From a virus, in the IMG/VR virus record IMGVR_UViG_3300044981_000145, positions 1-47,983 of that record: 47,983 bases of DNA; one strand, 5' to 3'. A model generated the notes under the pieces. That model did not search any database, had not been told where the DNA came from, and saw only the letters and a program-made list of their open reading frames with translations. Made by a program: the position numbers and the translations under genes. Positions 1 to 47,983 of this stretch are shown piece after piece. Each line of letters starts with the position of its first letter. The stretch's first letter is position 1.

Positions 1-6676: not shown

Positions 6677-6774
6677 CCTTATCGCTTGGCTCTGTCATAC
6701 GAGTCACTGGAGTATCTCGCGAGTTCTCACCAGTTGGCACTGTATCTCCTCGATTCCAGAGCCAAGCGATAAGG
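6677..6774 (-). promoter_or_regulatory. Long-stem leader RNA in front of the zinc-finger gene
   Basis: Perfect 18-bp inverted repeat (6677-6694 with 6757-6774; arm CCTTATCGCTTGGCTCTG) enclosing 62 bases. On the minus-strand RNA the 3' arm runs straight into the Shine-Dalgarno AAGGAGG, so the 5' arm masks part of it. The interior can form ACTGG/CCAGT and CAGT/ACTG stems. Candidate translational switch or structured ncRNA. Confidence 0.6.
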
Positions 6775-6776
6775 AA

Positions 6777-6802
6777 GCAGGCTTGACGCTACTCAAGCCT
6801 GC
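6777..6802 (-). terminator. Stem-loop after the 6863-7363 gene
   Basis: Perfect 10-bp stem GCAGGCTTGA/TCAAGCCTGC with 6-base loop, located 60 bases past the stop codon. It lacks a U-tract (TTCCTTAT follows on the minus strand), so it may be an attenuator or RNA-protecting hairpin rather than a strong terminator. Confidence 0.45.
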
Positions 6803-6862
6803 ATGTCGACAGGAGTGACGACGCTGCTATGAAGCGCCGATAGCGTTTTTGTTGCTCGACAA

Positions 6863-7363
6863 TTACACGGTCGCAGCAGCCTGCTGTTGAATGAGCGCAA
6901 GCGCAGCGCGGAGTTGATCGGGCGTCACAACGATACCACCCTTGGCGAGGTCCTTGATGGCTCGCTCTTCAGGCGACATCTTAGCGCGCTCAACCTTCTG
7001 AGCTACCGCAAAGCTGACGTCGATGATGCCTTCCTGAGGCTCATAGTTGTCGCTTTGAAGCAGTTCATTGGCCGCGTTGTCTTGTCGAAGCGAAGCTGCG
7101 TAGTTGAACACACCGAGGAAAACCTCGATGTTTTCGAACTCACCAACGCCAGTTCCGCCCGCGAGCGTTACGGCTTCGTCGACGCTCTCAGCCGCCTTGT
7201 AGCCAAACGTGCCGATCGCAACCTGCTCCGGCAATGGCTCCTTAGCGTCTGTCGCGTCCTTGACCATCTTGTTGAACGCGGTTTCTGACGTAATGTAGGA
7301 CTTCTTAGCGCCAGCCGCGTCGGTCTCCGAGTAACAGACCTTTGTCTTTTGATACTGTTTCAT
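6863..7363 (-). CDS. Hypothetical protein, probably abundant early product
   Basis: 166 residues, ATG preceded by AAAGGAGCTAT. Ala/Glu-rich, soluble, two-part: an alpha/beta N-terminal half (QKTKVCYSETD...) and a helical C-terminus ending GIVVTPDQLRAALALIQQQAAATV. No family recognised. It has its own promoter (7486-7514), a long leader of about 115 bases holding a palindrome copy, and hairpin 6777-6802 after it, so it is likely a separately controlled, well-expressed gene. Confidence 0.7.
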   Translation of the reverse strand: MKQYQKTKVCYSETDAAGAKKSYITSETAFNKMVKDATDAKEPLPEQVAIGTFGYKAAESVDEAVTLAGGTGVGEFENIEVFLGVFNYAASLRQDNAANELLQSDNYEPQEGIIDVSFAVAQKVERAKMSPEERAIKDLAKGGIVVTPDQLRAALALIQQQAAATV

Positions 7364-7421
7364 TGATAGCTCCTTTCAATGAGCTTTGGGGTAAATCCCT
7401 GTCGCCTCGTTAGCTCACTAC

Positions 7422-7438
7422 CGTTAATTTCGTTAACA
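7422..7438. repeat. Dispersed palindrome copy 3
   Basis: CGTTAATTTCGTTAACA, in the leader between promoter 7486-7514 and the 6863-7363 gene. A bound protein here could block elongation or, on RNA, form a hairpin. Confidence 0.5.
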
Positions 7439-7485
7439 GTAACGACGCTAGGATTGTGAGGCTAACAGAGGCTTTTACTACGCAG

Positions 7486-7514
7486 AGCGTAGCAAAACTC
7501 GTTATGCTTGTCAA
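7486..7514 (-). promoter_or_regulatory. Sigma70-type promoter
   Basis: Minus strand TTGACA, 17-base spacer, TACGCT; drives 6863-7363 and probably genes beyond. Confidence 0.65.
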
Positions 7515-7567
7515 GCCGCAAAGTCTTTGCTTACAACGACTTAGCTAAAGCGAACACAAAGCGAAGC

Positions 7568-7663
7568 TTAGGTTGTAAACAACAGACAGAACAAAATAAT
7601 CGTTAGTGTTAGCAGAGCAAAGAAAAGCTGTCTTAGAAGCGAAATACGAAGATTACGAATCAT
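7568..7663 (-). CDS. 31-residue membrane peptide
   Basis: ATG at 7663 overlaps the end of the previous small gene and has GAGGGAAG upstream. A short basic start (MIRNLRISLLRQ) is followed by one hydrophobic span of about 18 residues (LFFALLTLTIILFCLLF). Positive-inside rule places the N-terminus in the cytoplasm. Could be a small holin-like or membrane-modifying peptide; no family can be assigned at this length. Confidence 0.55.
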   Translation of the reverse strand: MIRNLRISLLRQLFFALLTLTIILFCLLFTT

Positions 7664-7739
7664 AGTCACTTCCCTCGATGATGTCAAGGATTCGACACAA
7701 AGCTATAAAGACATACACGACGACAAGGAGTAGAGTCAT
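7653..7739 (-). CDS. 28-residue membrane peptide
   Basis: ATG at 7739 sits in TAATG with the previous stop and has AAGGAG in good position. Residues 2-16 (TLLLVVVYVFIALCR) form a hydrophobic span at the very N-terminus, followed by an acidic tail (DIIEGSDYDS). Translationally coupled to both neighbours. Opposite charge layout to the 31-residue peptide that follows, so the two could form a pair in the membrane. Confidence 0.55.
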   Translation of the reverse strand: MTLLLVVVYVFIALCRILDIIEGSDYDS

Positions 7740-8044
7740 TAACGACTCCTTATCCAATCGCACCATTCGCCGTAGGCGACTTGTACGATTGTTGGTGTTT
7801 CGACAGCGATCTCGCTGCGAACATACCACGGCTGAAGGCTCGAAGCGTCGAGTGCAAATACGAGCGCGGCAGCTTCGCTTGAAGCGTCTTTGATAGAGAC
7901 CATACACTCAAAAGCGCCGCTTACGACGTGCCAGTGACTAGCTCGCTTGTCGTAGTGTAGCGCGACGACAGGAACGTCGGGTATAACAACGCCGACTCGC
8001 CGTAAGGCGTCAAGCAACGCTTTGTCGTTGTCGAGGGAGCTCAT
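7739..8044 (-). CDS. Hypothetical protein
   Basis: 101 residues; ATG overlaps the stop of the zinc-ribbon gene (ATGA) with only a weak ribosome site, so it relies on coupling. Sequence alternates short strands and Ala-rich helices (ASSEAAALVFALDASSL); ends in WCDWIRSR. No motif recognised. Confidence 0.6.
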   Translation of the reverse strand: MSSLDNDKALLDALRRVGVVIPDVPVVALHYDKRASHWHVVSGAFECMVSIKDASSEAAALVFALDASSLQPWYVRSEIAVETPTIVQVAYGEWCDWIRSR

Positions 8045-8580
8045 TTTTGTTCCGCGAGCTTCTTTCGAAGCTCTTCACGATGTAGTGTCATAAAGTCTTG
8101 AAGCGTTCCGGGATTTGAATATTTGTCTGGGTGTGACTTGTGAGCAAATACAGCATCAGCCCATCCGTGTCGAAGCAGGCCGTCGATCTGTGTTTCGAGG
8201 GCTTGCTTCTGCTCCTCGCTCAAAGGTATTGGACCAGCGACAGTCTCCATCGCTTGTATAAGCTTTACTTCGCGAGGAGAAAGAGTATCGCCGCTTTGCT
8301 TTGCCGCAGCAAGCGCGCGTGCTTTCATCGCAGCGAGTCTTGGTCCTATCGGAGGAGCATCGCAAAACTCGCGCTCCTCTTCGACGAAGAGTTGACCGCA
8401 TCCTTGACAGCGTAACTGCGTAGCGACGTATTTCTGTGAGCCGTCGCGGAATGTATGGTATCTATCCATACGAGCGTAGATTCGTGTCGAGCCGCATCTG
8501 ATACAATGTCGAACAGTAGCTCGTCGACCGCATTGACATTCGTCACCGAGTACGCCAATGACTTCCTTCGCTATAGGCAT
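8041..8580 (-). CDS. Zinc-ribbon protein
   Basis: 179 residues, ATG after GGGAGA, first gene after promoter 8607-8635. Two zinc sites can be seen: C-x-C with HCIRC (residues about 15-29) and LRCQGCGQLF (about 57-66) with later Cys/His (EFCD). The middle is a basic helix (RLAAMKARALAAAKQ), the end a helical segment with 'HKSHPDKYSNPGTLQDFM'. Probable nucleic-acid binding or transcription-related protein; function unknown. Confidence 0.65.
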   Translation of the reverse strand: MPIAKEVIGVLGDECQCGRRATVRHCIRCGSTRIYARMDRYHTFRDGSQKYVATQLRCQGCGQLFVEEEREFCDAPPIGPRLAAMKARALAAAKQSGDTLSPREVKLIQAMETVAGPIPLSEEQKQALETQIDGLLRHGWADAVFAHKSHPDKYSNPGTLQDFMTLHREELRKKLAEQK

Positions 8581-8606
8581 CGCTTAGTCTCCCGACTACT
8601 TAGCCT

Positions 8607-8635
8607 AGCGTAAACCCTTTGCGCGCGTTTGTCAA
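8607..8635 (-). promoter_or_regulatory. Sigma70-type promoter
   Basis: Minus strand TTGACA, 17-base spacer, TACGCT, 27 bases upstream of the 8041-8580 start. Same hexamers and spacing as the promoter at 7486-7514. Confidence 0.65.
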
Positions 8636-8680
8636 GTCCTTTATGTGTTTTGTTATCAAAGACTTGTAAAAACTACACAA

Positions 8681-8791
8681 CTACTCGCCTTGACTCGGCG
8701 TCTCTACGTCGTATGAGAAGCCGAATAGCCATTCGAATAGATAGTCAAAGAAACTGTCGAACGTAAAGTCGGTGTCATAACGCAAGATCAT
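8681..8791 (-). CDS. 36-residue ORF, aromatic-rich
   Basis: ATG at 8791 to TAG at 8681 encodes an unusually Phe/Tyr/Trp-rich acidic peptide (TFDSFFDYLFEWLFGFSYDV). The ribosome site GAGGTCAAGGCG is weak. The same frame stays protein-like upstream of the ATG but is crossed by TGA and TAG codons within the structured element 8812-8898. Either a small real gene or the remnant of a longer one. Confidence 0.35.
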   Translation of the reverse strand: MILRYDTDFTFDSFFDYLFEWLFGFSYDVETPSQGE

Positions 8792-8811
8792 CGCCTTGAC
8801 CTCAGCACAGA

Positions 8812-8898
8812 ACTCTCACCCCATCTTGCGACGCTGCGCGTTCTGAGCGAGCTACGCCGCTTCGCCAGAGCTCTAGAACGTTGCTATGGAGTGAGAGT
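8812..8898 (-). ncRNA. Structured RNA element with 13-bp closing stem
   Basis: Arms 8812-8824 and 8886-8898 pair on the minus-strand RNA over 13 bp with a single G-U (ACTCTCACTCCAT with ATGGGGTGAGAGT). The 61-base interior holds CGTTCT/AGAACG and GAGC/GCTC helices. A further perfect hairpin ACTAGGC-TGAT-GCCTAGT (8899-8916) overlaps the stop codon of the gene before it. No known family recognised. Confidence 0.5.
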
Positions 8899-8911
8899 AC
8901 TAGGCTGATGC

Positions 8912-9127
8912 CTAGTCTCGGAGTTTTGCGGACTTCTCTACAATCTTTCCAGAAGGTAGACGCCATCTTAGCGTGAATGGTCCGCGTGAATAGTGAACGT
9001 CCGACCCCGTTATGTGCTCAAGACAGCACGACTGTATAACGATGTCGAACTTCTTGTAGATACTGTCTGTCGGTGAGACTGCGTTCTTCGGGACTACAAG
9101 CTTCCACGGAGGAAGTTTTCGTCGCAT
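8912..9127 (-). CDS. Hypothetical small protein
   Basis: 71 residues; ATG follows AGGAGA just after the upstream stop. Basic start (MRRKLPPWKLVVPKN) and a strand-rich C-terminal half (GPFTLRWRLPSGKIVEKSAKLRD) suggest a small beta fold such as an SH3- or KOW-like module. No family recognised. Confidence 0.6.
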   Translation of the reverse strand: MRRKLPPWKLVVPKNAVSPTDSIYKKFDIVIQSCCLEHITGSDVHYSRGPFTLRWRLPSGKIVEKSAKLRD

Positions 9128-9129
9128 AA

Positions 9130-9429
9130 TTATTCTCCTAACTCTGCGAGCAATTCCTTGATACGCATCTGCGCCGCGACGCGATATGCCTTGCAGTCAT
9201 CCTCAGAGCGTTCACACTCAGCGCAAACGTCATGCAGCGCACGTCCATGCGCGCATGAGCGAGAGCCGTACTGCGACGAGACTAACTCGTCGATACAGCG
9301 ACCGACGTGACGCTCATAGACCAATCGTGGACTACGCGATAGCGCGTCGTAAAGACGCATTTCGGCACGTACTACGCTTAGAGCCAAACGTTGAATCGGC
9401 GTGCGCTTGTTAGCGTTGTTCGAAGACAT
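9130..9429 (-). CDS. Small Cys/His protein, paralogue of the 9655-10032 product
   Basis: 99 residues from ATG 9429, which has AGGAGGTCGCT upstream; an earlier ATG at 9468 lacks a ribosome site. 'RLYDALSRSPRLVYERHVGRCIDELV' parallels 'RIYNFVTQYRKEYFEDHSLDWCLDEIV' of the neighbour (shared Y, E-x-H, C-hydrophobic-DE-hydrophobic-V). It also has CAHG and CAEC suggesting zinc binding. A hairpin ACGACG-TTTAAG-CGTCGT (9445-9462) stands just before the ribosome site, as in the paralogue. Confidence 0.65.
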   Translation of the reverse strand: MSSNNANKRTPIQRLALSVVRAEMRLYDALSRSPRLVYERHVGRCIDELVSSQYGSRSCAHGRALHDVCAECERSEDDCKAYRVAAQMRIKELLAELGE

Positions 9430-9484
9430 AGCGACCTCCTCTCTACGACGCTTAAACGTCGTTGACAAGACGCCTTAACTGCGC

Positions 9485-9614
9485 GTAACAATTGATGGGA
9501 TACACACTTGGCAACAGCGCTGACGTGACTTTTCTTGTGTAATAAAAATAATATATATCAGAAGAGAAGTTACCTCAGCGACCTATCGCTGTTGCGCATC
9601 CCGCAAATTGTTAC
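9485..9614. repeat. Inverted repeat around AT-rich centre (candidate origin)
   Basis: Left arm has GTAACAATT (9485-9493), GGGAT (9497-9501) and GGCAACAGCG (9510-9519); right arm has the complements CGCTGTTGC (9587-9595), ATCCC (9598-9602) and AATTGTTAC (9606-9614), in mirror order with similar spacing. The centre (9520-9586) contains the AT-rich run AATAAAAATAATATATATCA. The layout fits iterated initiator sites flanking an unwinding element, or paired operators. It fills the gap between two paralogous small genes. Confidence 0.5.
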
Positions 9615-9654
9615 ACGCATCGCGCCATCTGCGCGACGTGTGTCGCGCTTTCGC

Positions 9655-10032
9655 TTAAGACGGCTTCGCTTTCGACGCATCGGCTTGAGCAGCCGCGCGT
9701 TGTTCTGCGAGCATCTTCAGCAATAGGTCCTTGGCGTCCTTAGCGCTCAAGTTAAACTCCTTGAGCAAAGAGCCTGCCGCCTTTTCCTTCGCACGCTCGC
9801 GTGCTGTCTTGACTTGGCGAGTAATCTCCGCGCAGCCGCGCGTTACTATCTCGTCAAGGCACCAGTCCAGCGAGTGGTCTTCGAAGTATTCCTTTCGATA
9901 CTGCGTGACGAAGTTGTAGATACGACTCGCCGCGACAGTAAGATCAGGAACCTGTACGACCTTGCCTTCGTTCGTCGCAACACCAGACGTACTAGGCGTC
10001 GTGCTCGGCACTACTTGACCATTAGATGACAT
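9655..10032 (-). CDS. Hypothetical protein, paralogue of the 9130-9429 product
   Basis: 125 residues; ATG 10032 chosen because GAGAGGAG lies 7 bases upstream (longer reading lacks one). N-terminal 40 residues are Ser/Thr/Val-rich, then the shared core with E-x-H and C-LDEIV, then a long charged helix (ARERAKEKAAGSLLKEFNL, KDLLLKMLAEQRAAAQ) likely to oligomerise as a coiled coil. A hairpin GACGTG-TTTCA-CACGTC (10048-10064) precedes the ribosome site. The 10065-10288 gap holds no gene I can support. Confidence 0.65.
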   Translation of the reverse strand: MSSNGQVVPSTTPSTSGVATNEGKVVQVPDLTVAASRIYNFVTQYRKEYFEDHSLDWCLDEIVTRGCAEITRQVKTARERAKEKAAGSLLKEFNLSAKDAKDLLLKMLAEQRAAAQADASKAKPS

Positions 10033-10277
10033 AGCGTTTCTCCTCTCGACGTGTGAAACACGTCTCGCGGATAGCGCGATGCTTAGTGTCGCAGTAGCCG
10101 TCGTGCACCGAGTCATCACTTCGCTCGCGTAGCGCACAACGTACCACTACTGCTCACATATAGTGTTCGCCTGTAACGTCGGTGTAACGCGACCCGCCGG
10201 GGCTCAAAACGAGGAAGTGGACGAGAGTGAGTCTTGGAACCGCGAAAAATTTTTTCGTCTTTTACGCACTTCGCTTC

Positions 10278-10294
10278 TATTAACTTTGTTAATA
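10278..10294. repeat. Dispersed palindrome copy 4 (perfect)
   Basis: TATTAACTTTGTTAATA, a perfect 7-3-7 inverted repeat containing the stop codon of the HNH gene. Confidence 0.6.
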
Positions 10295-10756
10295 GTTGTC
10301 TCCCGGTTTGTTCTTTGGATTCACAGTAATGACAATCGGATTGTATTCCGTCGCCGGCGTACCGTCTTCGTGAGTGACGCCTTTTGGAGTAATTTTCTCT
10401 CTTGCGATTTTTCTTTTCTCGTCACTAATTCTTTTCTTCCAAGACCTTTCTTGAAGCTTTCGATTTACTTCGTTACATATCTTTTCAAGTGAGTGTAGGT
10501 ATGGTATATGATCACCGTTCTCGTAAGTCTTCAAGCGATGACATTTTACGCAAAGGAGTTGAAATCTATCTAAGTCAATTCCTTGAATGATATCCTTCAG
10601 TATTTGATATTGGCTTCTAGTTTGCCTGTCGATTTTGCCGTCTCCGTTTACGTGGTCGATATCAAGAAGTAAAGGATTGCATTCAGGACAGCGCGCGCAC
10701 TTCGCTCCGAGTCTCCAGATAGCCGCGAGTCTTAGTTTGTTTAGTTGAGTAAACAT
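10289..10756 (-). CDS. HNH-type endonuclease
   Basis: 155 residues from ATG 10756; an upstream ATG (10792) lies within the promoter. 'CARCPECNPLLLDIDHVNGDG' gives a zinc C-x2-C pair and the DxDH start of the HNH active site, and 'LLCVKCHRLKT' gives the second C-x2-C with the closing His. These enzymes nick or cut DNA with a beta-beta-alpha-metal fold. It is the first gene of the leftward block and is freestanding, as homing HNH enzymes often are. The -10 box ends 7 bases before the ATG, so the message is probably leaderless. Confidence 0.8.
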   Translation of the reverse strand: MFTQLNKLRLAAIWRLGAKCARCPECNPLLLDIDHVNGDGKIDRQTRSQYQILKDIIQGIDLDRFQLLCVKCHRLKTYENGDHIPYLHSLEKICNEVNRKLQERSWKKRISDEKRKIAREKITPKGVTHEDGTPATEYNPIVITVNPKNKPGDNY

Positions 10757-10763
10757 GCTCAGG

Positions 10764-10792
10764 AATATAGCACAAAAAGTGATTCTTGTCAA
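10764..10792 (-). promoter_or_regulatory. Strong sigma70-type promoter, leftward
   Basis: Minus strand TTGACA, 17-base spacer, TATATT, the best promoter match in the window, facing the whole minus-strand block. Confidence 0.75.
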
Positions 10793-10855
10793 ATCGAAAA
10801 TCGCTGTAAACTATTGTAGGCAAAGGTTTTATTTTTGTTAATAAGTAGGGCTGAT

Positions 10856-10884
10856 TTGACATTGTCATACATCTATGCTACGAT
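10856..10884 (+). promoter_or_regulatory. Sigma70-type promoter, rightward, with overlapping palindrome
   Basis: TTGACA, 17-base spacer, TACGAT. The -35 lies in a small palindrome TGACA-T-TGTCA (10857-10867), a possible operator. Only 63 bases separate its -35 from that of the leftward promoter, so one regulator could control both blocks. Confidence 0.7.
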
Positions 10885-10911
10885 GTAGCTAGGCTGTACC
10901 AGAGGTGTATC

Positions 10912-11157
10912 GTGGCTTCAAGTCTCGCTCCTTTGCCGGTTGAAAAGAAATGCGTCGTTTGCGGTCTTGGCTCTCACCGCGCTGATTGGGCCGCGGTTGC
11001 GAACCCAGTTTGTGACGCCCACTCAAGCGACGAAGTCCAGGCCGCGTTAGCGAAGCTACAGCCCTCACCCGCCCCCGCGCCGTCGACTCAGACAGCACGT
11101 CCCAGCGCCCCAGCACCCATCGTTAACACTTCGAGCTTGAAAGGAAAGGTTCAGTAA
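10912..11157 (+). CDS. Small Cys protein with Pro/Ala-rich tail
   Basis: 81 residues from GTG 10912, ribosome site GAGGTG 4 bases upstream. N-terminal CVVCGLG and a later C-D-A-H suggest one zinc site (residues about 15-38). The C-terminal 35 residues are Pro/Ala/Ser-rich and probably disordered. First gene of the rightward block, 28 bases after the promoter -10. Function unknown. Confidence 0.65.
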   Translation: MASSLAPLPVEKKCVVCGLGSHRADWAAVANPVCDAHSSDEVQAALAKLQPSPAPAPSTQTARPSAPAPIVNTSSLKGKVQ

Positions 11158-11158
11158 A

Positions 11159-11443
11159 ATGCCACAAACAGTTAATCAACCGCTTTCGATGAACGTACTC
11201 CCTGCTGCCGTTGTACCGTTGGTCGTGACTACAATCGTACTGCCCAACGCGCAGGTAGGCGTTCCCTACTCTCAGCATCTTGCCGCGACTGGAGGGACTG
11301 CTCCCTATACTTGGTCTATTACAGCAGGCTCCCTTCCGCCCGGCTTGTCAATGGACTCTACCGGCCTGATCTCCGGCACTCCAACAACTCCTACCGCAGC
11401 TCCAGCTACTTTCACAGCCTCCGTCACGGATTCGGGTGCGTAA
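11159..11443 (+). CDS. Ig-like (He_PIG) domain protein
   Basis: 94 residues. From residue 27 the sequence 'LPNAQVGVPYSQHLAATG' followed by 'PYTWSITAGSLPPGLSMD' and 'GLISGTPTTP' is the He_PIG Ig-like signature common in bacterial surface and phage proteins. No signal peptide. A single beta-sandwich of this kind on a phage usually decorates the virion and aids weak surface binding. It precedes the larger FN3/DUF3494 protein. Confidence 0.8.
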   Translation: MPQTVNQPLSMNVLPAAVVPLVVTTIVLPNAQVGVPYSQHLAATGGTAPYTWSITAGSLPPGLSMDSTGLISGTPTTPTAAPATFTASVTDSGA

Positions 11444-11497
11444 ATGCCGCAGACAGCGGCGCGCATTTTTAGTTTGAATGTTCTAGAGAGGAAAGCT

Positions 11498-12682
11498 ATG
11501 TCGCAAGTAACACTTGATTGGAATCCAAACCCAGAGGCGAACGTTTCGTATGACGTTTTTAGGGGAGCTTCTTCGAACGCCGAGGGACCGCTTCCCTTGG
11601 CAGCTTCGCTTGTATTCGCTCCGGGGGTAAAGCCCTCGTACACCGACCCGACTGTCCTGCCCGGTTCTCGGTATTTCTACAGAGTTGCCGCGTTTGTAAG
11701 CGGTCTCGAGAGTCCGTTCTCCAACGAGGTCGAGACAGTTTTTGTTCCCTTCCCGCCCGGCGCGCCGAGTATCTCGCTTGGTCGGGCTTCGGGCTTCGGA
11801 GTCTTGGCGGCCACAACCATTACCAACACCGGAGCCTCAGAAGTTCGGGGCGACATCGGCGTTGCTCCCGGCACTTCTATCGTTGGCTTCGACACTCCCG
11901 GTGGTCCCGGCTTCTACACCGGTTCTGAGCACATCGACGACTTCATCGCGATTGCGGCTCAGGCTGACGCGCTTGCGGCGTTCAATGTAGGCATGGCGTC
12001 AAAGAACCCAGACGGCTCCGTGACAAACCTAGGAACGGCCGTTAACATCGGCGGCACGACACTCAAGCCTGGTGTCTATGTCGCTCCCGACTCTCTTGGT
12101 ATTACCGGTAATGTCGTTCTAGACGCCGGTGGAAACGCCGACGCGGTTTGGATCTTTCAGGTCGGAACTGCGCTCACGATGGCTGGTGCTGTTATCCTTC
12201 GCGGTGGAGCTCAAGCAGCGAATGTTTATTGGTTCGTTGGAAGCTCTGCTACGATCGGAACCGGCTCTGTCTTTAGCGGTATCTTGATCGTAAAAACCTC
12301 GATTACGCTCGTTACCGGAGCAAGCGTCGACGGTCAGCTCATCGCCCTAAACGGCGCGATTACGATGGATACCAACGGCGTCGCGATGTTCATCCCGATT
12401 ATACTCATCATCAACGGTCGAGGGAAAACAGTAGCCCTCGGGAGTGTTTTCTTCGATTGCTTGACGGGGACGTATCAGGAAGCCATTGTTGGTGGCGTCA
12501 CGTTAGGCAGCGTTGTGGCATACAACCCCGTCATTGGTGGACTCACTCAAGACGGCTCTGTGACATGGCAGACGCTCGACCCGCCAATCGGCTCGCCGTT
12601 GCAACTGCCTCCGTCGCAGCCCGTGGCGGCTCCGGTTGCGCCGAGTGCTCCGACAGGGCTTGTAATCGTTTCGGAGACGTAA
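11498..12682 (+). CDS. FN3 plus ice-binding-like (DUF3494) protein
   Basis: 394 residues; ATG 11498 has AGAGGAAAGCT upstream (earlier ATG 11444 lacks a site). Residues 1-95 form a fibronectin-III-like domain (VTLDWNPNPEANVSYDVFRG ... PFSNEV). Residues about 105-305 match DUF3494: 'GVLAATTITNTGASEVRGDI', 'LKPGVYVAPDSLGITGNVVL', 'AVWIFQVGTALTMA', 'NVYWFVGSSATIGTGSVFSG', 'LVTGASVDGQLIALNGAITM'. DUF3494 is a beta-solenoid known from microbial ice-binding proteins and adhesins. The C-terminal 80 residues look like a separate beta domain with a Pro-rich tail. No signal peptide, so a virion decoration is more likely than secretion. Confidence 0.85.
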   Translation: MSQVTLDWNPNPEANVSYDVFRGASSNAEGPLPLAASLVFAPGVKPSYTDPTVLPGSRYFYRVAAFVSGLESPFSNEVETVFVPFPPGAPSISLGRASGFGVLAATTITNTGASEVRGDIGVAPGTSIVGFDTPGGPGFYTGSEHIDDFIAIAAQADALAAFNVGMASKNPDGSVTNLGTAVNIGGTTLKPGVYVAPDSLGITGNVVLDAGGNADAVWIFQVGTALTMAGAVILRGGAQAANVYWFVGSSATIGTGSVFSGILIVKTSITLVTGASVDGQLIALNGAITMDTNGVAMFIPIILIINGRGKTVALGSVFFDCLTGTYQEAIVGGVTLGSVVAYNPVIGGLTQDGSVTWQTLDPPIGSPLQLPPSQPVAAPVAPSAPTGLVIVSET

Positions 12683-13156
12683 GTGCCCTTTACACTCAAA
12701 ATACCGAACATCAAGATACCCCAGATAGCCCGCTGGAGGATCGCTGGTGTTTCTGACAAGATGATTGCCACCGAGCTTCACATGACGGTCTCCGGTCTTG
12801 CTCGTATTCTCGCGACTCAGGAATACCAAGACTACGAAGCCGCTTTGATGAACGGCCATCTTACGGCGATGGACGATGCGCTCAAGGGCAAAGTAAACCT
12901 CATACACGAAGAGCTTCGGGGAGCCGTACCCGCAGCCGTTAGATTCCTGGTGGACGCCGTGACCCAACGCCGAGACATGCGTACTGCATTCGCTGCTGCG
13001 AAGGAAATCCTCGACCGTGACCCCGACCGGACGCTACCCGCGTGTGCTGAGCAGGAAGCTGTCGCTCCTGGCGTTCCTGCCTCGGTGCTCGACGCCGCAG
13101 CTGAGGCAGGCAACGACATTGCTTCTAGCTACGTCGACAAGGCGAAGGTGAACTGA
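12683..13156 (+). CDS. Small terminase subunit (candidate)
   Basis: 157 residues from GTG in TAAGTG. N-terminal helix-turn-helix-like segment 'ARWRIAGVSDKMIATELHMT' then 'VSGLARIL', followed by a long helical region (VRFLVDAVTQRRDMRTAFAAAKEIL) suited to ring formation. Small terminases recognise the packaging site and recruit the large subunit; it lies 300 bases before that gene. Assigned by fold impression and position. Confidence 0.6.
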   Translation: MPFTLKIPNIKIPQIARWRIAGVSDKMIATELHMTVSGLARILATQEYQDYEAALMNGHLTAMDDALKGKVNLIHEELRGAVPAAVRFLVDAVTQRRDMRTAFAAAKEILDRDPDRTLPACAEQEAVAPGVPASVLDAAAEAGNDIASSYVDKAKVN

Positions 13157-13157
13157 C

Positions 13158-13451
13158 ATGGCCGGCTCCTTCATAGCACCAAGCTCCTCACCCAAGGCTC
13201 GTACTGGCAAGCCTAACCGACCGAAGCGCACCGACGAGGACGCAACGGGCCTGTCGGCTCAGCCACGTAAATACGCCCTTACCGACAGTTTCGCTTCAGA
13301 CAAGATACCGAGCTTCGCGACGCGGCGCAAGAACACAAACAACAAGACGGGCTTTAACGTCGTGCCAAGCCGACCGCCCGCGGGACGCCTCGCCGAACGC
13401 GCTCCTGCGCCTAGCCGAGGGTCGGGGAAGGAGCACAGAGCAGCTCATTAG
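13158..13451 (+). CDS. Basic low-complexity protein
   Basis: 97 residues, very rich in Arg, Lys, Pro and Ser, probably disordered (KARTGKPNRPKRTDED; ERAPAPSRGSGKEHRAAH). Lies between the terminase genes. May bind DNA, or be an accessory to packaging. It could also be a non-coding frame; the ATG follows closely after the previous stop but without a strong ribosome site. Confidence 0.45.
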   Translation: MAGSFIAPSSSPKARTGKPNRPKRTDEDATGLSAQPRKYALTDSFASDKIPSFATRRKNTNNKTGFNVVPSRPPAGRLAERAPAPSRGSGKEHRAAH

Positions 13452-13473
13452 ACAGCCCCACTGTCTTTGACCT

Positions 13474-15159
13474 TTGCAGACCTTTGCCCCAGTTCAGATA
13501 TTAAAGACCGATTCCCACGACGTTAAGCTTGGGAAGATGCGGTTGAACTCGCTCGGTTCGCTTTACTACTTCATCAAGAACACCCTCGGTCGAAAGCGCC
13601 TCACCGACCACCTTCATAAGAACTGGTGCATCTCCCTCGAACGCGACCACCTCAAAGACGTCTACGAGCTTCCACGCGACCACTTTAAGTCCACGATTTG
13701 CAGCGAAGGCTTCCCGATGTGGCGCTCCCTACCCTTCGACGCGCGCGACGAGGCTTCTTTCAGACAGGCTGGTTACTCCGATGAGTTTATAGCCTTCATG
13801 AAGCGAATGCACCGACGCGATGCTCGTAACCTCCTCGTTGCAGAAAACGTCACCAACGCGGCCAAGCTCGGCTCGCGTATAAGTGGGCACTATGGCTCAA
13901 ACGCAATGTTCCGAGTCCTCTTCCCTGAAATCCTCCCTACCTCCGCTGAGACTTGGTCGAACTACTCGTTGCATCATCGGAGGACGACTGGCGCGTCTTC
14001 GCATGGGGAAGGCACCTTTGACTTCCTGGGTGTGGGTGGCGCACTTCAGTCGAGGCACTATGACGGCTTGCTCGTCCAAGACGACTTAGTCGGACGCAAG
14101 GCAATCGAGTCTATAAGCGTCATGGAAAAGACCATCGAGTACCACCAACTCCTCGTCGGAGCGTTCGAGAATCCCGACTCCGCGACACACGAGAACGACG
14201 AGTTCGTCGTGGGCAATCGCTGGTCGTACACCGATCTCAACTCGCATATTCGAGAACACTCACCCTGGTTCAACATCGTTACCCACTCCGCCCTCGGCGG
14301 TTGCTGTCCCGAGCACTCCCCCGACACACCAATCTTCCCCGAAGAGTTCAGCTTCGAAAAGCTTATGCGGTGGCGCAACCGCTTAGGCTCTTATCACTTT
14401 AGCTGCCAGTTCTTGAACAACCCCGCCGCGCCTGAGAACGCCGACTTCAAAGAGCCTTGGCTCAACCACTTCTCAATCGAGGAGCCAAATGACAAAAACG
14501 CCTTTAGGCGCATACTACGTCACGAAGTGCGAGACGGAGTCGTCAAGAAAGACTTCGAATATTCCCATCTTCGTGTCGGCATGGTTATTGACCCGAATCA
14601 CAGCGGCAACGCCGGTCTTGGGCGTTGCCGACACGCTATTAACGTTGTTGGATTATCGGCAGCCGGAGATTACTATCTCCTCGACTGTTTCGCCGAGGCG
14701 TGTAGCTATGATGCCTTCTATGCAAAGATATATGAGCTTGCGGGTAAATGGAAACTCACCAAAATCGGGCTTGAGACCATCGCCGCACAGAGGTATATTG
14801 GCCATCATATCGAGCAGATGTCTCGATTGAACGGTCAACCACTTCGTATTCTGGAGCTCAAGGGTGAGGTCGAAGGTCCTGACGGGGAGCTTACCCGCAA
14901 GAAAGAGTGGCGCATTCGAAATGTTCTGGCTCCTATTTTTGAGTCTGGTCGCTTTTATACTCAACGGAAGTTCCAAGACTTCTTGGGCGAGTACACAACG
15001 TTCCCGAAAGGGCGCTACGTAGACATCCTCGACGCTCTTGCCTACGCTCCTCAGCTTATCAAGCAACCTCAGCGCTACGAGGAATACATCAGAATGCTTG
15101 GCAACAATCAACGAGGCGCTCGTCAAGTCAACGCGCCTTACTCGACGGGAGTACACTGA
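13474..15159 (+). CDS. terL: Terminase large subunit
   Basis: 561 residues if TTG 13474 is used; ATG 13537 is an alternative start. ATPase: 'ELPRDHFKST' (65-74) as Walker-A-like motif and 'LLVQDD' (199-204) as Walker B. C-terminal RNase H-like nuclease: 'RVGMVIDPNHSG' with D373, 'DYYLLDCFAEA', and late 'YVDILDALAYAP' supplying further acidic residues. The motor packages DNA into the procapsid and cuts the concatemer. Its type fits headful-packaging phages, consistent with a circularly permuted genome. Confidence 0.9.
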   Translation: MQTFAPVQILKTDSHDVKLGKMRLNSLGSLYYFIKNTLGRKRLTDHLHKNWCISLERDHLKDVYELPRDHFKSTICSEGFPMWRSLPFDARDEASFRQAGYSDEFIAFMKRMHRRDARNLLVAENVTNAAKLGSRISGHYGSNAMFRVLFPEILPTSAETWSNYSLHHRRTTGASSHGEGTFDFLGVGGALQSRHYDGLLVQDDLVGRKAIESISVMEKTIEYHQLLVGAFENPDSATHENDEFVVGNRWSYTDLNSHIREHSPWFNIVTHSALGGCCPEHSPDTPIFPEEFSFEKLMRWRNRLGSYHFSCQFLNNPAAPENADFKEPWLNHFSIEEPNDKNAFRRILRHEVRDGVVKKDFEYSHLRVGMVIDPNHSGNAGLGRCRHAINVVGLSAAGDYYLLDCFAEACSYDAFYAKIYELAGKWKLTKIGLETIAAQRYIGHHIEQMSRLNGQPLRILELKGEVEGPDGELTRKKEWRIRNVLAPIFESGRFYTQRKFQDFLGEYTTFPKGRYVDILDALAYAPQLIKQPQRYEEYIRMLGNNQRGARQVNAPYSTGVH

Positions 15160-15326
15160 TGCCGAACGGCAAAGCTACTTTCGGAAAGCCGAAGGCTCCA
15201 ACGCTTGCTCCGGCTCAGTCGGATGCGAACCGTAAGAAGCTCGGTATCGTAAACCCCTTCTCGCGAACTTGGGGACCATCCCGCATTGCGACAGGCGTAG
15301 CGTCGTCTGGGATTAAGAGGACATAA
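15159..15326 (+). CDS. Small hypothetical protein
   Basis: 55 residues; ATG overlaps the terminase stop (TGATG) and its stop overlaps the next start (TAATG). Basic, Pro/Ala/Gly-rich (KATFGKPKAPTLAPAQ), ending SSGIKRT. No motif. Coupled translation supports it as real. Confidence 0.6.
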   Translation: MPNGKATFGKPKAPTLAPAQSDANRKKLGIVNPFSRTWGPSRIATGVASSGIKRT

Positions 15327-15778
15327 TGAACTTCGTTCTCTATATAATGTTCCTGTTTCAGGTCACACCGATTCAATCGGCTTTCTATCATCACAGCGGT
15401 CCTGCCTTGCTTCCTGACCCGCTTTACACTCCTGGCATCGTACGCACGACCGATAAGAATGTCGTCTGCCACCAGACAACCAAGGCGATTCGTCAGCCAG
15501 GCATTCAGGCTGTTTACACGACCTACCACGCGACGAAGAAACCCGGAGTATGCTGCGAGATAGATCACCTTATACCTCTTGAGCTCGGCGGCGACAACGG
15601 TCCAAAGAACGAATGGCCGCAGCCGTATCTTCCTGTCCCCGGAGCTCACGAGAAGGACAAGGTTGAGAACTGGCTTCATGCCCAGGTCTGCACAGGAAAA
15701 ATGGAGCTTGTTGACGCGCAGAAGCAGATTGCGACGGATTGGTATGCAGTTTATCTTAGGATGAAGGGACAGCAATGA
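15326..15778 (+). CDS. Exported HNH-like nuclease
   Basis: 150 residues. Residues 1-18 are hydrophobic (MNFVLYIMFLFQVTPIQS), a probable signal peptide or anchor. The core 'CCEIDHLIPLELGGDNGPKN' followed by 'EWPQPYL' and 'GAHEKDKVENWLHAQVC' matches an HNH-like family found in secreted bacterial proteins, with the D-H pair, Asn and the later H. Four Cys could form disulfides. A secreted or virion nuclease between terminase and portal genes is unusual; HNH proteins near terminases often assist packaging, but those are cytoplasmic. Confidence 0.7.
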   Translation: MNFVLYIMFLFQVTPIQSAFYHHSGPALLPDPLYTPGIVRTTDKNVVCHQTTKAIRQPGIQAVYTTYHATKKPGVCCEIDHLIPLELGGDNGPKNEWPQPYLPVPGAHEKDKVENWLHAQVCTGKMELVDAQKQIATDWYAVYLRMKGQQ

Positions 15779-15882
15779 AGGAACGCCTTCGGCGAGCGTT
15801 TTTGCTTCTACTCGACGTTCCTGCGCTTGTCGCGGAGTGGTTAGCAGGATGGGTAAACAAGGTTCTTGGTGATGACAATTAA
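15775..15882 (+). CDS. 35-residue amphipathic peptide
   Basis: ATG in ATGA overlap with the preceding stop. Basic N-terminus then a hydrophobic helix with two Trp (FLLLLDVPALVAEWLAGWV), acidic end. Possibly membrane-associated; function unknown. Coupling and clear codon pattern support it. Confidence 0.5.
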   Translation: MKERLRRAFLLLLDVPALVAEWLAGWVNKVLGDDN

Positions 15883-15902
15883 CCTCAAACAAGGAGAACA
15901 AC

Positions 15903-16625
15903 ATGAGTACTTTGATTAGCCATATCAAAACTTGGTGGGCTCTACACGCGACTTGGATTCTTTCGGCTCTTTATTGGTTCGTACCTTCGATCCAGAGTTG
16001 GATCACAGCACATCCGAAGAGTGCGTTTGCTGGAGTTCTTGGGATGCTCGTAGCGGCTTTGCTGAAGCAATCGCCAATCAAGCCTGCGGCTGTAGTCTTG
16101 CTGTTAATGCTCCTATCGCCGACGTCGGGCATTGCTCAGGTGACTACGCCGGTACCTGCTGACATCCCAGTAACCCACGTCACGATTAGCGGGTCGTTTA
16201 CAGGCTACGATAGTAACGGAAAGATGGTTCCAGCAACGATCGATACGTTCGGCGTAGCGGTCTATCGAAACACAGCGGCGACGAGAGGCTTCGACGCGAA
16301 TTACAAGCACATTGCCGTTCCGCAGCTCGGACAGCGATGGGAGCTTGGCGAGGGCTGTTTTTGGATTTCGTTGCCTAAAGTGCCAAATCTTTTGTTTGAT
16401 ACGTCAAACTTCGTCTCGACATCATGCGCAGGTGCCGGAAAGTTCTTGAGCTCGGTAGACGGCAATCGCCTCGCTTATACGCTCTCGCAGAGCATTACTT
16501 ACCCCATCGCCGGTCACATGGCGTGGACGATCTCCTACGACTACAATCGAGCAACTGGCGGAATAGCGGGCGTCGTCAACAAGTCGTTTTCGTCGATTGG
16601 TACTGGTCCACAGATTCACTTTTAA
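15903..16625 (+). CDS. Membrane-anchored or cleaved surface protein
   Basis: 240 residues, ATG after AAGGAG. Two hydrophobic segments occupy residues about 14-55 (ATWILSALYWFVPSI; AFAGVLGMLVAALLK), and a third (AAVVLLLMLLSPTSGIAQ) ends in a signal-peptidase-like AQ site near residue 78. The rest is an exported-looking beta domain with two Cys. It resembles a small holin-like membrane module fused to a secreted domain. Position before the portal gene does not explain it. Function unknown. Confidence 0.6.
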   Translation: MSTLISHIKTWWALHATWILSALYWFVPSIQSWITAHPKSAFAGVLGMLVAALLKQSPIKPAAVVLLLMLLSPTSGIAQVTTPVPADIPVTHVTISGSFTGYDSNGKMVPATIDTFGVAVYRNTAATRGFDANYKHIAVPQLGQRWELGEGCFWISLPKVPNLLFDTSNFVSTSCAGAGKFLSSVDGNRLAYTLSQSITYPIAGHMAWTISYDYNRATGGIAGVVNKSFSSIGTGPQIHF

Positions 16626-16631
16626 TTCTCA

Positions 16632-18524
16632 ATGGCCGAAGAACTCATCGTCGCGAAGCTTTCTGAGGAAAAGAAGATAGACCTGTCTAAATTCCTCAAG
16701 CGTCGAGTCTTGGAGCTTAAAGACTCGATGAGGGAGCTTTACGAAGAAAAGATTACCAAGTGGCGAATGGCGTACGAAGCTCGACCGCGTGAGGAGCAAC
16801 GACAGTTTCCCTTTCAAAACGCCTCTAACCTCATTATCCCTCTTATCGCAATCCACACCGATACCCTCCACGCTCAGCTCATGGCGGCTATCTTCAAGAC
16901 GCAGCCTATCATCGTCGCTAAGGTCTTGGGCGACTTCGGACCAGAGTCGGACGAGTATAAGGAAGCCTACGAAGAGTTTATGCAGTATGTCGCCATTGAG
17001 CCGTCTGAACTCGACCTATATCGGGTCTACAACGAAGGCTTCCGCGAGTGCATTAAGTATGGTACCATCACCTTCAAGTGTCCTTGGGAGCACAAGACCC
17101 GCGACTTCCTTATCCCTGGTGGCGACGGTACTGGTAAGCCTCGTGACTTCTTGACCAAGACTCTTTACGAAGGCCCGCGCCCTGAGAAGCTTCCATTCAA
17201 TGCTTTTTACTACCCAATCATGGCCAAGACGCTTGATGACATGGACATCAAGTGTCATAAGCGTACGATGCTTCAGCACGAGCTTGAGGAGCGGAAGTTC
17301 TCGGACGTCTACGATCGTGCGATGGTCGATGAGGTCTTGAAGCTTCCTGATAGGACATCGCCAACGACCGACCAAGCTACTCAGGAAGAAACACTCGGCG
17401 CGCGCACGACTGCGTCCTACGGACACAAAGAGTGGGATGTCTGGGAGTGTTACGTATCGTATCGCTACAAAGACGAGGCGTTTGCGCCTCGGATGATCGT
17501 GACGTATCACGAAAAGTCGGACAAGATACTTCGCGCCGTATACGACAACTTCGCCCAAGAATGGTTTGTCGGCGCGCGCATGGCTCACCGTGACGATATG
17601 TATCCTGGCTACGGCTTCGCCGAGATACTTTGGATGTTTCAGGAAGGTTCGTCGGAGACATACAATGGCTACCGCGACAACCAAACCGTCGCGAATACTC
17701 GTGTATGGCGAGTTGATCCTGACTCTAAGCTGCATCAGGGTTATAGGATTTATCCTTCAGCGATGCTACCTGCCGCGAAGGACGAGATTGAGGCTTTGGC
17801 TCACGGTGATGTTAGTCAGATTAACCTCGATGAGCTCCGCTTGCTTCTTGAGCTTGCGGAGCGCCGATCGGGAGTAAGTCCGCCTCAGCAGGGTATGGGA
17901 GCCGGGGCGAACACGAAGCGTGGTATCTACAGTGCGATGGGTACCCTGTCGCTTATGCAGGAGGGTAACTCCCGTAAAGACCTCAACGTATCGGACATGC
18001 GTGATGCCCACGTTCGTTTGATGCGACTCATCTCGCTTCAGTATGGCAAGTTCGGCTACGATAGCAAGCATCACGATAAGCGTGTCGGACTCTTCGGCAA
18101 GAAGCAGAGCCTTATCAAGAAGGCTCTTTCGATGATTGCCGACGGTACAATGGGACTACCGTGCTACTCCTCGACGGCGTCTATCAACAAAGAGGTCGAG
18201 AAGCAGAACGACATGATGCTGTCGCAGATGATGTCGCGCCATTACCAAATGGTCGCGCAGCTTCTTGGCTCTATGCAGTCGGTCATGACCCCGCCTCAGG
18301 TTAAGCAGTACTTCGTAGAGGTTATCATTGCATCGAACCTCTTGATGAAGAAGATTCTTCGTAACTTCGGCCACGATGAGGTTGAGCGCCTCGTCCCCGA
18401 TCCGTTGAAGCAAGGAGCCCCGTCAAATGAAAATGCCCCAACTTCGCCCCAGGGAACGCCTCCTCTCGCACTCGGCGGCGGTCCTGAATTGGCTAAACCA
18501 GGAGGAGGCCCTACTCTTCAATGA
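16632..18524 (+). CDS. Portal protein
   Basis: 630 residues. N-terminal part has the portal pattern 'KWRMAYEARPREEQRQFPFQ' and 'NASNLIIPLIAIHTDTLHAQ', typical of podovirus and some siphovirus portals, followed by the clip/stem region and a Gly/Pro-rich C-terminus (PQGTPPLALGGG). It forms the dodecameric ring through which DNA is packaged and ejected. It lies upstream of scaffold and capsid genes as usual. The 3' end overlaps the next gene by 98 bases. Confidence 0.85.
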   Translation: MAEELIVAKLSEEKKIDLSKFLKRRVLELKDSMRELYEEKITKWRMAYEARPREEQRQFPFQNASNLIIPLIAIHTDTLHAQLMAAIFKTQPIIVAKVLGDFGPESDEYKEAYEEFMQYVAIEPSELDLYRVYNEGFRECIKYGTITFKCPWEHKTRDFLIPGGDGTGKPRDFLTKTLYEGPRPEKLPFNAFYYPIMAKTLDDMDIKCHKRTMLQHELEERKFSDVYDRAMVDEVLKLPDRTSPTTDQATQEETLGARTTASYGHKEWDVWECYVSYRYKDEAFAPRMIVTYHEKSDKILRAVYDNFAQEWFVGARMAHRDDMYPGYGFAEILWMFQEGSSETYNGYRDNQTVANTRVWRVDPDSKLHQGYRIYPSAMLPAAKDEIEALAHGDVSQINLDELRLLLELAERRSGVSPPQQGMGAGANTKRGIYSAMGTLSLMQEGNSRKDLNVSDMRDAHVRLMRLISLQYGKFGYDSKHHDKRVGLFGKKQSLIKKALSMIADGTMGLPCYSSTASINKEVEKQNDMMLSQMMSRHYQMVAQLLGSMQSVMTPPQVKQYFVEVIIASNLLMKKILRNFGHDEVERLVPDPLKQGAPSNENAPTSPQGTPPLALGGGPELAKPGGGPTLQ

Positions 18525-18708
18525 GTGGCTTCAGGATGTGAGGCTTCGTGAGAACAAAAAACTCATGGAGTCTGAGGTCGATGCTCAGGTTTATCGAGCT
18601 CAGGGAAGTGTAGGTATCATCGATTTGATTTTCGCTCTTAAAGACGATCTTCGCCAATATGAGCGAGATGTTATGGGTGGTAAAATTCAGCCCTTGAAGG
18701 AGGAATAG
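18427..18708 (+). CDS. Small helical protein overlapping the portal gene
   Basis: 93 residues; ATG 18427 has AAGGAG 9 bases upstream, inside the portal coding region, so the low-complexity portal tail is read in two frames. Contains helices 'LNQEEALLFNEWLQDVRLRE' and 'IIDLIFALKDDLRQYERDVM'. Possible role in head assembly. Unknown family. Confidence 0.65.
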   Translation: MKMPQLRPRERLLSHSAAVLNWLNQEEALLFNEWLQDVRLRENKKLMESEVDAQVYRAQGSVGIIDLIFALKDDLRQYERDVMGGKIQPLKEE

Positions 18709-18710
18709 TC

Positions 18711-19472
18711 GTGGGATGGCTAGATCGTATCAACGCTAAGAAGGAAGAAGAGAAGTTACCGCCTCGATTGCGAGACAAGACCCCCGAGCAAGTCGCTAAG
18801 GAGCTTGAGGACGCGGATAAGCTCAAAGCCGAGCATGAGCTCCTAAAGACTCGTCAGGCCGAGTCGGATACAAAGGTCACGGAGATTCAGACCGAGTTTG
18901 ATAAGGTCAAGACCGCACTCGCGGCGGCTGAGGCTAATCGTAATAAGACCCCCAACAACGACAACAACCGCGTTGACCTCACTCCCGAGAACATCCTCGA
19001 AAAGCCCGCCGAGGCGATCAATCAACGCCTAGCGCCGCTCGAAGCTCTTACGATTCAGAACAACGCTCGCACCGCGAGGATGCTCGCGCAGCAACAGCTC
19101 GACAACGCCGACCTTGCTTCTAACGGACGCTCAATGGACGGCCGACTCTTCCGTGCCTGGACCGCCGAGATCGACGCCGAGTCGCGGAAGTACGCTGCGG
19201 TTCAGCTCGTCAACCCCGAAGCGTGGATTGGTATCTTCTATCACATGAAGGGCGTCCACGCTGATGAGCTTTCCAATCCCGAGATTCGTAAGAAGAAGTA
19301 CAACTTCTTGGAGCCTTCGTCTGGGCCGGGGACTCCTGCGAATGGAGATTCTAAGCCCAAGGAAGGTGCGGAGTCGTTGACGGATCAGGAGAAGCACGTC
19401 GCAGATAAGATGGGCGTGTCGTATGAGAACTACGCAAAGCGTAAGAAAGCGATGGTGATGGTCAATGTCTAA
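18711..19472 (+). CDS. Scaffolding protein (candidate)
   Basis: 253 residues from GTG after AAGGAGG. Highly charged coiled-coil region at about 25-80 (PEQVAKELEDADKLKAEHEL), then a middle helical domain and a basic C-terminus (YENYAKRKKAMVMV). Charge pattern, length and position between portal and capsid are typical of scaffolding proteins, whose basic C-terminal helix binds the capsid. The stop overlaps the next start by 8 bases. Confidence 0.7.
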   Translation: MGWLDRINAKKEEEKLPPRLRDKTPEQVAKELEDADKLKAEHELLKTRQAESDTKVTEIQTEFDKVKTALAAAEANRNKTPNNDNNRVDLTPENILEKPAEAINQRLAPLEALTIQNNARTARMLAQQQLDNADLASNGRSMDGRLFRAWTAEIDAESRKYAAVQLVNPEAWIGIFYHMKGVHADELSNPEIRKKKYNFLEPSSGPGTPANGDSKPKEGAESLTDQEKHVADKMGVSYENYAKRKKAMVMVNV

Positions 19473-20067
19473 TCCAACGATTACGTCGCAGAACCTACCC
19501 CCGATCCAGCGTCCGGGCGCCGTGTCGACATCACCGCCTCCTGTTCAGCCTCCGAAGCCGTCTGTCGAGGTGGCTATTCCGTGGGAGCAGATTGAGGCAA
19601 AGCCCCTTCGTGCGCCCAACTTTCTGAATCTAAAGCCGAGGAACCCAAATATGTCGTTGTTCTTCGGTAATCGAGCGGTCGGCGAGAAGGAGTCTGGTCT
19701 GCGCTACGACCAGCTTATCGCAATGGGATTCGTACCGGCGAAGCCTGAGGACGTTATCACGACGGAAGGTCACCCTGTTCCGCCGTCGCTTTGTCGTGAC
19801 GGTCGTGTTATGTATGGCGATCTAATCCTCCTCAAGATGCCTCGTGCCGATTACATCGGCAATCAAAAGTGGAACGAGCAGAACGCTCGCCTGCGAATGA
19901 AAAAGCCTGGTGTGACACTCGAAGGTGGAGGAAAGGAGCATCAAGCTTCCGATTCTCGTCTACACCCGTCAGACGCATTACAGGTGCCTCCTGCGATTAA
20001 AAACAAGGTTTCGATGTACGTGCCTCCGTTGACCGAGGTCGACGCCGCGACGAAGGACAACACGTAA
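19465..20067 (+). CDS. Hypothetical head-region protein
   Basis: 200 residues. Pro-rich first 50 residues, then a compact part (SLFFGNRAVGEKESGLRYDQ; DVITTEGHPVPPSLCRDGRV; YGDLILLKMPRADYIGNQKW). Similar small proteins lie between scaffold and capsid genes in other phages; no function assigned. Followed by a 59-base gap with palindrome copy 5. Confidence 0.6.
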   Translation: MSNPTITSQNLPPIQRPGAVSTSPPPVQPPKPSVEVAIPWEQIEAKPLRAPNFLNLKPRNPNMSLFFGNRAVGEKESGLRYDQLIAMGFVPAKPEDVITTEGHPVPPSLCRDGRVMYGDLILLKMPRADYIGNQKWNEQNARLRMKKPGVTLEGGGKEHQASDSRLHPSDALQVPPAIKNKVSMYVPPLTEVDAATKDNT

Positions 20068-20096
20068 AAGGTTTATCGGCACGCCCCTGTCGATAT

Positions 20097-20113
20097 TGTT
20101 ACGAAAGTTAATA
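20097..20113. repeat. Dispersed palindrome copy 5
   Basis: TGTTACGAAAGTTAATA, 13 bases before the start of the 20127 gene. TGTCGATATTGT around it is also seen near copy 8 (TGTCGATGTTGT). Confidence 0.45.
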
Positions 20114-20126
20114 GAAAGGAGTACAG

Positions 20127-20717
20127 ATGGCTTCAGCAGAAATACACTCGATACAAACGGTGTCGGGCAACCAACCCCGTATGCGTCGTCTACCTGAAGA
20201 AGCTGGCCAAACGTTTCTGGCAGGGACTCCTGTGCAGTTGGCCGCCGGTGACGGGGGCGTAAAGGCATGGGATGGTGTTACGGTCGCGTTTGGGATTGCG
20301 GGCTTCTCTAAGGAGTTTGGGAACAATCTGGCTGCTCTCGGCGTAACGCCGACGGCAGCTGTGAATCCAAACCCACAACCGTCGTTCGGCGGTCAGGTTC
20401 CGTTCGAGCCTTTGGCGGTTAACATCAGCCGCCCAGCGTTTCGTGACGGTAGACAAGGCTTCGAGGTCGCGGTGGCTGACACCGTTTTCCTCGGCCAAGT
20501 CGGTCCGGCTCAGTTTACGCTTGCTACTGACGTTGGCAAACAATACGGCCTGACCCTCGACGCAGACGGTCATTGGTACGTGGACAAGACAAAGGGAGGC
20601 GCCGCGGCTGTTGTCGAGATCGTGCGTCTTGACCCTAACGACCAAGGTGTTATCGGTGTAACTACTCGCGGCGTCTATTTCATCGTGCTCCCGGCCGCAG
20701 CACAGTTGGTGGCATAA
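20127..20717 (+). CDS. Head decoration-like protein
   Basis: 196 residues, ATG after AAAGGAG. Strand-rich with 'QTFLAGTPVQLAAGDGGVKA' and 'GVTVAFGIAGFSKEFG', the look of capsid decoration or stabilising proteins of the lambda gpD/Shp type, and directly before the major capsid gene. No signal peptide or Cys. Expected to bind the capsid exterior after expansion. Confidence 0.6.
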   Translation: MASAEIHSIQTVSGNQPRMRRLPEEAGQTFLAGTPVQLAAGDGGVKAWDGVTVAFGIAGFSKEFGNNLAALGVTPTAAVNPNPQPSFGGQVPFEPLAVNISRPAFRDGRQGFEVAVADTVFLGQVGPAQFTLATDVGKQYGLTLDADGHWYVDKTKGGAAAVVEIVRLDPNDQGVIGVTTRGVYFIVLPAAAQLVA

Positions 20718-20718
20718 T

Positions 20719-21672
20719 ATGACAATGGTACGTGGGCAGTTCGCTCAACTCATGGCGCCCGGTCTGCACGACGAGTTCCTCCATTGGGTCGATCTTCTTC
20801 AGCGCGACGAGGAGTACAGTCACATCTTCCACGTCGAGACCTCGAAGATGGCTTATGAAGACGAAGTCGAGTTCGCCGGCTTGCCTCCTTTGGTGGAGAA
20901 GCCGGAGGGCGAAGCGATTTCCTATTCCGACGCTATCCAAGGCGGCGCGAAGCGGTATCTGCACCTGACCTACGGTCTGGGTGTACGATGCAGTTTTGAG
21001 CTTTACGAAGATGATCAGTACAATGTCATCAACCAAGTGCCAAAAGCACTAGCGAGGAGCGCACACTTTGTTAAAGAACAGCAAGCCTTCAACGTGTTTA
21101 ACCTCGGATTCACGACAGTTACCACGACCGACGGCCTGTCGTTATTTAACACGTCCCATCCCCTACTCGGAGGTCCGGCAGCGACTTCTGTTGCACCGGG
21201 CATCGCCAACATTATCGCCTCTGCCGGGACGTACCCGAACAGGCCGGTCGTCGACGTTGATCTAAGCTTCACAGCTATTCAGCTAATGGTCAACTTCTTC
21301 GAGCGTCTGCCTGATAGCCAGGGCCTCCCCATTACGATCAAGCCCAGAACGGTCGTTATCCCTCCTGAGCTCAAGTGGATCGCTCGTGAAATCCTCGGCT
21401 CACCTCACAAGCCTTACACGGCAGACAACGAAATCAACGCTGTCTTGGCCGAGGACCTACAGTATTTTGTGTGTCACTATCTGACGTCACAAAGTGCGTG
21501 GTTCGTCATTGCGGACAAGATGGCTCATCGTCTGAAGTACTTCGTGAGGCACGAGCTTGACGAGGACTTTGCCGACGACTTCGACACACGCTCCATCAAG
21601 CAGGTGAGCTTCATGCGTATTTCGGTGGGAGCCACCGTGTGGGAGGGAACTTTTGGCTCGAATGGGCCATAG
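20719..21672 (+). CDS. Major capsid protein
   Basis: 317 residues (ATG 20725 is an alternative start). 'HIFHVETSKMAYEDEVEFAG' in the N-terminal region, 'QAFNVFNLGFTTVTTTDGLS' followed by 'LFNTSHPLLGG', and 'RTVVIPPELKWIAREILGS' match the HK97-fold Mu gpT-like capsid group. Position after scaffold and decoration genes agrees. No long N-terminal delta domain, consistent with a separate scaffold protein. Confidence 0.85.
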   Translation: MTMVRGQFAQLMAPGLHDEFLHWVDLLQRDEEYSHIFHVETSKMAYEDEVEFAGLPPLVEKPEGEAISYSDAIQGGAKRYLHLTYGLGVRCSFELYEDDQYNVINQVPKALARSAHFVKEQQAFNVFNLGFTTVTTTDGLSLFNTSHPLLGGPAATSVAPGIANIIASAGTYPNRPVVDVDLSFTAIQLMVNFFERLPDSQGLPITIKPRTVVIPPELKWIAREILGSPHKPYTADNEINAVLAEDLQYFVCHYLTSQSAWFVIADKMAHRLKYFVRHELDEDFADDFDTRSIKQVSFMRISVGATVWEGTFGSNGP

Positions 21673-21681
21673 GAGACTACA

Positions 21682-22662
21682 ATGAAGAAAACACTACTTC
21701 TTGCAATTCTCGCTCTTTGTGCCCTGTCGACGAGCGCTCAGCAAGTCGGCTTTACGCAGAGCTTCATCGACACCATCGCCCTAGCTCCGCCTACGGTGAC
21801 GGTCGGGCAAAACTTCTCAACCTCGATCGCTACCGGAGCGTCAACCTCCCTCACCGGAGGCGCTGTCGCGGCGGGATCGTATCGCATCTGCGTGACGTTC
21901 TTCTCAGCAGCTAACACCGAGACACCGTGCTCAGTTGACACCGCGGCCACGTCGGTTATTACGACAACTGGCACGACGTCGACGGTAACGGTGTTTCCTC
22001 CGGTGGCGGCTCAGGGGATCGGCACGGTCATCGGCTATCGTGTCTACATCGGCGCGAGCGCCGGTGCTTCGGGCGCTGAGACGCTTCAGACGCTTAACGC
22101 TACGATATGCACGCTGAGTGCAAGCTCGACGCCAAGCTGTTCGTTGAATAGCCCGGCGGTTTTCACCGTGTCGACCAACTTCGTTGGTGGCTCTGGCGGA
22201 CCGGCGACTCCCGGTACGTTGCTTACCTATCCGAACTCGAACGCCGCGAACATGGCTTTGTTCGAGAATGCTCAGTATCCAACCGCGATTCTAAGCTGGA
22301 CTTTGACAGGCACCGCTCCTAGCGCCTGTACGGTTCAGCTTCAGACCGGAGCTACTGTAGCGGCTTTAGCGAACGTAGGACAGGCAATCACCTGTACCGC
22401 GACGGGGAGCTACGCTCTTCCCTCGGTAGCAAGAGCTAACTTCATCGCACCTAACATCACGGCTTTTACGGCTGGTGATACGACGACGTCCATGCTCTTT
22501 TCGATAACAATCCTTCCCTATCCACTTGTCTACTACTGGGGTCCGGCAACGCCGACGAGTGCTTGTACAGCCTTGACGGGAATGTTTGTTGTTGAAGGTA
22601 CGACAACCTCGACGGTGTATACCTGCGCAGCGGGAACGTGGACAGCGGTGACGCTGCCGTAA
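21682..22662 (+). CDS. Signal-peptide-bearing Ig/FN3-like protein
   Basis: 326 residues. Clear Sec signal MKKTLLLAILALCALSTSAQ with cleavage after AxA. Mature part is Thr/Ser/Ala/Gly-rich and strand-rich, with a segment 'GSYRICVTFFSAANTETPCS' and 'GYRVYIGASAGASGAETLQT' resembling repeats that tail-fibre and surface proteins share. Signal peptides are unusual for virion proteins; it may instead be exported to the host envelope or periplasm. Cys pairs could form disulfides there. Confidence 0.65.
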   Translation: MKKTLLLAILALCALSTSAQQVGFTQSFIDTIALAPPTVTVGQNFSTSIATGASTSLTGGAVAAGSYRICVTFFSAANTETPCSVDTAATSVITTTGTTSTVTVFPPVAAQGIGTVIGYRVYIGASAGASGAETLQTLNATICTLSASSTPSCSLNSPAVFTVSTNFVGGSGGPATPGTLLTYPNSNAANMALFENAQYPTAILSWTLTGTAPSACTVQLQTGATVAALANVGQAITCTATGSYALPSVARANFIAPNITAFTAGDTTTSMLFSITILPYPLVYYWGPATPTSACTALTGMFVVEGTTTSTVYTCAAGTWTAVTLP

Positions 22663-22925
22663 TGCCTAATCAATCGCATACCGCGATTGTCGGAGATCCC
22701 TGGCACCGATGTGATATTTGTAACTGGGAGTACAGATGCTCTCAGCTACGGCGTCAGCCAGGTCTAAGGAGGGGATTGCTCGTTTGCCCGAAGTGCTACG
22801 ACGATCCCCAAACCTTCTACCGTGATTATTTGATTCAGGAAACGCTTTCTCAGAGCGCCGATCAAGAGATGCAAGTTGCAGACATTTTGCAGCAACCCGT
22901 TGCCTCTGACGACGATGAACGCTAA
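22662..22925 (+). CDS. Small zinc-binding protein
   Basis: 87 residues; ATG in TAATG overlap with the previous stop. 'HRCDICNWEYRCSQL' and 'LLVCPKCYDD' give a four-Cys zinc site. Proteins of this type recur in phage structural regions; role unknown. Followed by a terminator-like element. Confidence 0.7.
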   Translation: MPNQSHTAIVGDPWHRCDICNWEYRCSQLRRQPGLRRGLLVCPKCYDDPQTFYRDYLIQETLSQSADQEMQVADILQQPVASDDDER

Positions 22926-22933
22926 GTCTTTAT

Positions 22934-23016
22934 GGTGCCTTGCTAGACCTCCTTTGCTGAGCTTGGGGCTGGCGATGCGTGGTGGTTGATAGACAGCAAG
23001 GCACCTTCGGTTTTTT
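22934..23016 (+). terminator. Long-stem terminator-like element
   Basis: Perfect 11-bp stem GGTGCCTTGCT (22934-22944) / AGCAAGGCACC (22995-23005), then TTCGG and TTTTTT (23011-23016). The loop is 50 bases, much longer than in typical intrinsic terminators, so it may also hold a structured element. Lies in a 136-base gap after the capsid group of genes, where partial termination would lower later expression. Confidence 0.6.
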
Positions 23017-23061
23017 GGCTACTAGACATCGCTCCCGCGATGCGACCTTTAGGAGGGTCAA

Positions 23062-23736
23062 ATGCCACACACTCAAAGTAGATACATGCAGGATTTGGGC
23101 TTTACGGACGCAGATATCTTTGCCGGAGCTGGTGATGTCATCTTCACAGGAACGGCCGGAGTTACAACCCGCGTCCCCCCCGGATACAATCTTGTCTTTC
23201 CCAACACCTCGACTTCGTTTATAGCTGTCAATATAGCGCAGCTACTCCTTCGTCGTCTTGGGTTCTTTGAGGATTTGCAAGAGCAATTCGGTGGCGCGGG
23301 TATCGCCGGATCTGCTCAGGTTCGTGACTACCGTCCTGACGTTCGTGGGACTGGAGCCGCACCCGCGGGGATGAACGTCGCGCAGCAGCTTCAGCCTCGC
23401 TCCGCGTTCAAAACGAAAGGCTTTCGTCTCCTTGGTATTGATGTTATCTACTCGATTGCCGGAGCCGCGCTCACGACTCACAATCTTCGTATTGACTCTG
23501 TTCAGTATTTCAACAATCTTGCTCCTATCAACACAGTTGTTCTGGCCAACGGAGCCAACGGGTTGCAGACCGCGACTCAGGCTCAGCCGTATGTCACGGA
23601 GGTGGCTGTTCCTGTACTTCCTTACTTTACTCTGAGTGACGCTGCGCTCTGGCTTGAGGTCGCGATTGCGACAACAGGTGCAGGAACCTACACGTTCTTC
23701 GGGTTTGATATCGACCTTGAGTTTAACTTCAATTAA
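23062..23736 (+). CDS. Virion structural protein (candidate)
   Basis: 224 residues, ATG after AGGAGG. Beta-rich with few charges: 'GAGDVIFTGTAGVTTRVPPG', 'LLRRLGFFEDLQEQFGGAGI', then a jelly-roll-like second half ending 'TYTFFGFDIDLEFNFN'. No motif matched. Strong ribosome site and isolation after the terminator-like element suggest an abundant structural component. Confidence 0.6.
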   Translation: MPHTQSRYMQDLGFTDADIFAGAGDVIFTGTAGVTTRVPPGYNLVFPNTSTSFIAVNIAQLLLRRLGFFEDLQEQFGGAGIAGSAQVRDYRPDVRGTGAAPAGMNVAQQLQPRSAFKTKGFRLLGIDVIYSIAGAALTTHNLRIDSVQYFNNLAPINTVVLANGANGLQTATQAQPYVTEVAVPVLPYFTLSDAALWLEVAIATTGAGTYTFFGFDIDLEFNFN

Positions 23737-23738
23737 CA

Positions 23739-23942
23739 ATGGAAGAACAGGTCACAAAAGACTTCGTCGACCGTGCTATAAGAGCCGAGCGCGAGTTGAC
23801 CGACCAAAAGTTTAAGTCGCGTGACGAGGCTATTAGGCTCTTGGCTGATGGGGTTAAAGGCCAGAAAGCAATCTACGTTGCTATTGGACTTGCCCTACTC
23901 AGTTTTATGCTTAGCCTCGTTTTGAAGTTTTTGGTCAAGTGA
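23739..23942 (+). CDS. Holin-like (XhlA-type) protein
   Basis: 67 residues: charged coiled-coil N-terminus (VTKDFVDRAIRAERELTDQK) and a single C-terminal membrane span (AIYVAIGLALLSFMLSLVL). This layout is that of XhlA-type holin/haemolysin proteins. The endolysin gene follows 300 bases later with one small gene between. Likely forms part of the membrane lesion for lysis. Confidence 0.65.
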   Translation: MEEQVTKDFVDRAIRAERELTDQKFKSRDEAIRLLADGVKGQKAIYVAIGLALLSFMLSLVLKFLVK

Positions 23943-23948
23943 GGGATT

Positions 23949-24248
23949 ATGGCGAATGATATCTCAGCGCGACCTTGGTTTATCGACACAGCCGGTCCTG
24001 GAGTAATTTATCCCTACCAAGACTTCATCAAGTTTATTGAGGTCGTTGGTGGTGCTGCTCAGGTTCCTGGGACAGTCCTGGCTGATATTCGGGATAGGAA
24101 TAACAAGTCCATCGTTCTTGCTTTGTCACAAATTGCTGGCGCCGGTCAAGTAGGAGAAATACAGACGTACAATTTGGAGAACTGGTTCGAGGGACTTATC
24201 GTGGCGGTTTTGTCTGCTGGAACGACGTTGCGTCTGCATGTCAAGTGA
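23949..24248 (+). CDS. Hypothetical protein of the lysis region
   Basis: 99 residues; small beta-rich protein (DIRDRNNKSIVLALSQIAGA; GLIVAVLSAGTTLRLHV), no signal or membrane span long enough for a spanin. Could be a virion head-tail component. Unknown. Confidence 0.55.
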   Translation: MANDISARPWFIDTAGPGVIYPYQDFIKFIEVVGGAAQVPGTVLADIRDRNNKSIVLALSQIAGAGQVGEIQTYNLENWFEGLIVAVLSAGTTLRLHVK

Positions 24249-24254
24249 GGCTTT

Positions 24255-24680
24255 ATGGGAAACAGTCTTGATGAGCTTGCGTCGTACTTTCGACCTCAAG
24301 CTCAAGAGCTTCTCGACGATTGCGCTACTATTGGCATTCCCTGCCGCGTTGTGGACACTGGCCGCACTCCCACGGAGCAAGAAGCGAAGCTTGCTCAAGG
24401 CGTGTCTTGGACCTCGCATTCAAAGCATGAGCCTCAGCCTCCGGAGGGAAAGAGCGAAGCGATTGATATCGTGCCCGAGGCTATACTTGAGGAACACAAG
24501 AGCGACTGGGACCCTTCAAACCCGCTCTGGCTTAAAATAGGCGAGATAGGCGAACGCCTCGGCATGGAATGGGGCGGTCGTTGGGTGCACGTCAACGGCG
24601 GAAAAGGCGACCCTTCGCATTTTCAATACGTACCTCAGCCTGCACAGATTTTGACAGACACGGAGCTCTCGACGACATGA
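24255..24680 (+). CDS. M15-family peptidase endolysin
   Basis: 141 residues. Zinc peptidase layout of VanY/L-Ala-D-Glu endopeptidases: 'SWTSHSKHE' with H58, 'SEAIDIVP' with D71, 'GMEWGGRW' and 'GDPSHFQYVP' with H122. It cleaves peptide bonds in peptidoglycan. No signal peptide, so it depends on the holin. The stop overlaps the next start (ATGA). Confidence 0.85.
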   Translation: MGNSLDELASYFRPQAQELLDDCATIGIPCRVVDTGRTPTEQEAKLAQGVSWTSHSKHEPQPPEGKSEAIDIVPEAILEEHKSDWDPSNPLWLKIGEIGERLGMEWGGRWVHVNGGKGDPSHFQYVPQPAQILTDTELSTT

Positions 24681-26275
24681 GTAAGTTTCTCATCTTAAGC
24701 GATGCTGGTGACGGCGTTGGCCTCGCCTTGCGACTCAAACTAGAAGGCCACGACGCCAAGATCAAGATATTCGACCGCGCCCATGACACTCAAGGAAAAG
24801 GTCTCGTCGACTACTCGGACGAGTACCAAATGGGTCAAACCGTGATAGCCGACTGCACAGGCTTCGGCGAGATCATGGACTCGTTTCGAGACGCCGGCAT
24901 TCGAATCTTTGGCGGTGGAGGCTTCGCCGACAAACTGGAGGCTAACCGACAATATGCTGAAGAGGTAATGAGGAAAGCTCGAATAGAAACTCCCAAATCT
25001 GTGAGTGTTAAGTCATGGAGCGACGCTGCGAAGCAAGCCGAAAAGTTTGCAGAGTTATCTGGGAAGGTAGTTCTCAAGCCGGAAGGTGTGCTTAGTGGCG
25101 TCGTTCCGTCATACGTGGCGTCGGACTTCGAGGATGCTTTGTCGATGCTCAAACAGTTCGAAAAGGAGTGTGGCTCCTCGGATGTCGAGCTTACAGTTCA
25201 GGAGTTTATCGAAGGTATCGCTGTATCGACCGAGGGTTGGTTCAACGGCACGGAGTGGGTCGAAGGCTTGTTTAACCACACGATTGAGCGTAAGCAGTTT
25301 CTTGACGGCGATCTAGGACCGTCGGGTGGATGCACCGGAAACGTCGTATGGCCTTGCGACTCTAAGGACCCTTTGGTGAAAGAAACGTTACTAAAGTTAA
25401 CAGAAGCGTTGCGCGAACGCAGCTACGTCGGCGCTATTGATATCAACTGCGTTGTTAACGAGGAGGGGGTTTATGGACTCGAATTCACGCCTCGCTTCGG
25501 TTATGATGCTTTGCCTACGCTACTCCATAGCCTTAGCGGTTTCGATTTTGGTCGGTGTATTGATTCTTTGGCTTGCGGCGAGCTTCCTGATGTTCATTTG
25601 GTTCAGGGTTTTGGGGCAGGAGTGAGGCTTAGCATACCTCCTTGGCCTAACGAAAAGTATCATAACGAGGACTCGATTGCGCTTCGTGGCTTTGACGACG
25701 ATGCTCGTCAGTATTTCTATCCCTACGGCGTCATGTTTGCTGACGGGGAGCTTCAGACCACGCACGGTGTCGGCATACTCGGCGTGATGAATTACGAAGG
25801 GCGGTCTATCGGGCAGGCGTTCGCTTGTGTTTATCATCAGATAAGCAAGCTTAAGATTCCCTCGCTACAGTACCGAACCGACCTCGCTGAGCAGTGTTTG
25901 AAAGACTATCGAGAGCTTCAGTTTGTGCTTGGTGCTGAGCGTGATGGCTGGATAGGCGTCGATCTTGACGGCACGCTCGCTGAATACGGCGGCTGGAGCG
26001 ATGATATCGGAGCGCCGATTCCTAAGATGGTTCAGCGCGTTAAGCGGTGGATTAACGAAGGGAAGGAAGTACGTATCCTGACAGCGCGTGGCTCGGTGGA
26101 TGGCAAGGGTGAGTCGGCGAAGTACGTTCAGCTTATGAAGATTTACGACTGGATCGAAGATAACATCGGTGAGCCTCTTGAGGTTACTTCGAAGAAGGAC
26201 CCCGAGATGCTAAGGCTCTACGATGACAGAGTCAAACAGGTCGAAGCCGGAACTGGAGAGTTGGTAGCGAGCTAA
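24677..26275 (+). CDS. PurD-like ATP-grasp enzyme fused to HAD-like domain
   Basis: 532 residues from ATG 24677. Residues 1-420 resemble phosphoribosylamine-glycine ligase (GARS): N-terminal 'KFLILSDAGDGVGLALRLKL', ATP-grasp region with 'VVLKPEGVLSGVVPSYVASD', 'VQEFIEGIAVSTEGWFNG', 'GPSGGCTGNVVWPCDS' and metal-binding 'GLEFTPRFGYDALPTLL' (compare E-N-x-R-x-G-D-P-E in PurD). From about 430 a HAD-type domain starts with 'WIGVDLDGTLAEYGG' (D-x-D) and 'VRILTARGS'. ATP-grasp enzymes join an acid and an amine; the natural substrate here is unknown because the normal RFGDPE is changed to RFGYDA. Embedded between lysis and tail genes, it may build a small-molecule modification. Confidence 0.75.
   Translation: MSKFLILSDAGDGVGLALRLKLEGHDAKIKIFDRAHDTQGKGLVDYSDEYQMGQTVIADCTGFGEIMDSFRDAGIRIFGGGGFADKLEANRQYAEEVMRKARIETPKSVSVKSWSDAAKQAEKFAELSGKVVLKPEGVLSGVVPSYVASDFEDALSMLKQFEKECGSSDVELTVQEFIEGIAVSTEGWFNGTEWVEGLFNHTIERKQFLDGDLGPSGGCTGNVVWPCDSKDPLVKETLLKLTEALRERSYVGAIDINCVVNEEGVYGLEFTPRFGYDALPTLLHSLSGFDFGRCIDSLACGELPDVHLVQGFGAGVRLSIPPWPNEKYHNEDSIALRGFDDDARQYFYPYGVMFADGELQTTHGVGILGVMNYEGRSIGQAFACVYHQISKLKIPSLQYRTDLAEQCLKDYRELQFVLGAERDGWIGVDLDGTLAEYGGWSDDIGAPIPKMVQRVKRWINEGKEVRILTARGSVDGKGESAKYVQLMKIYDWIEDNIGEPLEVTSKKDPEMLRLYDDRVKQVEAGTGELVAS
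25386..25402. repeat. Dispersed palindrome copy 6
   Basis: CGTTACTAAAGTTAACA, inside the ATP-grasp gene. Confidence 0.4.
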
Positions 26276-26994
26276 TGCCATTCCCACCGACACCAACGAA
26301 CGCTTGGGACACAACGTTCCCGCCGGATACTCAACTAGCAAACTTGCTCGGCGCGGACCTACGTCAAGTCCGTCTTGATGTCATGCAGCGTATGTCGTTG
26401 CTTAGCGGCGTATTTGCTAATCGCCCAACACCTGAGATTGTAAACGCGATATGGGGTGGGGTCGGCTACGGTCTTATCTACCTATCGACGGACACGAGCC
26501 AAATCTTTCAATGGAACGGCGCGGCGTGGGTCGATATCACCGTCGCTATTATAGGAATCAGACCTACTGTCGCTTTTAAGGACAACACACTCCACGTACA
26601 TACAGGAACTGCAACAGAGGACGTCGTCCATACGATTCCCGTAGCCGCGAATTCGATGGGAGTTGGTGGGGTTGTCAGGTGTACTTTCAGTCTTAATTTT
26701 GGCGTCTTTAGTGCAAGTCCGGTTATTAGAATTAGATTTGGCGGAACTTTGTTGGTTACTTACATCGTTCCCGGGACTGGGGTAATCGTCTGTTCTTTTT
26801 TTCTGGGTAATCGAGGAGCCGCTAACTCTCAGATAATGAACGCTGTCTTCGACAATGGCGGAAGTGCCACTAATGTTTTTACTTCGACTTCGGCTCTTGA
26901 CACGACACTTGGGCAGAACATCACGATTACTATGCAGAATAACGCCCCTACCGACAGTCAGAATTTCAACCAGATTATCGCGGAGCAGTTGTAA
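26275..26994 (+). CDS. Tail or fibre-associated protein
   Basis: 239 residues, ATG overlapping the previous stop (TAATG). A Pro-rich start, a helix (LGADLRQVRLDVMQRMSLLS), the motif 'GLIYLSTDTSQIFQWNGAAW' common in phage fibre and head-fibre proteins, then a beta-rich C-terminal half. Overlaps the next gene by one base, so it probably acts with the tail protein that follows. Confidence 0.6.
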   Translation: MPFPPTPTNAWDTTFPPDTQLANLLGADLRQVRLDVMQRMSLLSGVFANRPTPEIVNAIWGGVGYGLIYLSTDTSQIFQWNGAAWVDITVAIIGIRPTVAFKDNTLHVHTGTATEDVVHTIPVAANSMGVGGVVRCTFSLNFGVFSASPVIRIRFGGTLLVTYIVPGTGVIVCSFFLGNRGAANSQIMNAVFDNGGSATNVFTSTSALDTTLGQNITITMQNNAPTDSQNFNQIIAEQL

Positions 26995-28577
26995 TGGCAC
27001 AGCTTCAAGACAGAACGCAAGCACGCTCTGAGGAGCTCTACGAGGCGGCTCTTACAGGTCCGTTTGGAGGTGTTCAGAGCGAATTGCCTCCGACCGAGAT
27101 TGAGGCGTTTGGCTTTGCCGACGTTAAGAACTTTCTGTTTCGAAAGGGAGCGGCGTATGTTCGTCCTGGCTGGACAGCTCTACCCCCGTTTCCGCTGACG
27201 CCTAACGAGCCTATTATGGGCGTCGCCGACTTCTTCAACGCTCTTGGCGCTCAGATTCAAGTCGTATTTACCCCGACAAAGCTATGGCAATTCGTTGGCG
27301 GAGGCTGGACCCAAATAACAGGTCCAGCCTTTTCAGGCACCGCGTCGAATCTTTTCGCCTGGGACGCTTTGAATTACCTCCTTTGCTTCTCACAAGGCGT
27401 CGACAAGCTCTTTACTTGGGATGGCATCGCGGCGACGTATCTTCAAGTCGCATCCGCCCCTCACGCGAAGTATATAGCTGAGATAGGCTTGCATCTCGTC
27501 GTTGTTGACCCTGCGTTCCCTCAGCGTTATTACTGGTCAGGAATAGGCGACCCGACTGACTGGACGAGTTTTAGCTCTGGGCTTAACGACAACGTAAACA
27601 ACCTCGGACCTATAAACGCCTTGAAGAAGATTGGACAATACGGCTTCGGCACTCATCAAAAGGGGAACATACAGATCATCCCCACTGGAATAGGCGTCGC
27701 TCCGTTTTCCTTTCCGCCGATTATCAATGCGAAGCAAGGTACTATCGCTCCTTATAGCGTCGACCACTTCGACGATAATGGTCGTGAATACGAGGTTTCG
27801 CTCGGCGTTGATAATGTTTACCTATTCGATGGTTCGTCGATGTCCCCTATTGGAGACATGCCTATTGACCAACGACGTCGGCTAGGAGCACGCTCCCGTA
27901 TCTTGACGGACGTCATGGCCGTTGACCCCAAAACGATTTACGGACGTGTTACGTACTCAGTAAATGGGCAGGTTTTTCGGGCGTACTGGCTCGCAATCCC
28001 CGGCGTTTCGGTCTGGGTCTACAACTTTGACGAGGCGAACTGGACTCAGTTTACCTACAACAAGACAATAAAGTCGATGGGAGTTTTCTTTAAGAATCAA
28101 CAGATTCGTATTATGGACCTTACCGGAACGATTCAAGCTCAGACATGGTCGCCCGCGACTCTTGTGTCGAACAATCCATTTGAGGGCTTCTTGCTCGGCT
28201 TTAACGACGGTACGGCAGGTTATGTCGACTTTACGAACACCTCTGAGCTTCCGGCGAGTCTTACCTCAGGTAAGCTTATCTTCGGTGATCGTCGACACAA
28301 AAAGATCGTCAAGAAGTTCCGCTTGTCGTTTATTGACTTAGGTCAAACGACGTTTACGATTTTGCTCGCCAACGAGCAGGGACAGTCGACGAATTTTTCT
28401 TTTACACTCGGTACTGGAAGCGGCGACGTTCTTAACTACGTTCAAGAGTTCAATCTACCCGGTTTGCGGTTTCAGTACACGGTGTCAGTACCGGCGTTTA
28501 GTGTTGCGGCTATTGTCGAGCTGGCCCCGATATTTGACCTCGGCGGGGAACAACGAGGCGGCTTGATAGAGAACTAA
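26994..28577 (+). CDS. Tail stabilisation-type protein (podovirus)
   Basis: 527 residues. Beta-propeller-like sequence with 'AYVRPGWTALPPFP', 'LYWSGIGDPTDW'-type segment (actual PQRYYWSGIGDPTDWTSF), 'GTHQKGNIQIIPTGIGVAPF' and 'YEVSLGVDNVYLFDGSSMSP'. These recur in P22 gp10-like tail-hub or stabilisation proteins of podoviruses, which close the tail after DNA packaging. Location before fibre genes supports this. Confidence 0.7.
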   Translation: MAQLQDRTQARSEELYEAALTGPFGGVQSELPPTEIEAFGFADVKNFLFRKGAAYVRPGWTALPPFPLTPNEPIMGVADFFNALGAQIQVVFTPTKLWQFVGGGWTQITGPAFSGTASNLFAWDALNYLLCFSQGVDKLFTWDGIAATYLQVASAPHAKYIAEIGLHLVVVDPAFPQRYYWSGIGDPTDWTSFSSGLNDNVNNLGPINALKKIGQYGFGTHQKGNIQIIPTGIGVAPFSFPPIINAKQGTIAPYSVDHFDDNGREYEVSLGVDNVYLFDGSSMSPIGDMPIDQRRRLGARSRILTDVMAVDPKTIYGRVTYSVNGQVFRAYWLAIPGVSVWVYNFDEANWTQFTYNKTIKSMGVFFKNQQIRIMDLTGTIQAQTWSPATLVSNNPFEGFLLGFNDGTAGYVDFTNTSELPASLTSGKLIFGDRRHKKIVKKFRLSFIDLGQTTFTILLANEQGQSTNFSFTLGTGSGDVLNYVQEFNLPGLRFQYTVSVPAFSVAAIVELAPIFDLGGEQRGGLIEN

Positions 28578-28578
28578 A

Positions 28579-30513
28579 ATGAAAGCGACTCCCAACCTTA
28601 ACTTTACGACCGTCTTGCCGACGAAGGAGTCGCTTGCGACGTTCGTCACGATGCTTCGTAGTATCTATCAGCACTTGACCGACGTTATTAACGGTCATAT
28701 AGGCTTTGGCGACGGTACGAACGCAGACAACGTCGACGGAGCGTGGGTAAACGTCGTGACTCCGGCTGCTCCTAATACAGATTTTACGGTCAACCACAAT
28801 CTAGGTCGTCTACCCGTAGGGTATTGGATTATGCAAAAAGACAGAGCTGTTGATGTCTATACAGGAAGCGTCGCGTCGACTAAGACACAGCTTACTCTAC
28901 GGGCGACGGTCGCGAGCGCAGTTATTCGTCTTTTCATCATTGGCGTTTTGCTTGGACTCTTTACGCCTCAAAGCAAAGCTCAAGGAATCCCATTCCACGA
29001 TATAGCCCTAGTCGCCAAGCAAACTTCGATTGGAGTTGTGATATCGCCCGTGCCGAGTGCTTTTATAACCGTTTGCATCGGCAACATAACGGCGATTCCG
29101 TGTGGAGCTACAACCAGCATTTACTCCTGTCAAGCTCTTTCGCTTAGTTGTCAGCTTAGCAATCCGACAAACGCCGATATAAACGGCAACTTTAACATCT
29201 GGGTAGTAGCTGGCCAGACGTACACGGTGTCGATAACCGGGGCTGGCGTCGTCGGATACAATGAGTGGTTTGTTTCGCCGGCGGCGATTAGTGGCTCCGG
29301 CACGGTGAATAGCTGTTTGTCGAGTGGAAAGGTCGCTTATTACGCGACCGCAGGTATCGCCGTGTCGTGTGACCCCCAAGTCACAGATGATGGTTCTGGT
29401 AACGTAAGCTCTACGAATCTAAGCGTTACCTCGTTGACGACTGGAAACTGCGTTCAGGCGACTACGGGTGGGAAGCTCGTAACGACCGGGGGGCCGTGTG
29501 GCTCTGCGTCGGGGTTTGTCACCACGACTGGAAGTCCGGCCGCCGGAAATCTTGCGGCTTTTTCTGGAGCGACGTCGGTAACAAATACGAATCTAACCGG
29601 AGACGTCATTACTTCTGGAGGCGTAGCCACGACTCTAGCAGCGAGCATCGCCGGAGCGAAAACGTTTAGTACTTCTTTATCTACGCCGCTAATAACGTCT
29701 ACAATTTTTCAAAGCTCTACTGCAAACCCGGCTGCATCAGGAATTATTCGACTAGCGAACGGAGACGCTATTAGTTGGAGAAACGCAGCTAATACTGGTG
29801 ATTTGCAGCTAGTTGGAGACAGCTTAAATCGACTCTCTTTTCCGTCTGGCGGAATTGTCGGTATTTATCTAGGAACCGAAACCGGCACTTTGGCTGGAAG
29901 CGGTGGTGTTCGTCTTGCAACTACGGACTGCATAAACTGGCGAAACAACGCCAACAGCGCCGATATCGGAATTTGCAAGAACTCCGGTGACTCCCTCACC
30001 TACGCCTCCAACCCCTTTATCAACTCCTCAGGCAATCTCATCATCGGCGCTTTCAACGGAGGTACCGGTGCTAGTAGTTCTACTCTTTGGCGCGGCGATG
30101 GTACCTGGGCTGCGATTCCCGTTGCGGGAGTAAGCGAAGCTACTTGGTCGGCTCCCGCACCACCCCAGTTTGTAAACAGCACCACGACTCAGGCATGGCT
30201 AGCGACTGCAAATACTGGAACATACGCCGAGACAGTACTTCCGTCCGCACATACTTTGCTTCGTTTTACAGGTTACGTCGGTTTTCAGGTGTCGGGCTGC
30301 TCTACGGCTCCGGTAGTAGCGTTCTACGACGAGACGGCCGCATCTGCTCTTGCCAGCCTGACAATCTCGAATGGAACTGCGTTTTTCGATTCGGGTGTTT
30401 TGTCGGTCTCGATGACGGCAGGTCACGCAGTTAGTATGCGTATTACTACGGCGGGTGTCGGCTGTACTGGCGGTACTGGTGGTAGCACGACATGGACGGC
30501 GGTTTACAAATGA
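28579..30513 (+). CDS. Tail fibre protein with internal signal-like segment
   Basis: 644 residues. Residues 1-110 are a fibre-attachment-type domain (FTVNHNLGRLPVGYWIMQKD). Residues about 112-135 form a hydrophobic stretch ending 'GLFTPQSKAQG', identical in style to the signal peptides elsewhere in this genome. Then Ser/Thr/Gly-rich beta repeats (TGSPAAGNLAAFSGATSVTN; GGVATTLAASIAGAKTFST; ASSSTLWRGDGTWAAIP), classical long-fibre repeats, and a C-terminal jelly-roll-like receptor domain. It looks like a fusion of a short adaptor gene with an exported fibre. Stop overlaps the next start (ATGA). Confidence 0.75.
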   Translation: MKATPNLNFTTVLPTKESLATFVTMLRSIYQHLTDVINGHIGFGDGTNADNVDGAWVNVVTPAAPNTDFTVNHNLGRLPVGYWIMQKDRAVDVYTGSVASTKTQLTLRATVASAVIRLFIIGVLLGLFTPQSKAQGIPFHDIALVAKQTSIGVVISPVPSAFITVCIGNITAIPCGATTSIYSCQALSLSCQLSNPTNADINGNFNIWVVAGQTYTVSITGAGVVGYNEWFVSPAAISGSGTVNSCLSSGKVAYYATAGIAVSCDPQVTDDGSGNVSSTNLSVTSLTTGNCVQATTGGKLVTTGGPCGSASGFVTTTGSPAAGNLAAFSGATSVTNTNLTGDVITSGGVATTLAASIAGAKTFSTSLSTPLITSTIFQSSTANPAASGIIRLANGDAISWRNAANTGDLQLVGDSLNRLSFPSGGIVGIYLGTETGTLAGSGGVRLATTDCINWRNNANSADIGICKNSGDSLTYASNPFINSSGNLIIGAFNGGTGASSSTLWRGDGTWAAIPVAGVSEATWSAPAPPQFVNSTTTQAWLATANTGTYAETVLPSAHTLLRFTGYVGFQVSGCSTAPVVAFYDETAASALASLTISNGTAFFDSGVLSVSMTAGHAVSMRITTAGVGCTGGTGGSTTWTAVYK

Positions 30514-32936
30514 AAACACGTTTACTGTTACTTCTATTAACAATACTATCGTTTGCTTCGCTCGCCGAAGCGCAAACAACCGTGAATTTGACCGTTCAAG
30601 ACACGTCGAGCGCTTTTTGGAATGGGGCTTGGAGTGTCTCGTTACGACTTCCTCCCGGACAGCCTATTACAGGCTTTTCCCTCGTTTGTGGGGGAGGCTC
30701 TACGGCGAATCAGTCGGGTACGCTTTCAAGCGGTTTGGCAACGATGTCCCTTCCAGCGAATGCTTGCGTCGCGCCCGCGGGGACGCAATGGTATTTCACG
30801 GTTTGTTTTTCAGTGACGACCGGAAATTGCTATAATCAACTTGTTGTTGTGGGAGTCGGCTCTCCTCAAGCAATAACTTTGAATCCACCCCCACCAACGG
30901 TAGTGTCTGGGGGCGGCTCCGGCGGGGGCATCACGAATCCGATCACAACTGGCGTGACAGTGGGGACGGGAGGGTCGGTATCAGCTACGGGGACCGGGAC
31001 GATCACGGCAACGGCAGTAGCAGGCTATCAAGGAAAAGTATTCAACGCTACGGACCCAGCGTATGGACTACTCGCAACAAATTCAGCAGCAGCAAACAAC
31101 ACGGCTCTGACCGCTTTGGCAACGGCTGTGAACGCCTATGCCGGGGGGTCCAGCATCCAAGACCGTCCGGTTGTTTATATTCCCGGAGGCAGCGCAGGAG
31201 CAAACGCCACGTATGCGTACTCAGGAGGATTGGTTTTCACGCGCCCTGTAGTGCTTCTATGCGGTGAAGGCGCGATGCTCAATTATACCGGAAGCGCTCA
31301 TGCTGCCGATTTTGGCCCCACTGGATTGACATTTGCCCCTACAAACGCAACGAACCAACAATTAAATTCGCAATATACCATCGACGGGTGTGGGTGGACT
31401 GGCGGCGGAAGCATGACGCAGGGGTTATTTTTCAATCCTGTAGTTCTGTCGCCTACAATCTTGAACAACACTTTTTATGATTTCGGGAACAATACGTCCA
31501 CGGTCTATGGCATTTATATCAGCGTCAATATTTCCAACGTCTACGTAGGACCGAACAACGAAATCATCAACGATGATGGGGTAGCAAGAAACTGGTTCCG
31601 TGTAGATGCAACATCAGGATTTAGCGATCAAGCGCATATCCACGATAATTTTTCGTTCAACTATCAACTATCAGCAGGCAATGTCACCTATACGATGCCC
31701 ACGGGAATTCTGGTATGGGTGGACGGGCAAGGCTCCGAAGTTTACGACAACAATTTTAATTTTTGCGCACCCTGTATTCGTATCGGCCCCGGACCTTCAG
31801 TGGGGGTGAATGGCACAAGAATCACTAATAATTATTTTGAGAGCGTATCCGGAGGGCCGAACGTTGCAACCGGCGTTCTGCAATACGGAGACCCAGGAAG
31901 CGCTATTTTCCCCGATTCCTTGTTTATTATTGGCAATTTCTTTCTTTCCAACAGCGCATCGGCAACATTCGCTGAGCCAGCCAGTGTAACGACGGGGTTG
32001 ACGAATGCGATGTTTGCAAACAACCGGATCACAGGCACTTTCGTTGTCCCTCTTTTCCAGCAAAACAACATAACCGGACAAACAGGAAACAGTTTCTGGG
32101 ACGACATTTGTGGCGGCGTTTCCTGCACGCCATTCCAAATCGAAGGCGTGGGAGCCAGTATCAATCCTTGGGGGCAACCTGGATATGGATTATTTCTCAA
32201 TGATGGGACTGCCGCTCTACCGATAATCGCCCGCACCTCAACGGCAGCCACGCAACCTACGGGCTTTCGATTCAGCGGGACAGGCGACCAGTATTCTGAA
32301 TTCGTAATGAACAACGGCGCTGGGTCAGGTTATTTCGGAGTCGCTCCGCAAAATGCCGCATCAACCTACGGCGGATTGTATTCCTACATCCCCAATGACC
32401 CCGGCGCTGGCGGCTGCACCTTTCCTAACTGCGGCTTTTGGATGCGGCATTACTTGAACTCCACGCTCGCTGAAGATGCAATCCTGAGCATGGAAAACGG
32501 CCGCGACATCACGTTCTACACGACCGCGAGCAACACGCAAACGAAGAAGTTCAGCATCTTGAATAATGGCGGATTGACTCTTGGTGGGGCTGGAGTGCAT
32601 GGCACTTTATGGGTATCACAGACCGCTCCAACGATTGCGGCAGGCGGATGTGGCGGGGCGGCAGCCAGCATCCTTGACAGCAACGGGACGGCTGCTTTCG
32701 CTGTTGGTGTAGGCACTGCCCCTGGAACGACTTGCACCATAACGATGCCAACAGCCGCTCATAGATGGGTCTGTCAAGGCACGGACATCACGACAAACTC
32801 TACGTCCGTATCCCAAGTCAAGCAGACCTCGGCTTCCACTACCACTTCTCTTGTGTTGACGAACTATTCGGATGTTTCTGTGGCGACTGCTTTTGTGGCA
32901 AGCGATGTTTTACAAGTTATCTGTGCGGCGGATTGA
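30510..32936 (+). CDS. Tailspike-like beta-helix protein with signal peptide
   Basis: 808 residues from ATG 30510. Sec signal MKTRLLLLLLTILSFASLAE-AQ. After a 100-residue Ig-like domain and a Gly/Thr-rich linker, residues about 170-480 show right-handed parallel beta-helix features (GLVFTRPVVLLCGEGAMLNY; TIDGCGWTGGGSMTQGLFFN; NISNVYVGPNNEIINDDGVA; NNYFESVSGG). Such spikes bind or cut surface polysaccharide. The C-terminal third has fibre-like repeats. Base and codon use from about 30930 to 32940 differ from neighbours (fewer TCG/GAC-type codons, more GGA, CAA and AAT), suggesting recent acquisition. Confidence 0.75.
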   Translation: MKTRLLLLLLTILSFASLAEAQTTVNLTVQDTSSAFWNGAWSVSLRLPPGQPITGFSLVCGGGSTANQSGTLSSGLATMSLPANACVAPAGTQWYFTVCFSVTTGNCYNQLVVVGVGSPQAITLNPPPPTVVSGGGSGGGITNPITTGVTVGTGGSVSATGTGTITATAVAGYQGKVFNATDPAYGLLATNSAAANNTALTALATAVNAYAGGSSIQDRPVVYIPGGSAGANATYAYSGGLVFTRPVVLLCGEGAMLNYTGSAHAADFGPTGLTFAPTNATNQQLNSQYTIDGCGWTGGGSMTQGLFFNPVVLSPTILNNTFYDFGNNTSTVYGIYISVNISNVYVGPNNEIINDDGVARNWFRVDATSGFSDQAHIHDNFSFNYQLSAGNVTYTMPTGILVWVDGQGSEVYDNNFNFCAPCIRIGPGPSVGVNGTRITNNYFESVSGGPNVATGVLQYGDPGSAIFPDSLFIIGNFFLSNSASATFAEPASVTTGLTNAMFANNRITGTFVVPLFQQNNITGQTGNSFWDDICGGVSCTPFQIEGVGASINPWGQPGYGLFLNDGTAALPIIARTSTAATQPTGFRFSGTGDQYSEFVMNNGAGSGYFGVAPQNAASTYGGLYSYIPNDPGAGGCTFPNCGFWMRHYLNSTLAEDAILSMENGRDITFYTTASNTQTKKFSILNNGGLTLGGAGVHGTLWVSQTAPTIAAGGCGGAAASILDSNGTAAFAVGVGTAPGTTCTITMPTAAHRWVCQGTDITTNSTSVSQVKQTSASTTTSLVLTNYSDVSVATAFVASDVLQVICAAD
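30526..30542. repeat. Dispersed palindrome copy 7
   Basis: TGTTACTTCTATTAACA, in the signal-peptide codons of the spike gene; weaker match. Confidence 0.35.
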
Positions 32937-32958
32937 GGTTGTGGAAACGGTGAACTAG

Positions 32959-33105
32959 ATGACTTTCTTTAAGCATAGCAAAGGCACTTATCGCAAAAGT
33001 ACACGTGGTGAGTTGTTCTTCGCGGTTTTGTATGTGGGTACTGTATTTATTCTGGGTTGGTGGCTACAACATTGGGTATGTGGACTTTGTATAGGAACAA
33101 GATAA
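32959..33105 (+). CDS. 48-residue membrane protein
   Basis: ATG 32959 to TAA overlapping the next ATG (TAATG). Basic N-terminus (MTFFKHSKGTYRKSTRGE) and one membrane span (LFFAVLYVGTVFILGWWLQHW) with two Cys after it. N-in/C-out topology. Its place before an exported protein is like an inner-membrane spanin partner, but it is too short to be confident. Confidence 0.5.
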   Translation: MTFFKHSKGTYRKSTRGELFFAVLYVGTVFILGWWLQHWVCGLCIGTR

Positions 33106-33812
33106 TGAAACGCTCTCTAATCCTCTTCGCTCTTTTGCTCTGCGCTGGAACCGCGAACGCTCAATCCATCCAATCCAAAGCCTGCGACCGCCAGGAGTTT
33201 GTCACGCCCATAACGCGCGGAGGAGGATACGTCAAGCCCTGTACGTTCAATAAGCCTGTGACAGCTCATGCGCTGATTGTCGCGCCAGGAGTCGGCACTT
33301 GTGTCAGCGGGAACTGCAACCCTGTCACTGACAGCCAAGGAAACGTCTGGCAGATAGCAATCACCTGCCCGTATTACGGTGGGGTTGGGTTGTGGTACGC
33401 ACTCGACGCCAAGCCCGGTCCTACAACCGTCAATTTCGGCACGAATGCCGTGTGGCAGGCATTTATAGGAGAGTATCCTCCCTCTTCGGGCTTGGATGCC
33501 GCGACCTGCAACACTTACGCTGGACAGAATCTTGACATAGCTCCAGGCGGATCTAACGATGAAAGCTGGACATGGCTGGAAACTTCACAATCCGGCGACT
33601 TGATAATCGCGTGGGAAGAGAGTGGTGTTGACTTGAATAGTCTCTACTCGCCCACTCCAGGCTTTGGTTTCACCCTTCGCGGAGTTCAGTACGGTGATTT
33701 CATGTTCGAAGATATATGGGCCTCCGGGCCTGGCTATTACTTTCCGAACATGAAGTGGGAAAACGCTGCCGCTCATTGGGTGATGGGTGCGGCTGCGTTC
33801 AAGATGCAATGA
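33105..33812 (+). CDS. Exported protein with signal peptide
   Basis: 235 residues from ATG 33105. Signal MKRSLILFALLLCAGTANAQ. Mature domain is a beta-sandwich-like fold with several Cys (CDRQEFVT; VKPCTFNKP; GTCVSGNCN; ATCNTYAG) that probably pair, so it works outside the cytoplasm. 'TAHALIVAPGVG' and 'GDLIIAWEESG' resemble segments of bacterial surface proteins related to adhesins. Fourth signal-peptide protein in the tail region. Confidence 0.65.
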   Translation: MKRSLILFALLLCAGTANAQSIQSKACDRQEFVTPITRGGGYVKPCTFNKPVTAHALIVAPGVGTCVSGNCNPVTDSQGNVWQIAITCPYYGGVGLWYALDAKPGPTTVNFGTNAVWQAFIGEYPPSSGLDAATCNTYAGQNLDIAPGGSNDESWTWLETSQSGDLIIAWEESGVDLNSLYSPTPGFGFTLRGVQYGDFMFEDIWASGPGYYFPNMKWENAAAHWVMGAAAFKMQ

Positions 33813-33874
33813 ACACCGCCCTGCTATTCAAGCCTACGGGAGCGGTGAAGGAATTTTCGACGGATACTAAATGA
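33809..33874 (+). CDS. Possible 21-residue peptide
   Basis: ATG in ATGA overlap with the preceding stop, ending TGA at 33874; would fill the gap to the next gene. Too short to evaluate; kept because the coupling pattern is the same as elsewhere. Confidence 0.25.
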   Translation: MNTALLFKPTGAVKEFSTDTK

Positions 33875-33882
33875 GGACATAA

Positions 33883-34632
33883 ATGCCAGTTCTATTTCCA
33901 TCAACACCTCAACCACTTCCTATCTACTTTGTTATTCAGCAGCTTGAGAACGAAGTTTTGCTGCGTTGTGAAAACAAAGTGTCGGATATCGGGCGCACTG
34001 ACATTTGGCTCCGTGACGCCTTACTCGAAATAACGAGCAACCCTGACTTTAGAAACGAGTTCGACCTTCTTGAGGAGCTTGGACAGCAGTTTAACCTAAC
34101 ACCTCAAGTGCAGGAGTATGCCTTTTCAAACATCGTACCTACCGGCGACTACAATGTCTCGACCCTCGATGTATTGATATGGCAAGACCCCCCGACGAAC
34201 TCGATACGTCGAAAGCTTTTGCAGTCGCACTATCAAAAAGCCGATAACTTCCAACCTACCTTTTCGCTTCCTACGGAGTGGTATCGCTTTGCGGACCAAA
34301 TCGGTTTTACTCCCGTTCCTGACAAGGCGTATCAGATACAAGCTCGTATTCTGAGACAGCATCCCATTAACGATAATCAGCTCAATCAGACACAAATACT
34401 TATACCGCGCGAGTGGAACGAAATCCTTGTCTGGTCTGCCGTCGAGCGCGGCTTTATGGAGTACCTCGAATATGAAAAGGCGACAAAGGTTCATCAGCTT
34501 CTCTACGGAGATCCGAAGCATCCTGATCGTCCTGGCTTGATTGAGGGGCGTAAGAAGCGTCGCGAGATGGAGGCTCACCGTACCGAAGAGCCTCTACGCC
34601 CAGTTTATCGACGTGCAATGTGGGGGTCTTAA
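33883..34632 (+). CDS. Head-tail adaptor-like protein
   Basis: 249 residues. Helical N-terminal half and 'YFVIQQLENEVLLRCENKVS', 'DIWLRDALLEITSNPDFRNE', 'PREWNEILVWSAVERGFMEY' resemble podovirus adaptor or tail-accessory proteins of the P22 gp4 type, which dock below the portal. Charged C-terminus. Next to probable ejection proteins, as expected of such phages. Confidence 0.55.
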   Translation: MPVLFPSTPQPLPIYFVIQQLENEVLLRCENKVSDIGRTDIWLRDALLEITSNPDFRNEFDLLEELGQQFNLTPQVQEYAFSNIVPTGDYNVSTLDVLIWQDPPTNSIRRKLLQSHYQKADNFQPTFSLPTEWYRFADQIGFTPVPDKAYQIQARILRQHPINDNQLNQTQILIPREWNEILVWSAVERGFMEYLEYEKATKVHQLLYGDPKHPDRPGLIEGRKKRREMEAHRTEEPLRPVYRRAMWGS

Positions 34633-35604
34633 ATGTACTCTATTCCTGATTTCGCAAACCTTGGCAAGAACGGCGGATATGGCGGAATGCCGGCTGGAGG
34701 GATGCAGCAAGACTTCGGTAGTCTTGGTGGGACGAGCTCTACGTCAAATCAGTATATGAATTTCCCCTCGATGACCATGCCTTCGACTGGCGGCCCGCTC
34801 GACATGGGAACTCCAGCGACTCCTCAACCGTCACCCGCCGTTTCTGCCCCGCCCGGTGTCGTGCCTCCGTCTCAGTTTCCGCTACCAGGCGACCCGTTGC
34901 AAAACCCGAACAACACCCTACTCGCCGGCGTAGGCGGTAACCTCCCCGGAGGGGCTGCGACAGGTCGTACGATCGACCCTCAGTTTACGTCGGAGTTCGC
35001 TCAGTATCTTATGGGGATGCTCGGTAAAGGAGCTACGCCATTCAATCTGTCAACGACGCTACCGTCGACCGGTCAAACAACGGCTCCGGGTCAGCTTACC
35101 GCTCCCGACAATCCTATCCTACAAGCTCTTCAACAGTTTTACACAACCGGAACCGGCGGTCCGCTCCCTGGCGTTTTACCGATGTGGCAGTCGGAAATGA
35201 AGTCGATGCAGCTTCCCATCGAGCAACAGCTCGCGAATATCAAGGAGCAGTTCGGGGCTCGTGGAGCGCTTGGCTCTACTGAAATGGCAACGGCGCTTGA
35301 GCAGTATGGGTCACAGACCGCGGCGGACCAAGAATCGCTTTTGGGACAGCTTACGCTTCAGGCATTGCCCGGTATGGAGCAGGCTGGAGTTAATCAGCAG
35401 ACGATTGACCAAGGTTCGATCGACAGAATGCTTCAAGAGTTTATCAGAACACAGCCCGAGAACTCGCCGTTGCTCGGTATGGAATCGGGCTTCGCTACGA
35501 CGTTTTCGCCGATCTACGGTAAGACGGGCTTCGGGGCGTCGTTTGGCTCTAGCTTTGGGTCTGCGCTTGGTGGTGGTCTTGGTAGTTTGATTACAGGACA
35601 ATAA
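34633..35604 (+). CDS. Gly/Pro-rich ejection protein 1 (candidate)
   Basis: 323 residues. Gly/Met-rich N-terminus, Pro/Thr-rich middle, then a helical segment (IEQQLANIKEQFGARGALGS; MATALEQYGSQTAADQESLL) and a Gly-rich end (FGASFGSSFGSALGGGLGSL). Similar small hydrophobic helical proteins accompany DNA-ejection proteins. Placed just before two larger internal-protein candidates and following the adaptor. Confidence 0.55.
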   Translation: MYSIPDFANLGKNGGYGGMPAGGMQQDFGSLGGTSSTSNQYMNFPSMTMPSTGGPLDMGTPATPQPSPAVSAPPGVVPPSQFPLPGDPLQNPNNTLLAGVGGNLPGGAATGRTIDPQFTSEFAQYLMGMLGKGATPFNLSTTLPSTGQTTAPGQLTAPDNPILQALQQFYTTGTGGPLPGVLPMWQSEMKSMQLPIEQQLANIKEQFGARGALGSTEMATALEQYGSQTAADQESLLGQLTLQALPGMEQAGVNQQTIDQGSIDRMLQEFIRTQPENSPLLGMESGFATTFSPIYGKTGFGASFGSSFGSALGGGLGSLITGQ

Positions 35605-35605
35605 A

Positions 35606-37012
35606 ATGAGCCAAATCAACCCCGCGATTCAACAACTTATGAAGTCTGGCATTTTGCCGATGCTTCTTCAGAAGCTGAAGGGTCAAGGCGGTCAGCCGGG
35701 AGCCTCCCCTCAAGGTGGTGCTCCTCAGGCTACGCCTCCCTTCATGCCCTCTCAAGGAGCATCACAACCCGGTGTCGGCGGAAGCCCTCCCGGTGGAGGG
35801 GGTAGTCCTCAAGTTAAATACGACCCTTCGGGGGCTGGCGCTTCAATGCCTCCTCCGGTCGCACAGCCTCACGACGCCGTCAACAGTATCGCCGGTTTGC
35901 TCATGAACTGGAATCAACGAAAGAGCAAAGGCGAGGAAGCCGAGGCTGCGAATATCGCGCAGAATCTTGTTCAGGCAATTCGCAATAACGACAAGGATAC
36001 CATCAACGATATTCTAAACAACGACCACTCGAAGAAGATTCTCAACAAAGTCTACAAAGGCTGGCTCACCAAGATGGAGCAGGCTCAGAAGCCTGGGAAG
36101 GAGCCTGATCCAACGGTGAGCGGCTTCGAAGCGGGTATTCAAAAAGCCACGCAGGGAGGGCAGCAACCGCAGCAACCTCAAAGCAAAATGCCAATGCCTC
36201 AACAGCAATCTCAAGGAGGTGTAGGTGGCGTTCGGCTTCCAATGTCGACACAGCAAGACCAGCTTGGGGCTGCTAGAGTGTCGGCCGAGACTCAGGCCTC
36301 GAAGCAGGACCCGAGTCGTCTTTTGGCTGGCGATCCCAAGACCCAAGCAGAGATGGCAAAAGCCGCTGCCGAGGTTCAGAAGGCTCAGCTTGAGGTACAA
36401 AAGTACGAGCTAGAGCTTAAGACTAAGCAGCAAGAAGCGGCTTCATCAGAAGCGCGAGGGAAGGCAGCTTTGGCTGCGACCGAGGCGAGGGGAAAGTTTG
36501 CTACCGATATCGAGCATGAGAAGTATCTCACGTCGCTTGTTAATCTCGACATAGCGAAGCAGCGCTTCCGCAACACCGTTCAGGCCAAAGCTGGAAAGCA
36601 GAAGCAGCTTCCCATCTCCGACAGGATTAAGATAGAATCTGTCGACAAGGCGATTAGCATTGTCGAAGGAGTTCTTAAAGACAAGAGAGGCTTCTCCGTA
36701 AGCGATATAACATCTCTATCGAACGAGCTCAAAGCCGCCGGCTCTACAGAGCTTATCAAGCGACTTCCTTCGGAGTACACAACTTGGCTTCATGGAAAGG
36801 GAACCGTCGACGACTTCGCTGCCGCGCTGAATCACTATAAGGAGTCGCTTAAGAAAGCCTTCGACGATGGCTATCCTGGGTGGGATGGCTCGGCTCCTGA
36901 CAAGAAAGCCAAGACCGCTTCGGGCGAACAAGTTGATGACGAAAGCGACGATGTCGACGCCGATATTATTGTGAACCCAGAGGACTTGGAAGAGCCTGCA
37001 AAGAAGCCATAA
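35606..37012 (+). CDS. Ejection/internal virion protein 2 (candidate)
   Basis: 468 residues. N-terminal 90 residues Gly/Pro/Gln-rich, then alpha-helical; about 235-315 is a long coiled coil (AEMAKAAAEVQKAQLEVQKY; ELKTKQQEAASSEARGKAAL). Acidic C-terminus. Composition and position match internal virion proteins that are injected ahead of the DNA and build a channel. Confidence 0.55.
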   Translation: MSQINPAIQQLMKSGILPMLLQKLKGQGGQPGASPQGGAPQATPPFMPSQGASQPGVGGSPPGGGGSPQVKYDPSGAGASMPPPVAQPHDAVNSIAGLLMNWNQRKSKGEEAEAANIAQNLVQAIRNNDKDTINDILNNDHSKKILNKVYKGWLTKMEQAQKPGKEPDPTVSGFEAGIQKATQGGQQPQQPQSKMPMPQQQSQGGVGGVRLPMSTQQDQLGAARVSAETQASKQDPSRLLAGDPKTQAEMAKAAAEVQKAQLEVQKYELELKTKQQEAASSEARGKAALAATEARGKFATDIEHEKYLTSLVNLDIAKQRFRNTVQAKAGKQKQLPISDRIKIESVDKAISIVEGVLKDKRGFSVSDITSLSNELKAAGSTELIKRLPSEYTTWLHGKGTVDDFAAALNHYKESLKKAFDDGYPGWDGSAPDKKAKTASGEQVDDESDDVDADIIVNPEDLEEPAKKP

Positions 37013-39199
37013 ATGCCTGAGCCTCAACAAGACGACAAGAAGCATGTCAGGGTCTTCGGGCCGGACAACAAGTACTATCAGTTTCCGGCCGGGACGACGA
37101 AGGATGCTGCTGTCGCTTTCTTCAAGAAGCGTGGGATAACCTCGCCTGAAACAAAGCCCGCTGCGCCTCAGGCAGCGCCTCAGCAAACGGGCGTGCCGGC
37201 TCCGCAAGGGCCTCCGACCATCGGTCAAAAGATGGACGTCGAAGCTGAGCGCGAGCAAGGCATGGTGTCTCGTTATAGACCACGTTGGGACGACCCCGCA
37301 AAGGTTCTACGAGACCCCCCTTGGCTTGGAAGCTTTAGATACCTCGGCGGCGAGCTCTTTGGCGGAGCCAGAGCTGGAGCGACGATAGCCGTAGGCGGAG
37401 CGAAGCTCATCCACGACATTGCGTCGGCGCTCGACCCTATTGAAGGATACAAACGCCCGCTCGGAGATCCACAGCTTCAAGTCGGTAAGGACGTAGTCGA
37501 CATTGGTAAAGGAATCCTCGATATAGGAAAAGCCTCCTGGGATATGCTCAAGCATTTTCCGGAGTCTATGGGCGATCCTGACAAGTTCGGTAACCATATC
37601 ACGAATGTCGCGGCTGTCGTCGATGGCGGGATTAAGCTGAGCAAAGCTGTCGCTGAGGGATTGGCGAAATCGCCTGGGGCAAAGGTCAACCCAACTGAGG
37701 CTGTATCGAAGGCTCACGAAGTTACGTCCGGAACCCCGTCGAGGCTTTTGCATCGTAAAGCGTTCGAAGAAGCTTACGTTCACTCAAAGGGTCTTGACGT
37801 AGCAAAAAAGATCTCGAAAGCAGCTAAAGCTGTTCAAGATGAGGTCAAAGCTCATGCCGAAGGTATCGCGTCGCAGATCGACGGCAAGATACCAACCGGC
37901 GTTATTGACGCCGGTGCTGAGGCCAAAACCATCATGCAGGAGTTTCAGGATGTAGTCAAGACTCCTGACAAGGCTCATCCCGTTTTGGTACAAATGGTTA
38001 AAGACGCTCAGGCGACGGCTCCAAAGATGTGGACGTGGGAAAAAGCTCGTCAGTTTAGAACGTCGGTCGGTCGGGCGTGGGGGCAGGTCAAGGGACCGCA
38101 AGAGGTCGTACTTGCAAAGGTCTATAAAGATTTGACGAATAAGCTTGGAAGCACGGCGAAGCAGTACGGCCTCGAGAACTCGTGGAAGAAGTACAACGAG
38201 CTTGCGTCGAAGATGGACAAAGAGTTTGCTGACACGGTCGATGGAGTTCGCGACGCGCAGTCGGGGCAGGAAGTTGCGCAGCGTCTCACCAAAGACACCG
38301 CGCTAACAAGCGAGCTTTCGCGCAACCTGTCCAAGTATGGACTGAACCACGCCGAGGTTCTCGACTTTGTCAAGACTGCTCAGCGCGTGCTTCGCAATAA
38401 GGGCTTTTGGAATAAAACGCTTTTTCGTCTAGCCTACGGCTCGCCAACCGGCGCTCCGACAATGATCCTGATGAGAATGGCCGGAGCTCCTTGGATGGTT
38501 GGCCTCGGTGCAGGAGCGATCGTTGGATTGGCTTCGTCTTATCTTGTCAATATGGCGAGAGCGCTAAGGCTATCGCCCGAAGTCATTGAGCATATGATGA
38601 AGGACCGCGAGCTGCCGGGTCCGTCGAAGGTCGATAAGGGGGTGTTCCCTGACGAGGGCGCAAAGACTTTGCCAGAAGGCGAGCCTCCAAAGACTCCACC
38701 GCAGCTTCCTGCTCCGTCGGAAGATGTAATAGAGCAAGCACGTCGTACACGAGGTGCTGGAACTAAAGAGCCTATGGAGGATCAGGTTCAAAAAGCTCGT
38801 GATAAGATTGCTACTGATAAAGAGGCAAAGCGTTTAGAGTGGGAAAAGAAGCAACAGGAAGCAAGAGCGGCGAAGGCTCCAGAGGTCAAGAAAGTTGAGC
38901 CCGAACAACATGGCACAGGCAAACTAGCCGACCAAGCCAAGGCTCGTGAGCGTATTACAAAGAATCGAGGAACGGCGAAGCGTACCAAAGAGGCCCAAGC
39001 GCAGGAAGCTCAGGCGCGCGCTCAGGCAACGGGGCTTGATGTCTCGCAGCTTCAGATACCTGAGATGGAGGAGTTCGTTCGTACGAAGAACCCCACGGCG
39101 TACAGCGGGCTTCAGAAGCTTCGCAAGTCTAAGGGTATTACAGACGAGATGTATAGCGAAGCCCTAAAGTACTACATCTTGGAGCATCTAGAAAAATAA
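37013..39199 (+). CDS. Large internal virion/ejection protein 3
   Basis: 728 residues. Start has a small domain typical of phage internal proteins (VRVFGPDNKYYQFPAGTTKD AAVAFF split here: residues 11-36), then long helical regions, a hydrophobic segment near residues 480-515 (GAPWMVGLGAGAIVGLASSY), and a very charged Lys/Glu/Ala coiled coil at 585-690. The hydrophobic segment could insert into the host membrane during ejection. Last large gene of the rightward block. Confidence 0.6.
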   Translation: MPEPQQDDKKHVRVFGPDNKYYQFPAGTTKDAAVAFFKKRGITSPETKPAAPQAAPQQTGVPAPQGPPTIGQKMDVEAEREQGMVSRYRPRWDDPAKVLRDPPWLGSFRYLGGELFGGARAGATIAVGGAKLIHDIASALDPIEGYKRPLGDPQLQVGKDVVDIGKGILDIGKASWDMLKHFPESMGDPDKFGNHITNVAAVVDGGIKLSKAVAEGLAKSPGAKVNPTEAVSKAHEVTSGTPSRLLHRKAFEEAYVHSKGLDVAKKISKAAKAVQDEVKAHAEGIASQIDGKIPTGVIDAGAEAKTIMQEFQDVVKTPDKAHPVLVQMVKDAQATAPKMWTWEKARQFRTSVGRAWGQVKGPQEVVLAKVYKDLTNKLGSTAKQYGLENSWKKYNELASKMDKEFADTVDGVRDAQSGQEVAQRLTKDTALTSELSRNLSKYGLNHAEVLDFVKTAQRVLRNKGFWNKTLFRLAYGSPTGAPTMILMRMAGAPWMVGLGAGAIVGLASSYLVNMARALRLSPEVIEHMMKDRELPGPSKVDKGVFPDEGAKTLPEGEPPKTPPQLPAPSEDVIEQARRTRGAGTKEPMEDQVQKARDKIATDKEAKRLEWEKKQQEARAAKAPEVKKVEPEQHGTGKLADQAKARERITKNRGTAKRTKEAQAQEAQARAQATGLDVSQLQIPEMEEFVRTKNPTAYSGLQKLRKSKGITDEMYSEALKYYILEHLEK

Positions 39200-39234
39200 G
39201 TTTCGACAAGGACGCTTGTCGATGTTGTCAAATC

Positions 39235-39251
39235 TGTTACTTTTGTTAACA
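39235..39251. repeat. Dispersed palindrome copy 8
   Basis: TGTTACTTTTGTTAACA, 13 bases before the start of the last rightward gene, the same spacing to ATG as copy 5. Confidence 0.5.
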
Positions 39252-39264
39252 AAAGGGAGACAAA

Positions 39265-39516
39265 ATGGCAAACGGAAGCAGCGCACACAGCACCATCGGG
39301 ACTGTTAAGTCGACTTGCAACAGCCTCGAAGTATCGCCGTCGTGTCACAGCGCGACGAGTCCAATCGCCCACGGAGGTTCGCGCGCGGTGGGACATGGCG
39401 TAAGTCACACAACGGGCAAGCTGGCTCACGGCTCGACGACCCGGCCTAAGCCCAAGGGCACGGCTCATCACATGGGCAAAAAGGACATGATGCATCAAAA
39501 GTCGAAGGGTCGCTAG
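39265..39516 (+). CDS. Small His/Ser-rich basic protein
   Basis: 83 residues, ATG after AAGGGAG. Very rich in His, Ser, Gly and Lys (HGSTTRPKPKGTAHHMGKKD), probably disordered, could bind metal or DNA. Separate leader with palindrome copy 8 suggests its own control. Its TAG overlaps the stop of the converging gene. Confidence 0.6.
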   Translation: MANGSSAHSTIGTVKSTCNSLEVSPSCHSATSPIAHGGSRAVGHGVSHTTGKLAHGSTTRPKPKGTAHHMGKKDMMHQKSKGR

Positions 39517-39797
39517 GACTTAATAAGCGATCCACCGATTCTTGTGAGCAGTTCCTCTGCCCCAGGAGTCACGATTCGTAGAAGTGATTCAAATGGAGCC
39601 CCCGGTATTTGTTTGAGGCTCATGTCGCACACAACACGAACAAATGCCGGGGTTATTCCATTCGCGGTGTGAATCCCCCCGTTTTCGATCGCAATCACCT
39701 TGAAGATAGGTACGGTCTTGAAAATAACGGTGACATAGCCGTCTTTGACGAGAAGATTGCCGACACAGTCGCGGGGTTCTGGAATTGGGTTGGTCAT
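39513..39797 (-). CDS. Hypothetical protein
   Basis: 94 residues; the ATG overlaps the stop of the MazG-like gene. Strand-rich (GYVTVIFKTVPIFKVIAIEN) then helical (GAPFESLLRIVTPGAEELLT). No family recognised. Last gene of the leftward block; stop codons of the two converging genes share CTAG at 39513-39516. Confidence 0.6.
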   Translation of the reverse strand: MTNPIPEPRDCVGNLLVKDGYVTVIFKTVPIFKVIAIENGGIHTANGITPAFVRVVCDMSLKQIPGAPFESLLRIVTPGAEELLTRIGGSLIKS

Positions 39798-40168
39798 GCT
39801 AGTTTCCCTCCATGTCTGTAGCCTCGTGACATATTGTACTTGAGTTTTCGGTCGATTTCGTATTCAAGGTCAATTCCAAGTAGTTGGGCGTAATGTCCGA
39901 TACGAATAATAACGTCGGCGAACTCGCTTGCAATTCCTTCTGGTTTCATTATTGCAGGGTCGAGGACGTTGATTTCAGAGTCCCCAGAAGGTTTGCCGTC
40001 AGTCCGCTTTGACCACGAAATCGGCTCCTTATTTCGATAAGATTCAAGAGCCTCGCTCGCTTCGCTATGAATCAGAGCAATCATTTCAGGTATGGGAATC
40101 ACTCGCGTGTTCCAGCCGAGGTCGTCAGCTTGTTGTTTGCAGCGTGCTTGAAGCTCTTTAAGTGTCAT
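39794..40168 (-). CDS. MazG-like nucleotide pyrophosphohydrolase
   Basis: 124 residues. 'EMIALIHSEASEALESYRN' and 'EGIASEFADVIIRIGHYAQL' carry the E-x2-E and E-x2-D metal-binding pairs of all-alpha NTP pyrophosphatases; ends with 'KLKYNMSRGYRHGGK', a typical MazG-like tail. It hydrolyses NTPs or dNTPs to monophosphates, which can remove aberrant nucleotides or lower (p)ppGpp-type signals. Coupled to the GroES-like gene. Confidence 0.8.
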   Translation of the reverse strand: MTLKELQARCKQQADDLGWNTRVIPIPEMIALIHSEASEALESYRNKEPISWSKRTDGKPSGDSEINVLDPAIMKPEGIASEFADVIIRIGHYAQLLGIDLEYEIDRKLKYNMSRGYRHGGKLA

Positions 40169-40467
40169 GCTCCCTCGCTTTCTATCTCAGGTGAATCGGG
40201 GTTTAGGATAGCCAGGACTTCGCTATAGCCGAGGCAGCGAAGCAGAGGCGTATCCTCGAACTTAAGTAGGTAGCCGGCGAATTGGCTAAACAGCACCTTG
40301 TCGTCAATAGCGATGTCCTTGATGTTGTCGGCAATCGCGACGACTACTCCTTTAGTAGGCTTTCGCTTCGCGGTTTCAGGAACGACGATACGACCGCTGT
40401 ATTTGAACTCATCGATTTGAACGATGAGGTGGTCGTTTAGAACGCGCTTAAAGGGCCATTTTGTCAT
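40165..40467 (-). CDS. GroES-like co-chaperonin
   Basis: 100 residues. 'KRVLNDHLIVQIDEFKYSGR' then 'IVVPETAKRKPTKGVVVAIAD' is the Cpn10 start including the mobile-loop position, followed by 'DDKVLFSQFAGYLLKFEDTP' and 'GYSEVLAIL'. The usual GGI in the mobile loop is SGRI. It would cap the host GroEL, as T4 gp31 does, to help fold phage proteins such as the capsid protein. No GroEL is seen here. Starts in ATGA overlap with the helicase gene. Confidence 0.8.
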   Translation of the reverse strand: MTKWPFKRVLNDHLIVQIDEFKYSGRIVVPETAKRKPTKGVVVAIADNIKDIAIDDKVLFSQFAGYLLKFEDTPLLRCLGYSEVLAILNPDSPEIESEGA

Positions 40468-41687
40468 GGTTTTGTAGAGTCCTTCCAGTAATAAAGTGTT
40501 TTGTTTCCCACCGTTTTTTCTCCAATCATCCCGCTTTCGCGGAAAGTCGCGATTATAACATCAAGCTCACTCGACGTGAAGTTACGCCAGTTAAACTGAA
40601 GAATGTCGCCTCGGCTTGCAAAGCCTCGTGTTTCGAGGAAGCGTATGACCTTGTCGCTTGCTGAGGCCAAATCTGACTCGCCTACGGCGCGAAAGACAAT
40701 CTTTAAGTCCTTAGCGACATCCTCGACCTTGTCGATAGCCATTTGAAGGTCAAGCTCGTTTATCACCAAGCTGTCGGAGCGTGAGATAGATATAATTTCA
40801 GCAAGCTTACCGGCGTTCGCCCACTTTGACGTCTTGTAAACAGCGGACGCTTCGTCGTCAAAGTCGTTTGGATCGCAGCTGTCGTGGTATATCTTCAGCA
40901 AGCGAAGCGCGCCGGGAGTAAGCGTAAAGCGTCCGCGAATCAACGACATATAACGAAGGTCTTCGACTAGGTCGTCTTTGTCAGGGAGCGGACGCTTCAA
41001 CGGGTCCGGTTTGCTGTCTTTAGTAGTAGCCAGAACGAAATTAACGCGCCGAGTAAAACCACCTCCAACAGCGTCAGCAGGAACAGATTTAACAAGCCAA
41101 TTTTGGGCACTTCCACCAAGTAAAGACACAATAGGCTCGTTAATATTCCACTCACCCTTGCCACGAGTGCCATATTGGTATATCCCTTCTTTGGAGTCCC
41201 ACAAATCGCTCAAACACGTAATCGTAAACTGAGACGCCGTTATGAATACGCTCAGCTCCGTAGATACGAGCAAGGCCGCCGCTTCGTTTCCGAGCTTCAT
41301 GAGTTGCTGCCCCGCCACAGCCGACGCCCCATTAGGACTAACCGACATCTTAGGAAAGCCTTTAGAAAGCTTTTCGAGTACGAACTCCATCGTTACCCTG
41401 TCCGACAAGATATTCGTCGTACCTGCTTTCTTCAAAAGCGAGATAGCAGGATTCATCGCAACGCCCTTCCCTATACCGGGCCGTCCGACAAGGACGGTGT
41501 AGATATTTGGGAAAAGCTTCCACTCTTCGACGATTCGCTGGATACCACCGATCCAGACATTTCGTTTGAGGGTGCTTGCGATACAGGTAGCACCGGTCCA
41601 GAAGTGATACCTAGACGGGCTGTCCGTTGTGGTGCTAAAGAGTCGTACGTACTCGTCAAGCCAGGGAGATTTAAGCTTCCTTGGCAC
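40464..41687 (-). CDS. DUF3987-like replicative helicase/ATPase
   Basis: 407 residues, GTG at 41687 with AAGGGG 8 bases upstream. N-terminal helical part 'DEYVRLFSTTTDSPSRYHFW' and 'LFPNIYTVLVGRPGIGKG' (Walker A GRPGIGKG at 68-75), 'TELSVFITASQFTITCLSDL' as Walker B-like region, 'VNFVLATTKDS' later, and a C-terminal winged-helix-like end (ASRGDILQFNWRNFTSSELD). This fits DUF3987 ATPases found in replication modules. It overlaps the polymerase gene by 217 bases in the -1 frame, and the GTG directly follows the A AAA AAG heptamer. Confidence 0.65.
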   Translation of the reverse strand: MPRKLKSPWLDEYVRLFSTTTDSPSRYHFWTGATCIASTLKRNVWIGGIQRIVEEWKLFPNIYTVLVGRPGIGKGVAMNPAISLLKKAGTTNILSDRVTMEFVLEKLSKGFPKMSVSPNGASAVAGQQLMKLGNEAAALLVSTELSVFITASQFTITCLSDLWDSKEGIYQYGTRGKGEWNINEPIVSLLGGSAQNWLVKSVPADAVGGGFTRRVNFVLATTKDSKPDPLKRPLPDKDDLVEDLRYMSLIRGRFTLTPGALRLLKIYHDSCDPNDFDDEASAVYKTSKWANAGKLAEIISISRSDSLVINELDLQMAIDKVEDVAKDLKIVFRAVGESDLASASDKVIRFLETRGFASRGDILQFNWRNFTSSELDVIIATFRESGMIGEKTVGNKTLYYWKDSTKP

Positions 41688-44176
41688 TTTTTTAGCCCCT
41701 TGATGCTGTAGCCGATTCGTAGGTCTATTGGTACTTTCACTTCAAAGCCGTTTGGAAACTTCATGACGCGGTCGTACGCTCGTTCGAGCAGCTTCACGCC
41801 GTCGAGGACGTGTTCAAGGTCGTCAAGAACTTCCAACAAGATTGAATCGTGCCCATCAGCCAAGACAACCCCAGGATGAACGGTTTGGCAGCAAAGAATC
41901 GCCAAACCGTTGTTGTCACCAATGGTAGACTGAGGTATGTAGGCGTAGCCCTCGCGGTATACCTTCGCGTTGTCACCGTAGGGACGAAGTCCGTGGAAGG
42001 TCCGCACTCGACCCAGAGGCGTCCTGAGCTCTCTTTTAGTTCGTAGTTCATGTTCAACATATTTGTGAAACACTCCTCGGATGTTGGGTTCTACTTGATG
42101 AAACTTGTCCAAGATCGCTTTGCAGAACGGTATGGGTGTCGGCTTGCCCGCCGCGGCCAGCTGAGCGGCCATCGTATTCTCGCGCATGTCGTAATTGCCG
42201 GCGTGCCGAACCTTCTTGCCGAGGAAGTACTCTAAACACTCTTTGTTGTTCGTCTGCTCAAGAGGAAGTCCGAAGATTTGACTGGCGAGCCTTGCGTGAC
42301 GCGATATTCCAGACGTGATAGAATCTTGCAATTCCTGAATGCCGCGTCCATCTCCCGAAACATCGGCAATAATTCCCTGTACAATCCATTCATCTGCCGA
42401 TGCTTGATCGCAAGCAATAAATATATGATTGGGTCGAGCAACGAACACTCCTTGGAGACGCTCGCCAAGGTCGCTGTGCTTCGTTTGGTTTTGGCCGTTC
42501 GAACCGAGGCCAAGGAAGTTCTTTCTAGATGCTCGACGACCAGTGACAGTTCCCGCGACGCTGTAACAGGAATATAGCACCCCAGAGCCAAGTCGGGCGT
42601 CGACATTAGTTCCGAGTACTTTGTTAAGCTCGCGTACCCGGAGTGTGTCTTTAAGAACAGGGTTGCCTGTAGCGGCAAAGGCTTCTTGGAGCGACTCTTC
42701 TCCGGTCGACTCTTTGCCCGTCTTGCGATCCGACTTAAGCTTGATTTTGAGTTCATTTTTCAATACGTCCTTTAGCTGTGGGACTGACCCGATGTTAAGA
42801 ATTCCTTTGCTATCGATTTTGAGCTCTCTAGCCAGATTATCCGCCATTTTCGTCGAATAGACAACAGGACGTCCTCCCAGCGTTTTAGAGATGGATACGC
42901 ACCGATCGCCCAGTTCGCGTATAATATCCTTACGAAGTTCTCCGAGACTCGCAGCGTCGGTCTGTATCCCTCTTTTGTCGATAGAATGAAAGCAGCGAGC
43001 GAGTGGCAGTTCGTAGTCGGTGTAAAAGCGTCGTAGATTTGGATTGGCATTGAATTCCTCTTCTTGCTCTTCAAACACTTCGAGGGTACAGCAGGCGTCG
43101 AGACAGTTGTATCGCTTTAGCTTGGTCATGCCGTCGCGAAGTTGCCAGCCCCTTCCGTCGTCTTTGTAGAAGGGTTGCCGAGTATACTGCATGACCTGGA
43201 AGTCGAGCTTGTGACTTAGCTCCGGGTGTAGGACATGATGACGTACGAGACAATCGTCAAGCTTGTCGATACCGCTACAAAAGCCAAGAGCTTCCATCCA
43301 ATTCGCATCAAAAGTGCTCCAATTCTGGCCAACGAGTCTCTTTTCTCTAAGGATTCTATCCATAAGTCGCCACAGCTCTCGCTGATTAGATACATCCCCG
43401 TCAAATAGAGAAATGCTGACAGCAGATTTGCGAGAGAAAGAAAAAGAGCAACAGATGGGAACGCGTCGAGCAAGTAGCTCGATATCTGCTGAGGTAGGAC
43501 CGTCATGGTTAAGGCACTCCTTTAGGTACTCCTGAGCTTCGCCGTAGCTTGGGTCGGCGATTAGCTCTCGTTCTGGGAGGGGTTGGTGTTTTCCGTTAGC
43601 GATGAAATAGTCGTATTCTTCTCTGAGACGACGAAAGATGAATACTGCAACGTCACGATCGCTCCATTCTCGCAGAACATACGCAGGGTGAAACTGTCCA
43701 AGAATGTAGTGAGGCCAACGTAGTTGTTCGCTTCCAAGAAGGCTTCCTCGCCACTTGCTAATTTTAGTCTCTTTATCCCTGGGATCGATGGTGAATCCAC
43801 AAAGGATGCTGAGTGCAGTACCTCCGAGAGAGCCGATAAAAGCTGGCTTATAGATTTCGAGTTCTTCAAAGAACTGTTCAATGCAAAGCTGTCTTGGGAT
43901 TCCGGTTTCTTCAAATCTATCAATATCATTGTCAGGAGGCCTCACTTTGTAAGGATTCACGAAACAACAAAGCCCTATCGGTATCCCCGCTTCGACAAGC
44001 ATTCTGTCGAGCTCTTTTCCAGAGCTACCTACAAACGGTACTCCAGCTTGATCTTCATCGGCTCCGGGACTTTCTCCGACAATCCAAATAGGAGCGCGAG
44101 GGTCTCCGCGAAAGCCGACATAGCGACGACCCAACGACGCACAAAGAGCTTTTAGCGCAACGGTCTTAGGACCCAT
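41471..44176 (-). CDS. Uracil-DNA glycosylase-like / family A DNA polymerase fusion
   Basis: 901 residues. About 1-190: family 4-like UDG with 'IVGESPGADEDQAGVPFVGS' and 'YILGQFHPAYVLR' (H163-P164); the usual KCRPP is KVRPP, so one iron-sulfur Cys is missing. About 220-400: 3'-5' exonuclease with Exo I D231-x-E233, Exo II N285/D290, Exo III Y356/D360. About 400-830: polymerase with motif A at D590 (ACDQASADEW), motif B 'KKVRHAGNY' (654-662, His where Lys is usual) and motif C H776-D777. The conserved domain ends near 830; the 71 residues after it are Ser-rich, unlike any polymerase end, and overlap the helicase gene. Confidence 0.88.
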   Translation of the reverse strand: MGPKTVALKALCASLGRRYVGFRGDPRAPIWIVGESPGADEDQAGVPFVGSSGKELDRMLVEAGIPIGLCCFVNPYKVRPPDNDIDRFEETGIPRQLCIEQFFEELEIYKPAFIGSLGGTALSILCGFTIDPRDKETKISKWRGSLLGSEQLRWPHYILGQFHPAYVLREWSDRDVAVFIFRRLREEYDYFIANGKHQPLPERELIADPSYGEAQEYLKECLNHDGPTSADIELLARRVPICCSFSFSRKSAVSISLFDGDVSNQRELWRLMDRILREKRLVGQNWSTFDANWMEALGFCSGIDKLDDCLVRHHVLHPELSHKLDFQVMQYTRQPFYKDDGRGWQLRDGMTKLKRYNCLDACCTLEVFEEQEEEFNANPNLRRFYTDYELPLARCFHSIDKRGIQTDAASLGELRKDIIRELGDRCVSISKTLGGRPVVYSTKMADNLARELKIDSKGILNIGSVPQLKDVLKNELKIKLKSDRKTGKESTGEESLQEAFAATGNPVLKDTLRVRELNKVLGTNVDARLGSGVLYSCYSVAGTVTGRRASRKNFLGLGSNGQNQTKHSDLGERLQGVFVARPNHIFIACDQASADEWIVQGIIADVSGDGRGIQELQDSITSGISRHARLASQIFGLPLEQTNNKECLEYFLGKKVRHAGNYDMRENTMAAQLAAAGKPTPIPFCKAILDKFHQVEPNIRGVFHKYVEHELRTKRELRTPLGRVRTFHGLRPYGDNAKVYREGYAYIPQSTIGDNNGLAILCCQTVHPGVVLADGHDSILLEVLDDLEHVLDGVKLLERAYDRVMKFPNGFEVKVPIDLRIGYSIKGLKKCQGSLNLPGLTSTYDSLAPQRTARLGITSGPVLPVSQAPSNEMSGSVVSSESSKSGSFSQISTPSLSDGPV
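41687..41693 (-). promoter_or_regulatory. A AAA AAG slippery heptamer at polymerase/helicase junction
   Basis: In the polymerase frame codons 828-830 read CTA AAA AAG, giving the -1 slippery sequence A AAA AAG in phase. A -1 slip continues as GTG CCA AGG, exactly the helicase frame, making a polymerase-helicase fusion. AAGGGG just upstream can act as ribosome site for GTG or as a stimulator. Whether slippage occurs is unknown. Confidence 0.5.
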
Positions 44177-44404
44177 CTACTCTCCGAGGACGTATTTGCT
44201 ATAGAGGTCGCGAAGCCAGTAGAGTTGCTTCCCGCTACATCGAAGCTCGTTGCGATCTTTACGGTCGTTCATATCCGACACAAAACTTCTTTCATGCGTT
44301 TGCATCGGCTCCATATTTACCGTCAGTTCTTCGATAAGTCGAATCGCTTCGGTATTCCTGTCGTCAATGCTATCATGACCGGTTTCGTTCCAAAGCTTGT
44401 CCAT
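44177..44404 (-). CDS. Hypothetical small protein
   Basis: 75 residues from ATG 44404, which has GGAGG 8 bases upstream and overlaps the previous stop; the longer reading from 44440 starts inside the previous gene. Acidic helical (TEAIRLIEELTVNMEPMQTH) with a C-terminal 'GKQLYWLRDLYSKYVLGE' that resembles a short helical tail seen on phage replication accessory proteins. Function unknown. Confidence 0.6.
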   Translation of the reverse strand: MDKLWNETGHDSIDDRNTEAIRLIEELTVNMEPMQTHERSFVSDMNDRKDRNELRCSGKQLYWLRDLYSKYVLGE

Positions 44405-44405
44405 G

Positions 44406-44600
44406 CTACGCCTCCGGCGACCATTCGAGCAGGCTTCCATACCTACTCAACGGTTTGTGAAGTGGACAATCGCTAAAGTCGATACGTACTCCTGGCGTCT
44501 TGAGTACATGATAGGCCACGCCAAGCTCGCGGAGGCAAATAGCGCATTTCATGACGCAGGTGTAGAGTTTTGGCTTAGGCGTTGCTGAGAGATTCTCCAT
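44406..44600 (-). CDS. Small zinc-finger protein
   Basis: 64 residues from ATG 44600 with AGGAG 4 bases before it. 'MKCAICLREL' and later 'DFSDCPLHKPL' supply C-x2-C and C-x2-H for one zinc site. Overlaps the end of the upstream gene by 26 bases. Function unknown. Confidence 0.6.
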   Translation of the reverse strand: MENLSATPKPKLYTCVMKCAICLRELGVAYHVLKTPGVRIDFSDCPLHKPLSRYGSLLEWSPEA

Positions 44601-44991
44601 GTTGCTCCTGTCTTTCTCGCTCGATGATGAGCTTTTCGATAGCGTCCTCGTAGTACGCCCACTTGACGCCGAGGCACGCAGCCAAGATTCGCTCCACCCC
44701 GGTAGCGAGGCAATGCTGCCTCTGGTACGGGGCGTTGGGATTGTCGCCGGGCTCTTCGTCGCGCTGTACGAAGGATTTATCGAACTTGTCGACTGATTCC
44801 TCCGCGACTTCATCATGCATACAGAGGAAAGCTTCGACAAGCTCGTGAACGGCAACGCAGAGCTCGTAGCGCCATGAGCCAAGCTCGCTGACGTGGATTC
44901 GAACAGTCCCGGTGGCTTTGTCGGTAAACCAATCTCCGATAGTATTATACCTCTGCAAACGATGAGGCTGAGTTAGGATTGATATTTTCAT
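44575..44991 (-). CDS. HELVE-motif putative metallohydrolase
   Basis: 138 residues, ATG overlapping the methyltransferase stop (CTATGA). 'CVAVHELVEAFLCMH' places two His and two Glu on one helix, as in zincin-like enzymes, with another candidate ligand in 'QRQHCLATGVERI'. Proteins with this helix occur in other phage genomes; activity is unproven. C-terminal helix is charged. Confidence 0.6.
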   Translation of the reverse strand: MKISILTQPHRLQRYNTIGDWFTDKATGTVRIHVSELGSWRYELCVAVHELVEAFLCMHDEVAEESVDKFDKSFVQRDEEPGDNPNAPYQRQHCLATGVERILAACLGVKWAYYEDAIEKLIIERERQEQHGESLSNA

Positions 44992-46280
44992 AGAGCTCCT
45001 AGTCTTGCCTTAATAATACTACAAGCAGCTACGTCTTTTTCGAACAATACCACTCTCCGATTCTGTCTAAGAGCTGCCACACCAGTCGTTCCGGAACCCG
45101 CACAGAAATCAACCACCGTCGACCCAGGAGGAGACATGTCCAATATGAGCTTTTCGATGAGCGCGACGGGTTTCTGGGCTTGGTAGTATTTCTTTTCTTG
45201 AGTGCCGGTTGTGATGACATTCTGTACCTCGATGACGTCGCGTTGCGACGGGCGCATCAGTTTTGGCTCGCCTTTTCTTGCGAGTAGAAGTGGCTCGTAG
45301 CTTCGGCCATATCTTGTGTACGGAGAGGTATTAATGACTGTATTTTTGACCCAAATAATGGGTGTGAGGTCGACGACAAATCCATTACTTTGTAACGCGG
45401 CAACGAGGTCGGGATATAGCTCAAATCCAAAAAACCAGACCGAAAAACTGTTCGCTCGAAGAACTCTCCATGCTCCATGAGCCAGCTGATCGAAAAGATT
45501 TCTAGTGTAGGAAAGCCCATCAGCGAATGGACTCGCGATAAGTTGTTTGCTGTTCGGTCCCATTCCCTGAGTATCCTCGCCATAGGGGGGGTCGGTAATG
45601 ACAAGGTCAACGCTTGCCGGTTCGATATTGTTAACATTGTTAACGAAATCTCCTTCGTAGAGTGTCCACTTTTGCTCCGTCTTAGGCGGGTTCTTTGCCT
45701 GTGTCTGAATTGCCCCCGCGACAGCTATAGCGAGGCTTGCTTGTCGTCGCGCGGCTTCCTTGGTCTCGGCTTTGGCGAGCATTGGGACGGCTTCGATAAG
45801 CTCTGCGAGTTCAATATCCTTTGAAGTCTGCGCACCCGACTCGCCAAGAAGAGCTGCAAGTTTGTTAATTCCGAAACCACCAGACGTGATTCCCAGCGAC
45901 TCAGAGCGTGAGGGTTGACCTGAGCGAGCAACTCCGTGTATCTGCTGCATAATTTGGAGCAATCGACGCTTCGCTGTGACGGCTTCTTGCCACGAAAGCT
46001 CTTTGCGCTTAACATTCTCCTCTATCTCCATTGCCTTGACTTTAAGCTCGTCGACTTCGTCGTTAAAGACGAAGAGTTTGCCGTGTGGTAGCGTCGTCAC
46101 GCCTATTTTGCGAAGCGCGCGCAGTCGGCGTTCGCCGGCTATCAGGGCGTAATCGCGTGTCAGCACGATTGGTTGGATGAGGCCAACGGCGCGTATAGAG
46201 TCGCAGAGCTCGTCTAGATTTCCGAAGTCCTTACGAACACGATCGCCGACGACAACTTGGTCGATACTCAACTCATCCAT
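44988..46280 (-). CDS. ParB-like domain / DNA methyltransferase fusion
   Basis: 430 residues. Residues 1-100 are a ParB/Srx-type domain: 'DELCDSIRAVGLIQPIVLTR' and 'ALIAGERRLRALRKIG' (GERR at 49-52). The middle contains a helical DNA-binding-like section. From about 205 comes an N6-adenine/N4-cytosine methyltransferase: DPPY at 230-233 and 'VVDFCAGSGTTGVAALRQ' near 395, in the order typical of beta-class enzymes. It may methylate phage DNA against host restriction. The gene itself holds palindrome copy 9. The 146 bases upstream of it contain no supportable gene. Confidence 0.85.
   Translation of the reverse strand: MDELSIDQVVVGDRVRKDFGNLDELCDSIRAVGLIQPIVLTRDYALIAGERRLRALRKIGVTTLPHGKLFVFNDEVDELKVKAMEIEENVKRKELSWQEAVTAKRRLLQIMQQIHGVARSGQPSRSESLGITSGGFGINKLAALLGESGAQTSKDIELAELIEAVPMLAKAETKEAARRQASLAIAVAGAIQTQAKNPPKTEQKWTLYEGDFVNNVNNIEPASVDLVITDPPYGEDTQGMGPNSKQLIASPFADGLSYTRNLFDQLAHGAWRVLRANSFSVWFFGFELYPDLVAALQSNGFVVDLTPIIWVKNTVINTSPYTRYGRSYEPLLLARKGEPKLMRPSQRDVIEVQNVITTGTQEKKYYQAQKPVALIEKLILDMSPPGSTVVDFCAGSGTTGVAALRQNRRVVLFEKDVAACSIIKARLGAL
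45629..45645. repeat. Dispersed palindrome copy 9
   Basis: TGTTAACATTGTTAACG, inside the ParB-methyltransferase gene. Confidence 0.5.
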
Positions 46281-46426
46281 AGAGCCTCAAAGATTCGCCA
46301 CCTATGTTTCCTTCATGGCGCTTACCGTCGGAGGCCGCGGAGGATAGGCGGCGTTTGGAGATGTCAGAACCAAACGACAACTCCGACTTCGTCTACGCTT
46401 TCGAGGGGAAGGCAGACGAAAGCTTG

Positions 46427-46891
46427 TTACTTCGCGAGGTTAGCGGAATGCTTCTCCGAGCAGCCGTTGACCTTGCAGACGTAGTACTTGACGCGGTTGA
46501 CGACACCGCCTTTGGTGTCATCACCTTGAATCAAGTAAAACTGACCTTGCTGCCCGACGAGAGGACCGCTGTACTGCCACGACTCCGGGTTGTCCTCCGC
46601 GCCGTCGAAGTTTCCCGGAAACTCGTAGTCCCCATTTACCTCGGCAAGCGGCACGCCGAGAGCGTGGCAGAAGTCCTTCCAGACCCACTTTCCCTTCGTG
46701 TTGAGGTTCTCGAAGACATTGCGGTCGTTGAAGTCGGCGCTGTTGATTATCTTAATCTGAGGATTTAGGTTCACCGAACCTTTGTCCTTAGAGTGCTTCG
46801 GCTTGAAGCCGTCGAGCCGGAAGGCGTACATTCCTTCGGGCATCGCGGGGAGGCCCTTGATTTCTTCTTTGCTTGCAGTCAACTTCGGCAT
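46427..46891 (-). CDS. SSB-like protein (DUF669-type candidate)
   Basis: 154 residues, ATG after AAAGGAG. 'PEGMYAFRLDGFKPKHSKDK', 'NLNPQIKII', 'GKWVWKDFCHALGVPLAEVN' and 'GQQGQFYLIQGDDTKGGVVN RVKYY' (two adjoining segments) are like OB-fold-type phage ssDNA-binding proteins of the DUF669/DUF2815 kind. It follows a Sak4-like ATPase gene, a common pairing in phage recombination modules. Confidence 0.65.
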   Translation of the reverse strand: MPKLTASKEEIKGLPAMPEGMYAFRLDGFKPKHSKDKGSVNLNPQIKIINSADFNDRNVFENLNTKGKWVWKDFCHALGVPLAEVNGDYEFPGNFDGAEDNPESWQYSGPLVGQQGQFYLIQGDDTKGGVVNRVKYYVCKVNGCSEKHSANLAK

Positions 46892-46905
46892 TTCGTTCTC
46901 CTTTG

Positions 46906-47775
46906 TTAGAGTTTTGTTGTCTGAGTGAGTTGTTTCTTCGCCCCGTCTGAGGGCAGAAGGCCGTTTTGTTTTAGACGCGATTCGTGTTTCTTAATCATCT
47001 CGACGATACTTGGCTCCTCTTGTTGATCAAGGAGCATGGCGGTTGCGCAGTCAAATTCGTACGTCGGCAACGGAAAAACCTTGGGTAGATAAACGTGCTT
47101 GTTATCCTTGGAGGTCTGGATGAGTTTGACGCGCCATAGCTCATTGAAATACTTGATGAGTCGCTGGTAGCGTACGGGAAATACGCCGATTCGTCCGGTG
47201 AATTTAGGCTTCTCCGATGTCGAGTCTGGAGTTTCCTCCGCGATCTCATGAAGAACGATAACCGTATCGGAGGGAAGGGCAAGCACCCTTAGAATAGAGT
47301 TTTCTACTGGAAGAATTTCGGCGTTCCATGCATCCCACCCTCCGGGGAGGAAAACCTTCATTCCAGGAAATGAAATCTCGCGACGCAAGTCTTTCTGTCC
47401 ATAAAGAGCATAGTTCTGAAAAGCTCGACCAAAGGTTTGAACTGAGTCGATAACATTCGTTCCGACAATAGTTCCCTTCGGGCATTTAAAGCCAAGGTCA
47501 GCGAGGTCAAGCGACTCCTCAAGCTTCGCTAGATTGTCGAGAAACTTCTGAGCGGCTTCGGGCTGTTTAGGCCACTGAGGTTCGACGTAGCTAATAACAT
47601 AAACTCCTCGAAGCCCTTGTAAGGCTTCGGCACGATTATCGAAGTCATGAACAAGAACGTTTGGACGAGCTGTCGCTGCTGTTCTTGATTTACCGTTCTT
47701 TTCCTTGCCAACCAAAGCGATTTTAAGCTTCGCAACGGGAGGCTCCTCGGACATAATTCGGAATTCAATCGGCAT
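46906..47775 (-). CDS. AAA_24 / Sak4-like recombination ATPase
   Basis: 289 residues. ATG 47775 chosen because GGAG lies 6 bases upstream; ATG 47787 has none. 'LKIALVGKEKNGKSRTA' is a Walker A (G-x4-GKS) near residues 19-30, followed by 'ARPNVLVHDFDNRAEALQGL', matching RecA-core phage ATPases that assist single-strand annealing. Acidic residues in 'TVIVLHEIAEE' fit Walker B. It overlaps the AAX-repeat gene end by 11 bases, so the two are coupled. Confidence 0.75.
   Translation of the reverse strand: MPIEFRIMSEEPPVAKLKIALVGKEKNGKSRTAATARPNVLVHDFDNRAEALQGLRGVYVISYVEPQWPKQPEAAQKFLDNLAKLEESLDLADLGFKCPKGTIVGTNVIDSVQTFGRAFQNYALYGQKDLRREISFPGMKVFLPGGWDAWNAEILPVENSILRVLALPSDTVIVLHEIAEETPDSTSEKPKFTGRIGVFPVRYQRLIKYFNELWRVKLIQTSKDNKHVYLPKVFPLPTYEFDCATAMLLDQQEEPSIVEMIKKHESRLKQNGLLPSDGAKKQLTQTTKL

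Positions 47776-47983: not shown

Follow-up and report, generated by a model that had tools for sequence, protein, structure and literature searches.

The polymerase and replication gene junction

The window analysed here is the whole of IMG/VR virus record IMGVR_UViG_3300044981_000145, 47,983 bases from an uncultivated phage. Its minus strand carries a DNA polymerase gene and, overlapping the end of that gene, the gene of a P-loop replication protein (Table 1). The polymerase ORF has Pfam matches to UDG (residues 24-175) and DNA_pol_A (residues 456-822). The second ORF carries a P-loop motif and is matched strongly by PHROG 14296, 'DNA primase' (E 3e-28); its match to DUF3987 is weak and below the cut-off. 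A first-pass annotation had termed it a helicase; the P-loop assignment stands, the helicase identity is not proved. Searched by profile against solved structures, the second protein drew spurious repeat-protein matches only; its AlphaFold model was poor (mean pLDDT 54) and was set aside, and a blastn comparison of the region with phage records returned no match. Other features seen in the window are entered in Table 1.

Table 1. Features of the window, and site codons (polymerase frame) and gene splits in related contigs
Feature	Position	Strand	Remarks
Polymerase ORF (UDG + family A DNA polymerase)	44176->41471	minus	901 aa, 71-residue tail included
Second ORF, P-loop replication protein	41687->40464	minus	407 aa, GTG start
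A AAA AAG heptamer, polymerase frame	41693-41687	minus	codons CTA AAA AAG, residues 828-830
Dual-coding overlap, 217 nt	41471..41687	minus	polymerase tail over N-terminal codons of second ORF
AGGGG, Shine-Dalgarno-like	41696..41700	minus	8 nt upstream of GTG, 2 nt upstream of heptamer
Weak stem, 4+3 bp	41660..41685	minus	begins 1 nt past heptamer
Site codons, window		minus	CTA AAA AAG TGC
Site codons, L003 and L004			CTC AAG AAG TGC
Site codons, L005			CTC AAA AAA TGC
Site codons, L021			TTA AAG AAA TGC
Site codons, L022			TTG AAG AAG TGT
Site codons, L023			CTG AAA AAG TGT
Site codons, L031			CTC AAA ACG TGC
Site codons, L032			CCC GCA CAG TGT
Further in-phase A AAA AAG	37804-37810	plus	inside ORF 37013-39199, a long open frame
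GroES-like Cpn10 gene	40165-40467	minus	directly after the P-loop replication gene; similar ORFs there in L003, L004, L005
N6/N4 DNA methylase	44988-46280	minus	fused ParB N-terminal domain
ATP-grasp domain ORF	24569-26275	plus	resembles phosphoribosylglycinamide synthetase
tRNA match (Rfam)	3165-3238	minus	one of two
tRNA match (Rfam)	2863-2919	minus	second of two; barely above cut-off
Polymerase gene split, L031	5080-5560		between exonuclease and polymerase parts; ~100-aa ORF similar to that in L032 (by eye)
Polymerase gene split, L032	5090-5960		between the same parts; ~100-aa ORF as in L031, and HNH-endonuclease-like ORF (both by eye)

The geometry of the junction is as had been described from the letters alone. 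The heptamer is of the X XXY YYZ type, is in phase with the polymerase and lies just past the DNA_pol_A match, at the end of the conserved polymerase domain and about where the polymerases of phages Mel-JY34, ctMlz233 and vir526 end. Its final G also opens the GTG start codon, and the -1 frame enters the second ORF without an extra codon. The two ORFs are co-directional, one base out of frame, and overlap by more than 6 nt (217 nt in the window); without a shift the polymerase gains a tail rich in Ser (18 residues). The printed frames also bear out that with one A fewer in the run a stop follows five codons on, and that with one A more the two ORFs are fused. What does this arrangement represent? 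Three options had been put forward: a true overlap in which the second gene starts at GTG, a programmed -1 frameshift joining the two proteins, or a one-base homopolymer error.

On chance grounds the heptamer is not special. A second in-phase copy stands elsewhere in the window, at 37804 (Table 1). Given a conserved Leu-Lys-Lys, a GTG start and the codon usage of this genome, it is expected about one time in twenty (~5%). Across the whole window AAAAAAG is rarer than expected, with three occurrences against 10.5.

Start codon and heptamer among the relatives

Scans of viral contigs yielded L003, L004, L005, L021, L022, L023, L024, L031, L032 and L033. One scan of genome contigs found no relative, and another contig scan gave bacterial proteins, which matched mainly the uracil-DNA glycosylase part. 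Eight contigs (L003, L004, L005, L021, L022, L023, L031 and L032) share the overlap register of the window, with polymerases 45-81% identical to its own. Split polymerase genes, as in L031 and L032 (Table 1), were also seen in L012, L013, L014 and L033.

A slippery site that is real can be told from one that is coincidental when start codon and heptamer are scored each on its own among relatives. The start is present in all nine sequences, the window and its eight relatives: a GTG, or an ATG in L005 and L021, stands at the homologous base and opens the second ORF, its first base being the third base of the codon that precedes TGY. The polymerase-frame codons around it vary freely. The heptamer is found in one of the nine, the window itself, where a published rule for motif conservation calls for presence in over 90% of cluster members (PMC4066793). 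Among the same-register relatives the overlap is 106-217 nt long.

These counts bear directly on the headline of the first-pass annotation, a programmed -1 frameshift at A AAA AAG that would produce a functional polymerase-P-loop fusion in a set ratio. The heptamer is among the most shift-prone in E. coli (PMC4066793; PMC5009743), it joins both ORFs exactly, and it has a Shine-Dalgarno-like AGGGG upstream and a small stem downstream. It is missing, however, from all eight same-register relatives, in which the overlap and the start are kept, and no fused gene was seen in any relative examined, whether among the L-series contigs or in Mel-JY34, ctMlz233 and vir526. The flanking signals give no clear support. 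Tested stimulatory Shine-Dalgarno sequences lie 6-17 nt before the heptamer (PMC4066793), against 2 nt here, although the counting of intervals may differ. The downstream fold is unremarkable: the 102-nt region has z = -1.07 when folded without pseudoknots, which is not unusually stable, and the stem, starting 1 nt past the heptamer, is not convincing as a stimulator. Since the part that a frameshift needs is not kept and the part that it does not need, the start codon, is kept, a selected frameshift is very unlikely.

The spacing of AGGGG to the GTG is right for initiation. Its predicted pairing (-6.8 kcal/mol) is of median strength, ranking 22 among 45 genes of the window; in the relatives the corresponding pairing is stronger in L003 and L004 (-11.3) and weak in L021 (-0.9) and L031 (-3.8).

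Could a one-base error in the A-run have made a false overlap, or masked a real fusion? Six A residues stand in a row at the site, and the contig comes from an IMG/VR virus record. Yet L003, L004 and L022 have AAG AAG at the site, with no homopolymer, and show the same frame relation and an overlap of the same or similar length. As the frame relation holds without an A-run and thus does not depend on it, sequencing error is excluded, and we give this option practically no weight.

A leak at the A-run is a different proposal, and one compatible with an ordinary overlap: in the window phage only, slippage could yield a small, unselected amount of fusion alongside normal initiation. A AAA AAG is present here, and in E. 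coli most such motifs, even without stimulators, shift at 2 to 10 times a background of ~0.05% (PMC4066793). The heptamer is not conserved, however; such a leak is conceivable, if somewhat doubtful.

Outside the nine, the two genes are arranged in other ways. L024 has separate ORFs with a 32-nt overlap in the other register, and in L033 the polymerase stop is followed by a gap of about 10 nt before the second gene. In Mel-JY34, ctMlz233 and vir526, which are isolate and assembled phages, the genes are adjacent and separate. Relatives whose polymerase gene has its own stop ahead of the second gene, named beforehand as a finding that would speak against a frameshift, thus do exist (L033 and the isolate phages). 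In a tree of the second protein the window clusters with L003 and L004 (100/100), and L005, L021 and L022 join this cluster next (96/98). Deeper branching, that of L024 included, is not supported; an older arrangement and a later loss of the overlap in L024 both fit.

Of the three options, the relatives support the first, an overlap that is real and has a GTG start, with the start codon kept in nine of nine and separate genes in the outgroups. The locus is very probably a normal, conserved, long same-strand overlap, out of frame and with internal initiation, that arose by loss of the polymerase stop. That the second protein is initiated at the GTG and that the tail is translated are inferences, as is the order in which the arrangement came about. 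An ancestral polymerase would have lost its stop beside the downstream start and been extended into the second gene. Ribosomes would now read the polymerase through the A-run into the Ser-rich tail and terminate at 41471, and other ribosomes would start the second protein independently at the GTG, with AGGGG upstream of it.

The polymerase tail

Compared with the outgroups, polymerases of the clade of the window are extended by this tail, which runs for 34 to 71 residues past the start site. Ser makes up 18 of its 71 residues (25%) in the window, compared with 5.7% in the polymerase body. High as this is, it falls inside the range that the second gene gives when read out of frame (3 to 20 per 71 codons).

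Is the tail frame under constraint? Polymerase-frame stops are absent from the first 48 codons in seven sequences and from the first 34 in all nine. In four divergent relatives, synonymous resampling, which moves identical codons together and is not a full phylogenetic model, predicted about 8.9 stops in the first 47-48 codons where none occurs, and each of the 4000 trials contained at least one. With the same resampling the third frame has roughly as many stops as expected. One of six control stretches was also stop-free (P 0.0045), and stop avoidance is therefore not wholly specific to the tail. Similarity of the tail frame among relatives is also above the resampled expectation, with a mean z of 2.5 against 0.4-1.7 in the six controls. 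Together, stop avoidance and similarity are suggestive of constraint on the tail frame. Because the polymerase frame is open beyond chance, the tail is probably made, and either tolerated or used.

Its amino acids are only loosely kept, as changes that are synonymous in the second gene, and alter the tail, are as common inside the overlap as outside: between the window and L003, they affect 18 of 30 fourfold sites in the overlap and 68 of 132 outside. Simple purifying selection on the tail, as judged from close relatives, was considered and dropped, for synonymous-site divergence is not lower in the overlap when the window is compared with L003 and L004. Divergence at second-gene-synonymous sites is lower in the overlap for L003 against L004 and for L031 against L032.

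A more far-reaching proposal is that the tail is a functional C-terminal extension that arose de novo in this phage clade, overprinted on the start of a neighbouring replication gene and kept open by selection. This is a tentative suggestion, and the less probable course. If true, the tail could, for example, link the polymerase to replication partners in the manner of a disordered tether.

Comparison with known systems

For this site in the window, a tempting frameshift claim is closed off. The parts of the literature that were searched contain no report of a programmed frameshift between a phage DNA polymerase and a neighbouring gene. The E. coli dnaX -1 frameshift cassette shares A AAA AAG and an upstream Shine-Dalgarno-like sequence with the window. 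In contrast to dnaX, the window heptamer is not conserved, the Shine-Dalgarno-like sequence is spaced from a start codon as for initiation and there is no strong stem; moreover, the -1 frame holds a complete gene, which has a conserved start of its own.

Long unidirectional phase-1 overlaps are a known kind in prokaryotes and phages (PMC3887535, PMC2542354). The present overlap is like them in its co-directional genes, one base out of frame and overlapping by more than 6 nt, with the downstream start inside the upstream gene. It differs in being long (106-217 nt), in being kept over wide divergence and in the avoidance of stops in the tail frame. In a modest way it illustrates how a polymerase may gain a tail from the coding sequence of its neighbour. 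The polymerase/DUF3987-primase pair of Mel-JY34, ctMlz233 and vir526 agrees with the window in its two protein families, in their order and in their shared strand, but there the genes do not overlap and the polymerase, without a tail, ends at about the LKK site.
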